Shown piece by piece: positions 1-64,000 of a stretch of DNA of 64,000 nt (position 1 is its first letter; the number at the start of each line of letters is the position of its first letter). The position numbers and the translations under genes were made by a program. Below the pieces are notes generated by a model. That model was not told the DNA's origin. It ran no database searches and worked only from the letters and a program-made list of their open reading frames with translations. The stretch is from assembly GCF_019739195.1 (NCBI RefSeq), contig NZ_JAHHDS010000003.1:868001-932000 (forward strand), in the 5' to 3' direction. Origin of the DNA: Microcella sp. (GTDB lineage: Bacteria; Actinomycetota; Actinomycetes; Actinomycetales; Microbacteriaceae).

Positions 1-9
1 GTCGGCCGG

Positions 10-828
10 CTAGGTCGCTCGACGAGCAGCGAGCGCCGCCTCGTAGAGCTCGCGCTTGCCGAGCCCCGTCGCGGCGGCGACCTCGGCAGCGGCATCCTTC
101 AGGCGCTCTCCCGTCTCGACGCGCGACGCGACCTCGGCGAGCGCGCTCGGCAGGTCGCCCGACCGCGCGGGCGCGCCCTCGATGACGAGCACGATCTCGC
201 CGCGAGCGCCGTCGGCGAACTGCTCGGCGAGCTCGGCGAGAGTGCCCCGAGCGACCTCTTCGAACTTCTTCGTGAGCTCGCGGCACACGGCGGCTCGACG
301 GTCCGGCCCCATGGCGTCGCGCGCATCGGCGAGCGCCGCGGCGATGCGGTGCGGAGCCTCGAAGACCACGATCGTGCGCGGCTCGGCCGCGAGCGCCCGC
401 AGTGCGGCCGCCCGGCCTTTCCGCGGCAGGAAGCCCTCGAACACGAAGCGGTCGGTCGGCAGCCCGCTCAGCACGAGAGCCGTGAGCACGGCGCTCGGCC
501 CGGGCAGGGCAGTGACGGTGACTCCGGCGGCGATCGCCGTCTCGACGAGCACGAAGCCCGGGTCGCTGATGCCCGGCATGCCCGCGTCGGTGAGCACGAG
601 CACGTCGGTCTCGCGGGCGAGCTCGACGAGCTCGGCCGACTTCTCGCGCTCGTTGTGCTCGTGCAGGGGCAGCAATTGCGGGCGATTTTCCACCCCTAGC
701 GCGCGCATGAGGTGCACGGCGGTGCGGGTGTCTTCGGCGACGACGACCGTCGCCGACTGCAGCGCCTCGACCAGCCGCCGGCTCGCGTCGCCGAGATTGC
801 CGATGGGCGTCGCCGCGAGCAGAATCAT
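10..828 (-). CDS. rsmI: 16S rRNA (cytidine1402-2'-O)-methyltransferase RsmI
   Basis: SAM-dependent 2'-O-methylation of C1402 in the decoding centre of 16S rRNA (established for the family). The 272-aa product opens with LLAATPIGNLGD, the family's N-terminal signature, followed by AEDTRTAVHLM (about 31-41), TDAGMPGISDPG (80-91) and ALPGPSAVLTAL (107-118), all in the expected order for a tetrapyrrole-methylase fold. I chose the ATG at 828 rather than longer in-frame starts because a GGGAGGATGG Shine-Dalgarno lies just upstream and homology begins exactly there. It diverges from the mannosyltransferase gene, an arrangement common in actinobacteria. Length is normal for the family. Confidence 0.95.
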   Translation of the reverse strand: MILLAATPIGNLGDASRRLVEALQSATVVVAEDTRTAVHLMRALGVENRPQLLPLHEHNEREKSAELVELARETDVLVLTDAGMPGISDPGFVLVETAIAAGVTVTALPGPSAVLTALVLSGLPTDRFVFEGFLPRKGRAAALRALAAEPRTIVVFEAPHRIAAALADARDAMGPDRRAAVCRELTKKFEEVARGTLAELAEQFADGARGEIVLVIEGAPARSGDLPSALAEVASRVETGERLKDAAAEVAAATGLGKRELYEAALAARRAT

Positions 829-957
829 GCGCCCATCCTCCCACCGGGCGCGACCGTCCGCCCCGGCCAGGGTTTGCCGGGCCGGTGACCACACCGCGGT
901 TGGGCAGGAGGCGCGCCTTCCCCACGACTTGCCGTCCCCTCGGGGTCACGCCTCAGA

Positions 958-1018
958 GACTTCAACGGATGCGGAAGAACATGAAGCAGATTCGGACAGT
1001 TCCGCATCCGTTGAAGTC
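958..1018. repeat. 19-bp perfect inverted repeat in the rsmI/pmt divergent region
   Basis: The arm GACTTCAACGGATGCGGAA at 958-976 is repeated exactly as its reverse complement at 1000-1018, separated by 23 nt. Outside the arms a weaker GCCT/AGGC pairing (950-953 with 1024-1027) may extend the stem. It lies between two divergent genes, so it is not a simple terminator for either. A large operator, an RNA hairpin or a degenerate mobile-element palindrome are all possible. Confidence 0.7.
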
Positions 1019-1064
1019 ACCGGAGGCGTACAGGTCGGTCATGTCACGTCGCACCGCGCACGGA

Positions 1065-1070
1065 TACGAT
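1065..1070 (+). promoter_or_regulatory. -10 box TACGAT of a probable leaderless promoter (pmt)
   Basis: TACGAT is followed by six bases and then the ATG at 1077. This TANNNT-N6-ATG layout recurs throughout the window and predicts transcription starting at the start codon. Confidence 0.5.
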
Positions 1071-1076
1071 GAGCGA

Positions 1077-2723
1077 ATGACGGGGGCACAGTCGACGGGG
1101 GCCCACTCGCGCGACCAGCACCCTGCTCATTCGACCGGAATGCACGCGGCCGCGACCGCAGCACCCTCGTCGCAGACGCTCGAGCGGAGACGGCGCGTGC
1201 TGCAGGTCGCCGTGCCCGCGGCCGTGCTCGGCGTCGCAGCGGCGACGCGGCTCATCGGCCTCGAGCAGCCGGGCGAGCTCGTCTTCGACGAGACCTACTA
1301 CGTGAAAGACGCCGAGTCGCTGCGGCAGCTCGGCTACGAGGGGCGCTGGCCCGACGGCGCGAACGATCTGTGGGCCGCGGGCACTCCCGGCAGCCCGAGC
1401 CCACTTGCGTCATTCGTCGTACACCCGCCGCTCGGTAAGTGGGTCATTGCGCTCGGGCTCGCGCTGCTCGGCCCCGAAAACCCCGCAGCCTGGCGCCTCG
1501 GCACGGCACTGATGGGCATCGCCCTCGTCGGGCTCGTCATGCTGCTCGCGCACCTTCTGCTCGGGCGCCTCGTGCTCACGGGCCTCGCGGGTCTGCTCAT
1601 CGCCGTCGACGGCAACGCGATCGTCATGAGCCGCGTCGCACTGCTCGACGGCGTGCTCGCGCTGCTCATCGTGCTCGCCGTCATCTTCATCGTGCTCGAT
1701 CGACGGGATGCCCACCGCCAGCTCACCGCCTGGCTCGAGCGGCGTCGCTCGAGCGACCCGCCGCGCACGACCGACTGGGGGCCCGCGCTGTGGGGTCGCC
1801 CCTGGCTGCTCGCCGCTGGGCTCGCGTTCGGGCTCGCCACGGGCGTCAAGTGGAACGCCCTCTACCTGCTCGCCGCCTTCGCCGTACTAACCGTCGCCGC
1901 CGACGCCGTCGACCGTCGCCGCGCCGGGGTCGCCCTGTGGGCGAGCGGCACCCTGCTGCGGCAGGCTCCGATCTCGTTCGTGCTCACGATCCCCGCTGCT
2001 GCAGCCGCCCACCTCATCACGTGGTGGGGCTGGTTCGCGACGACCGGAGGCTACGGCCGCGACCGGCTCGTGTCCGACGAGAATCGACTACCGGGCATCC
2101 TGGGCAGTCTTCCCGACCCCCTGCAGAACTGGTGGGCCTACCAGCAATCGATCTACGGCTATCACGTGGGCGTGACCGCCGACCACAACTACGGCGCGCC
2201 CGCACTCGGCTGGCCGCTGCTGCTGCGCCCGACGTACATGCACTACACCGACCTCGGCGACGGCACGGCCGAAGCCATCACCGGAATCCCGAACCCACTC
2301 ATCTGGTGGGCTGCCGTCGCCGCGGTCGTCACGCTCGTCGTGGTGCTGGTGGTGAGCGCGGTGCGACGGATGCGCGGCGCCCACCTGCCCCTGCTGCCCG
2401 CGCACGGCTGGCCTCTTGCCGTCGTGCTCACCGGGGTCTTCGCCGGCTGGCTGCCATGGTTGCTCTACCCCGAGCGCACGACGTTCTTCTTCTACACGAT
2501 TGTCATCACGCCGTTTCTCGTGCTCGCCCTCACGATCGTGCTCAGCGCCGTGCTCGGCAATCCGTCAGCGCCCGCGCCGCGGCGCGCGGTCGGTGCCACG
2601 GTCGTGCTGGTCTTCATGTTCGTCGTCGTCGCGATCAGCGCGTTCTTCCTGCCGCTGTGGACGGGCACGCCCGTCGACATCGACTTCATCCGGCTGCACT
2701 ACTGGTTGCCGACATGGATCTGA
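1077..2723 (+). CDS. Dolichyl/polyprenyl-phosphate-mannose--protein mannosyltransferase (GT39)
   Basis: Integral membrane protein of about 548 aa that would transfer mannose from polyprenyl-phosphate-mannose to secreted proteins on the outer face of the membrane (family knowledge). The segment LVFDETYYVKDAESL places the paired acidic residues D71/E72 in the first external loop, the PMT catalytic signature; HPPLGKW follows near residue 118. Many hydrophobic helices and a Trp/Tyr-rich late loop (WWAYQQSIYGYH) are visible. The ATG at 1077 is preferred because the leaderless -10 box precedes it and homology starts only near residue 40; in-frame ATGs further upstream would run through the inverted repeat. 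Likely substrates include the LAXTG and other secreted proteins encoded nearby (inference). Confidence 0.92.
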   Translation: MTGAQSTGAHSRDQHPAHSTGMHAAATAAPSSQTLERRRRVLQVAVPAAVLGVAAATRLIGLEQPGELVFDETYYVKDAESLRQLGYEGRWPDGANDLWAAGTPGSPSPLASFVVHPPLGKWVIALGLALLGPENPAAWRLGTALMGIALVGLVMLLAHLLLGRLVLTGLAGLLIAVDGNAIVMSRVALLDGVLALLIVLAVIFIVLDRRDAHRQLTAWLERRRSSDPPRTTDWGPALWGRPWLLAAGLAFGLATGVKWNALYLLAAFAVLTVAADAVDRRRAGVALWASGTLLRQAPISFVLTIPAAAAAHLITWWGWFATTGGYGRDRLVSDENRLPGILGSLPDPLQNWWAYQQSIYGYHVGVTADHNYGAPALGWPLLLRPTYMHYTDLGDGTAEAITGIPNPLIWWAAVAAVVTLVVVLVVSAVRRMRGAHLPLLPAHGWPLAVVLTGVFAGWLPWLLYPERTTFFFYTIVITPFLVLALTIVLSAVLGNPSAPAPRRAVGATVVLVFMFVVVAISAFFLPLWTGTPVDIDFIRLHYWLPTWI

Positions 2724-2760
2724 GCGCATGAACCGAGGGGTCCATGGCCGCGGCCGTCGC

Positions 2761-4005
2761 CTACCGGCGCCGCCCGTACACCGCCCGGCGCAGCAACCAC
2801 TCGGCCGGACCAGGCCGGTCGAACGCCGCGAGAACGTTCGCGAGCACGAGCGTGCCGAGCCACGTGATGACGGCGATCTGAGTGGCAACGGCGACACTCA
2901 CGGTGCCGCCGAGGCCGAGCGTGTAGGGCGCGAAGGCGATGACGAACACCACCGACTGGGTGAGATAGCCGCTGAGTGACCGTTGCCCGAGCGCCGCGAA
3001 GGCGCGCGAGATCGGCCCTGCGGGCTTCGCTGTCGGGCTGCCGAGCTCGCGCCCGGATGGTCGGCCGGCGACGAGCAGAGCGATGAGCGCCACGTAGCCT
3101 GCGCCTCCGATGGCTCCCGTCGCAGCGTGCAGCATGGCCGCAAAGGGCTCGACGAAGGGGTTGAGCTCGAAGACCCCGAGCAGCGCGAGCGCGATGGGCA
3201 GAGCTCCGAGCACCGAGAGCGGCACGCCGATTCCCGCCGTGAGACCGAGCGCACGACGGTGCTGCCAGGGCTGCTCGAGCATGCGTCGCCGCGCGGCCCA
3301 CATGCCGAGAATCATGGGTGCGAGAAGGCCCAGACCGCCGAAGGGCACCGAGATCAGGCCGATCGACCACTCGGCGGCGCGCAGCAGCACCGCCATGCCG
3401 AACGTCTCGGCGCTGGCCGAACCGAAGCTCACGGTCGACAGCCCTCCCCCGCCGAACTTCGACAGCAGCCCGCTCAGACCTTCCAGCGCGCCGACCAGAA
3501 TGAGGAACCCGAACGCGAGCCATCCGACGATCGCGAGCGTGCGACCTGACGCGCGGATCAGCAGCACGAGGGCGAGGCCGAGCAGGCCGTAGGTGCCGAG
3601 AATGTCGCCGAAGAACAGCAGCACCCCGTGCGCGGCACCGAACGCGATGAGCCACAGGTTGCGGCGGATCAGCAGCTTGCGTGCGTCGGGCAACGAGGTG
3701 CCTCGCGCGTGCTCCCGCGTCAGAAGTTGCGTCATGCCGTAGCCGAAGAGCAACGCGAAGAGCGGGTAGCTGCGGTTGTCGGCGAGCGTCGCGACGAGGG
3801 CGTTGACCCACGGGTCGGCAGCAGCATCCGTCATGGGCTTCAGCAGAATGCCGAGCTCACGACCATAGAGGAAGAACGGCACGTTCGCCACGGCGATGCC
3901 GAGCAGCACGAGGCCGCGCGCGACGTCGGGCGCCAAGGCGCGATCGGCGCGCGCAGTCGGAGCGAGGGCGGGCGGGGGCGGCGAGGGCTGAGCATCCGTC
4001 GTCAT
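2761..4005 (-). CDS. DUF418 (YeiB-type) integral membrane protein
   Basis: 414-aa membrane protein. After a short Pro/Ala-rich N-terminus comes ALAPDVARGLVLLGIAVAN, the characteristic 'D-x-x-R-G-x-A-L/L-G-I' opening of the acyltransferase-3-like DUF418 family, then repeated hydrophobic helices and a C-terminal GPAEWLLRR motif typical of DUF418. Function is unknown; a transport or lipid-modifying role is often suggested. The start is supported by TATCGT six bases before the ATG (4012-4017), a leaderless-type promoter. It converges on the mannosyltransferase gene with a 37-bp gap. Confidence 0.85.
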   Translation of the reverse strand: MTTDAQPSPPPPALAPTARADRALAPDVARGLVLLGIAVANVPFFLYGRELGILLKPMTDAAADPWVNALVATLADNRSYPLFALLFGYGMTQLLTREHARGTSLPDARKLLIRRNLWLIAFGAAHGVLLFFGDILGTYGLLGLALVLLIRASGRTLAIVGWLAFGFLILVGALEGLSGLLSKFGGGGLSTVSFGSASAETFGMAVLLRAAEWSIGLISVPFGGLGLLAPMILGMWAARRRMLEQPWQHRRALGLTAGIGVPLSVLGALPIALALLGVFELNPFVEPFAAMLHAATGAIGGAGYVALIALLVAGRPSGRELGSPTAKPAGPISRAFAALGQRSLSGYLTQSVVFVIAFAPYTLGLGGTVSVAVATQIAVITWLGTLVLANVLAAFDRPGPAEWLLRRAVYGRRR

Positions 4006-4011
4006 GAATTC

Positions 4012-4017
4012 ACGATA
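4012..4017 (-). promoter_or_regulatory. -10 box TATCGT of a probable leaderless promoter
   Basis: On the minus strand TATCGT is followed by GAATTC and then the ATG at 4005. There is no Shine-Dalgarno between box and start. Confidence 0.5.
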
Positions 4018-4088
4018 CGACGCGACCTGCGGCGTGCGCCTCCGTCGCGCGGTGGAGAATGCGGATGCTCGCTCTCCGCCGCGCGAAG

Positions 4089-4103
4089 GTTACGTCGCGT
4101 AAC
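4089..4103. promoter_or_regulatory. Short palindrome upstream of the sulfhydrylase gene
   Basis: GTTACG-TCG-CGTAAC is a perfect 6-bp inverted repeat about 32 bp upstream of the TAGCCT -10 box (4135-4140) that precedes the ATG at 4147 by six bases. It could bind a sulfur or methionine regulator; nothing in the window tests this. Confidence 0.35.
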
Positions 4104-4146
4104 GCGCGGTGCGGCCGGCCGTGAAGCACACGGTTAGCCTGGAGGA

Positions 4147-5448
4147 ATGGCCGACCGCGACTACGGATTCCGCACGCGCGCGCTGCACGCGGGCAATGTG
4201 CCCGACGCGACGACAGGTGCGCGCGCGATACCGATCTACCAGTCGAGCGCCTTCGTCTTCGACTCGCCCGAAGACGCCGCCGCGCGGTTCGCGCTGCAGA
4301 AGTACGGCACGATCTACAGCCGCCTGGCGAACCCCACGATCGCGAGCTTCGAGGAGCGCGTTGCGAGCCTCGAGGGCGGCCTCGGCGCCGTGGCGACCGC
4401 GAGCGGCCTGAGCGCGCAGTTCATCACGATCGCCTCGCTCGCCGGGACGGGCGACCACATCGTCGCCTCGTCGAACCTCTACGGGGGCTCGATCACGCAG
4501 CTCGACGTGACGTTGCGCCGCTTCGGGGTCGAGACGACGTTCGTCGCGAGCGATGACCCGGCCGACTACGCCGCGGCGATCATCCCGGGCCGCACCAAGC
4601 TCGTCTTCGCCGAGACCATCGCGAACCCCAGCGGCGACATCGCCGACCTCGAGGGTCTCGCCGCCGTCGCGCACGCGGCCGAGATCCCACTGGTCATCGA
4701 CTCGACTATCGCGACCCCCTACCTGTGCCGGCCGATCGAGTGGGGCGCCGACATCGTCATCCACTCGGCGACGAAGTTTCTCGGCGGGGCTGGCACGACC
4801 CTCGGCGGCGTCGTCGTCGAGTCGGGCCGCTTCGACTGGTCGAACCACAACTTTCCGCTCTTCGAAGAGACCGTTCCGCACTATGGCGGCCTCACCTGGC
4901 ACGGCAACTTCGGCGAGTATGCCTTTCTCACCCGCCTGCGCGCGGAGCAGCTGCGCGACATCGGCCCGGCACTCGCGCCTCACTCGGCTTTCCTGCTCGC
5001 GCAAGGTGTCGAGACATTGCCGTACCGCATGCAGGCACACGTCGACAATGCGCGCGTCGTCGCGGAGTGGCTGGCCGCCGACGACCGCGTCGAGGCCGTC
5101 AACTGGGCCGGGTTGCCCTCGCACCGGCACCACGAGCGTGCGGCGAAATACCTGCCGCTCGGGCCGAGCTCGGTGTTCGGCTTCGTCGTCAAGGGCGGCC
5201 GAGCCGTCGGTCAGGGCGTGATCGAGAACGTCGAGCTGGCGAGCCACGTCGCCAACATCGGCGATGCCAAAACGCTCATCATCCACCCCGCCTCGACGAC
5301 GCATGCGCAGCTCACCGAACAGCAACTCGTCGACGGCGGCGTGCACCCGGGGCTCGTGCGCCTCTCGGTCGGCATCGAAGACGTCGACGACATCATCTAC
5401 GATCTCGATCAGGCGCTCACGGCTGCGCTGAAGGGGGCGTCACCATGA
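4147..5448 (+). CDS. metY: O-acetylhomoserine sulfhydrylase / Cys-Met metabolism PLP enzyme
   Basis: 433-aa PLP-dependent enzyme of the trans-sulfuration family, expected to make homocysteine (or methionine) from O-acetylhomoserine and a sulfur donor. The N-terminal FRTRALHAGNVPDATTGAR is typical of MetY, YSRLANPT (about 58-65) is the substrate/PLP loop, and SATKFLGGAGTTLGG carries the Schiff-base lysine K210. The C-terminal RLSVGIEDVDDII is the usual family ending. The length (over 420 aa) favours MetY over shorter MetB/MetZ types. It overlaps the next gene by 4 bp (ATGA), so the two are translationally coupled. The TAGCCT box suggests a leaderless message, although GGAGGA also touches the ATG. 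Confidence 0.92.
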   Translation: MADRDYGFRTRALHAGNVPDATTGARAIPIYQSSAFVFDSPEDAAARFALQKYGTIYSRLANPTIASFEERVASLEGGLGAVATASGLSAQFITIASLAGTGDHIVASSNLYGGSITQLDVTLRRFGVETTFVASDDPADYAAAIIPGRTKLVFAETIANPSGDIADLEGLAAVAHAAEIPLVIDSTIATPYLCRPIEWGADIVIHSATKFLGGAGTTLGGVVVESGRFDWSNHNFPLFEETVPHYGGLTWHGNFGEYAFLTRLRAEQLRDIGPALAPHSAFLLAQGVETLPYRMQAHVDNARVVAEWLAADDRVEAVNWAGLPSHRHHERAAKYLPLGPSSVFGFVVKGGRAVGQGVIENVELASHVANIGDAKTLIIHPASTTHAQLTEQQLVDGGVHPGLVRLSVGIEDVDDIIYDLDQALTAALKGASP

Positions 5449-6050
5449 GTGCAGCGACCAGTCAGCAGAGCACGGATGCGACCGCTGTCGAGCAGGCCAC
5501 CGTCACGCTCGCGAACGGGCTGACCTGCGATATTCCGGCCAGCTCGCCGCTCGCGAAACTGCTGAAGTCGCAGCGCACCTGGGTGGGGCCCGACGCGAAG
5601 CAGCGGCTGAGCATCCTGCGCCGCGCGAAGAGCATCGCGATTGTCGGGGCCTCGCCGAACCCCGCCCGTAGCTCGTACTTCGTCGGCACGTACCTGCAGC
5701 AGTCGAGTGACTATCGCGTCTACTTCGTGAACCCGAACGCGACCGAGATTCTGGGGCAGCCCGCCTACCCCGACCTCGCCTCGCTGCCCGAGGTGCCCGA
5801 CATCGTCGACGTGTTCCGCAAGGCCAGCGACATTCCCTCGGTGATCGATGACGTGCTCGCGATCGGCGCGAAGACCGTCTGGGTGCAGCTCGGCATCTAC
5901 AACGAAGAGGCTGCTCGTTACGGCGAGTCGAAGGGGCTGACGGTCGTCATGGACCGCTGCATCAAGGTCGAGCACGCGCGCTTTCACGGGGGGCTGTACC
6001 TCATGGGCTTCGACACCGGGGTCATCTCGTCGAAGAAGCAGGTTCGCTAA
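5445..6050 (+). CDS. CoA-binding domain protein (YccU-like)
   Basis: 201-aa cytosolic protein with a Rossmann-type CoA-binding fold: SIAIVGASPNPARSSYFVG (near residue 65) is the nucleotide-binding glycine loop, followed by VYFVNPNATEILGQPAYP, and VVMDRCIKVEH near the end, which is conserved in the YccU/succinyl-CoA-synthetase-like CoA-binding family. Its start ATG overlaps the sulfhydrylase stop, so it is probably functionally linked to homocysteine synthesis. The pairing of these two genes is seen in other actinobacteria (recollection, not checked). No catalytic activity is established for the family. Confidence 0.88.
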   Translation: MSAATSQQSTDATAVEQATVTLANGLTCDIPASSPLAKLLKSQRTWVGPDAKQRLSILRRAKSIAIVGASPNPARSSYFVGTYLQQSSDYRVYFVNPNATEILGQPAYPDLASLPEVPDIVDVFRKASDIPSVIDDVLAIGAKTVWVQLGIYNEEAARYGESKGLTVVMDRCIKVEHARFHGGLYLMGFDTGVISSKKQVR

Positions 6051-6075
6051 ACGCCCTACGGGCGCACGGCGCGGC

Positions 6076-6081
6076 TACAGT
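6076..6081 (+). promoter_or_regulatory. -10 box TACAGT of a probable leaderless promoter
   Basis: TACAGT is followed by CGCACC and the ATG at 6088, leaving no room for a ribosome binding site. Confidence 0.5.
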
Positions 6082-6087
6082 CGCACC

Positions 6088-6624
6088 ATGACACTCCGCG
6101 CCGCGATTGTCGCCTCGAGCGACGGCCCGTTCGACTTCATCGGCGGCCTGCCCTTGCACCCGCTCGTCGTGCACGTAGCCGTGGTCGTGCTGCCCGCCGC
6201 CGCACTCGCGCTCATCGTCGTCGCACTGCTGCCGCGCGTGCACTGGATGCTTCGATGGGGTGTCGTGGCCGCTCTGGCCGTCGGCGCCCTCTCTGCGTGG
6301 GTCGCGGCGGAATCGGGCGAAGCGCTGGCCGACCGCGTCGGTGAGCCCGAGGTACACGAAGAGCTCGGCGAGAACCTGCCGGCGATCGCGGCTGTGACTC
6401 TCGCCTTCAGCATTGTCTGGGGGATCATCGCCGAGCTGTCGGCACGGGCCACGCGGGCGACGGCAGCCACCGAATCAGGTGCCGGCCCCTCGCGGGCGCT
6501 GCTCGTGCTGCGGATCGTCATTTCGGTCGCGGCGGTCATGATGGCCGCGTTCGCCATCTACTACACGATCATGGTGGGCCACTCGGGCGCCGTCGCCACC
6601 TGGTTTCCGCGCGTCGGCGGGTGA
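6088..6624 (+). CDS. DUF2231-type integral membrane protein
   Basis: 178-aa protein with about four transmembrane helices. IGGLPLHPLVVHVAVVVLP near residues 18-36 carries the LHP/H motif of DUF2231 proteins, whose conserved histidines suggest haem or metal contact, but no function is proven. The C-terminal half contains two more helices and a final VGHSGAVATWFP segment, also typical. The GTG of the following hydrolase overlaps its stop (GTGA), indicating co-translation. Confidence 0.8.
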   Translation: MTLRAAIVASSDGPFDFIGGLPLHPLVVHVAVVVLPAAALALIVVALLPRVHWMLRWGVVAALAVGALSAWVAAESGEALADRVGEPEVHEELGENLPAIAAVTLAFSIVWGIIAELSARATRATAATESGAGPSRALLVLRIVISVAAVMMAAFAIYYTIMVGHSGAVATWFPRVGG

Positions 6625-7814
6625 GCGTGGCCCGCGCTCGACCGGTCCGCGTCGCCGGGCTCGTCGCAGCGCTTTCGGGTGTTGCGACCATCGTGGTCGT
6701 GACGCTCGCCGTTCTCGTGGCACCCTTGCTGTGGCCGGCGCCCGCCCGTGCACTCAACGCGGGTCTGGCGTCTGTCACGCCTCATGCGCCGGTCGTCGCG
6801 GTCCACGGCGCCGAGATCATCGACCGGCGCTCGGGCGAGCCGCTGACGCTCGTCGGCGCGAACTGGCCGGGCTTCGAGTACGCGTGCATTCAGGGCTGGG
6901 GTCTCAACGAGGGCGGAGCCACCGACGCCGCGGTCGCGGCCATGGTCGAGTGGGGCTTCACCGCGGTGCGCGTGCCGCTCAATCAGCAGTGCTGGTTCGA
7001 CGAGCGACCCGAAGTGGCCTTCGGTTCAGGTGAGCAGTACCGCGCCGCGGTTCGCGCGTGGGTCGAGCGTCTCACCGGCGTCGGACTCGTCGTCATTCTC
7101 GACCTGCACTGGAGCGCCCCCTCCCCCACGCTGGCCGACGGTTTGCGGCCGATGCCCGACGTCGACAGCCCCCGCTTCTGGTCGTCGGTGGCCGAGGAGT
7201 ATCGCAAGCACCAGGGCGTGGTTTTCGACGTGTTCAACGAGCCGCACAGCCGGTACGACGCCGACCGCGAGCAGTGGGCGTTCACACTCGACTGGCAGTG
7301 CTGGGCAACGGGCGGATGCTCGCCTCCGATCGAGAACGACCAGGCCTTCCCGCTCACGGGAGAGACGTATGCGGCCGTCGGCATGGTCGAGCTCGTCGAT
7401 GCCGTGCGACAGTCTCGCGCCACGCAGCCGATCATTCTAGGCGGCCTCGGCTACGCCAATGACTTGCGTGGCTGGCTCGATGCGGCCCCTGTCGACGATC
7501 AGCTCATCGCTGGCCTTCACTCTTACCGCGGGAATCGGTGCGCGGACGAGAACTGCTGGAACGCCGAGGTGCTTCCCCTCGCCGCGCGTGTGCCGGTCGT
7601 CATGGCCGAGTTCGGTCAGAGCGACGGTGGCGACGACCACGTGCGCCGGGCCTTCACGTGGGCAAACGCGAACCTCTCGGGCGCGCTCGCATGGGCGTGG
7701 TGGAGCATCCCGCCCTCAGAGTCGCCGACGAATGCCGCCTACTCGCTCGTCACCGACGAGTACGCGCCGCGCAGCCCCTCGGGCACCGCTCTGATCGAGC
7801 TGCTGCAACAGTAG
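6621..7814 (+). CDS. Secreted or membrane-anchored glycoside hydrolase family 5
   Basis: 397-aa predicted extracellular glycosidase. An N-terminal hydrophobic helix (about 11-40) ends in PAPARALNA, resembling a signal peptide with an AxA site. The catalytic barrel shows GANWPGFEY, VRVPLNQQCWF, ILDLHWS, VVFDVFNEPHS with the general acid/base E207 (N-E-P), GLHSY with H300, and VVMAEFGQ with the nucleophile E330, all in GH5 order. Cys pairs suggest disulfides consistent with export. Substrate cannot be told from sequence; cellulase-like beta-1,4-glucan or mannan cleavage is likely. Start is GTG overlapping the preceding stop. Confidence 0.88.
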   Translation: MSVARARPVRVAGLVAALSGVATIVVVTLAVLVAPLLWPAPARALNAGLASVTPHAPVVAVHGAEIIDRRSGEPLTLVGANWPGFEYACIQGWGLNEGGATDAAVAAMVEWGFTAVRVPLNQQCWFDERPEVAFGSGEQYRAAVRAWVERLTGVGLVVILDLHWSAPSPTLADGLRPMPDVDSPRFWSSVAEEYRKHQGVVFDVFNEPHSRYDADREQWAFTLDWQCWATGGCSPPIENDQAFPLTGETYAAVGMVELVDAVRQSRATQPIILGGLGYANDLRGWLDAAPVDDQLIAGLHSYRGNRCADENCWNAEVLPLAARVPVVMAEFGQSDGGDDHVRRAFTWANANLSGALAWAWWSIPPSESPTNAAYSLVTDEYAPRSPSGTALIELLQQ

Positions 7815-7899
7815 CTCGACTCGTTCTCCTGACGAGAGCGGGCCACGTTACTCGTTGTCTCCGAGTGCTCCCTGCCCGACTCCGCCGGAGCAGAGGGCC

Positions 7900-8862
7900 T
7901 CAGTCTCGCTGCAGCGCCGCGCGTCGACGGCTCAACATGAGTGCCGCAGCACCCGCGGCGGCCAAAAGTCCGCCGAGCGTCACGATGCCCGAAGTGTCTG
8001 CGCCGGTGTCGGCGAGCTCGTTCTCGTCGTTGTCGACCTCGGCACCGGCGGCCGCCGGGTAGCGGAAGACAACACGACCGTCACCACCTGCCGAGTTGAA
8101 CGATGGGACCGTGCTCGGGGCCACGTACAGCACATCGGCGCCCCGTCCAGTTCCGTTGAGGTCGGGTTGTGAGTCGAGCGAGAGAGGCGACGCGATGGCT
8201 CGTCCCCCGGCACCCAACTCGTCAGCAAAGCTCGCGAAGAGCGGCATCGCTGCATCGCCATCAGAGTCGACATCGGTCGCCGGAGCGACACCTGGAGCCG
8301 TAGTCGTGGCGCAGTCGTCGCCGTTTGCGCCCGCGGGGCCACCAGCACCACTGCCGTTTCCGACGTAGGTCGAGAAGTTGCCGGCGGCGATGCAGTACTG
8401 CGCAAAGAAGGCACCAGCGTCGCCACCGTCAGCGACCGTCAGACCACCGAGGTCGACAGACGAGTCGCCACCGCTCGCGGGTGCAGTCTCTGCGCTCACT
8501 CCCCCTGCGCCGACGACCACCGCTGCCGTTGATCCTGCGGGCTGTGACGACAAGTCGACATACTCGACGTTGCCACCAGCCCCGGCGTACCCCTCATTCA
8601 CGCCGTCAGCCAGTGCACCGCCGCCGGCGCCGGCCACCACGGCGAAGAGTCCGGTGAGACCGGAGGGCACAGTCCACGAGTAGTTTCCCGCGGCGGAGAA
8701 GTCGAGCTCGCAGACGTCGCCGATACGAGTGAGGTCACCGCCGACAGGCGCCTCGCCACAGCCTGCGACCGGTGCGGCGAAGGCGGGCACGGCTGACCCG
8801 ACAAGTGCGAAACCGATGGTTCCGATGCCTGCGATCGAGGCGGCCTTACGCGGTGCGGTCAC
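7900..8862 (-). CDS. Sortase-anchored (LAXTG) glycine-rich surface protein
   Basis: 320-aa exported protein. A signal peptide (basic start, hydrophobic GIGTIGFALVGSAVPAFA, AFA cleavage site) is followed by a Gly/Ala/Asp-rich region with few Lys, a loose pattern of GAGG blocks and four cysteines. The C-terminus has the complete cell-wall sorting signal: LADTG, a hydrophobic helix (IVTLGGLLAAAGAAALML), then SRRRAALQRD. LAXTG is the motif of class E sortases of actinobacteria (established knowledge). GTG start with a GGGGGAA ribosome site. The start overlaps the stop of the AMP-ligase gene by 4 bp. I do not recognise the extracellular domain. Confidence 0.85.
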   Translation of the reverse strand: MTAPRKAASIAGIGTIGFALVGSAVPAFAAPVAGCGEAPVGGDLTRIGDVCELDFSAAGNYSWTVPSGLTGLFAVVAGAGGGALADGVNEGYAGAGGNVEYVDLSSQPAGSTAAVVVGAGGVSAETAPASGGDSSVDLGGLTVADGGDAGAFFAQYCIAAGNFSTYVGNGSGAGGPAGANGDDCATTTAPGVAPATDVDSDGDAAMPLFASFADELGAGGRAIASPLSLDSQPDLNGTGRGADVLYVAPSTVPSFNSAGGDGRVVFRYPAAAGAEVDNDENELADTGADTSGIVTLGGLLAAAGAAALMLSRRRAALQRD

Positions 8863-10283
8863 GATTCCCCCAAAAGAGCGGCGAGTTGCTGTCTCGAGAC
8901 CTTACCGCGCGGATTACGCGGAATCGTGTCGACGCGAAAGAGTGAACGAATTTCGACGCCGGGAAGTGTCTCTCGTATTCGCTGAGCGAACAGGTCTGCA
9001 GTGACGGCGCTGTCGGAGGCATACACGACCCCGATCGCCGTCAACCCGCCAGGCAGCTCGTAGGCGAACGTAGCCGCATCGCGCACGATGTCGACTTCGG
9101 CAAGCCGGCGATCAAGGTCGGCCAGATTGACCTTCGAGCCGCCCGCGTTGACGAGGTCGTCGGTACGACCGGCGAGCTCGAGAAAGCCATGCTCATCGAG
9201 TGTGCCGCGGTCGCCGGGGCGAAACCAGCCATCGCGGAACGGCGACGGCTCAACGACGCGGGACCAGTAGGTTTCGGCCATTGCCGCCGTGCGGTACTCG
9301 ATGATGCCAGTCACCCCCGGCTCATCGACGGGCACGCCGTCGTCATCGAGCACGCGAAGTTCAGCCCCGTCGACCACCGTGCCGAGCCTCGCCGGATCTT
9401 CTGGATCGGCTGCCCCGAAGGTGATCGTGCCTGCCTCGGTTGATCCGTAGAGGTACACCGGCCGCACGCCCGTCACCGCCTCGCAACGGTGGATCAGGAT
9501 GGCGCTCAGCAGCGAACCCGCGACCTGAACCGACTGCAACGCGGGCAACGTGGCGCCCGTCGACTCCAGGGCGTCGAGCAGTTCGGCCAGTCGTGCCGGC
9601 GACGTCTTGATCGAGCGTGCGGCCGTCAGGCTCAGAAGCTCGGCGTTCGCCCGCCCGTCTCCCGGCACGATCCACGGCTCGCCGTGCAGCACGCTCCACG
9701 CGAAGGTCTGAAAACCCGAGACCGTGTCGATGCCGAGGAGGCAGAAGAACGGATCATCGGGCATCCAGTTCGAACGCGCCGAATCCGTTCGCGCTCGCAA
9801 GGTGGCCTCGGCGAAGGCGATGCCCTTGGGCGTGCCGGTCGTGCCGCTCGAGAAGACGACCCGCACGACTCCGCCTTCGGCGATGGGCCGCGGATCGATG
9901 AGCGGATTCACCGCGCCGAGCGACGCGATGAACTGCTGGTCGACGTCGATCGTGCGCCCCGTCGCTCCGATCGACCCCGGCGCTCGCCCGAGGTGCAGGG
10001 CGATGCGATCGCCGTACGCCGCGCTCACCGGCGCACTCGCGTGGAGCGAGGCGGCGCCCTCGTGCAGCACGGCGAGCGTGAGCACGGCCTCCCACTCTGG
10101 CACGGCGTGCAGGCCGACCACATCGCCGGGCTTCACGCCGAGTTGCCGCAACCGCGAGGCGGTGCGACGCACGGCCGAACCGAGCTCGCCAAAGGTCATG
10201 TTCATGCGCCTCGACACGATCGCGGGCGCCTCGGGGCGACAATCGCTCCAGGCGAGCACCTCGTCGATAAGCGCCGTCGACAT
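8859..10283 (-). CDS. AMP-forming acyl-CoA synthetase/ligase (ANL superfamily)
   Basis: 474-aa adenylate-forming enzyme. VVFSSGTTGTPKG (about 142-154) is the phosphate-binding loop, YLYGSTEAGTI the A5 motif, WFRPGDRGTLDEHGF the A7 motif, LAGRTDDLVNAGGSKVN the A8 hinge and PRNPRGKVSRQQL the C-terminal motif with the catalytic Lys K461. It is shorter than most acyl-CoA synthetases (over 500 aa), closer to the stand-alone adenylation enzymes used for unusual acids. Substrate unknown. It sits between an aldo/keto reductase (4-bp gap) and the LAXTG protein (4-bp overlap), so it may act in modifying a surface component or a small metabolite (speculative). Confidence 0.88.
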   Translation of the reverse strand: MSTALIDEVLAWSDCRPEAPAIVSRRMNMTFGELGSAVRRTASRLRQLGVKPGDVVGLHAVPEWEAVLTLAVLHEGAASLHASAPVSAAYGDRIALHLGRAPGSIGATGRTIDVDQQFIASLGAVNPLIDPRPIAEGGVVRVVFSSGTTGTPKGIAFAEATLRARTDSARSNWMPDDPFFCLLGIDTVSGFQTFAWSVLHGEPWIVPGDGRANAELLSLTAARSIKTSPARLAELLDALESTGATLPALQSVQVAGSLLSAILIHRCEAVTGVRPVYLYGSTEAGTITFGAADPEDPARLGTVVDGAELRVLDDDGVPVDEPGVTGIIEYRTAAMAETYWSRVVEPSPFRDGWFRPGDRGTLDEHGFLELAGRTDDLVNAGGSKVNLADLDRRLAEVDIVRDAATFAYELPGGLTAIGVVYASDSAVTADLFAQRIRETLPGVEIRSLFRVDTIPRNPRGKVSRQQLAALLGES

Positions 10284-10287
10284 GGGC

Positions 10288-11130
10288 CTAGAACTCGGTG
10301 TTGAGCGGGTGGGCGCCGACCCGCTGGTCGCGATCGGCGGCCGCGATCGTCGCCATGTCGTCGGCCGAAAGCTCGAAGTCGAAGACCGCTGCGTTCTCGA
10401 GCATCCGTTCGCGGCGCACCGTCTTCGGAAAGACGATGAGGCCCTCCTGCAGGTGCCAGCGGATCGCGATCTGCTGCACAGTCTTGCCGTGGCGCTCGGC
10501 GATCGCGGCGAAACCCGGCAACTCGGCGAGGTCGTACTGCGCGCTGCCGAGCGGGCTCCACGACTCGGTCAGAATGCCGCGCGCCGCATGGAACGCCCGC
10601 AGGTCGCGCTGCTGGAAGGCCGGGTGCAGCTCGACCTGGTTCACCACGGGCACGACCTCGGTCGCGGCCGCGAGGTCGTCGAGGTGGGTCTGCATGAAGT
10701 TCGAGACCCCGATCGACCGGGCGAGCCCGGCCTCGCGCACCTCGATCATGGCCTGCCACGACTCGACGTGCTTGCCGTACTTCGGCGCCGGCCAGTGGAT
10801 CAGATAGAGGTCGACCTGCTCGAGCCCGAGGCGTTCAAGGCTCTTCTCGGCGGCGTCGCGCACGGTGTCGCGACCCTGGTCGCTGTTCCAGAGCTTCGTG
10901 GTGATGAAGAGCTCGTCGCGCGGAATTCCGGATGAGGCGATCGCCTTGCCGACGCCGGCCTCGTTCTTGTAGACGCGCGCGGTGTCGATGTGGCGGTAGC
11001 CAACCTCGAGCGCGTCGCTGACCACGCGCTCGGCCTCGGCGTCGTCGATCTGCCAGACGCCGAGCCCGAACTGCGGGATGCGGCGGCCGTCGTTGAGCGT
11101 GATGTGCGGGGTCGGGATCGCGTCAGTCAT
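10288..11130 (-). CDS. Aldo/keto reductase (2,5-didehydrogluconate reductase type)
   Basis: 280-aa NAD(P)H-dependent reductase. The N-terminal ITLNDGRRIPQFGLGVWQI is the family opening, the catalytic tetrad is visible as D and Y in DTARVYKNE, K in ITTKLWNS and H in YLIHWPAP, and ESWSPLGSAQY plus VFPKTVRRERMLEN bind cofactor. I start at the ATG at 11130 because the preceding in-frame extension has no homology and overlaps intergenic sequence. It leads a tightly packed minus-strand unit with the AMP-ligase and LAXTG protein. Physiological substrate unknown. Confidence 0.92.
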   Translation of the reverse strand: MTDAIPTPHITLNDGRRIPQFGLGVWQIDDAEAERVVSDALEVGYRHIDTARVYKNEAGVGKAIASSGIPRDELFITTKLWNSDQGRDTVRDAAEKSLERLGLEQVDLYLIHWPAPKYGKHVESWQAMIEVREAGLARSIGVSNFMQTHLDDLAAATEVVPVVNQVELHPAFQQRDLRAFHAARGILTESWSPLGSAQYDLAELPGFAAIAERHGKTVQQIAIRWHLQEGLIVFPKTVRRERMLENAAVFDFELSADDMATIAAADRDQRVGAHPLNTEF

Positions 11131-11192
11131 ACGTCTATCTTCGACCACCCGCCTGTGCGGTGCGACCCAGCCGCTCCGACGCTCGATCGGCC

Positions 11193-11339
11193 TCAGCGGT
11201 GCGTTGCGCTCCGGCGCGCTGGACGGCCCACTCCCGCCGTCCAGGCACCGAGAGCGACAACCGCGAGCGCGAGAGGCAGCCCCCACCAGGAGGTTTCTGG
11301 TGCGCCAATCTCAGCGATGGTGGTCGTCATCAGCAGCAT
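11193..11339 (-). CDS. 48-aa single-pass membrane peptide downstream of prpC
   Basis: A short open frame not usually called by gene finders. It encodes 48 residues: an N-terminal MLLMTTTIAEIGAPETSWW, one hydrophobic segment (about 21-38, GLPLALAVVALGAWTAG) and a basic tail ending RRSATHR. It lies 57 bp after the prpC stop on the same strand, so it would be the last gene of the 2-methylcitrate operon. An in-frame ATG at 11330 is an alternative start; no clear ribosome site precedes either. The positive-inside tail after the helix and absence of an overlapping real gene support it. Function unknown. Confidence 0.5.
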   Translation of the reverse strand: MLLMTTTIAEIGAPETSWWGLPLALAVVALGAWTAGVGRPARRSATHR

Positions 11340-11395
11340 GGAACCCACGCTACGGCAGGGCGGTGCTCAGGCTCGCGGCCTCTGTTCGCAAACCG

Positions 11396-12526
11396 TCAGT
11401 TCTGCGATACCGCCCGCTCGTCGGGCCCCACGTAGAGGCTCAGCGGGCGGATGAGGGCGTTGGCGGCGAGCTGCTCGCGCACATGGGCTGTCCAGCCCGT
11501 GACGCGCGCGGCGATGAACAGGGGGGTGAAGAGCTCGGTGTCGAAACCCATGAGGTCATAGGCGGGCCCCGAAGGGTAGTCGAGGTTCGGCTTGATGCCC
11601 TTCGCTTCGTCCATCTCTTTCTCGAGCGCGTCGTAGAGGTCGAGCACCTCGGGCCGCTCGTAGTGCGCGACCAGAGTCTCGAGCGCGGCCTTCATCGTCG
11701 GCACGCGCGAGTCGCCATTCTTGTATACCCGGTGGCCGAAGCCCATGATCTTGCGCTTCGCGGCGAGCGAGTTGGCGAGCCAACTGGCGGCGTTCTCGGC
11801 CGTGCCAATCTCGCGGAAGACGTGCATGACCGCTTCGTTCGCCCCGCCGTGCAGGGGGCCCTTGAGGGCGCCGATCGCGCCCGTCACGGCCGAGTAGACG
11901 TCGCTGAGTGTCGAGGTGATGACGCGCGCCGTGAACGTCGAGGCGTTGAACGAGTGCTCGGCGTAGAGGATCATCGACACGTCGAAGGCGTTCACGACGG
12001 TCAGCTCGGGCACCTCGCCAAACGTCATGTGCAAGAAGTTGGCCGAGTAGCCGAGGTCGTCGCGCGGCTCGACGAGCTCTTGGTCGCGCAGGCGGCGCTG
12101 CGCGTAGGCGACGATCGCGGGCAGCTGCGCCCACATGCGGATGCTGCGCTCGAGCGTGAGATCGGCATCGATCCACGTGGCATCGGTCGTGAGGGTGTGG
12201 TCGAGGGCGCCGAGCACGCTCACGGCCGTGCGCACGACATCCATCGGGTGCGCGGTGAGCGGCAGTGCGTCGATCGCGTGTTTCACCGTCGGGTCGAGGT
12301 GGCGCATCGAACGCTCGAGCGTCTCGAACTCGGCGAGCTGCTGAGGGGTCGGCAGCTCACCGTTCCACAGCAGGAAGGCGACCTCTTCGGCGGTGCAGCG
12401 CTCGGCGAGTTGCTGCACGGGGTAGCCGCGGTAGAGCAGCGAGTTGGTCTCGGGGTTCACCTTCGACACGGCCGTCTCGTCGACGACGACGCCGGCCAGG
12501 CCCTTGCGAATCTCGGTCTCGGTCAT
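11396..12526 (-). CDS. prpC: 2-methylcitrate synthase / citrate synthase
   Basis: 376-aa type I citrate-synthase-fold enzyme, expected to condense propionyl-CoA with oxaloacetate. Catalytic residues are visible: H in GPLHGGANEAV, H in IMGFGHRVYKNGDSR and D in KPNLDYPSGPAYDLMG. The start IRKGLAGVVVDETAVSKV with LYRGYPVQ is characteristic of PrpC rather than GltA. The ATG at 12526 has an excellent AGGAGG seven bases upstream. It follows prpB by 46 bp in the prp operon. Context strongly favours methylcitrate synthase, though such enzymes usually retain citrate synthase activity. Confidence 0.93.
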   Translation of the reverse strand: MTETEIRKGLAGVVVDETAVSKVNPETNSLLYRGYPVQQLAERCTAEEVAFLLWNGELPTPQQLAEFETLERSMRHLDPTVKHAIDALPLTAHPMDVVRTAVSVLGALDHTLTTDATWIDADLTLERSIRMWAQLPAIVAYAQRRLRDQELVEPRDDLGYSANFLHMTFGEVPELTVVNAFDVSMILYAEHSFNASTFTARVITSTLSDVYSAVTGAIGALKGPLHGGANEAVMHVFREIGTAENAASWLANSLAAKRKIMGFGHRVYKNGDSRVPTMKAALETLVAHYERPEVLDLYDALEKEMDEAKGIKPNLDYPSGPAYDLMGFDTELFTPLFIAARVTGWTAHVREQLAANALIRPLSLYVGPDERAVSQN

Positions 12527-12572
12527 GATTGCCCTCCTGGGGTCTAGCGGCCGGTGTAGGGCCAGGCCGCGT

Positions 12573-13469
12573 TTAGCGGCCGTTGCAGGTATAGATGCTC
12601 GAGTCGAAGGCGTTGTACGCCTCGTAGTCGAGCAACTCGTAGAGCCTGCCTCGAGTCTGCATGGTGGCGACCTCGCCGTCGAGGGTTCCGGTCGATTGCA
12701 GCGTGTCGAGCGCACGCTCGATCGCGCCGAAGGCGATGCGCAGCAGCGAGACCGGGTGAATGACCAGGTTCACACCCACGTCGGCGAGCTGCTGGTGCGT
12801 GAAAAGCTCGCTCTTGCCGAACTCGGTCATGTTCGCCAAGATCGGCACGCTCACGGCCGCCCGCATCGCCGCGAACTCGTCGAGGCTCGCCATCGCTTCG
12901 GGGAAGATCGCATCGGCGCCGGCGTCTTGCAGCGCCTTCGCGCGATCGATCGCGGCATCCATGCCCTCCACACCCCTGATGTCGGTGCGCGCCATGATGA
13001 CGAGGTCGGCATCGCGACGAGCATCGACGGCGGCACGAATTCGCTTGATCGCCGTGTCGAGATCGACGACGGCCTTGCCATCGAGGTGCCCGCAGCGCTT
13101 GGGGTTCACCTGATCTTCGAGGTGCAGGCCTGCGACGCCCGCGTCTTCGAGCTCGTGCACCGTGCGGGCGACGTTCATGGGTTCGCCGAATCCGGTGTCG
13201 GCATCGACGAGCGTGGGCAGGTTGCTCATGCGGCTGATCTGGTGCGCTCGATGGGCGACCTCGCTGAGCGTCGTCAGCCCGATGTCGGGCAGGCCCAGCT
13301 CGGCGGCCATGACGGCTCCCGAGATGTAGGCGCCGTCGAATCCCTTGTCTTCGATCAGACGGATGCTGAGCGGCGTGAACGCGCCCGGCAGCACCTGCAG
13401 GCGCCCGCTCGCGAGCCCGGCGCGAAAGGCCTGACGGCGCTGGCTCGGGGTGGTCGTGGTGGAGAGCAT
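12573..13469 (-). CDS. prpB: Methylisocitrate lyase
   Basis: 298-aa member of the isocitrate lyase/PEP mutase family that cleaves 2-methylisocitrate to pyruvate and succinate. VLPGAFTPLSIRLIEDKGFDGAYISG, VDADTGFGEP (metal site) and LEDQVNPKRCGHLDGK with the catalytic cysteine in KRCGH are all present, and IMARTDIRGVEG follows. Its ATG overlaps the prpD stop by one base (TGATG), typical of translational coupling. Length matches the family. Confidence 0.95.
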   Translation of the reverse strand: MLSTTTTPSQRRQAFRAGLASGRLQVLPGAFTPLSIRLIEDKGFDGAYISGAVMAAELGLPDIGLTTLSEVAHRAHQISRMSNLPTLVDADTGFGEPMNVARTVHELEDAGVAGLHLEDQVNPKRCGHLDGKAVVDLDTAIKRIRAAVDARRDADLVIMARTDIRGVEGMDAAIDRAKALQDAGADAIFPEAMASLDEFAAMRAAVSVPILANMTEFGKSELFTHQQLADVGVNLVIHPVSLLRIAFGAIERALDTLQSTGTLDGEVATMQTRGRLYELLDYEAYNAFDSSIYTCNGR

Positions 13470-14980
13470 CAGAAGAGTCCCTTCTGGGCGGGAGTCAGTG
13501 GCCGGGCGGCCGTCACGGTGAGGCCGCCGAGCTCGGCGGGGCTCAGCTCGGGCAGGCGCTGGGCCACGCCGAGGAACCGGTCGATCTCGTCGGGGTTCAG
13601 GATGCCCTCGGCGAGCATCCGGAACTTCGCGACGTAGTCGGCGCGGGCGAAGGGCCGCGCGCCGAGCGGATGCGCGTCGGCGACGGCGATCTCGTCAACG
13701 ACCTTTTCGCCGTTGGTGAGCTCGATCTCGATGCGGCCACCGAAGGCCTTCTCGCTCAGGTCGAGCGAGTGGTAGCGGCGCGTCCACTCTTTATCTTCGG
13801 TCGTGGTGATCTTCTGCCACAGCGCGACGGTGTCGGGGCGAGCCGCGCGCTCGGGCGCGTACGAGTCGACGTGGTGCCAGGCTCCGTCTTGCAGCGCGAC
13901 GGCGACGATGTACGGAATCGAGTGATCGAGCGTCTCGCGGCTCGCGGTGGGGTCGTACTTTTGCGGATCGTTCGCACCCGAGCCGATGACGTAGTGCGTG
14001 TGGTGGCTCGTGTGCAAGACGATCTGCTTGATGTTCGCGGGGTCGCGCAGCTCGGGGCGCTCGGTGCCGAGGCGGCGCGCGAGGTCGATCCACGCCTGCG
14101 CCTGATACTCGGCGGAGTGCTCTTTCGTGTAGCTGTCGAGGATTCCCGTGAGCGGCTGGCCGCTGTCGGGCAGCGGAACCTCGTAGCGAGCATCCGGGCC
14201 GCTGAGAAGCCACGCGATGAAGCCATCCTCCCCCTCGTAGATGGGGCTCGGGCTGGTCTGACCGCGCATCGCCCGGTCAACGGCTTCGACGGCCATCTTG
14301 CCGGCAAAGGCGGGAGCATGCGCCTTCCAGGTCGAGATCTCGCCCTTGCGCGACTGCCGCGTGGCGGTCGTGGTGTGCAGCGCCTGGCCGATGGCCTGGA
14401 AGATCGTGGCCTGGTCGAGGCCGAGCAACGTTCCGATTCCGGCGGCGGCGCTCGGGCCGAGGTGGGCGACGTGATCGATCTTGTGCTCGTGCAGGCAGAT
14501 GGCGCGCACGAGGTCGATCTGAATCTCGTAGCCGGTGAGCAGGCCGCGCAGGAGGGCAGCCCCGTCGGCGCCGGTGTGCTGCGCGACGGCGAGAATCGGC
14601 GGAATGTTATCGCCGGGGTGCGAGTAGTCGGCGGCGAGGAAGGTGTCGTGGTAGTCGAGCTCGCGCACCGCGACCCCGTTGGCCCAGGCGGCCCACTCGG
14701 GGCTGTATCGGGTGTCGGCGGGCGTGCCGAAGACGGTCGCGCCGGGGCTGTAGGGGTGCGCTTCGGCCTGCCCGCGCGCGCTGATGACGGGAGCCCGGTC
14801 GAGGCTCGCGACGGCGACGGCGGCGTTGTCGATGACGCGGTTGATGACCATGTCGACGGCGTCGTCGTCGAGCGGGCGGTCTTGCTCGGCGGCGAGCTCG
14901 GCAAGCTTGCCCGCGAGCTGGTCGCTCGCCGCGAGCGGCTCGCTGCTCTTGTAGGTGCGCACGGTGTGGGTGGTCGTCAT
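13469..14980 (-). CDS. prpD: 2-methylcitrate dehydratase
   Basis: 503-aa MmgE/PrpD family enzyme converting 2-methylcitrate toward 2-methyl-cis-aconitate/2-methylisocitrate. Visible landmarks are [21 protein letters not shown] near the start, [22 protein letters not shown] (about 103-124), [47 protein letters not shown] and [14 protein letters not shown]. All are conserved in PrpD. The start overlaps the stop of the GntR regulator by 4 bp, so regulator and enzymes form one transcription unit. Confidence 0.94.
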
Positions 14981-15645
14981 GGTTTCTCCTGGAGGTGTCG
15001 ACGGATGCTCGTGAGGGCTTCGTACAGGTGCAGCCGAGTAGCGGCAGCCGCGCGTTCGGGGTCGCCGTCGGCGATGGCGCGCGCGATGGCGCCGTGCTCG
15101 GCGGCGCTTCTGGCGAGTCGCTCGTCGTCGTCACGGGCGAGGCGGCGCACGCGCGAGAGGTGCACACGCGTGCTGGCGATCGCGGCGGCGAGGTAGGGGC
15201 TGCTGCTCAGGCTCGCGTCGAGTGCGGCGTCGAACTCGGCGACGAGGGCGTAGTAGCCGTGGCGCTGCGGGTCGTCCGCCGCGAGCTCTGCGGTATCGAC
15301 CTGCGCGAACTGCTCAGCGAGTTCGGCGAATCGTGCGCTCGCCTCGTGGTCGGCGCTCGCATGGCGGGCGGCGAGGCGCGCGGCCTGCTCGTCGAGGGCG
15401 GTGCGCAACTCGAACAGTGCCCTCGCATCGTCGGGCTCGATGTGACTCACGAGCAGCGTTCTCGGGCCGCGCTCGGTCGCCAGGCCAGCGGCGATGAGCC
15501 GCGCGAAGGCTTCGCGCACCGGAGTGCGGCTGACCCCGAGCCTGCTCGCCTGCTCGACCTCCGTCAGCGGAGCGCCCGGCGGCAGCTCGCCCTCGATGAT
15601 CGACGCCCTGAGGGCATCGAAAGCACGGTCGGCCGCATTGCTCAT
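14977..15645 (-). CDS. GntR/FadR-type (FCD) transcriptional regulator of the prp operon
   Basis: 222-aa regulator. Residues about 1-70 form the winged helix ([40 protein letters not shown]); the C-terminal FCD domain shows [40 protein letters not shown] and [13 protein letters not shown], with Asp/His positions that bind metal and ligand in this class. It is the first gene of the methylcitrate operon and probably senses a cycle intermediate (inference). The ATG is preceded by TACATT six bases upstream, inside the AATGTATACATT palindrome, so it is likely autoregulated and leaderless. Confidence 0.9.
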
Positions 15646-16082
15646 ACCTCTAATGTATACATTGAGTAGTGCTTTGGCCAGACCGCACCGGATTCACGCG
15701 ATTTGCGTATACACCAGCACCCTTCCTCGCCCTCCTCCTCCCAGGTGGGCGGCCGCTCCATCCCGATGTCAGCACCCTCGCCGTCGGCGTCGAGGTCGTC
15801 GTACTTCGCTGGTTCGCGGAGCAACTGCAGGTGCTCGACGAGTGCGGCGAGAGCGCCGATCACGCGGGGGCTGAGTCGGTAGATGCGGTGATTCATGTCG
15901 ACGCGAGTGGTCACGAGCCCCGCTCTCGCCAGGCGGGTGAGGTGCTTCGAGATGGCCTCACGACCGACGCCGCGCTCGAACTGAACCGCATCGGCAAGCT
16001 GCCCAGAGGTGTGCTCGCCGCTCGCTAGCACTTCGATGAGTCGCCACCGCAACGGATGAGCCAGAAGGAAGAGAGTTTCCAT
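15642..16082 (-). CDS. ArsR-family winged-helix regulator with an unusual C-terminal tail
   Basis: 146-aa regulator. METLFLLAHPLRWRLIEVLASGEHTSGQLADAV and REAISKHLTRLARAGLVTTRV form a canonical ArsR winged helix (residues 1-70), and MNHRIYRLSPRVIGALAAL follows. The last 35 residues (acidic EEEGEEG, CWC, then [13 protein letters not shown]) look unlike the family and are encoded across the GntR promoter and operator; the stop overlaps the GntR ATG by 4 bp. No ribosome site or TANNNT box precedes the ATG; instead a 42-bp palindrome begins 5 bp upstream. The 3' end may therefore be a read-through remnant. CWC could bind metal (speculative). Confidence 0.75.
   Translation of the reverse strand: METLFLLAHPLRWRLIEVLASGEHTSGQLADAVQFERGVGREAISKHLTRLARAGLVTTRVDMNHRIYRLSPRVIGALAALVEHLQLLREPAKYDDLDADGEGADIGMERPPTWEEEGEEGCWCIRKSRESGAVWPKHYSMYTLEV
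15652..15663. promoter_or_regulatory. Probable FCD-regulator operator overlapping the GntR-gene -10 box
   Basis: AATGTATACATT is a perfect 12-bp palindrome with the GTATAC core often found in FadR-subfamily operators. It contains TACATT, six bases before the GntR ATG. A second GTATAC core lies at 15707-15712, about five helical turns away, which would suit cooperative binding. Confidence 0.6.
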
Positions 16083-16086
16083 TGAC

Positions 16087-16128
16087 GCAGTGTGCCTGCC
16101 GCGGCATGTGCCGCGAGAGGCACACTGC
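16087..16128. repeat. Palindromic element copy 1 (36-bp core)
   Basis: Arms GCAGTGTGCCT (16087-16097) and AGGCACACTGC (16118-16128) are exact reverse complements and enclose a second stem CGCGGCA/TGCCGCG around a TG centre. The 36-bp core 16090-16125 matches copy 2 (18981-19016) in inverted orientation with one mismatch. It separates the ABC permease stop from the ArsR gene start. Confidence 0.8.
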
Positions 16129-16189
16129 CTGAGCGGGGATACCGGTGCCGGGCGACTGGCTGAGGAGGGAGCTTGGTGCGGAGGAGCGC

Positions 16190-17011
16190 TCAGCGGTAGC
16201 GGCGCCCCTCGTCGCGCCGATAGAGCCAGAGGGCGAGCGCCGCGGTGACGAGGGTCCAAGCGAGGGCGCCGGCGAGCATCCACAGTTCAGGGGTCGTTCC
16301 CTCTACGGCCGCAAGGGTCAGCTCGCGCGCGTGCCGCGACGGGAAGAACCGCGAGAGCAGCTCGAGCCACTCGGGGAAGAACTGCGGCGGGAAGAACAGC
16401 CCGCCGCCGAACGCGAAGCCGAACATGCCGACCTGAATCACCGCGATCGCCGCCTTCGACGAGAACGCGTAGCCGATCGCCGCGCCCAGCAGCAGAAACG
16501 GGATGCTCGTGAGAGCGAGCACGGCAAGGCCCGCGATGAGGCCCAGCACCGAGACGGTCGCCTCGGTCGCGAGCGCGCCGACGATGAGCACCGGCACGAG
16601 CGACAAGAAGCTCAGCATTGCGGTCGCCGTCAGCTGCGCCGAGATACGCACCGCGGCGGGCAGCGGCAGGCTGCGCAAATACGGGTCCCAGGGCTTCTCG
16701 CGATTCTCGGCGACCGTGAGCCCGAGGTTGAACAGGGCGCTCACCATGACGGCGAACACCGAGAGCGACACGACGGCCTGCGTCGCGAAGACCGGGTCGT
16801 CGGCGACCGCGCGGTTTGGCACGACGAAGAACAACAGGCTCAGGGCGGGGAACGCCATCGAGCCGATGACCGCGATCGGAACGCGCAGCGTCTCGATGAC
16901 GAGCATGCGCACGTGCATCGCGTAGAGCGGCAGCACGGGCACGGTCGCGAGTGGGGGCGCCTCGGCGGCGACGACGCTCGACGGGGCGGGGGCAGGAATG
17001 GTGGCGTTCAT
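16190..17011 (-). CDS. ABC-2 type transporter permease
   Basis: 273-aa membrane subunit with about six helices. A Pro/Ala-rich cytoplasmic N-terminus is followed by IETLRVPIAVIGSMAFPALSL, and the ABC-2 signature region GFGFAFGGGLFFPPQFFPEW / LSRFFPSRHARELTL is near residues 195-235. It overlaps the ATPase gene by 4 bp and is the last gene of the unit. Such half-size ATPase plus single permease pairs are usually drug, lipid or bacteriocin exporters; substrate unknown. Confidence 0.87.
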   Translation of the reverse strand: MNATIPAPAPSSVVAAEAPPLATVPVLPLYAMHVRMLVIETLRVPIAVIGSMAFPALSLLFFVVPNRAVADDPVFATQAVVSLSVFAVMVSALFNLGLTVAENREKPWDPYLRSLPLPAAVRISAQLTATAMLSFLSLVPVLIVGALATEATVSVLGLIAGLAVLALTSIPFLLLGAAIGYAFSSKAAIAVIQVGMFGFAFGGGLFFPPQFFPEWLELLSRFFPSRHARELTLAAVEGTTPELWMLAGALAWTLVTAALALWLYRRDEGRRYR

Positions 17012-17913
17012 GAGGCGCTCCGATCTGACAGCGTGAGGGCGAGAAAGGCTTCTTCAAGGGATGCCCCGCGCACCGTCAGGCCCGAGAAGGGCACCTCGGC
17101 TCGCACGAGGTGGCGAACGAACGCATCTGGGTCGTCGACGGTGAGACGCATCCGGTCGCCGGTGAACTCGTCGCGCACGACGCCGGGCAGGGCGCGCACG
17201 GTATCGGCCGCGTCGGTCGCGAACTCGATGACGGCCGAGTCGACGCGGTCGCGCACGGCGGCGAGCGAATCGTCGGCGAGCACGACGCCGTTGTCGATGA
17301 CGATGACGCGCTCGGCGAGGGCCTCGATCTCCTCCAGGTAGTGGCTTGTGACGACAATCGTCGTGCCGGCAGCGTGGTGGCGACGGATGCCCTGCCAGAG
17401 CGCGTGCCGCGCGTCGACGTCGAGGCCGGTCGTGGGCTCGTCGAGCAGCACGAGGCGCGGGCGCCCAACGAAGGCGAGAGCAACGGCGATGCGGCGCTTC
17501 TGGCCGCCCGAGAGGGCTCCGCACTGGCGGCGGAGCAGGTCGGCGAATCCGAATTCGTCGGCGAGAGCATCCGTCGGCACACGCTCAGGAAAGTGCGCTG
17601 CCACCAGGTCGACGACCTCTGAGACGCGCAAGGTGTCGGGCAGCGCCGTCTCTTGCGGAGTGCTGCCGAGGCGGGCCCGACTGCGCGGGTCGGTGGGGCT
17701 GCCGCCGAAGAGCTCGACGGTTCCCGACGTCGGGCGGCGGCGACCCTGCAGCAGGCTCAACATCGTCGACTTGCCAGCGCCATTCGGGCCGAGCAGGCCG
17801 ACAAGCTCGCCGCCGCCGATCGTGAGGGTCACATCGTCGAGGGCGACGGTGTCGCCGAAGCGGCGCGTCGCGTGGTCCAGGTGTGCGAAAGTCGTGCTCG
17901 CAGTCGCGGTCAT
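17008..17913 (-). CDS. ABC transporter ATP-binding protein
   Basis: 301-aa ATPase: GLLGPNGAGKST is Walker A (about 37-48), LSGGQKRRIAVALAF is the signature, LVLLDEPTTGLD is Walker B, and the H-loop lies in VVTSHYLEEIE. A C-terminal extension of about 80 residues is typical of DrrA-type exporter ATPases. The stop/start overlaps with both neighbours (4 bp each) show tight co-translation with the winged-helix regulator before it and the permease after it. Confidence 0.93.
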   Translation of the reverse strand: MTATASTTFAHLDHATRRFGDTVALDDVTLTIGGGELVGLLGPNGAGKSTMLSLLQGRRRPTSGTVELFGGSPTDPRSRARLGSTPQETALPDTLRVSEVVDLVAAHFPERVPTDALADEFGFADLLRRQCGALSGGQKRRIAVALAFVGRPRLVLLDEPTTGLDVDARHALWQGIRRHHAAGTTIVVTSHYLEEIEALAERVIVIDNGVVLADDSLAAVRDRVDSAVIEFATDAADTVRALPGVVRDEFTGDRMRLTVDDPDAFVRHLVRAEVPFSGLTVRGASLEEAFLALTLSDRSAS

Positions 17914-18209
17914 GGCTTCTCTCCTAGAAGGTGTCGAAGGGTGTCGGTGTAGTCCTCGAAGGCGCGGCGGCCGCGCCGGGTGAGGCTGACGAACGTGGTG
18001 GGCGTGCGGCCCTGGTGGGTCTTCTCGACGACCACGTACTCGGCGTCTTCGAGCTTGCGCAGATGCGTCGACAGGTTGCCGGCCGTCATGTCGAGCAGTT
18101 CTTGCAGCCGGGGGAAGGTGATGCGGTCGCCCTCGTCGAGGCTCGCGAGCGTCGCCGAGATGCGGAGTCTCGCTGCGGCGTGGATGACCGGGTCGAGTTC
18201 GGTCATCAT
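17910..18209 (-). CDS. Small winged-helix (MarR/HTH_27-type) regulator
   Basis: 99-aa DNA-binding protein consisting of just one winged helix: LRISATLASLDEGDRITFPRLQELLDMT, NLSTHLRKLEDAEYVVVEKTHQGRTP and FVSLTRRGRRAFEDY. This type usually represses its own operon of membrane protein plus ABC exporter. Two consecutive ATGs (18209, 18206) are possible starts; the first overlaps the upstream stop. The likely binding site is the 25-bp palindrome 18893-18917 at the operon promoter. Confidence 0.88.
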   Translation of the reverse strand: MMTELDPVIHAAARLRISATLASLDEGDRITFPRLQELLDMTAGNLSTHLRKLEDAEYVVVEKTHQGRTPTTFVSLTRRGRRAFEDYTDTLRHLLGEKP

Positions 18210-18892
18210 CGACCCCGCTTCAACCCGAGGTTCATGACGGCTGCGGCGATGAGGAACGAGCCCCCGCCGAGCACCGCCATCACGAGGTTGTTGGTCGGGG
18301 CTCCGAAGAACGGGGCGACCGTGCCGGCGACGATGATGACCGCACCGAGCACGAGCTGGTCGATCGACCGCCACAGCGCTGCGCCCATGAGGTACATCGC
18401 ACCGGCGACGAGAGCGTAGATGGCCGGAAAGTACAGGCTCTGCAGTGTGGAGTCCATTCCGTTGACGGCGAGCGCGACGCCGATGAGGTAGGCCCCGAGC
18501 GAGACGACGGGCCACGCGATGCCGTAGACGGCTCCCGAGAAGTTCGAGGGGCCGCGCACGCCCCGGTTGAGTCGCATGCCGATGACCGCCGAGATGATGA
18601 TCGAGCCGATGAGCAGCACGCCGAAGATCGCCGCGGCGAGGCCCAACGGCAGTCGGAACCAGGGGTTGCCGCCCTCGTAGCCCGACCACAGGGCGAGGAA
18701 GCCGACCGTCCAGGCCACGCCCCACACACCGAGGATCCACGGAATGCCGCTGAGCTGGTCGCGCTCGAGCGCGCTCTGCTGCTCGCGGATGAGAGCGAGG
18801 GCCTCGTCGGCGCTCGGCGGGGTGTCGTCGAGGTCGTGGTCGGTCGGCCCGAGGTGATCGGCGGATTTGGTGCGGTCGGTGTGGTCGGTCAT
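18206..18892 (-). CDS. Membrane protein leading the regulated ABC exporter operon
   Basis: 228-aa protein: a charged N-terminus rich in Asp/Thr, SADEALALIREQQSALERD (about 27-45), then six hydrophobic helices including GIPWILGVWGVAWTVGFLALW and ending GLKRGR. Proteins of this layout commonly accompany the winged-helix/ABC gene sets. No catalytic motifs seen. The ATG directly abuts a 25-bp operator palindrome and sits where transcription should start, so the message is probably leaderless. Confidence 0.8.
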   Translation of the reverse strand: MTDHTDRTKSADHLGPTDHDLDDTPPSADEALALIREQQSALERDQLSGIPWILGVWGVAWTVGFLALWSGYEGGNPWFRLPLGLAAAIFGVLLIGSIIISAVIGMRLNRGVRGPSNFSGAVYGIAWPVVSLGAYLIGVALAVNGMDSTLQSLYFPAIYALVAGAMYLMGAALWRSIDQLVLGAVIIVAGTVAPFFGAPTNNLVMAVLGGGSFLIAAAVMNLGLKRGR

Positions 18893-18927
18893 GACTACTT
18901 TGTAACGCAAAGTAGTCTGCGTGTCAA
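18893..18927 (-). promoter_or_regulatory. Promoter plus operator of the ABC exporter operon
   Basis: On the minus strand a perfect -35 TTGACA (18927-18922), a 17-bp spacer and TACAAA (18904-18899) end six bases before the ATG at 18892. The perfect 10-bp arms GACTACTTTG and CAAAGTAGTC with a 5-nt centre (18893-18917) cover the -10 box, so binding would block transcription. Confidence 0.75.
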
Positions 18928-18973
18928 GTGAGTTTGCGCTGTAACAGTTGGGGGTCGGGGCGACCACGTCTGC

Positions 18974-19023
18974 TGAGGGTGTGTGCCTCTCGCGGCACAT
19001 GCCGCAGCAGGCACACACCCTCA
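18974..19023. repeat. Palindromic element copy 2 (36-bp core)
   Basis: Arms TGAGGGTGTGTGCCT (18974-18988) and AGGCACACACCCTCA (19009-19023) are perfect reverse complements around an inner GCGGCA/TGCCGC stem. Its 36-bp core (18981-19016) is the inverted, 35/36 identical partner of copy 1. It lies between the exporter promoter and hrpA. Confidence 0.8.
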
Positions 19024-19105
19024 ACAGCAATCGCCACCCGCAGTCCGCAGTCCGTGGCCAGCAGCCCGCGGCGGCCCAGTATCCGCGCCGTAGACTGAAG
19101 GGCTC

Positions 19106-22100
19106 ATGACTGCCGCCGCTGATACCCCGCCCGCTGACGCGTCGGCGACCTCGGCGACGCTGCGCATCCACTACCCGCCAGACCTGCCGGTGTCGCAACG
19201 GCGCGACGATATCGCCGCCGCGATCCGCGACAACCAGGTCGTCATCGTCGCGGGCGAGACCGGGTCGGGCAAGACGACGCAGCTGCCGAAGATCCTGCTC
19301 GAGTTGGGCCGAGAGAGCATCGCCCACACGCAACCCCGCCGCATCGCCGCGCGCACGATCGCCGAGCGCGTCGCCGAAGAACTCGGCAGTGAGCTCGGAG
19401 GGCTCGTCGGCTACAAGGTGCGCTTCACCGACCAGGTGAGCAAGAACACGCGCGTCACGCTCATGACCGACGGCATTCTGCTCGCCGCTCTCCGCGGCGA
19501 CCGCGAGCTCAAAAACTACGACGCCATCATCATCGACGAAGCGCACGAGCGCAGCCTCACCATCGACTTCCTGCTCGGATACCTCAAGCAACTCCTCCCC
19601 CGCCGCCCCGAGCTCAAGCTCATCATCACCTCCGCGACGATCGACCCCGAGAGCTTCGCGAAGCACTTCGCCGCGGCCGACGGAAGCCCCGCGCCAATCA
19701 TCGAGGTGAGCGGGCGCACGTTCCCGGTCGAGGTGCGGTACCGCCCCCTCGTGCCCGACGGCGCGGACACCGACAACCGCAGCACCGATTACCCCGGCGA
19801 CCCGGACGATGACGAGGCCGACGGGCCGAGCACCCCCGGCGAGGCCATCGACATGATCGAGGGCGTCATCGCCGCGGTCGACGAGCTCGGCCGCGAAGGC
19901 GACGGCGACGTGCTGGTGTTCTTCAGTGGCGAGAACGAGATCCGCGACGCCGCGGATGCCCTCACCGGGCACCTCGCGCGCCAGGGGCCGCGCGGCGCGG
20001 GCACCGAGGTGCTTCCGCTGTACGGCCGGCTGAGCGCAGCCGAGCAGCACCGGGTGTTCGAGCGGGCGCCCGCGGGCATCCGTCGACGCATTGTTCTGGC
20101 AACCAACGTCGCCGAGACGAGCCTCACCGTGCCGGGTATTCGGTATGTCGTGGATACGGGGACCGCGCGCATCAGTCGCTACAGCGCACGCGCGAAGGTG
20201 CAGCGGCTGCCGATCGAGCCGATCTCGCAGGCGAGCGCCAACCAGCGGTCGGGGCGGTCGGGCCGCACGAGCGACGGCATCGCGATCAGGCTCTACAGCG
20301 AGCTTGACTACACGAAGCGGCCCGAGTACACCGACCCCGAGATTCTGCGCACCAACCTTGCGGCCGTCATTCTGCAGATGATCTCGCTGGGGCTCGGCGA
20401 CATCGAGAAGTTTCCGTTTCTGCAGCCGCCCGACAAGCGCGGCATTGCCGATGGGCTCGATCTGCTACTTGAACTGTCTGCGGTTGAACAGCGCGACGGC
20501 GCTCACCGCATCACGCGCATCGGCCGCGAGATCGCGCAGCTGCCGCTCGACCCGCGCTACGCGCGCATGGTCGTCGAGGCCCAGAAGCTCGGGGTCGCGC
20601 GGGAGGTCATTGCGATCGTCGCGGGGCTGAGCATCCAAGACCCGCGCGAACGACCCGTCGAGAAGCGGGAGCGCGCCGACCAGCTGCACAACCGGTTCCG
20701 CGACCCGACGAGCGACTTCATCACGCTGCTGAACCTCTGGAACCACCTGCAGCGCCGGCAGAGGGAACTCAGCGGCAACCAGTTTCGCAAAGAGGTGCGC
20801 AGCGAGTTTCTCAACTACCTGCGCATTCGAGAGTGGGCCGATGTTGAGCGGCAGATCAGGAGACAGACCAAGGGCGTCGGCAAGCATCCCGCCGATGGTG
20901 AGAACCCAGCCGACGCGACGCTCATCCACAAGGCAATCCTGAGCGGCCTCCTCAGCCACATCGGCCTGAAAGACACCGCGAAGCGCGACTACCTAGGCGC
21001 CCGCCAGCGCCGCTTCGTGCTCTACCCCGGGTCGGGCGTCGCGAAGAAGCAGCCCGACGCCGTCATGGCCGCCGAGCTCGTCGAGACCAGCCGGCTGTTC
21101 GCGCGCACGGTCGCCGTGATCGACCCGGCGTGGGCCGAGCCGCTCGCGGGCGACCTCGCGAAGCGGCAGTTCAGCGAGCCCCGGTGGGAGAAACGTCAGG
21201 GCGCCGCGGTCGTTGACGAGAAGGTGACGCTGTTCGGGGTGCCGATCATCCCGCGCCGACGGGTGCAGCTGAGCCGCATGGATGCACCCCTCGCGCGCGA
21301 GCTGTTCATCCGCCACGCGCTCGTCGAGGGCGAGTGGGACACAACCAGGCTCGACAAGCGCCTGACGGCGTTCATCCGCGACAACGCCCGCGTGCGCCGC
21401 GAGCTCGAGCAGCTCGAAGAGCGCAGTCGCCGCCGCGACATCCTGCTCGACGACGAGAAGATCGTCGAGTTCTTCGAGGCACGCATTCCCGCCGACGTCA
21501 CCGACGTACGCTGCTTCGAGCGCTGGTGGCGGGATGCCCTCAAAGAGCATCCCGAAACGCTCACGATCACCCGCGACGACCTCGTCGAGGCCGAGCAACT
21601 GCCGGCCGACGACGGTTCGTACCCGACGCGGCTCACGCTCGGCGATCAGACGCTCAGTGTCGGCTATCGCTTCGAGCCCGGTGCCGCCGACGACGGCGTC
21701 ACCGTCACCGTGCCGCTGCCGCTGCTTCCCCGGCTCGACACGGCGGGGTTCGACTGGCTCGTTCCTGGCTTGCGACACGAGCTCGTGACGGCTCTGCTCA
21801 AGACACTGCCGAAGCCGATTCGCCGCAACGTCGTGCCCGCCGCCGACTGGGCGACAAAGTTGCTCGCTGCGGTGCCGCCCGAAGCCGATCTGCGAGAGCT
21901 CTCGGTCACGGAGTTTCTCGCCACCGAGATTCGCCGCCAGACCTTCACGCCCGTCGAGCCCGACGACTTCGACCTCGACCGACTGCCCGCCCACTTGCGC
22001 ATGGGCTACGCCGTCGTCGACGATCGCGGCGGGCGACTCGCGCGCGGCACCGACCTCACTGCCCTGCAGCAGAAGCTGCGCGAGCGCGGGCGCGACTCGG

Positions 22101-23038
22101 TCGCGCGTGTCGCAACTGCCGCGGCGAAGAGCCCGATCGAGCGCGGCGGCATCACGGTGTGGGACGACACTGTCGGCCAAGGCGGCACACTGCCCCGCCA
22201 ACTCGAGATGCGCCGCGGCGAGACGACCGTTCGGGCGTTTCCGGCCCTCACCGACGAAGGCTCGTCGGTCGCCCTCAAGCTGCAGACCTCGATCGCCGAC
22301 CAGGTCGCCGCGCATCGCGCCGGCGTGCGCCGCCTCGTGCAGCTCGGCGTGCCCTCGCCGCTCGCCTACATCCAAGAGCACCTCACGAGTGCCGAGAAGC
22401 TCAGCCTCGGCGCCTCGCCCTACCGGTCGACTGCCGCGCTCATCGACGACGCGCTGCGTGCAGTGATCGACGAAGAACTTGCGGCCGGTGCGCTCGATGC
22501 TCGGGATGCCCTCCCCTGGTCTCGCGAGCAGTTCGAGTCACTGCGCGACCGCGTCAACGCCGGCCTGCCCGACCGCCTGTTCGGCATCGTGGCGACGTCG
22601 GCGGCCGTTCTAGCGGCGGCGCGCGAGGTCGACGTGCTCATCTCGCGCAGCAGCAGTCTGCAGTTGATGGCGCCTCTTGCCGAGGCGCGCGAGCAGCTCA
22701 ACGCTCTCGTCTTCGACGGCTTCATCGGACGCACGGGCCTCACCCGCCTCCCCCGGCTGGTCATCTACCTGCGCGGCATCACCTACCGCGTCCAGCGCCT
22801 GGCCGACAACCTCGGCCGCGACCGCGCCTGGATGCTCGAGGTGCAGCAGGCCGTCGAGCTCTACACGAAGGCCGGCGGCACGCTGCCACTGAGCCCTCAG
22901 GCGAGCGCAGACCCCGAGCCGCGCATCCGTGACGCCCGCTGGATGCTCGAAGAGCTGCGCCTCTCGCTCTTCGCCCAGCCGCTCGGCGCGCAGGGTCCGA
23001 TCTCGGTGCAGCGCATCCGCAAGCAGCTCGCGGGCTGA
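19106..23038 (+). CDS. hrpA: ATP-dependent RNA helicase HrpA
   Basis: 1310-aa DEAH-box helicase. Walker A GETGSGKTTQLPK (50-62), DEAH in IIIDEAHERS (D144-H147), motif III LIITSATIDPESF, motif V ATNVAETSLTVPGIRYVVDTG and motif VI in NQRSGRSGRT are all in order, followed by the OB-like DUF3418 C-terminal half. Length matches the roughly 1300-aa HrpA family, which acts on mRNA/ribosomes including stalled ribosomes. TAGACT nine bases before the ATG is a possible leaderless-type -10 box. The last 36 codons are partly duplicated at 23817-23930. Confidence 0.96.
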   Translation: MTAAADTPPADASATSATLRIHYPPDLPVSQRRDDIAAAIRDNQVVIVAGETGSGKTTQLPKILLELGRESIAHTQPRRIAARTIAERVAEELGSELGGLVGYKVRFTDQVSKNTRVTLMTDGILLAALRGDRELKNYDAIIIDEAHERSLTIDFLLGYLKQLLPRRPELKLIITSATIDPESFAKHFAAADGSPAPIIEVSGRTFPVEVRYRPLVPDGADTDNRSTDYPGDPDDDEADGPSTPGEAIDMIEGVIAAVDELGREGDGDVLVFFSGENEIRDAADALTGHLARQGPRGAGTEVLPLYGRLSAAEQHRVFERAPAGIRRRIVLATNVAETSLTVPGIRYVVDTGTARISRYSARAKVQRLPIEPISQASANQRSGRSGRTSDGIAIRLYSELDYTKRPEYTDPEILRTNLAAVILQMISLGLGDIEKFPFLQPPDKRGIADGLDLLLELSAVEQRDGAHRITRIGREIAQLPLDPRYARMVVEAQKLGVAREVIAIVAGLSIQDPRERPVEKRERADQLHNRFRDPTSDFITLLNLWNHLQRRQRELSGNQFRKEVRSEFLNYLRIREWADVERQIRRQTKGVGKHPADGENPADATLIHKAILSGLLSHIGLKDTAKRDYLGARQRRFVLYPGSGVAKKQPDAVMAAELVETSRLFARTVAVIDPAWAEPLAGDLAKRQFSEPRWEKRQGAAVVDEKVTLFGVPIIPRRRVQLSRMDAPLARELFIRHALVEGEWDTTRLDKRLTAFIRDNARVRRELEQLEERSRRRDILLDDEKIVEFFEARIPADVTDVRCFERWWRDALKEHPETLTITRDDLVEAEQLPADDGSYPTRLTLGDQTLSVGYRFEPGAADDGVTVTVPLPLLPRLDTAGFDWLVPGLRHELVTALLKTLPKPIRRNVVPAADWATKLLAAVPPEADLRELSVTEFLATEIRRQTFTPVEPDDFDLDRLPAHLRMGYAVVDDRGGRLARGTDLTALQQKLRERGRDSVARVATAAAKSPIERGGITVWDDTVGQGGTLPRQLEMRRGETTVRAFPALTDEGSSVALKLQTSIADQVAAHRAGVRRLVQLGVPSPLAYIQEHLTSAEKLSLGASPYRSTAALIDDALRAVIDEELAAGALDARDALPWSREQFESLRDRVNAGLPDRLFGIVATSAAVLAAAREVDVLISRSSSLQLMAPLAEAREQLNALVFDGFIGRTGLTRLPRLVIYLRGITYRVQRLADNLGRDRAWMLEVQQAVELYTKAGGTLPLSPQASADPEPRIRDARWMLEELRLSLFAQPLGAQGPISVQRIRKQLAG

Positions 23039-23044
23039 GCCGGT

Positions 23045-23431
23045 CTAGTGCGCCGGCGATGCGACGGGCATCCCGAGCGCCGATGCGGCCGCGAGCAGTC
23101 GATCGTCGTACGCAACGAACGCAGTGATCTCGTCGCGAAGCTCCAGTGCGCTCGCGAGGTGAATCGCGTCGAGGCTGCGTAAGGATGGCGGCGCGAGCCG
23201 CGCCGCGGTGTCGAGTACCCGCGCCTCGATGGCCAGAAGGTAAGGCTGCACGAGCAAGTCGAGCGCGCGTGGCACAACGGAGGGGTCGACACGAACAAGA
23301 GCCCGAACCAACTCAGTTCTCAATAGCGCGCTCGAGGCCCATTCCTGGTCACCGATATAGGCCCGAAGTGCGTACGACTCGTTCTCAACGAGCAGTAGCT
23401 TGACCGCCGCAGAGGTATCAATGTAGAGCAC
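23045..23431 (-). CDS. vapC: VapC-type PIN-domain toxin ribonuclease
   Basis: 128-aa PIN domain protein. The acidic active site is complete: D5 in LYIDTSAAVKL, E40 in LLRTELVRAL, D88 in LRSLDAIHLASAL and D109 in VAYDDRLL. It would cleave RNA (tRNA or rRNA in characterised VapCs) when released from its antitoxin. GTG start directly follows the antitoxin stop. The module sits right against the hrpA stop (6 bp), convergent with it. Confidence 0.92.
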   Translation of the reverse strand: MLYIDTSAAVKLLLVENESYALRAYIGDQEWASSALLRTELVRALVRVDPSVVPRALDLLVQPYLLAIEARVLDTAARLAPPSLRSLDAIHLASALELRDEITAFVAYDDRLLAAASALGMPVASPAH

Positions 23432-23728
23432 CTAGAACCGCTCTCCGCGCTGCTCATCGAGAACTTCCGCGATCGACGCCCCGGTGTATTCCCGGTCGAT
23501 CGGGGAGGGAGGGTTCGCAGCGAGCCACGCGGCGAAGTCGCCGCGCCCCGGCCTCATGCGCCCTTCGTCGATCAGTTCATGCACGCGCGACTTCTTCACC
23601 GTCGGCACGGGCCCGATGACGGCGATCGGAACCCCCCGCTCGGTCACCTCAATGGACTCGCCGCGCTTCACGCGATCAAGGTACTTGCTCGCGTTTTGCC
23701 GCAGCTCGCGCACCCCGATCCGATCCAT
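23432..23728 (-). CDS. vapB: Phd/YefM-family antitoxin
   Basis: 98-aa antitoxin. IGVRELRQNASKYLDRVKRGESIEVTERGVPIAVI (residues 4-38) is the Phd/YefM DNA-binding domain; the remainder is a disordered-type tail (GRMRPGRGDFAAWLA ... DREYTGASIAEVLDEQRGERF) that would wrap the toxin. The start codon lies inside a 25-bp perfect palindrome, and TACTGT ends seven bases before the ATG, indicating leaderless, autorepressed expression. Forms a toxin-antitoxin pair with the adjoining PIN gene. Confidence 0.92.
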   Translation of the reverse strand: MDRIGVRELRQNASKYLDRVKRGESIEVTERGVPIAVIGPVPTVKKSRVHELIDEGRMRPGRGDFAAWLAANPPSPIDREYTGASIAEVLDEQRGERF

Positions 23729-23749
23729 GTGCTACACAGTAGCACATGG
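23725..23749. promoter_or_regulatory. Operator palindrome of the vapBC module
   Basis: CCATGTGCTAC-ACA-GTAGCACATGG has perfect 11-bp arms. It contains the antitoxin ATG (23728-23726, minus strand) and its -10 box TACTGT, as expected for autoregulation by the VapB-VapC complex. Confidence 0.75.
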
Positions 23750-23816
23750 CTGTGGACGAGGCCGTCGAGGTCGACCAGATCACGCGAAGACGCGGGAGTG
23801 CCCCGGGTCGGGAGTC

Positions 23817-23930
23817 GTGCCACGCATCCGCCGCGCCGGCTGGATGCTCGACGCGCTGCGCCTCTCGCTGTTCGGGCAGCCGCTCGGCGCGCGAGGCCCC
23901 ATTTCGGTGCAGCGCATCCGCAAACAACCC
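23817..23930 (+). pseudogene. Decayed duplicate of the hrpA 3' end
   Basis: This stretch translates as PRIRRAGWMLDALRLSLFG then QPLGARGPISVQRIRKQ, against hrpA's last codons PRIRDARWMLEELRLSLFA then QPLGAQGPISVQRIRKQ. Most residues and bases are identical, but the copy has no upstream hrpA sequence, no start and runs on without the hrpA stop. It lies on the far side of vapBC from the real hrpA end (22920-23038), so the toxin-antitoxin pair is bracketed by direct repeats of roughly 110 bp. Confidence 0.85.
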
Positions 23931-23950
23931 ACGACCTCGTTCTCCCTTGT

Positions 23951-23965
23951 TGAGAACGGTTATCA
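23951..23965. promoter_or_regulatory. Candidate Zur box
   Basis: TGAGAAC-G-GTTATCA is a 15-bp inverted repeat (arms TGANAAC/GTTNTCA), flanked by TT and TTA, close to the actinobacterial Zur operator with its AACGGTT-like centre. It overlaps TATCAT (23961-23966), a good -10 box, and lies about 20 bp before the ATG of the next gene. Zinc-dependent repression is therefore plausible. Confidence 0.55.
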
Positions 23966-23985
23966 TTACCAGCTAGGGTGGCGTC

Positions 23986-25143
23986 ATGCCCTTTCCCTTC
24001 CGTGATCCCTCCCCCACTCTCGTCCGCCGTCGAACCGTCGCCTCCGCAAGCGCGCTGGGCCTCGCCGCGATCCTTCTGGTCACCTCTCCGCTAGCGCCGG
24101 CCACCGCTGCCCCGAGCACTGTCGGCACCATCGCTTACGTCGCTGAGATCGACGGCGACGACGAGATCGCGATCATGAGCGCCGACGGGCTACGTACCCG
24201 TGTGCTCACCGACAACCCCGGCCCCGACCGCGCGCCCAGTTGGAACTCAGACGGCAGCAGCCTCGTGTTCAACTCACGCCGCGCCCCGCACGCGACGCTG
24301 CCCCAGATCTACCGGCTCGACCCTCAGACGGCAGACGCGACCAGACTCACGACCTCCACGAGCGAAGACCAACGCGCAGCGCTCTCGGCCGACGGTACGA
24401 GCCTCTACTTTCAACGCGGCGTGTTCTTTGCTCAGCCCTACAACCTCGTCGAGCTCGATCTCAGCTCTGGCACCGAGACCCCGTTGACTTCCGACGTCGT
24501 CACGGTCATCTGGAACGCGGCCCCCGCGCCCTCACCCGACGGTCGCTGGCTGCTTTTTCAGTCGAACCGCGACGTGCCGTCGCCAAGCGGTCCGTTTCCG
24601 CAGACCCTCTACGCACTCGACCTCACCACGAGCACCATCACCGCTGTGCCGCCCGGCGACGGGCTCGACGCGAGCGACAGCATCGACGGCCCGAGGTGGA
24701 GCACCGACGGCACCGAGTTCGTCTACAGTTCGGGAGGTCGCCTGTTCATCGGCACGGCGAGCGGCACCGACCCAGCGACCTGGAACTCCGCTCCTGTCAC
24801 CACGGGCGACGAAGACAGCTCCCCGTCGTTCTCGCCGGACGGATCGAGCATCGTGTTACAGACCTACGTCGAAGGCGCCGACCCCGACGGTGAAGACGAC
24901 CGTTACCTGATTCGCGTGCTCGAACGCTCCACGGGCGAGATCGTCACGATCGGCGAGGGTCGCACCCCCGTGTGGACAGCTCGCACGTGGTTGCCCGCTG
25001 CGGACAACTCAACCGCTGAACCCGAACTCGCCGCCACCGGCCCCCTCGCTCTGCTGCCCACCCTCGTCGTCGGCGCGGGCCTGGTCGGCGTCGGCCTTGT
25101 CGTCGCGCGCGGCACGCTCGCGCGTCGACGCACCTCGGCGTGA
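23986..25143 (+). CDS. Secreted LAXTG-anchored WD40/TolB-like propeller protein
   Basis: 385-aa exported protein. A long signal peptide (basic RDPSPTLVRRRT, hydrophobic core about 22-38, cleavage near ATAAP) precedes at least five PD40/TolB-type blades recognisable by DG/PDG turns: AEIDGDDEIAIMSADGLRTR, APSWNSDGSSLVFNS, AALSADGTSLYFQ, APSPDGRWLLFQSNRD, PRWSTDGTEFVYSS and PSFSPDGSSIVLQ. The C-terminus is a class E sorting signal: LAATG, a hydrophobic helix and LARRRTSA. Ribosome site AGGGTGG precedes the ATG. The upstream Zur-like box and downstream His-rich membrane protein suggest a role in zinc acquisition or sensing (inference). Confidence 0.85.
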   Translation: MPFPFRDPSPTLVRRRTVASASALGLAAILLVTSPLAPATAAPSTVGTIAYVAEIDGDDEIAIMSADGLRTRVLTDNPGPDRAPSWNSDGSSLVFNSRRAPHATLPQIYRLDPQTADATRLTTSTSEDQRAALSADGTSLYFQRGVFFAQPYNLVELDLSSGTETPLTSDVVTVIWNAAPAPSPDGRWLLFQSNRDVPSPSGPFPQTLYALDLTTSTITAVPPGDGLDASDSIDGPRWSTDGTEFVYSSGGRLFIGTASGTDPATWNSAPVTTGDEDSSPSFSPDGSSIVLQTYVEGADPDGEDDRYLIRVLERSTGEIVTIGEGRTPVWTARTWLPAADNSTAEPELAATGPLALLPTLVVGAGLVGVGLVVARGTLARRRTSA

Positions 25144-25189
25144 GCATCCGTTCGCGCCATTTCCCACCCCTCCAGAAAGAGGTCGCTCC

Positions 25190-25702
25190 ATGAATTCACC
25201 CCTGCAGCTTCGCACCGCCCTGCTTCACGCCCTCACGGCGCTCGGCGCCACCCTGTTCATCGTCTTCCACACCTACGTGTACCTCGGGATGCTCGCCGCA
25301 GGTGCGTCAGGAGGCCACGATCACGATCATGACCACGACCATGTCGCTGACGAGCACGGACACGGCCACCTGGAGAACCTCGTCGCTTTGACCGACGTCT
25401 CGAGTGCCTCGACCTGGCAATTCGTGATCTTCTTCGCGTTGCTCGTCGTTCCGACCGCCCTGACGCTCATCGCTCGTGGCCGCTTCGTGGCGGGCATCGC
25501 CTTCGTGACGGCGCTCATCATGGCGACGCTCAACGTGGTCGACGGCTTCATCCACGGGGCCGCCGAAGGCGCGTGGGCAGCAACGATTCTGGCTCTCGTC
25601 GCCGTCGGGTTGCCCGCGGTTCTCGCCGCGATGTCTCACGTCGCCTGGCTGCGGTCGCTCCGGCCCGACGCCCCAGCACCGACCATCCCAGGCGCCAACT
25701 AG
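25190..25702 (+). CDS. Membrane protein with a histidine-rich external loop
   Basis: 170-aa protein with four predicted helices. Between helix 1 (about 14-39) and helix 2 lies GGHDHDHDHDHVADEHGHGH (41-60), a dense His/Asp cluster that would bind Zn(II), Ni(II) or Co(II). FVAGIAFVTALIMATLNVVDGFIHGAAEG follows. The ATG at 25190 is chosen because AAAGAGG precedes it and the longer in-frame extension overlaps the previous gene. It follows the propeller gene by 46 bp and probably shares its promoter. No catalytic motif seen. Confidence 0.78.
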   Translation: MNSPLQLRTALLHALTALGATLFIVFHTYVYLGMLAAGASGGHDHDHDHDHVADEHGHGHLENLVALTDVSSASTWQFVIFFALLVVPTALTLIARGRFVAGIAFVTALIMATLNVVDGFIHGAAEGAWAATILALVAVGLPAVLAAMSHVAWLRSLRPDAPAPTIPGAN

Positions 25703-25713
25703 CGGTCCACCCC

Positions 25714-25755
25714 GCGACCCTCCTGCGCGGCCTCAGGTTGGCTCAGGAGGGTCGC
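25714..25755. terminator. Hairpin between convergent genes
   Basis: GCGACCCTCCTG (25714-25725) and CAGGAGGGTCGC (25744-25755) are perfect 12-bp arms around an 18-nt loop. Position between two convergent stops suggests a shared, bidirectional terminator; there is no long T-run on either side. Confidence 0.65.
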
Positions 25756-25779
25756 ATCTAGTCGTCGAGTCCGCGAGCG

Positions 25780-27531
25780 CTAGCCATGCGCACGGCGGCC
25801 GGCCACCCACGTGCCGACATTGCGAGTGGCGTGGATGCTCGCCTCAGGGCCCGCGAACGGGTCGCGGTTGGTCGCGGCCAGGTCGGCGACCGACCCGACC
25901 TCGATGATGCCCGTAACGTGCGCGTCGCCCGGCCCGCGCCCGTTGATGAACGCCGAGCCGGCTGTGTAGGCGTCGAGCGCCACGGCGAGGGTGAGCGCCT
26001 CGTGCGCGAGCAGAGGCTCGGGATCGCGCTCGGGGTCGTCGGCGGGGAGCGTGCGGTTCACCGCGACGTGGATGGCCTGCCACGGGTCGGGGGTCGAGAC
26101 GGGCCAGTCGCTGCCGGCGCACAGGCGCGGGCGAGCATCCACCACCACTGCGCGCAGGATGCTCGCGAAGGGGTACTGCGTCGCCGCACGCTCGGTGCCG
26201 ACGAGCGGCACGGTGAGGTCGCGCATCTGGGGCTCGTTGCAGGCCCAGAGCGCCTGCATGTTGGCGGTCACGCCAAGCGCGGCGAAGCGCGCCACGTCGT
26301 CGGGATGCACGAACTGCAGATGCGCGAGGTGGTGGCGGCGGGCATCCGTCGCGGCGCGCGAAGCCCAATCGTTGGCGGCCGCGGCCGCCTCGAAGGCGTC
26401 GAGCGCGTCGCGCACCGCGCGGTCGCCGATGACGTGCACGTGCGCGCTGAAGCCGGCGGCGTCGAGGGCCACGATCGCTTCGCTGAGCGCCTGCCCGCCG
26501 ACGAAGGCGATACCGGTCGGATGCTCGCTCGGTGCCGCACCATCGAGCACCAGGTACGGCTCGAGCATTGAGGCCGTGCCGTTCTCGACCACTCCGTCGG
26601 CCATGATCTTGACGGCGCTGAGCCGGAAGCGTGCGTCTGGCCCGAGCTCGGCCGCGTGCGCCTCGCGCTTCGCCACGAGCTCGGGCACCTGCTCGATGCC
26701 GCGGTTGCGGTCCCACCACAGTGCGCCGACGACGTCGACCGTGAGTCGCCCCTCGGCCAGCGCGCGGCGGTAGACAAGCGCGGTGTCGCTCGCGCCGAAG
26801 TAGTCGCCCACGATCGCGTCCTGCCAAGCCGTGATGCCGAAACTGTGCGCGTAGCGCTGCGCTTCGAGCAGGGCGGCGTACTCGTCGTCGGGGGTCGCGG
26901 CGGGGGCGACCGCGGCCACGAGTGCTGCGGCACCCTCGTGCAGGGTGCCCTGCGGCGAGCCATCGGGCAGCCGCTCGATGCGGCCATCGGCGGGGTCGGG
27001 GGTCTCGGCGGTAATGCCCGCGAGCGCGAGAGCGGCCGAGTTTGCCCAGGCGCCGTGGTGGTCGCGGTTGTAGAGGAAGACGGGGCGGATGGGCTCGAGG
27101 GCGTCGAGCTCAGCGGCGCTCGGCGTGCCGCCCGGGAAGGCGCTCATCGCCCAGCCGCCGCCGGTGATCCAGGCGCGCGAGGCGTCGCAACCGCGGGGCG
27201 GGTTCAGCTGCGCGTAGTCGGCGATGAGTCGCGCGTAGTCCTGGGCCGAGGAGCCTGAGCTCAGGTCGCAGCCGAGTCGCTCGAGCCCACCCTGGATGGG
27301 GTGGATGTGCGCGTCGACGAAACCGGCGTGGAGCATCCCGCCCGCCAGATCGACCACCTCGGTGGCTGGCCCGCGCCACGCAGTGAGGTCAGCATCTATT
27401 GCCGCGATGCGGCCGTCGATGACGGCAACCTCGAGAGCCTCAGAAACCGCAGAGCGCCCCGGCCCCCGATAGACGACTCCTCCGGTGAAGAGGAGGTCGG
27501 CGGGGGGCTCGGGGCGCGATGCGGTGCTCAC
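25780..27531 (-). CDS. Amidohydrolase family 3 protein (YtcJ-like)
   Basis: 583-aa metal-dependent hydrolase. LLFTGGVVYRGPGRSAVSEA opens the composite beta-sandwich, HAGFVDAHIHPIQGG holds the HxH metal ligands, SAHVHVIGDRAVRDALDA and HHLAHLQFVHPDDVARFA hold further histidines, and LCAGSDWPVSTPDPWQAIHVAVNR carries the catalytic Asp. LTLAVALDAYTAGSAF and VGSVADLAATNRDPF close the domain. Members hydrolyse varied amides; substrate unknown. GTG start. It lies 36 bp after nrdB on the same strand but a hairpin separates them. Confidence 0.9.
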   Translation of the reverse strand: MSTASRPEPPADLLFTGGVVYRGPGRSAVSEALEVAVIDGRIAAIDADLTAWRGPATEVVDLAGGMLHAGFVDAHIHPIQGGLERLGCDLSSGSSAQDYARLIADYAQLNPPRGCDASRAWITGGGWAMSAFPGGTPSAAELDALEPIRPVFLYNRDHHGAWANSAALALAGITAETPDPADGRIERLPDGSPQGTLHEGAAALVAAVAPAATPDDEYAALLEAQRYAHSFGITAWQDAIVGDYFGASDTALVYRRALAEGRLTVDVVGALWWDRNRGIEQVPELVAKREAHAAELGPDARFRLSAVKIMADGVVENGTASMLEPYLVLDGAAPSEHPTGIAFVGGQALSEAIVALDAAGFSAHVHVIGDRAVRDALDAFEAAAAANDWASRAATDARRHHLAHLQFVHPDDVARFAALGVTANMQALWACNEPQMRDLTVPLVGTERAATQYPFASILRAVVVDARPRLCAGSDWPVSTPDPWQAIHVAVNRTLPADDPERDPEPLLAHEALTLAVALDAYTAGSAFINGRGPGDAHVTGIIEVGSVADLAATNRDPFAGPEASIHATRNVGTWVAGRRAHG

Positions 27532-27543
27532 ACCAGCGATGCT

Positions 27544-27562
27544 ACGGCCGCAGCGCGGCCGT
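27544..27562 (-). terminator. Hairpin after nrdB
   Basis: ACGGCCGC-AGC-GCGGCCGT has perfect 8-bp arms and a 3-nt loop, starting six bases beyond the nrdB stop. No T-run follows, so termination may be partial. Confidence 0.5.
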
Positions 27563-27567
27563 GCCCG

Positions 27568-28548
27568 CTAGCCCTGCTTGGCGTTGACCTCGTACGAGGT
27601 GTTCGTCGACTCGAAGAAGTTGACGAGCTGCAGGGTGTCGTTGGCAGTCGCCATCCACTTGGCCGGGTTCGACACGTTGTACTCGGTGTCGAAGCCGAGC
27701 TCTTCGAGGCGACGGTCGGCCAGGTACTTGACGTACTGGTTGATGTAGTTGGCGTTCAACCCGAGGATGCCGTTGGGCAGCAGATCGTGGTTGTACTGCT
27801 CTTCCATCTCGACCGCGTCGAGAATCATCTGGCGAATCTCGGCAGCGAACTCCGGCGTCTGCAGGTCGGGGTTCTCCTCCAGCACCGTGAGAATCAGGTT
27901 GATGCCGAACTTGAGGTGCAGGCTCTCGTCGCGCACGATCCAGTCGACGAGCGAGCCGAAGTTGCGCAGCAGGTTGCGCTGGCGGAACGACAGGGCGACC
28001 ATGAAGCCGCTGTAGAACCAGATGCCTTCGAGAATCACGTTGTAGGCGACGAGGTTGCGGATGAAGTCTTGCTTGCCCTCGGTCGTCGTGATGTCGAGGG
28101 TGTCTTGCGTCATGCGCGTGATGAACTTGACCTCGAACTCTTCTTTGCGTGCCATCGACGGCACGCTCACGTGCGAGTCGTACGCGGCAACGCGGTCGAT
28201 CGGAAAAGTCTCGAGCACGTATTCGAAGCTCATGCAGTGGTTCGCTTCTTCCCACATCTGCTTCGCGAGGTAGAGGTGCGCCTCGGGTGCATTGATATAG
28301 GGGTACACGCCGAACGCGAGCGCCTTGTTGACGAGCAGCTCGTTGGGGTTGAAGTAGCTCATCAAAAACGTGATGGCGTGACGCTCTTCGTCGGTCATCT
28401 TTTTGAAGTCGGCGATGTCTTCACCGAGCTGGATCTCGTTGGGGAACCAGGTGTTCGCGACAGCCTGGTCGTAGAGGTCCATGGCCCACTTGTAGGTGAC
28501 CGGCTTGAGCAGCAGGCCTTCTTGGATTCCGGTTCCGAGGATTCCCAT
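27568..28548 (-). CDS. nrdB: Ribonucleotide reductase beta subunit, class Ic (tyrosine-free)
   Basis: 326-aa ferritin-like R2 protein. Metal ligands align with a constant 19-residue offset to the Chlamydia class Ic enzyme: E70, E101, H104, E174, E208 and H211. The radical-tyrosine position is phenylalanine (F108 in EANHCMSF) and the first ligand is Glu rather than Asp, the two hallmarks of Mn/Fe class Ic proteins. The C-terminus FFESTNTSYEVNAKQG is the alpha-docking tail. It follows nrdA and the small CxxC peptide gene with 66 bp spacing. Supplies the one-electron oxidant for dNTP synthesis. Confidence 0.95.
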   Translation of the reverse strand: MGILGTGIQEGLLLKPVTYKWAMDLYDQAVANTWFPNEIQLGEDIADFKKMTDEERHAITFLMSYFNPNELLVNKALAFGVYPYINAPEAHLYLAKQMWEEANHCMSFEYVLETFPIDRVAAYDSHVSVPSMARKEEFEVKFITRMTQDTLDITTTEGKQDFIRNLVAYNVILEGIWFYSGFMVALSFRQRNLLRNFGSLVDWIVRDESLHLKFGINLILTVLEENPDLQTPEFAAEIRQMILDAVEMEEQYNHDLLPNGILGLNANYINQYVKYLADRRLEELGFDTEYNVSNPAKWMATANDTLQLVNFFESTNTSYEVNAKQG

Positions 28549-28614
28549 GTTCGTGTCGTGTCTTTCTGGTGGGTGGTGCGGGATAGGGAGTGTGGGGTGG
28601 ATGGCGAGAGCCGC

Positions 28615-28710
28615 CTATTGGCAGCTCTCGCAGTGCAACTCGTCCATGGGGTCGATCGGAACCTCGTAGGTGAACGATGCGGTGCTGGTGGTGCTGGTGG
28701 TGGAAGTCAT
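28615..28710 (-). CDS. 31-aa peptide carrying the NrdA-type C-terminal CxxC tail
   Basis: Encodes 31 residues: a Thr/Ser linker (MTSTTSTTSTASFTYE) followed by VPIDPMDELHCESCQ. The CESC pair at the very end looks like the redox-active swinging tail that class I NrdA proteins normally carry, which the NrdA encoded here lacks. The ATG shares its A with the nrdA TAA (TAATG), so reinitiation after nrdA is expected. Alternatives: a -1 frameshift (programmed, or a sequence error) that would fuse it to NrdA, since the frame is open upstream. Too short for most gene callers. Confidence 0.65.
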   Translation of the reverse strand: MTSTTSTTSTASFTYEVPIDPMDELHCESCQ

Positions 28711-31208
28711 TACTCGGCCGCCTTCGCGGCGCCGCCGAAGCCGAAGCCCTTCTTGGCGGGAGCGCCCACAGGCGCTTCCGCCGACGCGCCAGCGCCGGTG
28801 TCGGCTTGAGCAGAAGAAACAGGGCTCGCCGCCCCGAAGCCCTTCTTCGGCGCTGAGCCCGAACCGGCGTTGATCGACTCCGACTTGTTGACCTTGACGG
28901 TCGACTGCTCGGCGGTGTGACGCGGCTTCATGTGCAGGTAGTAGGTCGTCTTCACGCCCTTCTTCCAGGCAGCGGTGTAGATGTCGATCATGTCGTCGAC
29001 GTCGCGCGTCTCGAGGTACATGTTGCGGCTGATGGCCTGGTCGATCCACTTCTGCGCACGGGCCGCGACCTCGAGGAAGGCGTAGGGCGAGAGCTGGAAG
29101 CTCGTCTTGTACGCGGCCTTGATGTCGTCAGGAATCGCGGCGATGCCCTGAATGTCTCCCTGGCTGCGCAGGATGTCTTCGCGCACCTTCTCCCACAGCC
29201 CGTGCGCCTGCAGCGCCGTGACCAGGTTGCGGTTGACCTCGAGGAACTTGCCCGAGCTCGTCGACCGGCTGAAAATCTGCGAGAACTGCGGGTCGAGACC
29301 CGGCGTGGTGCCGGCGACGAGACCGATGGATGCCGTGGGCGCGATCGCCATAAGCGTCGCGTTGCGCATGCCGCCCTTGACCTTCTCGCGCAGCGCATCC
29401 CAGTCGAGTCGCGTTGTGCGGTTGACCTGAACCTCGACGCCACGGTCGGCCTCGGTGAGGTCGATCGTGTCGAGCGGCACGAGGCCCTGCGACCAGCGTG
29501 ACCCAGCGAAGTTGGCGTACGAGCCGCGCTCTTGCGCGAGGTCGGCCGACTCGTCGATCGCCGCGTACGAGACGTGCTCCATGATCTCGTCGATGAGGTC
29601 GAAGGCCTCTTCAGAGTCGTACGAGTAGCCGAGCTTCTCGACGACATCGGTGAAGCCCATGACGCCGAGGCCGATCGCACGGTTGTTCTGGTTAGCGTGA
29701 TCGGCCTCGTCGACGCTCGACACCGTGATGTCGATGAGGTTGTCGAGCTGACGCACTGCGAGACGCGCGCTCTCATCAATCTTCGCCCAGTCGAGACCGC
29801 CATCGACGAAGTGCTGCGAGAGGTTGATCGACGCCAGGTTGCAGACCGAGATGTTGTCGCGGTCTTGCGGCAGGCAGATCTCGGTGCAGAGGTTCGACAG
29901 GTGGATCGTGCCGGTGTTGTTGTTGATGGCCCGGTTGTTGATCGTGTCTTTCCAGGTCAACCACGGGTGGCTCGTCGACTGCAGTGAGATGAGAATCTGC
30001 TTGAACTGCTCACGCGCACCGATCTTCTTGAACATGTGCAGCTCGCCGCGCTCAGCCATGGCGATGTACTCGGCGTAGCGGGTCGAGAACTCTTTGCCGT
30101 AGAGCTCGTTGAGGTCGGCGACCTCGAGCGGGTCGAAGAGGTACCAGTCGTCGTCGTTCTGCACGCGCTTCATGAACTCGTCGCTGATCCACACCGCGGT
30201 GTTGGCGGTGCGCGTGCGGCGATAGGGGTCGCCCGAGTTCTGGCGCAGGTCCAAGAACTCGGGGAAGTCCATGTGCCAGTTCTCCATGTAGAAGCACAGG
30301 GCGCCGAACTTCTTGCCGCCGCGGCTGACCGCGCGCAGCACCGAGTCGATCGTGTGCATGAAGGGGATCGGGCCGGTCGAGGTCGTGTTGTTCGAGCGGA
30401 TGGGCGAGCCCTGCGCGCGCAGCTTCGTGACGGCCAGGCCGATTCCACCCGTGCCCTTCGTGAGCCACATGACGTCGCGCACACTCTTGGCGATGTGCTC
30501 GATGTCGTCTTGCATCTCCATGACGAAGCAGTTCGACAACTGCGGGTAGCTCGTGCCGGCGTTGACCAGGGTCGAACCGGCAGCGAGGTACTCGAGCTTC
30601 GACATCTTGTCGTAGAAGGCGATGGCGTGCGTCGTGGGGTCGGCCTCGTTGAGCGAGAGGCCCATGGCGACCCGCATCCAGAAGTATTGCGGCGTCTCGA
30701 GCGGTTCGTTGTTGCGCGCCTTGATGCCGTAGCGGTTGTTGAGCGTCACGACGCCGATGTACTTGAGCAGGCCGTCGTTGGCGGGCTCGAGCACGGCGGC
30801 GAGCTTCTCGAGGTCGAAGAGGTCGGGAAACCGGGGGTCGAGCAGCTGCTCGTTGACACCGCGGTGAATGTAGGCCGAGAAGTGCTGCTGGTGCAGCTGG
30901 CGCAGCTCGTCGTCGGTCTCGTAGTCGCCGAGCACACGCTTGTAGATGGTCTTGAGCAGCAGGCGCGCGGCGACAACGTCGAACGCTGGGTCGTCTTTCA
31001 CGTTCTGCAAGGCGACCTGAATCACCGCTTCGTCGAGCTGCTGGGTCGAGATGCCGTCGAAGAGGGTGAGCTCGAGCTCGCTCGCGATCTGCGTGACCCA
31101 GGCGATCGAGTCATCGAGGTCGTGCGCGGCCTTCTCGATCGCCAGGTTGATCTTGTTCGCGTCGTACGGCTCTCGGGTTCCATCGCGCTTGACGACCGTG
31201 ATGCTCAC
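28710..31208 (-). CDS. nrdA: Ribonucleotide reductase alpha subunit
   Basis: 832-aa catalytic subunit reducing ribonucleotides. An N-terminal ATP-cone (VVKRDGTREPYDANKINLAI, about 5-24) provides allosteric control. The barrel shows the active-site cysteines in QLSNCFVMEM and HLSNLCTEICLP (thiyl Cys plus N and E), ISVCNLASINLSQ, and the radical-transfer tyrosines in KTTYYLHMKPR. The C-terminus is unusual: an Ala/Gly/Ser-rich linker with two KKGFG blocks ending AAKAAE and no terminal cysteines; these are on the next tiny gene. GTG start with GGGAGAG upstream. Leader of about 130 nt contains hairpins. Confidence 0.95.
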   Translation of the reverse strand: MSITVVKRDGTREPYDANKINLAIEKAAHDLDDSIAWVTQIASELELTLFDGISTQQLDEAVIQVALQNVKDDPAFDVVAARLLLKTIYKRVLGDYETDDELRQLHQQHFSAYIHRGVNEQLLDPRFPDLFDLEKLAAVLEPANDGLLKYIGVVTLNNRYGIKARNNEPLETPQYFWMRVAMGLSLNEADPTTHAIAFYDKMSKLEYLAAGSTLVNAGTSYPQLSNCFVMEMQDDIEHIAKSVRDVMWLTKGTGGIGLAVTKLRAQGSPIRSNNTTSTGPIPFMHTIDSVLRAVSRGGKKFGALCFYMENWHMDFPEFLDLRQNSGDPYRRTRTANTAVWISDEFMKRVQNDDDWYLFDPLEVADLNELYGKEFSTRYAEYIAMAERGELHMFKKIGAREQFKQILISLQSTSHPWLTWKDTINNRAINNNTGTIHLSNLCTEICLPQDRDNISVCNLASINLSQHFVDGGLDWAKIDESARLAVRQLDNLIDITVSSVDEADHANQNNRAIGLGVMGFTDVVEKLGYSYDSEEAFDLIDEIMEHVSYAAIDESADLAQERGSYANFAGSRWSQGLVPLDTIDLTEADRGVEVQVNRTTRLDWDALREKVKGGMRNATLMAIAPTASIGLVAGTTPGLDPQFSQIFSRSTSSGKFLEVNRNLVTALQAHGLWEKVREDILRSQGDIQGIAAIPDDIKAAYKTSFQLSPYAFLEVAARAQKWIDQAISRNMYLETRDVDDMIDIYTAAWKKGVKTTYYLHMKPRHTAEQSTVKVNKSESINAGSGSAPKKGFGAASPVSSAQADTGAGASAEAPVGAPAKKGFGFGGAAKAAE

Positions 31209-31258
31209 GTAGTCACTCTCCCTCTCGCGCCGTCGCCGACGCCGTTCTCTTTGCGGTG

Positions 31259-31272
31259 CGACCCGAAGGTCG
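31259..31272 (-). other. UUCG-capped hairpin in the nrdA leader
   Basis: On the minus strand CGACC-TTCG-GGTCG forms a 5-bp stem closed by a UUCG tetraloop, about 50 nt before the nrdA start. It lies downstream of the terminator-like hairpin. Confidence 0.55.
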
Positions 31273-31283
31273 TCTGTGGTCAG

Positions 31284-31305
31284 AAAAAGCCCGGAATTCC
31301 GGGCT
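31284..31305 (-). terminator. Intrinsic-terminator-like hairpin in the nrdA leader
   Basis: AGCCCGGAATTCCGGGCT (31288-31305) is a perfect palindrome followed on the minus strand by five T's. It lies between the putative nrd promoter and the nrdA GTG, with no minus-strand gene ending there, so it could act as an attenuator. Confidence 0.6.
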
Positions 31306-31334
31306 GTTCGCGCGATACCCCCTGCGCGGTTCCA

Positions 31335-31381
31335 TCACTATATATCGGGGCTCCGACATTGTTGACACCCAAGATGTAGTG
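31335..31381 (-). promoter_or_regulatory. Pair of NrdR-box-like sites upstream of nrdA
   Basis: TCACTATATATCGGGG (31335-31350) and CACCCAAGATGTAGTG (31366-31381) resemble the NrdR consensus (ACACWATATATWGTGT-like), and their centres are 31 bp apart, the three-turn spacing typical of NrdR box pairs. The second is the weaker match. TATATA/TATAGT in the first is also a possible -10. Confidence 0.55.
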
Positions 31382-31390
31382 GGCGTGTCG

Positions 31391-31439
31391 TCCACAACTG
31401 TGGATAAGTTCGCCTACTTATCCCCAGCCTGTGGGCAAG
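31391..31439. promoter_or_regulatory. DnaA-box cluster upstream of nrdA
   Basis: TGTGGATAA (31399-31407) is a perfect DnaA box on the minus strand (TTATCCACA); TTATCCCCA (31418-31426) differs by one base, and TGTGGGCAA nearby by two. The cluster is in the 326-bp gap between nrdA and the divergent transporter gene. Confidence 0.6.
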
Positions 31440-31534
31440 CACCGACACGCCGCGAAGTGCCGCGAATCACCCCCGAATCACGCGTTCTGAGGCCCTCCGG
31501 CAACCGACTCCGCACACCCTAGGCTTGACTCCTT

Positions 31535-32740
31535 GTGAGCGGATACACCGACCTGTTGAGAACGCCCGGCGTGGCGCGCATCATCGCCGCGCAATTGACG
31601 GCGCGCATCCCCTCGGGGATGCTCTCGCTGGCGTTCCTCATCCACATCGAGCGCATCTTCGACTCCTACGGCGCCGCCGGGCTCGTGCTCGCCGCCACCA
31701 GCGTCGGCCAAGCCGTCGCCGGGCCGCTCACGAGCCGCTGGATGGGCCGGTTCGGCATGCGCGCCGTGCTCATCGTGACGCTCGTCATCTGCGCGACGGG
31801 AATCTTCATCGTCGGCTTCGCACTGCTGCCCCTGTGGGCCTACATGCTCACCGGTCTCATCGTCGGCCTCTCGACGCCGCCGATCCAACCGGCCGTGCGC
31901 ACGATCTATCCGAAGATGGTGACTGGCAAGCAGCTGACCCCCCTGTTCTCGCTCGACGCTTCGGCGCAAGAGATCATCTGGGTCACGGGCCCGTTCATCA
32001 CAGTCATCCTCGCCACCCAGGTCTCGCCGGTCGTCGCCATCGCCGTCGCAGGCGGATTCTTGCTGGGCGGCGGCATCTGGTTCATCGCGAGCCCTGAGGT
32101 CGGCAAGGTGCGCATTCCGCCGAGCCGCCGCAAGCTCGGCGTGGTCATGAAGAACCGCGCGGTGCTGCTGGCGACCGTGTGCGGCTTCTTGCTCATCGGC
32201 TCGGCGGCCTCGGTCGAGGTCGGGGTCGTGGCCGTCTTCGGCGAGGGTGGCACCGAAGCGGGCATCCTGTTCGGGCTGTGGGCCATCGCGTCGCTCGTGG
32301 GTGGGCTATCGATGGGGCACCTGCCGATCGGGCCATGGGCCCTCGCCCGCCGCTTCGCGATCGTGGTCGTCGGCATGGCCATGGCGCCGTTCGCCCTCGA
32401 GTTCTGGTGGCTCGCGCTCGCCCTACTCGTGGCGGGCATCGGCATCGCACCCGTGCTCGCCGTCATGTTCGCGATCGTCTCGGCGAGCGTGAAATTTAGC
32501 GAGACGGCCGAGGCTTACGGCTGGCTCGGCACCGGCCAGCTCATCGGTGCCGCGCTCGGCTCAGCGATCGCCGGCTTCTTGATCGACGATTTCGGCCCGA
32601 TCGGCGGCTTCTGGGCGGCCATCGCTTTCGCCGTGGCCGGCTTGCTCGTCGCCGTGCTGTTCAGAGGCTGGCACCCCGACCTGCGAGGCCGCGACGCGAG
32701 CCCGATTCCCGACACCGAACCCGTCGAGATCGTCAGCTGA
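31535..32740 (+). CDS. MFS transporter
   Basis: 401-aa protein with about 12 hydrophobic helices. Near the start LLRTPGVARIIAAQLTARIPSGMLSLAFLIHIE, then GQAVAGPLTSRWMGRFGMRAVL is the MFS loop 2-3 motif (G-x-x-x-D/S-R-x-G-R-R type). Residues VTGPFITVILATQ and LGSAIAGFLIDDFGPIGGFW lie in later helices. Probably an exporter; substrate unknown. Start GTG is preceded by TAGGCT nine bases upstream. Convergent with the flavin reductase gene. Confidence 0.87.
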   Translation: MSGYTDLLRTPGVARIIAAQLTARIPSGMLSLAFLIHIERIFDSYGAAGLVLAATSVGQAVAGPLTSRWMGRFGMRAVLIVTLVICATGIFIVGFALLPLWAYMLTGLIVGLSTPPIQPAVRTIYPKMVTGKQLTPLFSLDASAQEIIWVTGPFITVILATQVSPVVAIAVAGGFLLGGGIWFIASPEVGKVRIPPSRRKLGVVMKNRAVLLATVCGFLLIGSAASVEVGVVAVFGEGGTEAGILFGLWAIASLVGGLSMGHLPIGPWALARRFAIVVVGMAMAPFALEFWWLALALLVAGIGIAPVLAVMFAIVSASVKFSETAEAYGWLGTGQLIGAALGSAIAGFLIDDFGPIGGFWAAIAFAVAGLLVAVLFRGWHPDLRGRDASPIPDTEPVEIVS

Positions 32741-32747
32741 GTCGCCG

Positions 32748-33305
32748 CTACGCCCGCAGCGGGCGCAGCGCCTCGGCGTAGCGGCCGAGCGACTCGATCA
32801 TGCGCCCGAGCACCGCATCGTGCTTCTCGGTCGCGGTGAAGACGCCGTCAGCGATGTGCGCAGCGGGGCCGCTGATGGCTACGTCGACGGGCACGCGCAC
32901 GAGGCCGAGCGTGGTGAGCACCTGGTCGAGCGCGGCGGCAGCGCGCAAGCCCGACGAGGCTCCGCCGTAGGCGACCACGCCCACGGGCTTGCCCTGCCAC
33001 TCGTGCATGAGAAAGTCGAGCGCGTTCTTGAGCGCGGGGCTGTAGCTGTGGTTGTACTCGGGGCTCACGAGCAGCACGGCGTCGGCCTGCTCGACGCGCT
33101 CGCTCCACGCGATCGTGTGCGGCTTGGTGTAGGCGCGCTTGCCGGGGTGCTCGGGCTCGTCCATGAACGGCAGGTTCAGCTCGGCGAGGTCGGCGAAGTC
33201 GACCTCGTGCCCCGCGGCCGCGACGCGGTCACGCACCCAGTGGGCGACGGGCAGGCCGACACGGCCGGGGCGAACAGAACCGACGATGATGAGAGTGCGA
33301 GTCAT
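32748..33305 (-). CDS. NADPH-dependent FMN reductase / flavodoxin-fold oxidoreductase
   Basis: 185-aa flavodoxin-like protein. LIIVGSVRPGRVGLPVAHWV (about 5-24) is the FMN phosphate-binding loop, LNLPFMDEPEHPGKRAYT follows, and VLLVSPEYNHSYSPALKNALDFL (near 78-100) is the diagnostic PEYN motif, with VAYGGASSGLRAA after it. Likely reduces flavin, quinones or chromate-type acceptors. A GAGGTC ribosome site precedes the ATG. Confidence 0.9.
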   Translation of the reverse strand: MTRTLIIVGSVRPGRVGLPVAHWVRDRVAAAGHEVDFADLAELNLPFMDEPEHPGKRAYTKPHTIAWSERVEQADAVLLVSPEYNHSYSPALKNALDFLMHEWQGKPVGVVAYGGASSGLRAAAALDQVLTTLGLVRVPVDVAISGPAAHIADGVFTATEKHDAVLGRMIESLGRYAEALRPLRA

Positions 33306-33376
33306 GACCTCGCCAACCGGGATGCTCGCCGTTCGATTCCCGCACCCAGCAGATTCACGGCGCTAGGCTCCTGGCC

Positions 33377-34147
33377 ATGAGCACCGTGACCTTGCCCCGC
33401 TGGCACTGGGGCGACGCGAGTGCCCCCCGACGCGCGCTGCTCGTGCACGGGCTGGGGTCATCCGCTCAGACCACGTGGCGGCTCAGCGAGGGCCTCGCCG
33501 AGCAGGGGTGGTCGGCGACGGCCGTCGATCTGCGGGGTCACGGCGACGCACCGCGAGCATCCCGCTACCGCATCGACGACTTCGCGGGCGACCTGCTCGG
33601 CACGCGCCATGACGACGGCCTCCCCTGGGATCTCGTCGTCGGCCACTCGATCGGCGCCGCCGCGGCGATGCAGGCCGCGGGCACCGATGCCGGCTGGACT
33701 CGCCGGCTCGTGCTACTCGACCCCGCGCTCACTCTTGACCCCGCCGCGCGTCAGGCCGTGCTCGACGGGCAGCTGGCCAACTTTGACGGCGCCACGGTCG
33801 CGAGCATCGCCGAGCAGTTTCCGCACTGGCATCCGCTCGACGTCGAGTTTCGCGTGCGGGCGGTCAAGGCCGCGTCGCGGTACGCCCTCGAGCGCTCGGT
33901 GCTCGACAACGACGACTGGGATTGCACGTCGTACGTCGCCCACGTCACTGCCCCGACACTCGTGATCGCCGCCGACCCCGCGAACGGGTCGATGTTCGCT
34001 GGCGAGCACGCCGCCTCGGTGCTCGCCGCGAACCCGCTGTTCGAGCAGGTCGTCGTGCCGGGCGCCGGGCACAGCGTGCACCGCGATAACCCCGAGGCGA
34101 CGTTGCAGCACCTGCTCGACTGGCTGCACGCCGCCGAGACGCCTTAG
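33377..34147 (+). CDS. Alpha/beta hydrolase
   Basis: 256-aa serine hydrolase fold. RALLVHGLGSSAQTTWRL is the oxyanion-hole strand (HGLG), VVGHSIGAAAAMQA the nucleophile elbow (G-H-S-I-G), LVIAADPANGSMF the acid region and VPGAGHSVHRDNPE the catalytic His. TAGGCT ends seven bases before the ATG, suggesting a leaderless message. Substrate unknown. Confidence 0.88.
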   Translation: MSTVTLPRWHWGDASAPRRALLVHGLGSSAQTTWRLSEGLAEQGWSATAVDLRGHGDAPRASRYRIDDFAGDLLGTRHDDGLPWDLVVGHSIGAAAAMQAAGTDAGWTRRLVLLDPALTLDPAARQAVLDGQLANFDGATVASIAEQFPHWHPLDVEFRVRAVKAASRYALERSVLDNDDWDCTSYVAHVTAPTLVIAADPANGSMFAGEHAASVLAANPLFEQVVVPGAGHSVHRDNPEATLQHLLDWLHAAETP

Positions 34148-34230
34148 CACCACCGCGGGGCAGCGCACTCTCGGCCACGAGCGATGCATTGCGGCTGGCG
34201 GCGCGCGAGGGCCTCATCGCTCTTGGCTCC

Positions 34231-34285
34231 TTCCATAACTTCGGAAGGGGAGGGTGCGCGCTACTCCCACTCCGAAGTTGTGGAA
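34231..34285. repeat. Imperfect 15-bp inverted repeat
   Basis: TTCCATAACTTCGGA (34231-34245) and TCCGAAGTTGTGGAA (34271-34285) pair with one G-T mismatch, and GGGAG/CTCCC inside extends the stem. It lies in the 218-bp gap between convergent genes, so it could be a terminator-like hairpin. Confidence 0.55.
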
Positions 34286-34320
34286 GCCCGACGGAAGCGG
34301 CCGTCGGATTGAGCGGCGAG

Positions 34321-34362
34321 GCCCACTCGTCGAAGCCCACTCGCCGAAGCCCACTGGTCGAG
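34321..34362. repeat. Three tandem 14-bp repeats
   Basis: GCCCACTCGTCGAA, GCCCACTCGCCGAA and GCCCACTGGTCGAG follow one another directly, just beyond the stop of the siderophore-interacting protein gene. Similar GTCGA-rich repeats are common between genes in this family of organisms (recollection). Confidence 0.6.
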
Positions 34363-34365
34363 GCC

Positions 34366-35160
34366 TCAGCGCTTCCAGTAGCCCTTGAGCACGGCGCGCT
34401 CGACGTCGATGCCCCACGCGGCGAGCAGCGCGCGGCCCGGAGCGACGAGCGACTGCTCTCCGCAGGCGAACACGAAGCGCTCGAGAGGGTCGGCGGGAGC
34501 CCGCAGTGCGGCGAGTGCCTCGGCGAGTGCGGCACTCGACCGCTGCGGGTCAGGGGGCAGGATGCTCACGCTCAGCCCCGCCGGCGGCTCGATGCCGAGC
34601 GCGGCGAGGCCAAAACGTGTCTCGAGCAGCAGGTGGCCCGTGATGCTCGGGCCGAGCATCCGCAGGTAGCGGCGTACGGCGGGCAGGGCGCTGTCGTCAC
34701 CCGCGAGCACGACCTCTCCGGGCACGCCGGACAGCACGACCGAGCCTTTCGGGCCCCGCATGACGGCGGGCGACCCGAGCGGAGCGCGCGCGGCCCACGG
34801 GCCGATCACCCCGAGCTCGGCGCCGGGCTCGCCGTGCACGAGCACGTCGAGGTCGATCCAACCCTCGTCGACGGAGTGGTCGACAACGGTCTCGGTGCGA
34901 AACTCGGCGCGCGTGCTGCCACCGTCATCGACCACCACATCGCCGCCTTCGACAGATCCGACCGCGACCGTCACATGGTCGCCACCGCCCGGCGCGACGA
35001 ATCCCGCAAGTTCGCCCGGCACGGCCTCGACCAGACGCAGCCGTACAAAGGAGTCGGTGCCCGCGCGAGCAAGCACGGTGCGCTCGGCGAGCACCAGCCG
35101 CCGCTCGGCGGGCGGGAACGGATGGCGGGCGAGCGAATAGGGCACGGCGGTGTGACTCAC
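34366..35160 (-). CDS. Siderophore-interacting protein (NAD(P)H ferric-siderophore reductase family)
   Basis: 264-aa flavoprotein with FAD-binding and NAD-binding domains. TDSFVRLRLVEAVPGELAGF, the tail WIDLDVLVHGEPGAELGVIGPWAARA, GEVVLAGDDSALPAVRRYLRML and the ending VLKGYWKR are hallmark SIP/ViuB motifs. Such enzymes reduce ferric siderophores to release iron. I chose the GTG at 35160, which overlaps the stop of the upstream MFS gene by 4 bp; longer frames upstream run antisense inside that gene. Paired with the MFS transporter, it fits siderophore handling. Confidence 0.9.
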   Translation of the reverse strand: MSHTAVPYSLARHPFPPAERRLVLAERTVLARAGTDSFVRLRLVEAVPGELAGFVAPGGGDHVTVAVGSVEGGDVVVDDGGSTRAEFRTETVVDHSVDEGWIDLDVLVHGEPGAELGVIGPWAARAPLGSPAVMRGPKGSVVLSGVPGEVVLAGDDSALPAVRRYLRMLGPSITGHLLLETRFGLAALGIEPPAGLSVSILPPDPQRSSAALAEALAALRAPADPLERFVFACGEQSLVAPGRALLAAWGIDVERAVLKGYWKR

Positions 35161-36488
35161 GCGGCGGGCACGACGGGGATCGCGCCCGTCGCTGGCGGAG
35201 GCGCATCGCCGTTGTCGATGTCTTCGGGGTTGGGCAGCGTCATCAAGAAGCGGTAGAAGATGAGCCCGAGCACGGTGATGCCGGCGCCGCCGACGATCCA
35301 CGGCACGGTGAGGTCGATGAGTGCGAGCGCGCCGCCCAGCAGAGACCCAATGGGCATGGTTCCCCACAGCAGCGTGCGCCAGGTGCCGTGCACGCGCCCG
35401 AGAAGCCGACCAGGGATGATTGACTGGCGGAACGACATCATGAGCACGTTCCAGATGGTGGTCGTCGCAGCGCCGAGCGAGAAGAAGATGATCGCCGCGA
35501 TCGGCACCGGCAGCAGCCCGGTGAGCAGCACGAGCACCCCCGCGAGCAGGTTCATCGCCGCCATCACGGGCCCGAGCCCGAATCGGTTCGCCAACCGGGA
35601 GGCGACGACCGAACCGAGCAAGCCGCCCACGGCGCCGGCGAGCAAGAACAGACCGAAGGCAGCTTCGGGAATGGCGAGCGTGTCGAGCACGAAGAGCACG
35701 AGGGTCGCCCCCGAGGCGGAGAACAGAATCGCGACCGGGATGCTCACGAACCACAGCGTGCGCAGCATGGGGTTGCCCATGATGAAGTTCCAGCCGTCGG
35801 CGAGCTGCGTGCGGAACGGCACGACCGCGGCGACCTCGCCCGTCGCTACCGCCGCGTGAAACTGCCGACCCGAAGCGACGGCGGGCAGCAGAGCCGCGAG
35901 GAGAGCCGCGAGACCGAACGCCGCGACAAGACCGCCGATGGGAATCAGCACGGCGACGGCGAACAGTGCCGACGTGAGCGGCGCGGCCGCGAAGTTCTGC
36001 ACGACGAGCTCGGCCCCTTCGATGCGGGCGTTGGCGCGCGGCAGGCTCTTCTTCGGCACGACGCTCGGCACGACGGCGCGGATGGCGCCGTCGTAGAGCG
36101 TCTCGCACGCGCCGTAGACGAAGATCACGAGGTAGAGCCACCAGATGGTGAGCGAGTTCGTCGCCACAAGAACAACGAGCGCCACCGCGAGCGCCGTGCG
36201 CACGCCGGCCGCGAGGGCAAGCGCCTGACGGCGGTCCATGCGGTCGACGAGAATGCCCGCGGGCAGCGCGAAGAACAGCCACGGCAGCATCGCGACGGCG
36301 GCGATGCCGGCGATGAGCACGGGGTCGTCGGTGAGCCGCGCCGCCAACAGCGGTGAGGCCGTGCGGGCGATGCCGTCGCCGAGGCTCGAGGCGAGGTTCG
36401 CAGTGAAGACGTTCGCAAAAGTGCGACCCAGCCCTCGAGGCTGCGGGGCCGAACCGGATGCTGCGCCGGAGTCTGCGCGAGTGCTCAC
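35157..36488 (-). CDS. MFS transporter (EntS/enterobactin-exporter-like)
   Basis: 443-aa, about 12 helices. FANVFTANLASSLGDGIARTASPLLAARLTDDP and PAGILVDRMDRRQALALAAGVRT (MFS loop 2-3 with D-R-x-D-R-R) are typical of the EntS/MFS_3 group, as is RANARIEGAELVVQNFAAAPL. GTG start. Overlap with the siderophore-interacting gene suggests export or import of a siderophore, though no siderophore synthesis genes or iron box are visible here. Confidence 0.88.
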   Translation of the reverse strand: MSTRADSGAASGSAPQPRGLGRTFANVFTANLASSLGDGIARTASPLLAARLTDDPVLIAGIAAVAMLPWLFFALPAGILVDRMDRRQALALAAGVRTALAVALVVLVATNSLTIWWLYLVIFVYGACETLYDGAIRAVVPSVVPKKSLPRANARIEGAELVVQNFAAAPLTSALFAVAVLIPIGGLVAAFGLAALLAALLPAVASGRQFHAAVATGEVAAVVPFRTQLADGWNFIMGNPMLRTLWFVSIPVAILFSASGATLVLFVLDTLAIPEAAFGLFLLAGAVGGLLGSVVASRLANRFGLGPVMAAMNLLAGVLVLLTGLLPVPIAAIIFFSLGAATTTIWNVLMMSFRQSIIPGRLLGRVHGTWRTLLWGTMPIGSLLGGALALIDLTVPWIVGGAGITVLGLIFYRFLMTLPNPEDIDNGDAPPPATGAIPVVPAA

Positions 36489-36498
36489 GCCGTGCTCG

Positions 36499-37485
36499 CT
36501 ACCAGCGCTCGTGCACCGCGGCGCGGAACCGACGGTCGTAGAGCTCGACGACGCGGGCGTGGAACTCGGGGCCGAGGTCAGCCACCTCGCCGGCCGCGGC
36601 GTTGGCGCGCGCCTGCTCGGGCGAGCGTGCGCCGGGGATCACGCAGCTCACGCCCGGCAGCTGTGCGAGCCAGGCGAGCGCGGCGGTCGCGGGCGCGAGG
36701 TCGTGCTCGGCGGCGAGCGACGCGAACTCTTGAGCGGCTTCGACGCCGGTCTCGAAATCGACCCCCGCGAAGGTCTCACCCTGGTCGAAGTGCGAGCCGT
36801 CGCGGTTGTAGGTGCGGTGGTCGTTCTCGGCGAACGTGGTGTCTTTCGCGTACTTGCCGCTCAGCAGTCCCGAAGCGAGCGGCACGCGCGCGATGATGCC
36901 GACACCCGCGGCGATCGCGGCGGGCAGCACCTCATCGAGGGGCTTGAGTCGAAAGGCATTGAGCACGATCTGCACGCTCGCGACGTTCGGCCGTGCGATG
37001 GCCGTCAGCGCCTCGGCCGAGGTCTCGACGCTCACGCCGTAGTGGCGAATCTTGCCCTCGGCGACGAGCTGGTCGAGGTCGTCGTAGACGCGGTCGATCG
37101 AGTAGACGGGCGTCGGAGGGCAGTGCAGCTGCACGAGATCGAGCGTCTCGACGCCGAGGTTCTTCAGGCTGCGCTCGTTCCACGCACGAAAGTTCTCGGT
37201 CGAGTAGTTTTCGGGCACCTGCGGCAGGCGGCGGCCCATCTTGGTGGCGACGAAGACCCTTGCATCGGGACGCTCGCGCAGGTACTGGCCGATGAGCTGC
37301 TCGCTGCGGCCGTCACCGTAGACGTCGGCGGTGTCGAACATCGTGACGCCCGACTCGACGGCGGCGTCGAGCACCGCGTGAGCATCCGCCTCGCTCACGT
37401 CACCCCAGTCGGCACCGAGCTGCCACGTGCCGAGGCCGATCGCAGAAACAGTGGAACCAGTGCGGCCGAGCGTCGACGTCTTCAT
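36499..37485 (-). CDS. Aldo/keto reductase
   Basis: 328-aa AKR. The beginning LGRTGSTVSAIGLGTWQLGADW, catalytic D and Y in FDTADVYGDGRSEQLIG, K in VATKMGRR and H in LVQLHCPPTPVYS are in place; IARVPLASGLLSGKY and CVIPGARSPEQARANA bind NADP. Substrate unknown. TAGGCT six bases before the ATG marks a leaderless-type promoter inside the preceding gene's end. It precedes the MFS gene by 10 bp. Confidence 0.92.
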   Translation of the reverse strand: MKTSTLGRTGSTVSAIGLGTWQLGADWGDVSEADAHAVLDAAVESGVTMFDTADVYGDGRSEQLIGQYLRERPDARVFVATKMGRRLPQVPENYSTENFRAWNERSLKNLGVETLDLVQLHCPPTPVYSIDRVYDDLDQLVAEGKIRHYGVSVETSAEALTAIARPNVASVQIVLNAFRLKPLDEVLPAAIAAGVGIIARVPLASGLLSGKYAKDTTFAENDHRTYNRDGSHFDQGETFAGVDFETGVEAAQEFASLAAEHDLAPATAALAWLAQLPGVSCVIPGARSPEQARANAAAGEVADLGPEFHARVVELYDRRFRAAVHERW

Positions 37486-37494
37486 GACTCCAGC

Positions 37495-38316
37495 CTATTC
37501 GCCGCTCGAGGCCACCCAGGGCTCCGGCGGTTCGGTGACGACCTTCGCGACGGCGGCCGCGAGCTTAGGCCTGATGATGTGCGCGACCCCCGAGACGCGC
37601 TGTGACCGCACGTGCCGCAGCTGCTCGACAATGGCGATGCCTCCCGGCGCGAGAAAGGGGTCGAGCGCGCCATACACAAGGTCGACAGGCACGCGCACGC
37701 GCGAGACGTCGGCGAGGGTTGTCTGCGACTCGATCGCGTTCTTGAGCGAGAGCATGAACGGCTGCCAGTTCTTCTCCGTGAGTTCGAGCACGTTCTTGAT
37801 CGGCGCGACCGCGGCGAGCGCTGCCGCGGTGCGCTGCGTGAAGCTCGCGTTGGTGCGCAGAAACTCGTAGAGCGTGAAGTAGGCGCCCATGCTCGCGCGG
37901 TCGAGGCGATCGCCGAGCACGGCGGGTGGCAGGTAGATCGGCGAGCTCACGAGCAAGAGGCGATCCAGTTCGCGACGGTGCGTCGCGGCGTAGCGCGCGG
38001 CGATCAGGCTGCCGAGCGAGTGCCCGATGAGCGTGAACGGCTCTCGCAGCCCGAGAGCCCGCACCGTGCGCTCGAGGGCGGCGGCATGCTCGTCGAGCGT
38101 GTATTCCGACCCCTCCGGCGCGGGCGACCCGCCGAAGCCCAGAATGTCGATCGTGATGCATCGATGGGTTTTCTCGAGCAGCGGCACCAGGTGGTGGAAG
38201 GTCACCGACGACGAGGCAATGCCGTGGATCATCACAACGACCGGCCCGTTGCCGGTGTCGCCGGCGACATTCAGAAGCGGAGCATCCCGCCGCCGCCACC
38301 AGTCGAGCACACCCAT
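37495..38316 (-). CDS. Alpha/beta hydrolase
   Basis: 273-aa hydrolase. VVVMIHGIASSSVTFHHLV gives the oxyanion hole, ITIDILGFGGSPAP, TLIGHSLGSLIAARYAATH the nucleophile elbow (G-H-S-L-G), LVYGALDPFLAPGG the acid and GVAHIIRPK the region of the catalytic His. The start ATG at 38316 is preceded by CATAAT six bases upstream; the longer in-frame extension crosses the hairpin region and was rejected. Function unknown. Confidence 0.87.
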   Translation of the reverse strand: MGVLDWWRRRDAPLLNVAGDTGNGPVVVMIHGIASSSVTFHHLVPLLEKTHRCITIDILGFGGSPAPEGSEYTLDEHAAALERTVRALGLREPFTLIGHSLGSLIAARYAATHRRELDRLLLVSSPIYLPPAVLGDRLDRASMGAYFTLYEFLRTNASFTQRTAAALAAVAPIKNVLELTEKNWQPFMLSLKNAIESQTTLADVSRVRVPVDLVYGALDPFLAPGGIAIVEQLRHVRSQRVSGVAHIIRPKLAAAVAKVVTEPPEPWVASSGE

Positions 38317-38372
38317 GCCGGAATTATGACGGATGCTCCTCAGAACCAGGGGGCGATGGCCAGCAGGCATGA

Positions 38373-38490
38373 GAAAGGGGGGCCGGCTCAGCCGACCCCC
38401 CAGTCCTTCGCGTCCACCCCTAGTCGCGTAGGAATAAGTCGACTGTAGCCAGCGGTCGGTGCTCGCGAAGGGCTTCCCGCCCACCCCTCG
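38373..38490 (-). ncRNA. Candidate structured ncRNA with terminator
   Basis: On the minus strand a 10-bp long-range stem (38464-38473 with 38403-38412, core CCTTCGCG/CGCGAAGG) encloses a second stem (AGTCG 38422-38426 with CGACT 38440-38444). It is followed by a strong GC-rich hairpin (38377-38401, GGGGGG...CCCCCC) and then TTTC, as in an intrinsic terminator. No gene on this strand ends there and the next start is 57 nt further on. Either an independent sRNA or an attenuating leader. The 5' end is a guess. Confidence 0.4.
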
Positions 38491-38582
38491 GTCTACTCAT
38501 AGCGTTGTCTCAGGTCACGATCGCGTTTCGGCCCAAAACGTTGGGTGGTGACGCGCCGATCATGAGGTCTAGCGTGAGCGCC

Positions 38583-39479
38583 ATGACCGCACTCCCTCGA
38601 ATTCGCGCCCTCGTCGTACTCGCTGTCGCCGCCTCGCTGCTGAGCGGGTGCGCGGCCATGTCGAGCGTCGAGTCGAGCTACGACATGCCCGCCGACGGTG
38701 GCGGATTCGAAGGCGGCTCCCCCGCCGTTGGCGCCGATGGCGAGCTCGTCGCCGACGAGTCGAGCGGAGACTTCTCCGACGACCGCTCGGTCATCACGAC
38801 GGGCTTCTTGTATGTGACGGTGGATGCTCCGCTCGAGTCGGCCGCCGAGGCAGTGTCGATCACCGAGGCCGCCGGCGGCCGGGTCGACGGTCGACAAGAG
38901 TTCGCCCCCCAGGGTGGCGATGCGGGAGGTGCCGAACTGACGTTGCGCATTCCCGCCGAGCGGCTCACCGCCACGCTTGACCGCCTGAAAGAGCTCGGCG
39001 AGGTCGAAGAACTGCGATTGAGCGCTTCGGACGTGACGCGCGAGGTACAAGACATCGACGCGCGCGTGACCGCCCTGCGCTCGTCGATTACGCGGCTGCT
39101 CGCACTGCAAGACGCCGCGGCGACGGTCGAAGACCTCATCGCGCTCGAAACGGCGATCAGCGACCGCCAGGCCGAGCTCGAGAGCCTTGAGGCACAGCAG
39201 CGCTTTCTCGCCGATCAGGTGGGTCTCTCGACCATCACCCTCGTGCTCGGCTCGCGCGACGTCGCTCCGGTGACCGAGCCCGACACCTTCGTCACCGGGC
39301 TCATCACCGGCTGGGAGGCTCTCGTCGCCTTCGGCTCGGGGCTGCTCGTGCTGCTGGGCGTGCTGCTGCCCTGGCTCGTGTTGCTCGGTCTGCTCGGCCT
39401 CGTGGTGCTGCTGATCGTGCGGCGCGCTCGTCGCCGGTCTTCGCCTGTCGATGAGAGCAGCGACGCGACGCGCGAGTAA
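38583..39479 (+). CDS. DUF4349 lipoprotein
   Basis: 298-aa predicted lipoprotein: a signal peptide with lipobox LLSGCAAM (Cys near residue 22), an acidic, Gly-rich linker, then the DUF4349 domain (VITTGFLYVTVDAPLESAAEAV, VEELRLSASDVTREVQDIDARV, a coiled coil RLLALQDAAATVEDLIALETAI and SDRQAELESLEAQQRFL) and a C-terminal membrane helix ending RRARRR. Function unknown; possibly envelope-associated. The ATG at 38583 follows TAGCGT by seven bases; a GTG at 38574 with GAGG upstream is an alternative. Confidence 0.85.
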   Translation: MTALPRIRALVVLAVAASLLSGCAAMSSVESSYDMPADGGGFEGGSPAVGADGELVADESSGDFSDDRSVITTGFLYVTVDAPLESAAEAVSITEAAGGRVDGRQEFAPQGGDAGGAELTLRIPAERLTATLDRLKELGEVEELRLSASDVTREVQDIDARVTALRSSITRLLALQDAAATVEDLIALETAISDRQAELESLEAQQRFLADQVGLSTITLVLGSRDVAPVTEPDTFVTGLITGWEALVAFGSGLLVLLGVLLPWLVLLGLLGLVVLLIVRRARRRSSPVDESSDATRE

Positions 39480-39483
39480 CCGC

Positions 39484-40623
39484 TCAGGCCTGCGCGGCCT
39501 CGACGACGATGAGTAGTGGGGCGTAAAGCGGGTGCGATGGCTCAACGCCCATGACGGTCTCGACGACGTCAGGCGCCGATCGGCTCGCCAGCATCGCAGA
39601 GAGTTCGACGCTCTCGGGGTCATCGTCGACCCTGAACTGCAGTGCGGCACCGATCGCGGCGAGCAAGGCCACCGGCTCGATGCCGAGCTCGGCGAGCGCC
39701 GTCGCGGGTTCGACGAACCGCTCATGCCGTGAGAGCTTGCGCAGCGGCTGACGGCCGACGCGCGTCACGGGGTCGGCCAACGCCGCATTGGCGAAGCGGC
39801 TGAGCGCCGTCTCGCGATAGGCGTCTTGCACCTCGACGGCGAAGCCGTGGCGGGCGACGAGCAACTCTGAGGTCTCGCGCAATGCTGCCTCAACCGACGC
39901 GCGCACGGCCGGGTCGGCGACGGCCTCGTGCACGAATTCGTGCCCGGCGGCGCGGCCGAAGTAGGCGCAGGTCGCGTGCCCCGTGTTGACAGTGAAGAGC
40001 TTGCGCTCGATCGAGGGGGCGAGGTTGTCGACGAAGTGCGCACCCGGGATGCTCGGAATGGCATCACCGAAGGGCCCCACTTCGATCGCCCACTCGCAGA
40101 AGGGCTCGACGCGCACGTCGAGGCCATCGGCAGGGTCGGCTGTCGGCACGATGCGATCGACGGCGGTGTTGGCGAAGATCGCGCGCTCGAGCACCTCGGG
40201 CGCATCGGCCAGCTGCGCGGCGATCTCGGTGCGGAGCAGGTCAGTGGCCTGGAGGGCGTTCTCGCAGGCCATGACGATCAGGGGATCAGCATCCGTCGAC
40301 CGAACCCGCAGGGCGTCGGCGATGACCGGGGCGATGAAGCGCAGTACGGTCGGGCCGACCGCGGTTGTGGCGATGTCGGCCGTCGCGACCGCGGTGACGG
40401 CTGCGGCCCGGTCGGCCGCGCTGTCGATCGCGGTGAAGCCCGTGACGGTGTGCTGGCGGCCGCCCGGGCCTATCTCGATGACCCGGTAGCTGTCGGCGGC
40501 CTGGATGTCCGCGATCAGGGGGGCGTTCACGTCGACGAAGACGAGGTCGTGACCGGCCTCGTGCAGCAGCAGGCCGATGAAGCCGCGGCCGATGTTGCCC
40601 GCGCCGAAGTGAACGGCGGTCAT
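39484..40623 (-). CDS. mtlD: Mannitol-1-phosphate 5-dehydrogenase
   Basis: 379-aa polyol dehydrogenase oxidising mannitol-1-phosphate to fructose-6-phosphate. VHFGAGNIGRGFIGLLLHEAGHDLVFVDVN is the NAD-binding site, and VEPFCEWAIEVGPFG, FTVNTGHATCAYFG (catalytic/substrate loop) and KLSRHERFVEPA are conserved MtlD motifs. Final gene of the mannitol PTS operon; start overlaps the IIA gene stop by 4 bp. Confidence 0.95.
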   Translation of the reverse strand: MTAVHFGAGNIGRGFIGLLLHEAGHDLVFVDVNAPLIADIQAADSYRVIEIGPGGRQHTVTGFTAIDSAADRAAAVTAVATADIATTAVGPTVLRFIAPVIADALRVRSTDADPLIVMACENALQATDLLRTEIAAQLADAPEVLERAIFANTAVDRIVPTADPADGLDVRVEPFCEWAIEVGPFGDAIPSIPGAHFVDNLAPSIERKLFTVNTGHATCAYFGRAAGHEFVHEAVADPAVRASVEAALRETSELLVARHGFAVEVQDAYRETALSRFANAALADPVTRVGRQPLRKLSRHERFVEPATALAELGIEPVALLAAIGAALQFRVDDDPESVELSAMLASRSAPDVVETVMGVEPSHPLYAPLLIVVEAAQA

Positions 40624-41063
40624 GCTGCGTCGTTGACGTCGCCCAGCAGGTCGAGCACCTGCTGCGGCGACTCGGCCGCGAGCAGCTGCTCGACGGCCGA
40701 GTCGTCGCTGAAGACCAGCGCGAGCGACGACAGCACAGCCATGTGGCCGCCGTCTTTGCCCGCGATGGCGGCCACGACCCGAACGGGGTTGCCGTCCCAG
40801 TCGATGGGCTCGTCGTACCGCACGATCGTCAAGGCCGAGGCGAGAATCGCCTCTTTCGCCTCGTTGGTGCCGTGCGGAATCGCGAGGCCGTTGCCCATGA
40901 AGGTCGAGACCAGGGATTCCCGCTGCCGCATCGCCGCTTCGTAGTCGCTCGTCACGGCGCCCGCAGCCTCGAGCAGGCGGGCCGCTTCGGCGATCGCCTC
41001 GTCTCGCGTGCGCGCGGTGCCGCTCAGAACGATGCGGTCGGTGGTCAATACGGTGGTGGTCAC
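40620..41063 (-). CDS. mtlF: PTS mannitol-specific IIA component
   Basis: 147-aa IIA protein of the fructose/mannitol type. The phosphorylated histidine lies in GNGLAIPHGTNEAKE, with DRIVLSGTARTRDEAIAEAARLL before it and VRVVAAIAGKDGGHMAVLSSLALVF after. Here IIA is separate from IIBC, as in many Gram-positives. GTG start. Between mtlA and mtlD. Confidence 0.93.
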   Translation of the reverse strand: MTTTVLTTDRIVLSGTARTRDEAIAEAARLLEAAGAVTSDYEAAMRQRESLVSTFMGNGLAIPHGTNEAKEAILASALTIVRYDEPIDWDGNPVRVVAAIAGKDGGHMAVLSSLALVFSDDSAVEQLLAAESPQQVLDLLGDVNDAA

Positions 41064-41096
41064 GGGAATCCCTGGCCTTTCGCTACTCGAACTCGA

Positions 41097-42542
41097 TCAG
41101 CTCTGCTGAGCCTTGATGTGCTCCACGACCATGCCGTACTGCGGGCTGTTCATGAAGTTCTCGACCGAGACGTGCTCTGCGTGCGGCGCTTGACTCTGCG
41201 CCCGAGCCGTCAGGTCTTGGTGGGTGATCACCAAGTCTGCCGTCTCGTCGAGGTTCGTGATGGCCTTGTTCGTGACCGTCACACCCTCGACTCCCGCATC
41301 TTTGAGCATCTTGCGCAGCACGGTGGCTCCCATGGCGCTCGAACCCATGCCGGCGTCGCAGGCGAAGACCACGGTTGAGATCTTCGTAGCCGTCGACGTC
41401 GTGCCGAGCAGGTCGCCCACGCGGCTCTCGCCACCCTTGAGCGTGGCGTTCTGCGACACCGCGTTGGTGAAGCCATCCGCACCCGACTCGAGGGCCTCGA
41501 GGTCGCGCTTGCGGCTCGCCCGCAGGATGACCGCGGCGACCAGGAAGGACGCGGCTGCCGACAGGATGACCGAGAGGATGACGCCCACGTAGCTGTCGCT
41601 CGCCGTCTGAATGAGGATGGCGAAGATGCTGCCCGGTGACGCCGGAGCGCGCAGACCCGACTCGAAGATCAGGTTCGTCGTGATGCCCGTCATGCCACCG
41701 GCGATCATCGCGACGATGAGCAGCGGCTTCATGAGAACGTACGGGAAGTAGATCTCGTGAATGCCACCGAGGAAGTGGATGATGATGGCGCCCGGTGCGG
41801 TGGCGCGAGCAATGCCGACACCGAAGAAGGTGAAGGCGAGCAGCAGGCCGAGGCCGGGGCCGGGGTTGGCCTCGAGCAGGAAGAGGATCGACTTGCCGGT
41901 GTCGGCGGCCTCTTGAATGCCCAACGGGGTCAGCACGCCCTGGTTGATGGCGTTGTTCAAGAAGAGCACCTTGCCGGGCTCGATGACGAGGCTCGCGAGC
42001 GGCAGAAGTCCGGTCTCGGTGAGGAACTTCGCACCGGCACCGAGCGCGTCGCTCAGCACGGTGACGACGGGCGCGATGCCGAAGAAGGCACCGAGCGCGA
42101 GACCGAAGCCGAGGATTCCGGCCGAGAAGTTGTCGACGAGCATCTCGAAGCCGGCGCGAATCTTGCCGGCCCAGAGGTTGTCGACCTTCTTCATGAGCCA
42201 GGCCGCGAGCGGACCCACGATCATGGCGCCGAGGAACATCGGGATCGTTGTACCGACGATGACGCCCATGGTCGCGATCGAGGCCACCACGCCACCGCGC
42301 GTGCCGTAGACCATGCGGCCCGCGGTGTTGGCAATGAGCAGCGGCAGCAAGTACACGATCATCGGGCCGACGAGGGCTTCGAGGGTCGCGTTCGGGGTCC
42401 AGCCGGTCGGAATGAAGAAGGCGGTGATGAAGCCCCACGCGATGAAGGCCGCGATGTTGGGCATGATCATCCCGCTGAGGAAGGTTCCGAATCGTTGGAC
42501 CCGGACCCTCGCGCTCGTGCGAGGTGCTGACGTCGTCGTCAT
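41097..42542 (-). CDS. mtlA: PTS mannitol-specific IIBC component
   Basis: 481-aa membrane permease. Residues 1-340 are the IIC channel (FGTFLSGMIMPNIAAFIAWGFITA, GARDAE-type GGIHEIYFPYVLMKPLLI, ITTNLIFESGLRAPASPGSI), and the C-terminal IIB domain carries the phosphocysteine in VVFACDAGMGSSAMGATVL. A start at 42542 is supported by AAGGAG upstream and by the conserved N-terminus. No IIA domain is fused, matching the separate mtlF. Confidence 0.94.
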   Translation of the reverse strand: MTTTSAPRTSARVRVQRFGTFLSGMIMPNIAAFIAWGFITAFFIPTGWTPNATLEALVGPMIVYLLPLLIANTAGRMVYGTRGGVVASIATMGVIVGTTIPMFLGAMIVGPLAAWLMKKVDNLWAGKIRAGFEMLVDNFSAGILGFGLALGAFFGIAPVVTVLSDALGAGAKFLTETGLLPLASLVIEPGKVLFLNNAINQGVLTPLGIQEAADTGKSILFLLEANPGPGLGLLLAFTFFGVGIARATAPGAIIIHFLGGIHEIYFPYVLMKPLLIVAMIAGGMTGITTNLIFESGLRAPASPGSIFAILIQTASDSYVGVILSVILSAAASFLVAAVILRASRKRDLEALESGADGFTNAVSQNATLKGGESRVGDLLGTTSTATKISTVVFACDAGMGSSAMGATVLRKMLKDAGVEGVTVTNKAITNLDETADLVITHQDLTARAQSQAPHAEHVSVENFMNSPQYGMVVEHIKAQQS

Positions 42543-42579
42543 GGGTGTCGCTCCTTGTTGTGAGGGGTGATGCTGTTGG

Positions 42580-44262
42580 TTAGGGATGGGTGGTGGGTGC
42601 GTCGAGCACCGCCTGGCGGGCGGCTTCGGCGCTCTCGGCCGACACGGCGAGTGCGGCGAGTCTGCGGGCGTCGTCGAGGGAGTGCAGGGCCAGTTCGGCC
42701 CGCACGTCGGCGATCGCGGAGGATGACATCGAGAGACTCGTGGCGCCGAGGCCCACGAGCACGACGGCCAGCAGCGGGTCGGCCGCGGCCTCGCCGCAGA
42801 TGCCGACCGGCACGTCGTGCTCGCGGCCGGCGGTGCCGACCTGCTCGATGAGTCGCAGCACCGCGGGGTGCCACGGGTTCTGCAGGTTCGCGACCGTGCC
42901 CAGCAGGCGGTCGGCAGCGAAGACGTACTGCGTGAGGTCATTGGTGCCGATGCTCATGAAGTCGACGCGCGGCGCGACGTGGTCGGCGAGGATGGCGCAC
43001 GAGGGCACCTCGACCATGACGCCCGCGACCTCGATGCCGAGCTCGTGCGCAAGGTCGCAGAAGTACTGCGCTTCTGCAGGCGTCGACACCATGGGCGCCA
43101 TGACCTGCACCAGGGCCTCGGAGTCAGCCGTCGCCTGCGCGAGCGCTGTGAGCTGGTCGCGCAGCACCTCTTCGTGCGCCGCGAGCGCTCGGAGCCCGCG
43201 ACGGCCGAGCGCCGGGTTCTCCTCACCCGAGTCGGTGAGAAACGCGAGGGGCTTGTCCGCACCGGCGTCGAGAACGCGCACGACGACCTTCTGGCCGGCG
43301 AAGTGGCTGAACACCTCGCGATAAGTGGCCGCCTGCTCGTCGACGCTCGGGGCCTTCTCGGCGCCGAGAAAGAGCACCTCGGTGCGGAAGAGGCCGACGC
43401 CTTCGGCGCCGCGAGCAGCCGCTTCACGAGCCGAATCGACCGAGCCAATGTTGGCGAGCAACGGCAAGGCGTGGCCGTCGGCGAGGCGGCCGGGGCCCGA
43501 ACTCTGAGCGCGAATCGCCTCGAGCGTCTGGGTGCGCTGCAGCGCGAGGTCGATGCGCTCTTGCGCGGGGTCACGCTCGACAGTGCCGTTCTCGGCGTCG
43601 ACGAGCACGGTGTCGCCGTCGCGCAGCGTGCTCGCCTCGGCAGCACCGACGACGGCCGTGATGCCCTTCTCGCGGGCGAGAATCGCCGTGTGCGACGTCG
43701 GGCCCCCGTCGGTCGTCACGAGAGCGAGCACGAGGTCGAGGTCGAGCGTCGCGGTGTCGGCCGGGGCCAAGTCGCGCGCGACAAGCACGAACGGTGTCGG
43801 CGAGTCGGGCACGCCCGGTGCGGGCAGCCCCTGCAGGTGGGCGATCGCGCGACGCGCCACATCGTCGAGATCGCCAGCGCGCTCGCCGAGGTAGCCCCCC
43901 AGCCCTAAGAGCATGTCGCGAAAGGTCGCCATCGCGGCGTGCACGGCGAACTCGGCCGTGGAGCCATCGTCGGTGCGGTGCTGCACGTCTGCCGCGAGGG
44001 CTGGGTCTTCGGCCATCATCGCGAGAGCATCCAGCACCTCGGCCGCGGTGCCGCCCGCTTTCTCGCCCCGCTCGCGCAATTGCGCGGCCGTCGCGGCGAG
44101 CGAAGCGGATGCCCGAGCGAACTCGGCGGCAGGCTCGAGCTCGCTCGGGGTGTCGACAGGGTCGGCCACGGGCTCAGGCATGCGCAGCACGGGTCCGACC
44201 GTGGTCGCCCGGCCGATGCCGACGCCGCGGATCACCGAGCCTCGAGTGCCAGTACCGCTCAT
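42580..44262 (-). CDS. ptsI: PTS enzyme I
   Basis: 560-aa PEP-protein phosphotransferase. The active His is in TDGGPTSHTAILAREKGI, and LGRRGLRALAAHEEVLRDQL, VMVEVPSCAILADHVA, MSIGTNDLTQYVFAADR and VPVGICGEAAADP (active-site Cys) form the PEP-binding barrel. It overlaps ptsH by 4 bp. Unusually for a general PTS protein it is inside the mannitol operon, so the whole phosphorelay may be mannitol-inducible. Confidence 0.95.
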   Translation of the reverse strand: MSGTGTRGSVIRGVGIGRATTVGPVLRMPEPVADPVDTPSELEPAAEFARASASLAATAAQLRERGEKAGGTAAEVLDALAMMAEDPALAADVQHRTDDGSTAEFAVHAAMATFRDMLLGLGGYLGERAGDLDDVARRAIAHLQGLPAPGVPDSPTPFVLVARDLAPADTATLDLDLVLALVTTDGGPTSHTAILAREKGITAVVGAAEASTLRDGDTVLVDAENGTVERDPAQERIDLALQRTQTLEAIRAQSSGPGRLADGHALPLLANIGSVDSAREAAARGAEGVGLFRTEVLFLGAEKAPSVDEQAATYREVFSHFAGQKVVVRVLDAGADKPLAFLTDSGEENPALGRRGLRALAAHEEVLRDQLTALAQATADSEALVQVMAPMVSTPAEAQYFCDLAHELGIEVAGVMVEVPSCAILADHVAPRVDFMSIGTNDLTQYVFAADRLLGTVANLQNPWHPAVLRLIEQVGTAGREHDVPVGICGEAAADPLLAVVLVGLGATSLSMSSSAIADVRAELALHSLDDARRLAALAVSAESAEAARQAVLDAPTTHP

Positions 44263-44522
44263 GCGTCGTGGTCTTTCTCGAGGAAGGCCGCGAGTGAGTC
44301 GAGCACGGTGTCGGCGTTCTCGCCGTCGACGCGCAGCAAGACCTCGTCGCCGTGCTCGATGCCGAGCGAGACGACGCCCAGAATGCTCGCGGCATTAATC
44401 GTGCGCTCGCCCTTCTGCAGTTCGACCGTGCACCCCGAGTCGGTGACCGCCTTCACGAAGAGAGCGGCGGGGCGGGCGTGCAGGCCGTGCGCCGATGCGA
44501 CGGTGAGAGTGCGTTCAGCCAT
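44259..44522 (-). CDS. ptsH: HPr phosphocarrier protein
   Basis: 87-aa HPr. SAHGLHARPAALFVKAV contains the phospho-His (about H15) and TINAASILGVVSLGI the region of the regulatory serine (about S46). Start at 44522 with AGAAAG upstream. Lies between the orphan IIB gene and ptsI. Confidence 0.95.
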   Translation of the reverse strand: MAERTLTVASAHGLHARPAALFVKAVTDSGCTVELQKGERTINAASILGVVSLGIEHGDEVLLRVDGENADTVLDSLAAFLEKDHDA

Positions 44523-44535
44523 GAGGAGCTTCTTT

Positions 44536-44871
44536 CTACGAGTCGAGCGGCGAAGAAACAGTCGAGCGGGAATCGTGGGCGAGCAGCAGTGCCAGAGCCT
44601 GACGGGCGGCGCTTGCGTGGTCGTCAGAGTCGAGCAGGTGGGCCGGCACGCCGGTCTCGGCGAGGCCATCGCGCACGGCGACGAAGTGAGCGGCGAGGTG
44701 GTGGCCGACCAGCACGATCGACAGCTCGGCTGCGCGCGAGGGCAGTTGATCAACGGCGAGCGGCTCGACGCTCCAGTCGAGCTCGTGCTGCGCGAGCTGC
44801 TCACGCAGGGCCCTGGCGAGAAAGGTGCTCGCGACTCCGGCAGCGCAGACGATCGCGACGGTGCGGGTCAT
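44536..44871 (-). CDS. Orphan PTS IIB-like protein
   Basis: 111-aa protein. TVAIVCAAGVASTFLARAL has the Cys-x-x-G-x-x-S/T loop of lactose/galactitol-type IIB domains (Cys near residue 9), then IVLVGHHLAAHFVAVRDGL. No partner IIA or IIC of that class is present in the window. ATG at 44871 with AAGGAGG eight bases upstream. First gene of the mannitol PTS operon. It may serve as a phosphorylation-dependent regulatory partner for the adjacent PRD regulator (inference). Confidence 0.75.
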   Translation of the reverse strand: MTRTVAIVCAAGVASTFLARALREQLAQHELDWSVEPLAVDQLPSRAAELSIVLVGHHLAAHFVAVRDGLAETGVPAHLLDSDDHASAARQALALLLAHDSRSTVSSPLDS

Positions 44872-44933
44872 GATCGCCTCCTTGCGGTCAACTGCGGAGT
44901 CGTGGGCGAGCCACGGGGCGTGCGGGCGGAACG

Positions 44934-44947
44934 GTGGTGATGACCAC
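44934..44947. promoter_or_regulatory. Candidate operator in the mtl divergent promoter region
   Basis: GTGGT-GATG-ACCAC is a short palindrome within the 169 bp separating the mannitol PTS operon from the divergent PRD regulator gene. Weak evidence; position is the main argument. Confidence 0.3.
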
Positions 44948-45040
44948 TCTGCGCGAGCGCCCGACCGCGTTCCACTAGACCTGCTTCCGACCCTGCGGAA
45001 AGTCGGGTGTGTCGCGCCCTCGTCTACAGTGACAAGCACC

Positions 45041-46957
45041 ATGGCCGACAAATACGGGCGGATGCTCGAACTGCTGTTCCAGGCAGACGACTGGGTCACG
45101 GCGACCGAGCTCGCCGAGCAGCTCGGGGTGACGACGCGCTCGGTGCGCAGCTACGTCGCGGCCGCGAAGTCGGCCGCGCATCCCCGCGCCATCGTCGCCG
45201 CCTCGACGGCGGGCTATCGCCTGAATCGCGAGCAGTACGCCGACTTTCTCGACGAGAGCCGCGAGCGCAGCGGCGGTTCGGCCGAGACTCCGCAAGACCG
45301 CGTGCACCACTTGGTGCGGCGGCTCACCGAGTCGCAGCTCGGCATCGACGTGCACGAGCTCGCTGACAGCCTCTTCGTGAGCGAGTCGACGATCGAGGCT
45401 GATCTGCGCAAGGTCAAGGCTCTCGTCGAGGGTGCGAGCGCCTCGCTAGAGCGGCGCGGCAGCGTCGTGCGACTCACGGGCAGCGAGGGTGCACGCCGGC
45501 GGTTGCTCAGCAGCCTCGTGCAGAGCGAGAGCACGCAGGGAATGCTCGACCTCGATGCGATCGAGAGCGAGTTCGCGCTCGCCGGTCTCGGGGCTTTCAA
45601 GACCGAGCTCATCGAGGCGCTCGACGGGGCCGGCTTCTTCATCAACGAGTACGGCATCGACGCGGTGATTCTGCATGTGGCCATCGCCGTCGACCGCGCC
45701 CGCCGTGACCAGCACCTGCCTGACGCAGCGACGACGACGGTGCCCGAGCGGCACCTGCCGATCGTGCAGATTCTCGAGCGGCTCACGACCGAGCACTTCG
45801 AGGTCGCTCTCACTCTCGCCGACACCGACTACCTGGCCCGACTGCTCATCACGCGCGTCATCGCGCCCGGCAACGGCCCGGCGGGTGAGACGGTCGTCGA
45901 CGAGGACGACGTCGCGACGGTACGGCGCATTGTCGACCTCGTGCTTGAGGAATATGTCGTCGACTTCCGCGACGAGGCGTTCATCACGCGACTCGCGATC
46001 CACCTCGGCAACCTCGTGGCGCGGGCGCGCGAGAACGCGCACACCCGCAACCCCCTCACACGCTCGATCAAGAGCTCGTACCCGCTCATCTTCGACATCG
46101 CTGTCTACATCGCGTCGATCGTGCAGAGAGAGCGCGGCATCACGGTCGACGACGATGAGATCTCGTACATCGCCCTCCACCTCGGCTCGCACCTCGAGCG
46201 GGTGTCGCGCCGCGAAGAGCGCGTCTCGTGCACGATCGTGTGCCCGAGCTACTACGACCTGCACACGATTCTGCGCACGCGCATCGAGCGCGAGCTCGGC
46301 GGCGAAGTGAGCGTTGAGTTCGTGGTGACCCGCACCGACGTCGACCCGCGTGAGCTCACGAGCGATCTCGTCATCTCGACGATTCCGACGACCTCGGCGC
46401 GCGACGGAGTCGTCGTCGTGCAACCGTTCCTCACCGATGACGACATCGACGCGATCCGCGCCGCGGCTTCGCGGGTGCGACGTCAACGGCGGCGCGCGCG
46501 CATCACTGATGAGCTACTCGAGTACTTCGATGAGCGATTGTTCTTCACTGCGCCGCCCGGCGACGACCCCGAGTCGATCATCCGCGGGCTCGGCGCCGCT
46601 CTCGTCGACGCCGACGTCATCGACGAGGCCTACGTCGCCGCCGCACTCGAGCGCGAGCGCATGTCGTCGACAGCCTTCACCGAGACCCTTGCCGTGCCCC
46701 ACGCCATGGGGCTCACCGCCGAACGCACCGCGATCGCCATTGCCCTCTCGCCGGCGCCGATCGCGTGGGGGGATGCCCGCGTCTCAGTCATCGCCTTCAT
46801 CGCCTTCTCGGCGGAAGGCCGAGCACGATTCCAACCGCTGTTCGATCAGTTCATCGAGGTCTTCGCGAGTCGTCGTGACGTCGCCGAGCTCGTGCGCGAC
46901 TCCTCCGACTTCGCCGCTTTCATCGAGCAGCTCGCGCAGCTCATCGAGCGCGGCTGA
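45041..46957 (+). CDS. mtlR: PRD-containing PTS transcriptional activator (MtlR-like)
   Basis: 638-aa regulator. N-terminal HTH (MLELLFQADDWVTATELAEQLGVTTRSV), second Mga-type HTH (IDVHELADSLFVSESTIEADL), PRD1 and PRD2 with conserved His in VILHVAIAVDRARR, IHLGNLVARARENA and YIALHLGSHLER, a IIB-like domain (VSCTIVCPSYYDLHTIL) and a C-terminal IIA domain with His in TLAVPHAMGLTAERTA. This is the MtlR architecture, activated or inhibited by EI/HPr-dependent phosphorylation. ATG at 45041 chosen; TACAGT is 10 bases upstream. Diverges from the PTS operon it probably controls. Confidence 0.92.
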   Translation: MADKYGRMLELLFQADDWVTATELAEQLGVTTRSVRSYVAAAKSAAHPRAIVAASTAGYRLNREQYADFLDESRERSGGSAETPQDRVHHLVRRLTESQLGIDVHELADSLFVSESTIEADLRKVKALVEGASASLERRGSVVRLTGSEGARRRLLSSLVQSESTQGMLDLDAIESEFALAGLGAFKTELIEALDGAGFFINEYGIDAVILHVAIAVDRARRDQHLPDAATTTVPERHLPIVQILERLTTEHFEVALTLADTDYLARLLITRVIAPGNGPAGETVVDEDDVATVRRIVDLVLEEYVVDFRDEAFITRLAIHLGNLVARARENAHTRNPLTRSIKSSYPLIFDIAVYIASIVQRERGITVDDDEISYIALHLGSHLERVSRREERVSCTIVCPSYYDLHTILRTRIERELGGEVSVEFVVTRTDVDPRELTSDLVISTIPTTSARDGVVVVQPFLTDDDIDAIRAAASRVRRQRRRARITDELLEYFDERLFFTAPPGDDPESIIRGLGAALVDADVIDEAYVAAALERERMSSTAFTETLAVPHAMGLTAERTAIAIALSPAPIAWGDARVSVIAFIAFSAEGRARFQPLFDQFIEVFASRRDVAELVRDSSDFAAFIEQLAQLIERG

Positions 46958-46960
46958 CGG

Positions 46961-47311
46961 CTACTCGTAGACCTTCACGACGAACCAGCGCGCCGGGTCG
47001 CCCTCGTCGCGCACGTCGAACACGCAGCTGCGCCCGTCGTCGGCCGTGGCCTGAAACCGCCAGCCGGTGCAGCTGCGAGGGGCGAGCTCGAGGGCTCGAG
47101 CATCCACATCGAGACGACGCCACCACGAAACCGGCTCGGTGATGACGGTCGGGTGATCGGAGACTCGCCATCGGGTGCCCGCCCAGACGAGGCGCAGCGG
47201 GCGCCCCTGCTCGTCTGCCCACAGCATCGCGAGCGGATCGGGGTCGTCGGAGGGGAAAGTACGGTGAGCAGGGGCCGGCACGGCAGTCTCGCCTTCACAG
47301 GTCGCGCGCAC
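46961..47311 (-). CDS. DUF6504 family protein behind an SOS box
   Basis: About 116 aa, no membrane segments. RPLRLVWAGTRWRVSDHPTVITEPVSWWRRLDVDAR and CTGWRFQATADDGRSCVFDVRDEGDPARWFVVKVYE match my memory of DUF6504, small proteins found beside ImuB/DnaE2 mutasome genes in actinobacteria. No imuB or dnaE2 is seen here, but a perfect LexA box lies 32 bp upstream. The GTG start is uncertain (weak ribosome site); an ATG in AMLWADEQG is an alternative. Confidence 0.7.
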   Translation of the reverse strand: MRATCEGETAVPAPAHRTFPSDDPDPLAMLWADEQGRPLRLVWAGTRWRVSDHPTVITEPVSWWRRLDVDARALELAPRSCTGWRFQATADDGRSCVFDVRDEGDPARWFVVKVYE

Positions 47312-47342
47312 TCCGGCCCGGCGCTCAGCTGATGGGGATCAG

Positions 47343-47358
47343 TCGAACGTACGTTCGA
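47343..47358. promoter_or_regulatory. Perfect LexA/SOS box
   Basis: TCGAACGTACGTTCGA matches the mycobacterial/actinobacterial SOS consensus TCGAAC-N4-GTTCGA exactly and is a 16-bp perfect palindrome. It lies in the 95-bp gap upstream of the DUF6504 gene. Confidence 0.85.
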
Positions 47359-47406
47359 GCGCCGACACTACGCCGCCGGGCCGCGACACGCCAAGCGCGT
47401 CTCTGA

Positions 47407-48222
47407 TCAGCGTCGGGCGACGAGCTCATCGAGCAGGGCTGCGAGCGCCGAAGGCTGCTCGACCGGAGTGACGTGGTCTCCCGGAACGTGCTCGATGCGC
47501 GCCTGCGGCACCCTCTCGGCGAGCATCGCCGCTGCGGCCGCATCGAGCACGTAGTCGTCGCGCCCGGCGACGGCGAGCAGGGGAATGCGAAGCTCGCCCA
47601 ACCGGTCGCTCACGTCGTCGGGGTTCACGAGCACGGCCCGCATGGCCCGCGCGAGGACGCGACGATTGGCCGTTCGCACCTGCTCGATCATGCGCAGGGC
47701 GATCTCGCTACCGCGCGCGGCCGGGTCGAACAGGGCGGCGACGATCTGCCGGCCGTACCAGCGCGGTGCTCCGATCGCCATGAGCAGGGCGACGAGGGTG
47801 CGGTAGCGGCGACGCTCGGCGGCCGTGCGCGGCGCGAGCGGGGTGTTGACGAGCCCGAGCGCCACGACGCGATCGGGGTGGTCGAGCGCGACCCGCAGCG
47901 ACGACATTCCACCCCACGAGTGGCCGATCAGGGTCGCCCGCTCTATACCGAGGGCATTCATGATCTGGATGCTTGCGCGAGCATCATCCTGCACCGAGTA
48001 CTCGCGGCCGGGGTCGCCGCTCGCGCCGTGCCCCGGGGCGTCGATGAGCACGACCCTGTGAGTGGACGCGTACCGCTCGCCGATCGGGCGCCACAGTTCG
48101 CGGTCGAGGAAGATGCCGTGCCGCAGCACGAGAACCGGGGCGTCGGGGTGACCGAGCTCGAGCACGGCCAGTTCACCGACGTCGGTGGGGATGCGGTGCT
48201 CTCGTGCGGTGACGGATGACAT
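47407..48222 (-). CDS. Alpha/beta hydrolase
   Basis: 271-aa hydrolase: VLVLRHGIFLDRELW oxyanion region, VVLIDAPGHGASG, ATLIGHSWGGMSSLRVALDHPD nucleophile elbow (G-H-S-W-G), LAVAGRDDYVLDAA acid and HVPGDHVTPVEQP His. Start ATG at 48222 has GAGAGG upstream. Divergent from a TetR gene through a shared palindromic operator, so expression is probably derepressed by an unknown ligand. Confidence 0.88.
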   Translation of the reverse strand: MSSVTAREHRIPTDVGELAVLELGHPDAPVLVLRHGIFLDRELWRPIGERYASTHRVVLIDAPGHGASGDPGREYSVQDDARASIQIMNALGIERATLIGHSWGGMSSLRVALDHPDRVVALGLVNTPLAPRTAAERRRYRTLVALLMAIGAPRWYGRQIVAALFDPAARGSEIALRMIEQVRTANRRVLARAMRAVLVNPDDVSDRLGELRIPLLAVAGRDDYVLDAAAAAMLAERVPQARIEHVPGDHVTPVEQPSALAALLDELVARR

Positions 48223-48239
48223 GACGACCTCTCGTGGTG

Positions 48240-48282
48240 AGTAAACGGTTGTAAACACGAGATATATAAACAGTTGTTTACT
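48240..48282. promoter_or_regulatory. Operator between hydrolase and TetR genes
   Basis: AGTAAACGGTTGT (48240-48252) and ACAGTTGTTTACT (48270-48282) form an imperfect 13-bp inverted repeat (10 of 13 pairs). It lies just before TAGAGT (48282-48287), the -10 of the TetR gene, and covers the divergent hydrolase promoter. Confidence 0.6.
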
Positions 48283-48294
48283 AGAGTGTCAAGC

Positions 48295-48924
48295 ATGAGT
48301 TCTGCGACCCCCGCTCCGCGCGCTCGCAATCGCCCCGGAGAGGGCGGGCGCCTGCGCGACGACATCGTCGACGCCGCCGACGCCCTGCTCGCCGACGCCG
48401 GCTCGGCCGCTCGCCTGAGCTTGCGCGCCATCGCGCGCGAAGTCGGCATCACCGCCCCGGCCATCTACGCGCACTTCTCGACGAAGGAGCAGCTGCTCAG
48501 CGCTGTCGTTGCCCGGCGGTTCGGCGGGCTCGCGCAAGCGCTGCAGGACGCGCGGCCCTCCGGCTCGGCCGACGACGAGACGATCGCCGCGATCGCGATC
48601 GTGCGTGCGCGAACGGGGGCCTACGTCGCGTACGGCCTCGAGTATCCGGGCGTCTATGCGGCCCTGTTCGGGCCCGACGCCGACCACCTGGGCTTCACCT
48701 TCGAGGGCTCGCCGGGCGAAGAGGTGTTCGCGGCGCTGCTCGATCCGGTGTCGATCGCGCTCGGCGACCGCGCCGACGCCCTGGCCGTGGCGACCGACCT
48801 GTGGGTGGCCATGCACGGCATCGTGACCCTGCGGTCGAGCCAGCGCGGCTTCGTCTGGGGCGACCTCGATGCGCAGCTCGACCGCGTGGTGGGCGCCCTG
48901 CTGGCCGCTGCACCCACACGCTAG
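48295..48924 (+). CDS. TetR/AcrR family regulator
   Basis: 209-aa repressor. DDIVDAADALLADAGSAARLSLRAIAREVGITAPAIYAHFSTKEQLLSAV (about 23-72) is the TetR DNA-binding domain; the C-terminal part (TetR_C_13-like, YVAYGLEYPGVYAALFGP) binds an unknown ligand. ATG at 48295 is preceded by TAGAGT seven bases upstream. Likely controls itself and the divergent hydrolase. Confidence 0.92.
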   Translation: MSSATPAPRARNRPGEGGRLRDDIVDAADALLADAGSAARLSLRAIAREVGITAPAIYAHFSTKEQLLSAVVARRFGGLAQALQDARPSGSADDETIAAIAIVRARTGAYVAYGLEYPGVYAALFGPDADHLGFTFEGSPGEEVFAALLDPVSIALGDRADALAVATDLWVAMHGIVTLRSSQRGFVWGDLDAQLDRVVGALLAAAPTR

Positions 48925-48933
48925 CCTCGACTC

Positions 48934-49368
48934 ATGCCGCTGACCGGAGAGTACGCACCGAGCACATCTGCCTGGGCCCGTGAGCAGGCCGAGCTCTACG
49001 AGCGCACGAACGGCGCCGAGGGCAATGACTTGCGCGGCCGAAAGATCATCGTGCTCACGACTCTCGGTGCCAAGACGGGCAAGCTGCGCAAGACCGCGCT
49101 CATGCGCGTCGAGCACGAGGGCTCGTACGCCGTCATCGCGTCGAAGGGCGGAGCGCCCGAGAACCCCGTGTGGCACCACAACCTGCTGGCCGAGTCGCTG
49201 TGCGAGTTGCACGACATGGCCTCGAAGCGCGACTACCGCGCGCGGCTCGTCGAGGGCGACGAGCGTGCGATCTGGTGGGCTCGGGCGTGCGCGGTCTGGC
49301 CCGACTACGAGCAGTACCAGCAGAAGACCGCCCGCCAGATTCCGGTCTGGGTGCTCGACCCGATCTAG
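48934..49368 (+). CDS. Deazaflavin (F420)-dependent nitroreductase family protein (DUF385/Ddn)
   Basis: 144-aa split-barrel protein. [63 protein letters not shown] shows the Ddn/DUF385 motifs (KTGK-R, ASKGGAP-NP-W-HNL). Probably an F420H2- or FMN-dependent quinone reductase. TAGCCT ends six bases before the ATG (48922-48927). Starts 9 bp after the TetR stop. Confidence 0.9.
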
Positions 49369-49431
49369 CTGCGCGTCGGCCCCAGATTAACCCCATATCG
49401 ACGAAACCCTCGCTCGTAAGCGCCACTTTGC

Positions 49432-49445
49432 CCCAGATCTGGGGG
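49432..49445. terminator. Palindromic hairpin between convergent genes
   Basis: CCCCAGATCTGGGG is a perfect 14-bp palindrome in the 99-bp gap between convergent stops. A partial copy GGCCCCAGATTAACCCC lies about 50 bp upstream. Short T/A content makes it a weak terminator call. Confidence 0.4.
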
Positions 49446-49467
49446 TGGGTGCGCGCGGTGGGCGCGC

Positions 49468-49926
49468 CTAGGGGCGACGCTGCAGCAGGTCTTCGGCCGC
49501 GACCCACGCGAGCATCGCGCACTTGACGCGCGCAACGAACTTCGAGACTCCGCTGAGGGCGGCAGCGTCGCCGAAGCGCTCTTCGTCGAGCGGAATCGCC
49601 CCGCGCGAGCGCAGTGCCTCGCGAAACTCGTCGATGAGCGCCGTCAGTTCCGCCGTGGTCCACGAGGCGCCCTCATCGACCGACTCCTGAGCGAGGGTGG
49701 CCAGCAGCGAGGCGCTCGCCTGCGAGATCGAGCATCCCGCGCCCTCCCAGGCGACCGACTCGATGCGCTCACCGGCGGCATCCCACCGCAAGGCGAGCGT
49801 GATCTCGTCGCCGCACACCGGGTTGCGTTGGTGGCTTGTCTCCTCGCCCACCTCGAGCCCGACGCCGTGCGGGTGCTTCGAGTGGTCGAGGATGATCTGC
49901 TGATAGAGCTGCTCGAGTCCGCTCAC
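49468..49926 (-). CDS. sufU: SufU iron-sulfur cluster scaffold/sulfur carrier
   Basis: 152-aa NifU-N/SufU protein. Zn/cluster ligands are C38 in NPVCGDEI (with the D40), Cys in GAGCSISQASAS and Cys in VARVKCAMLAW, and the SufU-type insertion between the second and third cysteine is present. Start overlaps the sufS stop by 4 bp. Works with SufS to mobilise sulfur. Confidence 0.94.
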   Translation of the reverse strand: MSGLEQLYQQIILDHSKHPHGVGLEVGEETSHQRNPVCGDEITLALRWDAAGERIESVAWEGAGCSISQASASLLATLAQESVDEGASWTTAELTALIDEFREALRSRGAIPLDEERFGDAAALSGVSKFVARVKCAMLAWVAAEDLLQRRP

Positions 49927-51218
49927 GGCTGCTCCCCCTCACTGAGACCGAAGAACGGGCGGATGCTCGCGACAGCCTCGATCGCCCGATCGAGCTCAGC
50001 CGCGGTCGTGTGCACCCCGGCGCTGAGGCGCAGGCTCGCCGTGACGCCGAAGCGCCGGTGCAGCGGCTGCGCGCAGTGGTGGCCGACGCGCGCCGCAATG
50101 CCGACCTCGTCGAGCACCTGCCCGGCGTCGTGCGCGTGCACGCCGTCGACGACGATGCTCGCGAGCGCGACGCGCTCAGCGCTCGCGCCGAGCACGCGGA
50201 TGCCGGGCACGGTCGCGAGGCCAGCGAGCAGTCGCTGACCGAGCACGTGCTCGGTCGCGGCGATGCGCTCCATGCCGATCTCTTGCACGAAGCGGATGGC
50301 CGCCGCGAGCCCGACCGCCTGCGCGATGCGCGGTGTGCCGGGTTCGAAGCGCTGCGGCGAGGGCAGATACTCGGCCTTTTCCATCGTGACCGTCGTGATC
50401 ATCGAGCCGCCGTAGAGGAAGGGAGGCAGTGCATCCAGAAGGTCAGCGCGTCCGTACAGCACGCCGATGCCCGTAGGGCCGTAGAGCTTGTGGCCGCTGA
50501 AAACGGCGATGTCGACGTCGAGCTCACGCGGCCGCAGGGGCAAGTGCGGTGCCGACTGGCAGGCGTCGAGCACGGTGAGCGCCCCGGCCGCACGGGCCAG
50601 GGGCACGAGCACGTCGAGCGGTGTCACCGCCCCCGTGACGTTCGACACGTGAGTGATCGCGAGCACGCGCGTGCGCTCGCCGATGATGTGCGCGGCCGCT
50701 TCGAGGTCGAGCGCGCCGACGTCGAGGCCCTCGCTGACACGAACGGGAATGAATCGCAGAGTCGCCCCGGTGCGCGCCGCGAGCTCTTGCCACGGAATCA
50801 AGTTGGCGTGGTGCTCGAGCTCGGTGACGACGATCTCGTCGCCCGGGCCGAGCGCGAACTCGGGGGCCGCGCTCCCTGCTCCGCGGCCGATGCTGGCATT
50901 GCCCAGGGCGTAGGCGACGAGGTTGAGCGCCTCGGTCGCGTGGCTCGTGAACACGACCTCGTTCTCGTCGACGCCGAGGAAGCCTGCGACGGTCTGGCGG
51001 GCATCCTCGTAGAGCTCCGTCGCCTCGCCCGCGAGCGTGTGGGCTCCGCGATGCACGGCCGCGTTCGACTCGCGATAGAAGGCACTTTCGGCCGCGATCA
51101 CGACGTCGGGCTTCTGCGCGGTCGCGGCCGAGTCGAGGTAGTTCAGCGGGTGCCCATTGACCTCGCGCGCCAAGATCGGGAAACGCGCGCGGAGACGCGC
51201 GATCTCGGCATCGGTCAT
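49923..51218 (-). CDS. sufS: Cysteine desulfurase SufS
   Basis: About 431-aa PLP enzyme. LNYLDSAATAQKP, ESNAAVHRGAHTLAGEAT, ELEHHANLIPWQ, ITHVSNVTGAVTPL, FSGHKLYGPTGIGVLYGR with the PLP Lys, and ARVGHHCAQPLHRRFG with the catalytic Cys. All SufS/CsdA landmarks are present. ATG at 51218 is taken as start; GTG at 51233 is in frame but a GGAGGGG ribosome site overlaps it, so neither spacing is ideal. Operon with sufU; other suf genes are not in the window. Confidence 0.93.
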   Translation of the reverse strand: MTDAEIARLRARFPILAREVNGHPLNYLDSAATAQKPDVVIAAESAFYRESNAAVHRGAHTLAGEATELYEDARQTVAGFLGVDENEVVFTSHATEALNLVAYALGNASIGRGAGSAAPEFALGPGDEIVVTELEHHANLIPWQELAARTGATLRFIPVRVSEGLDVGALDLEAAAHIIGERTRVLAITHVSNVTGAVTPLDVLVPLARAAGALTVLDACQSAPHLPLRPRELDVDIAVFSGHKLYGPTGIGVLYGRADLLDALPPFLYGGSMITTVTMEKAEYLPSPQRFEPGTPRIAQAVGLAAAIRFVQEIGMERIAATEHVLGQRLLAGLATVPGIRVLGASAERVALASIVVDGVHAHDAGQVLDEVGIAARVGHHCAQPLHRRFGVTASLRLSAGVHTTAAELDRAIEAVASIRPFFGLSEGEQP

Positions 51219-51337
51219 GGGCGCGGCGGTCACCCCTCCAGGGTAGGCCGTGCCACGGCGACGCGTCTGCCTGGCACGATGCGCCCCGCGCGGTCAAGGG
51301 GTCGACAACCAGCGCGTTGCTCGCGTTGCATCAATGC

Positions 51338-51637
51338 ATGAACGAGAACACCAACCCCAGCAATCGCGATGGCGAGCTGTCGGCGGCCGACGAGTCGGTC
51401 GCGCCCGACCCCGACACAGGCACGAGCCACACGGTCCTCGGCGGCATCCTGCTGGCGGTCGGCCTCGCGGGAATCGTCTTCTTCTTCGGTCGACCCAGCC
51501 CGAGCGACGAGGCCGGGGGGTTTGCGATCTGGAACACCGTGATCGTCGTCAGCTCTGCCCTCTGCGCCGGCGTGGGCGCTTACCTGCTCATGAGAGGGAT
51601 CTCGCACCGACGTCGACGGTCGTCACGTCGCGGATGA
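51338..51637 (+). CDS. Small two-helix membrane protein
   Basis: 99 aa: a polar, acidic N-terminus (MNENTNPSNRDGELSAADES), helix 1 VLGGILLAVGLAGIVFFFG, a short GRPSPSDEAGG loop, helix 2 TVIVVSSALCAGVGAYLLM and a basic tail HRRRRSSRRG. I do not recognise the family. Its last 50 bases are antisense to the 3' end of the P450 gene. Start chosen at ATG 51338; no strong ribosome site. Confidence 0.6.
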   Translation: MNENTNPSNRDGELSAADESVAPDPDTGTSHTVLGGILLAVGLAGIVFFFGRPSPSDEAGGFAIWNTVIVVSSALCAGVGAYLLMRGISHRRRRSSRRG

Positions 51638-52850
51638 CCATGCCGCTGCGCGGCTGCGCCGGCAAACGACTCATGCGCACCCCGAGATGTTGCTCGGGCA
51701 CCGTGTAGTCGGTGTCGCGCTCAAGCAATTGAATCGCCTCGTCGAGCAGGGCGACCGTCGCGTCTTCTCCGGGGCACCGATGCCCTTCCGCAACGTCTCC
51801 AGCACCCTGGGGGACGAGCGCGTTCGGGTCGGGTTCGTCACCCATGAAGCGGCCCGGGTCGAAAGAATCGGGTCGCGCCCACACTGACGGGTCGCGGTTC
51901 GTGGCGAAGATGTCGAGCAGCACCCACGCCCCCTCCTCGAACGTGTGGCTCTGCCACTCCAGGGTGCGTGACGCGCGACCGGCGACCGCGGGAAAGAACG
52001 GAGCGAACCGCCGGACTTCTTGAGCGACGGCGCGACTGACCTCGTCGCTCGCCACCACGCGCGGTCGCCACTGCGGTGCATGAGCGAGTGCCCACGCGGC
52101 CCACACGACGAATCGCGCTACGGCGACCGTCGGACGAAGCACGTTGATGAGCTCGACGGCAGCGACGTCGAGGTCGAGTCGCTGACCGTCGGCGTCGACG
52201 AAGTCGGCAATGCGCTCGAGCATCGACTCCGGCGGCGGCGTGACGACCCCTCGCCGTACGTCCGCTATCAGCGCGGCCGCCCATTCCTCAGTCACACGTC
52301 GTCGCGCCAGTGAAGCCCACATGGCCGGCCCCGCTGCGCCCGCGTAGTGAATCATGCTGTTCAACTCGGCCGCGAGGGGCTCAAGGCGCTCGGGAGACAC
52401 CTCGACACCGGCCCATCGGCAGGCAACCCGCGTGAACACCACGGGCAGTTCGTCCATCAGCATGACTTCTGCCTGATCTGACCACTGCACCGCAGCGCGA
52501 CGCCACTCCTCGCGCAAGATCGCTCGCGCGGTCTCGACCGTTGCGGGGTCTGTCAACGGCAAGAACAGGCTCTTGCGGTGGCGGTGCTCGTGCTCGTCGA
52601 GAGACTGCACACTGCCCTCGTCTTGCAGCAGGCGCTTCGTCGTCGGCGGCATCGCCCCGGCTCGTGTGAAGTTGTCGTCGCTGTAGAAGAACCGTGCAGC
52701 GCTCGGCCCCCTCAAAACAGTCGCAGGTCTGAGCGCAACGCGAGTGCGAAACGCGTCAACCCCTAGGCGATCGAAACGTCTCTGGCCGAAACGGTAGCCC
52801 TCGGCCAAGAACGAAATCGTGCTGTCTCCGAAAGTCTGCGACATGGTCAT
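51588..52850 (-). CDS. Cytochrome P450 of the CYP152 (fatty-acid peroxygenase) type
   Basis: 420-aa haem protein. AQEVRRFAPFFPAVAGRA matches the CYP152 signature with an Arg near the haem that binds fatty-acid carboxylate, FEEGAWVLLDIFATNRDPSVWARPDSFDPGRF follows, and GHRCPGEDATVALL holds the haem-thiolate Cys. CYP152 enzymes use H2O2 to hydroxylate or decarboxylate fatty acids without redox partners (established). ATG at 52850 follows TATCGT by seven bases; a GTG at 52859 is an alternative. No ferredoxin or reductase gene adjoins, consistent with peroxygenase use. Confidence 0.88.
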   Translation of the reverse strand: MTMSQTFGDSTISFLAEGYRFGQRRFDRLGVDAFRTRVALRPATVLRGPSAARFFYSDDNFTRAGAMPPTTKRLLQDEGSVQSLDEHEHRHRKSLFLPLTDPATVETARAILREEWRRAAVQWSDQAEVMLMDELPVVFTRVACRWAGVEVSPERLEPLAAELNSMIHYAGAAGPAMWASLARRRVTEEWAAALIADVRRGVVTPPPESMLERIADFVDADGQRLDLDVAAVELINVLRPTVAVARFVVWAAWALAHAPQWRPRVVASDEVSRAVAQEVRRFAPFFPAVAGRASRTLEWQSHTFEEGAWVLLDIFATNRDPSVWARPDSFDPGRFMGDEPDPNALVPQGAGDVAEGHRCPGEDATVALLDEAIQLLERDTDYTVPEQHLGVRMSRLPAQPRSGMVIRDVTTVDVGARSLS

Positions 52851-52913
52851 GCAGGGCACGATAACGTCGCCGTCGCCAGCCTTGCAGGGGGTTGACGAAA
52901 GCGCCCTCGCGAC

Positions 52914-53636
52914 CTATTCGGAGGGGCGAGACGGCGCGAGCATCCAGTCGACGGCAGCCTCGGCGTGCAGCCGCGTTGTCGGGAACAGCGGCACCGCGAC
53001 GTGCTGCTGCTCGACCAGCAGCTCGATCTCGGTGCAGCCGAGCACGATGCCCTGCGAGCCGCGGGCGACAAGCCGCTCGATAATCGCGAGGTACTGCGCC
53101 CGCGAGACATCAGAGACCTCACCCAGCACGAGCTCGTCGTAGATCACGCGGTGCACGACGGCCTGATCGTCGTCGTCGGGCACCAGCACCTCGAGGCCGT
53201 GCGACGCTATGCGCTCTCGCATGAAGGGCTGCTGCATGGTGAAGCGGGTTCCGAGCATCCCGACCCGATCGAGACCCTCATCGCGCACCGCACGCGCCGT
53301 CACATCGCCCAGATGAATCAGCGGGATGCTCACCGCGGCCTCCATCGCCGGCACGACCAGGTGCATGGTGTTGGTGCAGAGCACGATCGCTTCAGCGCCC
53401 GCCGCCTCAAGAGCCTGCGCCTCGCGGGCGAGAAGCTCACCGGCGCGCTCCCACTCCCCCGCCGACTGCAGCCGCTCGATGTCGGCGAAGTCGACCGAGA
53501 CCATCACGAGGTCGGCCGAGTGCACGCCGCCGAGCCGCTCGGCGACGAGCTCGTTGAGCAGCGAATAGTAGAGCGCCGAGCTCTGCCAGCTCATGCCGCC
53601 GAGCAGGCCGATGCGGCGCTGACGCAGCTCAGCCAC
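52914..53636 (-). CDS. Aspartate/glutamate racemase family protein
   Basis: 240-aa racemase. RIGLLGGMSWQSSALYYSLLNELVAERLGG is the YgeA/RacX-type N-terminus; the two catalytic cysteines are in IVLCTNTMHLV and IVLGCTEIELLV. GTG at 53636 preferred (GAGG eight bases before) over TTG at 53645; the start overlaps the DUF389 gene stop. Substrate could be Asp, Glu or another amino acid (broad-specificity amino-acid racemase). Confidence 0.9.
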   Translation of the reverse strand: MAELRQRRIGLLGGMSWQSSALYYSLLNELVAERLGGVHSADLVMVSVDFADIERLQSAGEWERAGELLAREAQALEAAGAEAIVLCTNTMHLVVPAMEAAVSIPLIHLGDVTARAVRDEGLDRVGMLGTRFTMQQPFMRERIASHGLEVLVPDDDDQAVVHRVIYDELVLGEVSDVSRAQYLAIIERLVARGSQGIVLGCTEIELLVEQQHVAVPLFPTTRLHAEAAVDWMLAPSRPSE

Positions 53637-54612
53637 CGAGCTCAACCTCGTAGACGGGAATGAGCACGACAGTGACCAGATCGGCGTCGACTCCGCGCGC
53701 GACGAGCAGCGCCTCGAGGTCGTTGGTGTCGGGCAACGGCAACGGGCCCTCTGCTGTCACGGTGACTTCGGTGCCCGTGAAATCGATGCCTTCCAGCCTC
53801 CACTCGGTGTTGGCGAGCCACGCGTCGACTTCTTGGTGCACAGCGGCCTCGATGATCGCCTTCGAGCCGATCTGCACGCTCGTGAGCGTCAGGGGCAGAC
53901 CGATGATGACCAGCATGACGGCGAGCAGGGCAACGGGTTTGCGTAGGCTCGCGCGGTGCGTGCCCTCGGTCGCGCCGATGGCGGCGAGCTTGTTGACGCC
54001 GTAAATCGACATCACGACGATGCCCGTGGCGATGATCGCGACGACGTTCGTGACGAACAGCAGCAGAGCACCGAGTGCTTCGCCGACGGCACCCGATTCG
54101 AGCGTGAGGCCCACCACCGTGAGCGGCGGCACGAGCGAGATGGCGATGGCCACGCCGGGCAGAGTGTCAGAGATGTCGCGCCGCACGAGTGCGACCGAGC
54201 CGACGACCCCTGTGCCGAGGGCGGCGAGCAGGTCGATGAGCCGAGGACTCACGCGACCGGCAACCTGCGAGTTCGTCGCCGCCACGACGTCGCCGGCGAC
54301 GAGTAGCCCGATGACGAAGCCGATCGCGATCGCCACAGCGGCCCCGGCCACGACCAGCAGCAGTGAGCGCACGAGGTTGCGACGGTCGCCGAGCACCGTC
54401 GCGAGCATGGTGCCCTGAATGGGCCCGAGCAAGGGCGCGACGATCATCGCGCCAATCACAGCGGCCGTCGAGTCGGCCACGACTCCTGCCGACGCGATGA
54501 TCGCCGAGAGCACGAGCAGCATCCAGAACCGGCTGTACCGGGCGGGTGCCTCGGCGCCGTCGAAGAACACCGACTCGCGCATCTGTGTCGGCGTGGCGAA
54601 GCGTGACTCCAT
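53629..54612 (-). CDS. DUF389 integral membrane protein
   Basis: 327 aa. RYSRFWMLLVLSAIIASAGVVADSTAAVIGAMIVAPLLGPIQG (about 25-67) is the DUF389 signature, with six or more helices and a soluble C-terminal ferredoxin-like part (EVDAWLANTEWRLEGIDFTGTEVTVTAEG). Function unknown. Upstream of the racemase, with an overlapping junction. Confidence 0.88.
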   Translation of the reverse strand: MESRFATPTQMRESVFFDGAEAPARYSRFWMLLVLSAIIASAGVVADSTAAVIGAMIVAPLLGPIQGTMLATVLGDRRNLVRSLLLVVAGAAVAIAIGFVIGLLVAGDVVAATNSQVAGRVSPRLIDLLAALGTGVVGSVALVRRDISDTLPGVAIAISLVPPLTVVGLTLESGAVGEALGALLLFVTNVVAIIATGIVVMSIYGVNKLAAIGATEGTHRASLRKPVALLAVMLVIIGLPLTLTSVQIGSKAIIEAAVHQEVDAWLANTEWRLEGIDFTGTEVTVTAEGPLPLPDTNDLEALLVARGVDADLVTVVLIPVYEVELGG

Positions 54613-54663
54613 GCGCTGAATCTAGCCCTCGGCGGGCCGTCGCGCGCCCTCTAGAGTGAAGGC

Positions 54664-54963
54664 ATGATTCGCCACATCGTGCTCTTCAGACTCGCCGCCG
54701 ATGACGAGGCGCAGCGCCGCGACGACGCTCACGGCATCGCCGAGCGGCTCGAAGCCCTTGAGACGCAGATTGCGGGCATCCAGAGCATTCGGGTCGACCG
54801 CGATCTCGGTCTCGTCGACGGCCACTGGGATGTCGCTCTCGTCTCAGAGCACGACGACAACGCGGCCCTCGAGGCCTACCAGGTGCACCCCGCGCACAAG
54901 GAAGCCGCGGCCTTCATCGCGAGCGTCATCAGCGACCGCGCCGTGGTCGACTACTCGCTCTAG
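54664..54963 (+). CDS. Dabb (stress-responsive A/B barrel) protein
   Basis: 99-aa single-domain protein: MIRHIVLFRL, LEALETQIAGIQSIRVDRDLG, WDVALVSEHDDNAALEAYQVHPAHKEAAAFI and AVVDYSL follow the Dabb pattern. Dimeric barrel, role uncertain. TAGAGT ends six bases before the ATG. Ten bp before the next gene. Confidence 0.9.
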   Translation: MIRHIVLFRLAADDEAQRRDDAHGIAERLEALETQIAGIQSIRVDRDLGLVDGHWDVALVSEHDDNAALEAYQVHPAHKEAAAFIASVISDRAVVDYSL

Positions 54964-54973
54964 AGGTCGTGCA

Positions 54974-55534
54974 GTGTCTGCCGACGAGCCAGCGACGGTG
55001 TCGACGCCCCGCATGCCCGCGTGGATGATCGCGCGGCCGGGCGAGCAGCTCAGCATCGAACGGCTACGCGTGCGCCTCGCGGCCTACGTCTACGGCAACA
55101 TCCTGGTGCTCACGGCCATTGTCATCGCCACCGGCAAGTCGATCGTCGGCGGCGAGGCTGCTCTGCTCGTCACGGTGACAGCACTCACGACCTACAGCGC
55201 GCACATTCTGGCCCACGACGTGGGCCAGCAGCTCGGGCGCAGGCGCGGAGAGCACCGGCCGCACATGGCCCACGAGATTCGCGATGCCCTGCCGATTCTC
55301 GTGTCGGGCGTCGTGCCCGCAGCGATCCTCTTCATTGCCACCTTTGACATCGTTCCGACGCAACTCGCGCAGTTGATCGCCGCGGTGTGGGTGGTTGGGC
55401 GACTGGCCCTCATTGGGTTCATCGTCGAGCGGATGAGCGGCCGTCAGCCGACCTGGCGCACGCTCTCAGGCGGCCTGGCGCTGGCTTTGCTGAGCGCCAT
55501 CGTCGTGGTGCTCAAAGTGCTCTTCGCGCACTGA
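54974..55534 (+). CDS. Membrane protein of unknown function
   Basis: 186 aa with about five helices: LAAYVYGNILVLTAIVIATGK, EAALLVTVTALTTYSAHILAHDVG, ALPILVSGVVPAAILFIATF, LIAAVWVVGRLALIGFIVERMSG and LSGGLALALLSAIVVVLKVLF. A conserved-looking His/Asp motif, YSAHILAHDVGQQLG, lies between helices 2 and 3. GTG start with AGGT seven bases upstream. I recognise no family beyond similarity to uncharacterised actinobacterial membrane proteins. Confidence 0.75.
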   Translation: MSADEPATVSTPRMPAWMIARPGEQLSIERLRVRLAAYVYGNILVLTAIVIATGKSIVGGEAALLVTVTALTTYSAHILAHDVGQQLGRRRGEHRPHMAHEIRDALPILVSGVVPAAILFIATFDIVPTQLAQLIAAVWVVGRLALIGFIVERMSGRQPTWRTLSGGLALALLSAIVVVLKVLFAH

Positions 55535-55546
55535 GCGCGGCCAGGC

Positions 55547-56245
55547 TCAACAGCAGTCGTCTGTGCCCGCGTCGCCCGGTTCACCGCGCGACTCTATCAG
55601 CTCGCCGATGGGCCTGGCGCAGGTGTCGCCATTCCAGGCCTCGACACCTTCGCGAATCGCGAACGCTCCGATGACGAGCGCGGCCACGGCATCGGCCCAG
55701 CCCCACCCGAACAGGGCGTTAGCGACGAGGCCGAGCAGCACCGCGCCTGACAGCAACGAGCAGATGAGGGTCTGCTTCGAGTCGGCGACGACAGTGGCCG
55801 AGCCGAGGGCGCGCCCCGTGCGGCGCTGGATGATCGACACGGCCGGCATGACGACAACGCTGATGCTCGCGAGCGCGATGCCGACCGCGCTGGGCTGGGG
55901 GTCTGCTGACCCTATGAGCGACAGGGTCGAGCTGATGATCGTGTAAGCAGCGAGGGCGAAGAAGGCGAACGCGATGACGCGCAGCGTCGGCTTCTCGTAC
56001 CGTTCGGGGTCAAACCGCGAGAACTGCCAGGCGACCGCCGCGGCCGAGAGCACTTCGACGCCTGAGTCGAGCCCGAAGGCGATGAGCGCCGCCGAGTCGG
56101 CGGCAGCGCCGGCGACGAGCGCGATGATGCCCTCGATGAGGTTGTAGCCGATCGTAAACGCGACGAGCAGGCGAACGCGGCGACGAAGTAGCGCCGTGCG
56201 CTCGGGGTTGGCCGCCGAACCTTCGCGGGTACTGAGGGCGGTCAT
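55547..56245 (-). CDS. Cation-diffusion-facilitator-type metal transporter
   Basis: 232-aa, six helices. AFTIGYNLIEGIIALVAGAAADSAALIAFGLDSGVEVLSAA has the CDF metal-site pattern (D in SAALIAFGLDS), VVADSKQTLICSLLSGAVLLGL in helix 5. It lacks a C-terminal cytoplasmic domain, ending instead GDAGTDDCC. Coupled (4-bp overlap) to the upstream CmtR-like sensor, suggesting export of Cd/Pb/Zn. Both proteins carry a C-terminal DDCC. Confidence 0.85.
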   Translation of the reverse strand: MTALSTREGSAANPERTALLRRRVRLLVAFTIGYNLIEGIIALVAGAAADSAALIAFGLDSGVEVLSAAAVAWQFSRFDPERYEKPTLRVIAFAFFALAAYTIISSTLSLIGSADPQPSAVGIALASISVVVMPAVSIIQRRTGRALGSATVVADSKQTLICSLLSGAVLLGLVANALFGWGWADAVAALVIGAFAIREGVEAWNGDTCARPIGELIESRGEPGDAGTDDCC

Positions 56246-56583
56246 GCCGGCTCGCAGCAATCGTCGATCGCGGTCGGCACGCACTCGGCAGAGTCGTCGA
56301 CGGCGAGCACCACACCTAGTAGGTCACGCAGGGCGTGCGCGAGTCGCGCGTCGGCGATCTCGTAGCGCATGCGACGGCCTTCGGGCTCGGCCACGACGAT
56401 GCCGCAGTCGCGCAGGCAGGCCAGGTGGTTCGACGCGCTCTGCTTGCTGATGTCGAGGTGGTCGACAAGGTCAGCCGGGTAGGCGCTGCCGTCGAGCAGG
56501 CGCAACAGAATGCGCGACCGGGTCGGGTCGGCCAGGGCTCGACCGATGCGCAGGATCGCGTCAAGCTGCATCGTGTCGGTCAT
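56242..56583 (-). CDS. ArsR-family metal sensor (CmtR-like)
   Basis: 113-aa repressor. IGRALADPTRSRILLRLLDGSAYPADLVDHLDISKQSASNHLACLRDCGIVVAEPEGR; the HLACLRDCG motif places two cysteines as in the Cd/Pb sensor CmtR, whose third ligand is C-terminal; here AECVPTAIDDCCEP supplies up to three more. ATG at 56583 preceded by TACTGT six bases away and by a 24-bp perfect palindrome. Regulates the coupled transporter. Confidence 0.9.
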   Translation of the reverse strand: MTDTMQLDAILRIGRALADPTRSRILLRLLDGSAYPADLVDHLDISKQSASNHLACLRDCGIVVAEPEGRRMRYEIADARLAHALRDLLGVVLAVDDSAECVPTAIDDCCEPA

Positions 56584-56589
56584 GGCTTC

Positions 56590-56613
56590 ACAGTACACGC
56601 TGGCGTGTACTGT
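56590..56613. promoter_or_regulatory. Operator of the metal-sensor operon
   Basis: ACAGTACACGC-TG-GCGTGTACTGT is a perfect 24-bp palindrome that includes the -10 box TACTGT of the leaderless sensor gene, starting six bases before its ATG. Confidence 0.75.
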
Positions 56614-56648
56614 GTGGAGCCGCTCGTACTGTCGGCTCGGCAGAACGG

Positions 56649-56837
56649 TCAGACGGCGAGCGCGCTCAAGCCGCCATAGACCGCGTAGGCGGGCCAGACG
56701 ATCGCCTGCAGCAGGCCCACAATGACTCCCCAGAAGCTGCCGTCGCTCTGGCCGATGAAGTAGATCGCCGCGCCGATGTAGGCGAGCAGGCCGAAGAACC
56801 CGAGCGGAGCCGCCTGCTGCACTGCCTTGCCTGCCAT
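56649..56837 (-). CDS. Small two-helix membrane protein
   Basis: 62 aa: MAGKAVQQAAPLGFFGLLAYIGAAIYFIGQSDGSFWGVIVGLLQAIVWPAYAVYGGLSALAV-type layout, i.e. helix about 11-29, a short GQSDGSFW loop, and helix about 37-60. ATG at 56837 has a strong AGGAGG seven bases upstream, so it is very likely translated. Widespread small actinobacterial membrane protein family of unknown role. Confidence 0.8.
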   Translation of the reverse strand: MAGKAVQQAAPLGFFGLLAYIGAAIYFIGQSDGSFWGVIVGLLQAIVWPAYAVYGGLSALAV

Positions 56838-56985
56838 GAGAGCCTCCTGAGGTCGTCGTGCGTGGTCATCGCACAGCGTACGCCTGCCGCGGGTCGCGTG
56901 GAACGCAAGCCCGCGCGGGAGAAGCAAACGGTTGGGCCCCGTAGAATCAAGGTTTGCGCACGAGTCGACACAGCCGGAGGAAACG

Positions 56986-58587
56986 ATGAGCGAACCGCTC
57001 GACGTCGCTCACGAAGCGTCGCGTCGCCGCACCATCGCCGTCATCTCGCACCCCGACGCCGGCAAGTCGACGCTGACCGAGGCCCTGCTGCTGCACGCCC
57101 AGGCGATCGGCACGGCCGGCGCTGTGCACGGCAAGCGCGGGCGCTCGACCACTGTCTCTGACTTCATGCAGATCGAGCAGCAGCGCGGCATCTCGATCAG
57201 TAGCGCATCCATCCAATTCGACTATCGCGACGTCGTCATCAACCTCGTCGACACCCCGGGCCACTCCGACTTCTCTGAAGACACCTACCGCGTGCTGTCG
57301 GCGGTGGATGCGGCGATCATGCTCATCGATGCCGCCAAGGGCCTCGAGGCCCAGACCATGAAGCTCTTCGAGGTGTGCCGACGCTGGAACGTGCCCATCA
57401 TCACAATGGTCAACAAGTGGGATCGCCCGGGCAAGGAAGCGCTCGAGCTCGTCGACGAGATTCGCGAGCGCACCGGCCTGCTGCCGACGCCCATCACGTG
57501 GCCCGTGGGCGACGCCGGCTACTTCGAGGGGCTGCTCGACGTCGAGAGCGGCACGATGCAGCGGTTCGAGCGCTCGAGCGGCGGCGCGACGGTGTCGCAC
57601 TGGACCGAGCTCGAGCCCGATCGCGCCGCAGACGAGCACGGCGCCGCCTGGCACACGGCGCGCGAAGAAGTCGAACTGCTCGCCCTCGACAACCACGTGC
57701 ACGACACCGCGCGCTTTCTGGCTCGCGAGACCACACCCCTGGTTTTTGGCGCCGCCGTGCACAACATCGGTATTCACATGTTGCTCGACCTCGTCGCGGC
57801 CGAGGCTCCCGGTGCCGTGGCGCGCCGCGCGGTCGACGAGACGGCTCGTGCCGTCGACGACGATTTCTCGGGCTATGTCTTCAAGGTGCAGGCCGGCCTC
57901 GACTCGGCGCACCGCGACCGCATCGCGTTCTTGCGGGTGTGCTCGGGCCGCTTCGAACGCGGCATGACCGTGACCAACGCCCGCTCGGGCCGCACTGTCA
58001 CGACGAAGTACGCTCAGCAGCTCTTCGGCAGCGAGCGCGCGACGGTCGAAGAAGCCTGGCCGGGCGACGTCGTCGGGCTCGTCAACGCGACCATGCTGCG
58101 CCCAGGCGACACGGTCTATCTGGGCAACGCCGTGCAGTTTCCTGAGCTGCCGCGCTTTGTACCCGAGCACTTCAGCGTCGTGCGAGCCGCCGACCTCTCG
58201 AAGTACAAGCAGTTTCGCAAGGGTGTCGAGTCGCTCGAGCAAGAGGGCGTGCTGCAGGTGCTGCGGTCAGAGCGACGCGGGGAACAGCATCCGGTACTCG
58301 GCGCTGTCGGCCCCCTGCAGTTCGAGGTCTTCGCCCAGCGCATGGAGCTCGAGTTCTCGTGCCGCGTCATTCTCGAACCCTTGAACTACGAAATGGTCTA
58401 CCTCACCGACGAAGCGTCGGCACCAGCGCTCGACCGACAGCGCGAGTGCGAGATCGCGCGCCGTGGCGACGGTGTCGTACTCGCCCTCGTCTCGACCCCG
58501 TGGCGCGCCCGCTCGATCGCGACGACGAACCCCGAGCTCACGCTGCTCACCGTGACGGGCGAGCCGCTCGTCGGTCGAGCCGCCTAG
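56986..58587 (+). CDS. prfC: Peptide chain release factor 3
   Basis: 533-aa translational GTPase. ISHPDAGKSTLTEALLLHAQ (G1), GRSTTVSDFMQIEQQRGISISSAS (G2), VDTPGHSDFSEDTYRVL (G3), NKWDRPGKE (G4) and the RF3-specific C-terminal domain with GPLQFEVFAQRM. It recycles RF1/RF2 after peptide release. TAGAAT (about 56943) upstream and GGAGG before the ATG at 56986 support normal leadered translation. Confidence 0.95.
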   Translation: MSEPLDVAHEASRRRTIAVISHPDAGKSTLTEALLLHAQAIGTAGAVHGKRGRSTTVSDFMQIEQQRGISISSASIQFDYRDVVINLVDTPGHSDFSEDTYRVLSAVDAAIMLIDAAKGLEAQTMKLFEVCRRWNVPIITMVNKWDRPGKEALELVDEIRERTGLLPTPITWPVGDAGYFEGLLDVESGTMQRFERSSGGATVSHWTELEPDRAADEHGAAWHTAREEVELLALDNHVHDTARFLARETTPLVFGAAVHNIGIHMLLDLVAAEAPGAVARRAVDETARAVDDDFSGYVFKVQAGLDSAHRDRIAFLRVCSGRFERGMTVTNARSGRTVTTKYAQQLFGSERATVEEAWPGDVVGLVNATMLRPGDTVYLGNAVQFPELPRFVPEHFSVVRAADLSKYKQFRKGVESLEQEGVLQVLRSERRGEQHPVLGAVGPLQFEVFAQRMELEFSCRVILEPLNYEMVYLTDEASAPALDRQRECEIARRGDGVVLALVSTPWRARSIATTNPELTLLTVTGEPLVGRAA

Positions 58588-58634
58588 AAGCCCAGTGCGA
58601 CGGCGTCGCGACCAGGCGTCGGCACGCCGAACTG

Positions 58635-59330
58635 CTACTGCGCAGCGTGCCGCCCGCGGCGCGTGAGCCGACCATCATGAAGCTCCAGCATGCGGTCGGC
58701 GAGTGCGGCCACGGCAGGATCGTGAGTCGAGACCAGCGCCGCCACCCCCTCGGTGCGCACGACCGACACAATGAGCTTCATCATCGCTGCGCCCGTGCCG
58801 CTGTCGAGTTGTCCGGTGGGCTCGTCGGCGAGCAGGATCCGCGGCCTGTTCGCGAGTGCGCGCGCGATCCCCACCCGCTGCTGCTGACCTCCAGAAAGCT
58901 CATAGGGCCGCTGCTCGCTGTGTGCACCGAGCCCGACGCGATCGAGCAGGTCGACCACCCGAGAGTCCCGCTCGACAGCGGGGGTGCGCAGCACGCGCAG
59001 GGGAATCTCGACGTTCTCTGCCGCCGAGAGCACGGGGATGAGCCCGAAGCTCTGAAAGACGTAGCCGATGTGGCGGGCGCGCACGTCGGCGGCTTCTCGT
59101 TCACTGAGCGAGTCGAGCGCGGTGCCGTCGATGACCACTCTTCCGGCGGTCGGAGCATCGAGCCCACCGAGCAGCGTGAGCAGCGTCGTCTTTCCCGAAC
59201 CGGAAGGGCCCCGCAGCACCACGAGCTCGCCTTCGTCAAGACTCAGGTCGACGCTGTCGAGGGCCGTCACGGCCCGGTCACCCGTGCCGAAGACACGGGT
59301 CAGGCCCTCGGTGCGCAGCACGGCCGTCAT
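58635..59330 (-). CDS. ABC transporter ATP-binding protein (MacB/LolD-like)
   Basis: 231-aa ATPase: VVLRGPSGSGKTTLL Walker A, LSGGQQQRVGIARALANRP signature, ILLADEPTGQLD Walker B, VSTHDPAVA H-loop. The HIGYVFQSFGLIP Q-loop and GTALDSLSEREAADVRARH are typical of the LolD/MacB subfamily. Last gene of the four-gene operon, overlapping the preceding ATPase. Confidence 0.94.
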   Translation of the reverse strand: MTAVLRTEGLTRVFGTGDRAVTALDSVDLSLDEGELVVLRGPSGSGKTTLLTLLGGLDAPTAGRVVIDGTALDSLSEREAADVRARHIGYVFQSFGLIPVLSAAENVEIPLRVLRTPAVERDSRVVDLLDRVGLGAHSEQRPYELSGGQQQRVGIARALANRPRILLADEPTGQLDSGTGAAMMKLIVSVVRTEGVAALVSTHDPAVAALADRMLELHDGRLTRRGRHAAQ

Positions 59331-60223
59331 GATGCCTCCTCGTCAGTCGACGTCGGCGCCGGGGGGTCGACACCGCGCCGCACCTCGACGTGCTCGGGCT
59401 GCAGCGTCAGGCGAACGCGCTCCGTGAGTCCGAGGGCGTCGACGTAGTCTTGGGGCAGCTGCAGCCGGCCGACCTTGTCGAGCACTGCGAACTCCTCCGC
59501 ATGCAGGGCACCCGTGTCGTCGGCTTCGCGCCGCAGTGTCTCGGTCGCGGTTCGCCCGTCACGAATCTGCACGGTGCGCCGCACGTGCTGCGACACGCTC
59601 GCGTCATGGGTGACGATGAGCGTCGTCACCCCCAGTTCGCTGTTCACGGCGCGCATCGCCTCGAGCACATCGGCCGTGCTGGCTTCGTCGAGCTCGCCCG
59701 TCGGCTCATCGGCAAGCAGCACCGCTGGCGCGTTGGCGAGCGCCACCGCCATCGCGACACGCTGCTGCTGCCCGCCCGACAACTCGACGGGCAGTCGGTC
59801 GGCGAGCGCGGCGACGCCGACGAGTTCGAGCAGCTGCGACGTGCGCGCAGCCCGCTCGCGGCGCGGCCGACCCCCGATCGACAGCACCAGCTCGACGTTG
59901 TCGGCTGCGCTCAGATAGGGCACCAGGTTGCGACTCGTCTGCTGCCAGATGAAGCCCACGGTGTGCCGGCGATACAGCACGCGCTCTCGCTCACTCATGG
60001 TGAGCAGATCATGGCCGGCCACTCTCGCCCCACCCGCGGTCGGAGCATCCAACCCCGACAGGATCGTCAGCAGAGTCGACTTGCCTGACCCGCTCGCGCC
60101 GACGACGGCAGTGAGCTCACCGGCCTCGACGCGCAGACTGAGGCCCTGCAGGGCCTGCACCTCAACGCCTTGCGCGATGAAGATGCGCACCAGATCAGTG
60201 CAGAGAATGTGCGGTTCGGTCAT
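59327..60223 (-). CDS. ABC transporter ATP-binding protein with C-terminal extension
   Basis: 298-aa ATPase: AVVGASGSGKSTLLTIL Walker A, LSGGQQQRVAMAVALANAP signature, VLLADEPTGELD Walker B. A C-terminal extension of about 70 residues (GRLQLPQDYVDALGLTERVRLTLQPEHVEV) resembles an AbrB-like/looped swapped-hairpin or regulatory tail not present in the sister ATPase. The ATG at 60223 overlaps the permease stop. Confidence 0.92.
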   Translation of the reverse strand: MTEPHILCTDLVRIFIAQGVEVQALQGLSLRVEAGELTAVVGASGSGKSTLLTILSGLDAPTAGGARVAGHDLLTMSERERVLYRRHTVGFIWQQTSRNLVPYLSAADNVELVLSIGGRPRRERAARTSQLLELVGVAALADRLPVELSGGQQQRVAMAVALANAPAVLLADEPTGELDEASTADVLEAMRAVNSELGVTTLIVTHDASVSQHVRRTVQIRDGRTATETLRREADDTGALHAEEFAVLDKVGRLQLPQDYVDALGLTERVRLTLQPEHVEVRRGVDPPAPTSTDEEAS

Positions 60224-62994
60224 GGTGACTCCGTTCGCAGGGCCGTGATGAGGGGAGGCCGTCGGTCGAGCGCCGTCGCGAGGGCGATGACCGCGACGAT
60301 TCCGAGAAGGAGAGCGCCGACGACGCCCACGACGAGAGCGATGTCGACGGATGCCTCGACTGGGTCGGCGGCGCCCGTCACGAATCGAAGATCGATGGCC
60401 GCCGTGGCGAGCGGCACGAGCGCGACGCCGACGAGGCCGCCGACGATCGTGCCGAGAATCGAGGGGGGCGCGAGCTCCCACGCGACGAGCGACGATGAGC
60501 GCGGCACGCCGAGCACGAGGGCCAGCGACTGCACGCGCTGGCGTCGAGGCCGTCCGACGGTCGAGGCGATCACGAGCGTGACGATCGCCAGGGCGGCCGC
60601 AAGCATCGCCGCGCCGAGCATGCTCAGGCGAAGGGCTGCCGTCAGCGGTACGGCGCGCTCGTCAGCCGCCTCTGCTTGCGCGATCGACACGCGTGCCTCA
60701 CTGTCAGCGACTTCCGTGATCGCTCCTGCGAGCTGCGCAGGGCTCACCCCCGGCGAAGGCTCGACGAGCACGGCGTTGACGCCGGGGCTACTCGTGAACC
60801 GTGCTGCATCGGCTTCACCGACCAGCACCCACGAGCTCGGCGCACCGTATCCCGTTGCCCTGCGGCCGGTCGCGACGACGGTGACAGGCACGCCGTCAAC
60901 GTAGATGGCAGCATCCGGTGACGGAAGCCCGTCGACGCCCGGCAACAGATCGGTGCTGAGCATCACGGGAACAGGTGCGCCCTCCGTGGTCGCGGACGCG
61001 GACGGCCAGTCGACCGGAGCATCGTCACGCAATCGAGCGGTGGTCTCATCGATCGTCACGATGGTCGCATTCTCGCGCACGCCCTCGATGCCGAGCACGA
61101 CGGGCCCCACGATCTGGATGCCGCCGGTTGCCGATGACTCGGGCAGGGCGCGAAGCGCGGCGACGAAGTCTGGCCCCACCGCAGGCCCGGTGACGCGCAC
61201 GGCAGCACCGAGTCGGTCGCGCGCAGCGGTGTCGAGCCCGGTGTCGAGCACGGCGAGCAGTGACAACGATGAAACGGCAACCGACGCCGCGATCACCGTC
61301 GCGACGACGACGGGCACGCCCGCGGCACGGTCCCGCGATGCGCGGCGAGCGCCGATGACGGAGATCGCGCTCCCCACCCGAGCCATGGCGCGCTGCCCTG
61401 CAGAAACGACGACGGGGTACATGCGCACGGTCAGCGAGCTCGTGGCCAGTGCCAACAGCAGTGGCATGGCGACGAGCAGCGGATCGACGCCGACTTCGGC
61501 GGCCGAAGTGACGATGCCGCGCTGCAGCACGAGCCAAACCGAGAGCGCAGCGAGAGCGACGAAGACGAGCTCGATGAGCGTGCGCAGTCGATCGGGTGCC
61601 GCGAGATCGGTACGGCGTTCGCGCAGATCGGCAGCGCGCGGCAACAGAGCCGCGAGCATCGCACCCGGCAGCAGTGCGATGAGCACGAGCACGGCGGGCA
61701 CCGGCGGAGACAGCACGATCGCGAACGCCGCGGACGGGGTCTGCCCGGTGACGGCAAGCGCGAGGGCTACCCCCGTGCCGGCTCCGACGAGTGCGGCGGG
61801 CATGGTGACAGCGAGCGCGTCGCGCACGACCGCCAGCCGCAGTCGACCGCGCGAAGCGCCCCGGGCCAACTGCAGCGCCAGCACCGACCGCCGGCGGTCG
61901 ATCGTCGACCGCGTGGCGAGCAGCAGCACGACGGCGAGCGCTCCGAGGGGGCCGGAGAGCAGGAGAGCCAGAACGGCAGTCGTGACGGAGGCACGATCGA
62001 GCACGGCATCCGCGGCGTCGGGAATCTCTGAGGTCAGCGAGGCGGAGGTCGTCTGCGTCGCGCCCTCGAAGGCGAGCGGAATCTCAAGACCGGTCGAGAG
62101 GAAGGAGCGCAACTGAGGCAGAAAACGGTCGATCGTGGTGGCGTCGAGCTGCGTGACATCGAGCGGGTACCACACTGAGATCGGCCCGAACGCCGTCGGC
62201 GCACCCACGCTCAGGGGATTCACGAAGGCTGCGGCGGTTTCGCGCGGCTGCTGGTTGCCGTCGTCGAAGCGTTCCGCCTGAGGGGCTCCAGGAATACCGC
62301 GCCAGTACGCCGCGTCGGCGTCGATGGGGTCGACGATTCCGACGAGCACGAGATCGATCTCTGAAACAGGGTCGATGCGGCGTTCCCCAATCGACCAGCG
62401 CAGCGCCTCCGCGCCATCGATCGTGAGCACCAATTCGACGGGAGTCGGAGGCTCAGGGTTCGGTGCGGGCGCGAACAACGACCCCGACGGCAGCGGAACA
62501 GCGCTCGGCACCCATGGCTCGGCGAGTCGCCCCTCGACCACGCGGACGCGCTCGTCAAGCAGAGGATCGACGATCGAGCGGATGACGAAGATCGGAGCAT
62601 CGGCGTCGGCGCTCTCGGCGCGAACCGGCACGGCGTCGCCGATGATGACAACCTCTGCGTCGCCGAGCGCGGAGCGCAACGGCTCAGGCTGAGACTCGCG
62701 AACGTCACTGAGCGCATCGAAGAGGCTGCCGTATGCCGACTCTTTCGTCGCCGGCGCGGTGCTGAAGATCGGCAGGTCGACGACGGTGAGATCGTTGATC
62801 AGACCGCTCGGGTCGCGTCGTTCCTCGCTCAGTTCGGAGATGGCGGAACGCAGCTCGTGCGAGGTTGCGTCGGCGAGCGCGAGCGGCACCGCAACCGCAA
62901 GCGATGCAGCAAGGCCGACGAGCGCCGCGAGCAGCACGAGCGTTGTGCCGGCGGAACGCACCTGGCCGACGAGGATGCGACGAGTTGCGCTCAT
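60220..62994 (-). CDS. FtsX-like ABC transporter permease
   Basis: 924-aa membrane protein with an N-terminal helix (TTLVLLAALVGLAASLAVAVPLALA), a large extracellular domain (about 40-330), an FtsX core (LLLSGPLGALAVVLLLATRSTIDRRRSVLALQLARGASRGRL), a second extracellular domain and three C-terminal helices. Duplicated FtsX layout is typical of actinobacterial two-ATPase systems. Substrate unknown; lipoprotein or peptide/antibiotic handling is likely. Confidence 0.88.
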   Translation of the reverse strand: MSATRRILVGQVRSAGTTLVLLAALVGLAASLAVAVPLALADATSHELRSAISELSEERRDPSGLINDLTVVDLPIFSTAPATKESAYGSLFDALSDVRESQPEPLRSALGDAEVVIIGDAVPVRAESADADAPIFVIRSIVDPLLDERVRVVEGRLAEPWVPSAVPLPSGSLFAPAPNPEPPTPVELVLTIDGAEALRWSIGERRIDPVSEIDLVLVGIVDPIDADAAYWRGIPGAPQAERFDDGNQQPRETAAAFVNPLSVGAPTAFGPISVWYPLDVTQLDATTIDRFLPQLRSFLSTGLEIPLAFEGATQTTSASLTSEIPDAADAVLDRASVTTAVLALLLSGPLGALAVVLLLATRSTIDRRRSVLALQLARGASRGRLRLAVVRDALAVTMPAALVGAGTGVALALAVTGQTPSAAFAIVLSPPVPAVLVLIALLPGAMLAALLPRAADLRERRTDLAAPDRLRTLIELVFVALAALSVWLVLQRGIVTSAAEVGVDPLLVAMPLLLALATSSLTVRMYPVVVSAGQRAMARVGSAISVIGARRASRDRAAGVPVVVATVIAASVAVSSLSLLAVLDTGLDTAARDRLGAAVRVTGPAVGPDFVAALRALPESSATGGIQIVGPVVLGIEGVRENATIVTIDETTARLRDDAPVDWPSASATTEGAPVPVMLSTDLLPGVDGLPSPDAAIYVDGVPVTVVATGRRATGYGAPSSWVLVGEADAARFTSSPGVNAVLVEPSPGVSPAQLAGAITEVADSEARVSIAQAEAADERAVPLTAALRLSMLGAAMLAAALAIVTLVIASTVGRPRRQRVQSLALVLGVPRSSSLVAWELAPPSILGTIVGGLVGVALVPLATAAIDLRFVTGAADPVEASVDIALVVGVVGALLLGIVAVIALATALDRRPPLITALRTESP

Positions 62995-64000
62995 CGCATC
63001 ACCTCCCGCGCCGAGAGCGCGCGAGCCTGATGCTCCGCATGGCTCGAGGCGCCTGATCCGAGGGCGACGATCACGAGCAGCAGCAGCAGGCCACCCGCAG
63101 CAGCGAGCGCCGGCGCGACGGTTGCGGTCAGCACGAGAGCGGCAGGCGCATCGACGAGCAGTGCGCGAGCGAGGTCGCCAACGAGCAGCGCCGACGTCGC
63201 GGATCCGATGATGAGCCCGGCGATCGTCGCTGCGACGAGCACCCCGACGAACTCCGCGCCTCGCGCACGGGCCTGAACCTGCGAGCCCACTCCGATCGCT
63301 CGCAAGACGACGACGTCGACCTCGCGCACCCCGCCAATGGCGCGGGAGACGATCGCAGCAGCGACGACAGCCAGCAGCAGCGCGCCGAACGCCGCAGTCC
63401 AGAGTGCGACGCGCGCGCCCTCTGCGAGGGCACCGGCGGCAGCATCCGACGTCGCATCGACCGACGACCCGCTCGGCGCACGCCTGCGCAGCTCAGCCGC
63501 CGATGCCAGTTGCGATGCTTGGTCGAGCACCGCACCATCGGCGGGCGTCAACCACACCTCAGTGATGCTCAGGGGGCTTGCCGATTCGGCGAGCTGCGAC
63601 TGGGCGGCGGCGGCCAGGTCGACCGCGACGGCGGCGGTCGTCTCGGCGCCGGGCACAGCGCGAACGATGTCGGCGATGGCTCCCTCGATCTCGCGCCCAG
63701 ATCCGGCCACGCCCACCGTGATGCTGTCGCCGACGACAGCGCCGAAACGATCGGCGGCGGCCGCGGTCACGCCCAGCTGCAACTCGGCAGGGTCGGGGGT
63801 CACACGCACGGCGCCCGGGTCGACCCGGTCGACGCTCGCGATGAAGCCGCTACGGCCGTCGTCGCGGACGAGCACCTCGCCCGAGAAACCGGGGAGCACA
63901 CCGGGCCGTGCGTTCCATGGCTCCGAAAAGTCGATGATGCGTTCAGCATCGCCCTCCGCGACGACGATGCCGTTGAGCACGACATCGAGTTGGCGTGCGC
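62991..64000 (-). CDS. FtsX-like ABC transporter permease (5' end beyond window)
   Basis: Partial gene; the frame is open to the right edge, so the true start is outside. Visible are extracellular sequence (VRVTPDPAELQLGVTAAAADRF, EGAIADIVRAVPGAET), then helices ALWTAAFGALLLAVVAAAIVSR, GVREVDVVVLRAIGVGSQVQARARGAEFVGVLVA (FtsX motif) and a final helix ending SAREVMR. Stop overlaps the start of the next permease by 4 bp. First visible gene of the four-gene exporter unit. Confidence 0.85.
   Translation of the reverse strand, partial: ARQLDVVLNGIVVAEGDAERIIDFSEPWNARPGVLPGFSGEVLVRDDGRSGFIASVDRVDPGAVRVTPDPAELQLGVTAAAADRFGAVVGDSITVGVAGSGREIEGAIADIVRAVPGAETTAAVAVDLAAAAQSQLAESASPLSITEVWLTPADGAVLDQASQLASAAELRRRAPSGSSVDATSDAAAGALAEGARVALWTAAFGALLLAVVAAAIVSRAIGGVREVDVVVLRAIGVGSQVQARARGAEFVGVLVAATIAGLIIGSATSALLVGDLARALLVDAPAALVLTATVAPALAAAGGLLLLLVIVALGSGASSHAEHQARALSAREVMR

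Follow-up and report, generated by a model that had tools for sequence, protein, structure and literature searches.

A putative detached redox tail of class I ribonucleotide reductase in Microbacteriaceae, with copies on plasmids and phages

Described split reductases and the Microcella locus

In class I ribonucleotide reductases (RNRs), the C-terminal tail is generally regarded as acting in a tethered state. There is a precedent for a detached redox C-terminus in the split class II RNR NrdJa/NrdJb of Pseudomonas aeruginosa, in which the catalytic core and the redox C-terminal cysteines lie on separate chains. According to the accessible portion of that report, NrdJb is responsible for thiol-disulfide exchange and is required in vivo, and the NrdJa core without the tail chain retains a low, DTT-dependent activity (PMC4520616). 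NrdJ is referred to as the only split RNR from a non-viral organism in the consulted part of Crona 2015. NrdJa/NrdJb belongs to the B12-dependent class II, and NrdJb, with 229 residues, is encoded in the same operon (PMC4520616, available sections), whereas the system described here is class I, has a tail of about 20-35 residues and extra unlinked copies, and is found on plasmids and phages too. A class I NrdA made of two cooperating polypeptides is known from Aeromonas phage Aeh1, but there one phage gene is split, in a region critical for function, by the insertion of a homing endonuclease, and the sections consulted describe no free mobile tail (PMC2988022, PMC3267527). Phages also carry auxiliary RNR genes, some of them split by introns, inteins or endonucleases; as far as the accessible text of PMC3653736 goes, these are subunits or pieces, whereas here the redox tail is carried alone or sometimes together with NrdB. 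Searches of the open PMC literature gave no report of a mobile detached class I tail.

The window, i.e. the whole 64,000-nucleotide stretch of Microcella sp. DNA that was analyzed, contains nrdA and nrdB with a small gene between them (Table 1). Pfam domains Ribonuc_red_lgC (8.8e-166), lgN and ATP-cone were identified in the window NrdA, and the ATP-cone, all-alpha and barrel domains of class I NrdA are present. Against NCBIfam it matched PRK06539 with 1623 bits and NrdJ_Z with 388.6 bits, below the cut-off of 399.95; judged from the family score alone and the presence of nrdB, it is not an AdoCbl-dependent class II enzyme. The RNR barrel family has one match in the entire window genome. Residues C227, N439, C441, E443, C456, Y756 and Y757 (L047 numbering) are invariant in the NrdA alignment A2, which includes P0001; we take these columns to be the catalytic Cys, Asn and Glu and the Tyr dyad. 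The C-terminus, ...KKGFGFGGAAKAAE, has zero Cys past the KTTYYL motif, so that the window NrdA chain itself lacks the C-terminal CxxC pair that 1737 of 2022 class I sequences possess in the portion of PMC9531940 consulted. The following 31 codons encode MTSTTSTTSTASFTYEVPIDPMDELHCESCQ, and the nrdA TAA and the peptide ATG have one base in common, an overlap that would suit termination-reinitiation coupling. No match to the window peptide was obtained in Pfam or NCBIfam at E 1 or in the PDB at E 10, and an Rfam scan of the window gave 0 matches. The window NrdB (Ribonuc_red_sm in Pfam, 7e-75) has its best PDB alignment with Chlamydia R2 and carries Phe at the radical-Tyr column, as in 1syy (the variant 2ani has Tyr); because Phe replaces the radical Tyr, it looks class Ic-like. 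The preliminary description of this DNA had read a cysteine-free NrdA end joined through TAATG to a 31-codon gene, and both its coordinates and its reading were correct. Its further proposal of a detached arm acting in trans agrees with the sequences, from which such activity may be deduced, but a detached redox C-terminus as such is not new, being known from the class II NrdJb.

Table 1. Features of the nrd locus in the window
Feature	Coordinates	Strand	Remarks
nrdA, large subunit of class I RNR lacking C-terminal redox cysteines	28710..31208	-	832 aa
Putative free-standing redox tail peptide gene, ...YEVPIDPMDELHCESCQ	28615..28710	-	31 aa; conserved family A1
TAATG, nrdA stop overlapping peptide start	28708..28712	-	sequence; offset differs among relatives
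nrdB, RNR small subunit, predicted class Ic-like	27568..28548	-	326 aa; downstream of peptide gene

Co-occurrence, conservation and origin of the peptide

Among 100 genomes of the same family, 45 contain a window-type NrdA (best E <=1.3e-194), 52 only weaker large-subunit matches of 26-32% identity, and three, which are 66-83% complete, none. The 31-residue peptide used as a query had matches at E <=1 in 50 of the 100 genomes, with a best E <=0.0012 in 45 and only >0.1 in five; the profile A1, built from 32 peptides, detected the peptide at E 0.01 in 45 of 100 genomes, with a total of 107 matches, of which one is weak. By query and by profile, the genomes with the peptide are the identical 45 that have the NrdA, and the remaining 55 are without both. 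We give no probability for this co-occurrence because the relatedness of the genomes would inflate any. Cys is absent from all 44 readable split NrdA tails (43 parsed tails and L017; G009, with a frame-broken nrdA end, was excluded). Most of the 45 genomes have several copies of the peptide: two in 28, three in 11, one in three, and four, five and six in one each. In the order-level sample, a same-family genome outside the 45 and without window-type NrdA contains a decayed tail relic, SCPVDSMDELNCDSCQ, bounded by stops (G324:C18:26842-26883, L345).

The free tail peptides, of about 20 to 35 residues, share the core YxVPVDPMDxLQC[E/D]SCQ-stop. In an ungapped comparison of the nrd-linked copies from 43 genomes, per-base identity is 79% over the last 17 codons, as compared with 33% for the 45 bases upstream and 28% for the 45 downstream. 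The pS and pN values of the 43 linked copies are 0.54 and 0.135 in the peptide frame, and pN exceeds pS in both other frames. Conservation of the mini-gene is thus far above chance, and purifying selection acts at the peptide level. Within the 17-residue core, Pro4, Asp6, Pro7, Met8, Cys13, Cys16 and Gln17 are invariant among the 43 linked copies, and the Tyr is found in 42 of them; the conservation script itself looked for this framework of residues with its CxxCQ ending, and 43/43 linked copies had it. The mini-gene had been described as a single gene; it is a real coding gene, but it belongs to a multi-copy mobile family.

The origin of the peptide can be traced to fused relatives. NrdA tails were read in 33 of 37 loci of other families (all except L101-L104), and 33/33 end in CxxC followed by Q, D or E. 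All 11 of the closest other-family NrdAs read have a homologous tail fused to them, ...CPVDPMEALQCESCQ, with a third cysteine; fused class I NrdAs of related Actinomycetota (L097-L100, L119-L125) are 68-74% identical, and differ from the split type by the covalent attachment of the three-cysteine tail. Of the 248 genomes in the order-level sample, 18 matched the A1 profile: that of the window, G324 with its relic, and 16 from outside the family, each of which has one match, inside a frame of 458-1098 residues at the NrdA place. The NrdA tree comprises 64 rows, of which 43 (from 42 genomes) are split, 11 fused and 10 far; its bootstrap is unsettled, 23 inner forks are open and the G015 branch is long. 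In this tree the split NrdAs form a single clade (100/98) nested in the paraphyletic fused ones. A tail-less clade within the fused NrdAs suggests one ancient event, and there appears to have been one gene fission in the ancestor of part of the Microbacteriaceae. A GF[G/A] motif lies 2-18 residues from the new end in 43/43 parsed split tails.

Unlinked, plasmid and phage copies

The peptide gene lies between nrdA and nrdB in 43 of the 45 genomes. The two others, G053 (100% complete) and G015 (98%, 0.93 Mb, one contig), have nrdA followed by nrdB without the peptide, one RNR large subunit each, and no Cys in the NrdA tail; the sole peptide found is elsewhere, on another contig or 33 kb off. Since G053 groups at 100/99 with G057, in which the linked copy is present, its loss of the linked copy is secondary. 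The sole peptide gene of G015 (L081) sits inside hadA-hadB-peptide-murB.

Parsing of 62 unlinked peptides placed 38 with hadA-hadB-murB, one per genome in 38 of the 45 genomes, and 24 elsewhere, some of the latter looking had-type, where the fetched stretch may stop too early; one more unlinked peptide, L303, was read by eye. The neighbors are MaoC-type dehydratase genes, which we presume to be HadA/HadB, and murB (Pfam). The profile also found a second copy in the window genome (G000:C3:1832073-1832153, L032), which precedes a 311-aa ORF and hadA-hadB-murB; the kinase match of this ORF (APH_6_hur, 17 bits) is weak and below the cut-off. At L019, L027, L295, L309 and L317 the tail motif ends longer open frames, perhaps as C-terminal tails of other proteins, and some copies may therefore not be free peptides. 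GTDB contigs yielded 333 pattern-matching stretches, 319 of them confirmed, in 79 loci; 69 of 81 peptides there are with nrdAB, and the script found no CxxCQ frame in L226. Carriers include Clavibacter, Salinibacterium, Cryobacterium, Microcella, Aurantimicrobium and Glaciihabitans.

Copies also occur on mobile elements. Plasmid matches (E limit 10, best 0.01) comprised 19 records from Clavibacter, Leifsonia and Gryllotalpicola, and the peptide was read in 4/4 of those opened. Five records in the phage collection represent three phages, Clavibacter phages CN1A and CMP1 and Pontimonas phage phiPsal1, and all three encode the peptide, a host-type metabolic gene on bona fide phages. No RNR large subunit was found in these three phages and four plasmids (7/7). 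A second phage query also gave Mycobacterium phage LilSpotty (two records, E 4, inside a tail gene), which was taken as chance. The IMG/VR pattern YxVPxDPMD retrieved 231 stretches, of which 217 were confirmed and 80 kept; a frame ending in CxxCQ-stop, which the pattern did not demand, is present in 80/80 kept loci, and the viral peptides have 20-38 residues with the start codon chosen by us. The 46 of these 80 records that were searched whole, and which may be fragments, contain no RNR large subunit. Terminase, portal, lysis or tail genes are near several viral copies, and 30 neighbor proteins scanned gave matches that include endolysin, terminase, portal, tail and DNA polymerase families; because the neighbors match such varied phage families, the phage carriers are diverse. 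Three of the viral records searched whole (L194, L207 and L208) have the peptide and an NrdB (84-85% identical) without NrdA, and L194 also has ThyX. A 316-aa ORF between peptide and nrdB (L194:6145-7095) looks Hint/intein-like by eye and has no Pfam or PHROG match. Near another peptide copy, a phage ORF (L203:1857-4652) matches PHROG 4291, 'RNA-dependent RNA polymerase', with 1237 bits. Annotation frequently misses the peptide gene: none of the five phage records has an annotated feature at its position, and the plasmid copy L076:3953-4054 appears as a gene of 102 bases under the name 'ribonucleotide-diphosphate reductase subunit beta' (WP_223361114.1).

Proposed action in trans and alternative explanations

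Homology to the fused tail, NrdAs without tail cysteines, co-occurrence, and genomes with only an unlinked peptide gene together point to re-reduction of NrdA by the peptide in trans. We consider it very probable that the gene encodes a separate, trans-acting redox tail which arose by one fission and was spread by mobile elements. Fission in a family ancestor would have cut NrdA past the (K/R)GFG linker, leaving NrdA with the catalytic core and without the cysteine pair. The free peptide, once translated, would dock on NrdA and reduce the active-site disulfide after each turnover by electron transfer, and thioredoxin or a similar donor would re-reduce the peptide. Once free, the peptide would have been open to copying into nrd-linked, had-linked, plasmid and phage copies, of which the plasmid and phage ones probably support the host RNR during plasmid or phage replication. 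We lean somewhat towards the view that any NrdA in the cell uses any peptide copy, be it from nrd, another operon, a plasmid or a phage, and that phages thereby possess, in about 25 codons, a minimal auxiliary metabolic gene that enhances host dNTP synthesis or takes it over in the absence of a phage RNR large subunit. With an arm apparently untethered in a whole bacterial clade, it becomes testable whether a tether is required, by what route the arm reaches the active site, and which residues mediate its docking. One catalytic piece of a near-universal enzyme appears to have become a mobile unit on chromosomes, plasmids and phages.

The preliminary description had offered a -1 frameshift or an artefact as the alternative. 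A programmed -1 frameshift, stop read-through or a sequencing error could join the two ORFs into an ordinary NrdA, and the -1 relation, also that of the window, is indeed the most frequent among the 39 parsed junctions of the 43 linked loci (30 junctions). However, five junctions are in frame with an intervening stop and four are at +1 (one of these in G009, whose nrdA end is broken and whose assembly is 86% complete), and the first possible start of the peptide may overlap nrdA by as much as 8 bases or follow it after a gap of up to 18. The four linked junctions outside the 39 are L017, L085, L093 and L330, of which L017 and L085 were read separately; that of L085 is in frame, with the first ATG 57 bases past the stop. 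The frame relation at the junction, which programmed frameshifting would conserve, thus varies, and therefore no single recoding event joins all. Moreover, no slippery heptamer was seen by eye in the final 30 bases of the window nrdA, the peptide gene is away from nrdA in G015 and G053, and the presence of the split in 45 genomes excludes a chance sequencing error. With three frame relations and unlinked-only genomes, joining is excluded as a general explanation, and we regard it as highly improbable. Relatives with one continuous nrdA frame, by which the split was to be refuted, do exist, but only outside the family, where they represent the ancestral fused state. An AlphaFold model of the read-through NrdA-peptide chain had a mean pLDDT of 45 and a pTM of 0.35 (ten-row alignment), too low to be informative.

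Other roles of a separate peptide have to be weighed against a redox tail. That the mini ORF only couples translation to nrdB or acts as a leader peptide would fit its position between nrdA and nrdB and its overlap with the nrdA stop, but has a negligible chance in view of the amino-acid conservation including CxxCQ and the stop, the phage, plasmid and hadA-adjacent copies that come without nrdB, and the two genomes without the peptide between nrdA and nrdB. Small, multi-copy and phage-carried, the peptide could also be an RNR regulator or inhibitor, like Sml1 or a phage takeover factor, instead of a reductant. We find this very unlikely, since the peptide is homologous to the fused catalytic tail and keeps both cysteines and the terminal Gln in 43/43 linked copies, and a regulator would leave the tail-less NrdA without a known reductant. 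What counts against the redox-tail reading is the conserved copy with hadA-hadB-murB, whose connection to RNR is not evident. That 38 of the 62 unlinked copies parsed are found there would favor a general small redox or metal-binding peptide serving several enzymes, RNR among them, an explanation that overlaps with the preferred one; it seems unlikely given that 0/55 genomes without window-type NrdA, taken irrespective of their hadA-hadB-murB content, carry the peptide.

Compared with the fused tail, the trans-acting tail that we favor has lost one cysteine (ACPVDP to YxVPVDP) and gained a near-invariant Tyr, and therefore the peptide may do something extra. The Tyr and Val at the place of the third cysteine of the fused tail are candidate docking residues. 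A mimicry of the NrdB C-terminus (NTSYEV) by the YxV of the peptide was considered and dropped, as NrdBs of the split clade mostly have NTSYES. The NrdB C-termini are mostly NTSYESNA in the split clade and mostly NTSYEVNA in the fused relatives read, a change that possibly co-occurred with the fission.
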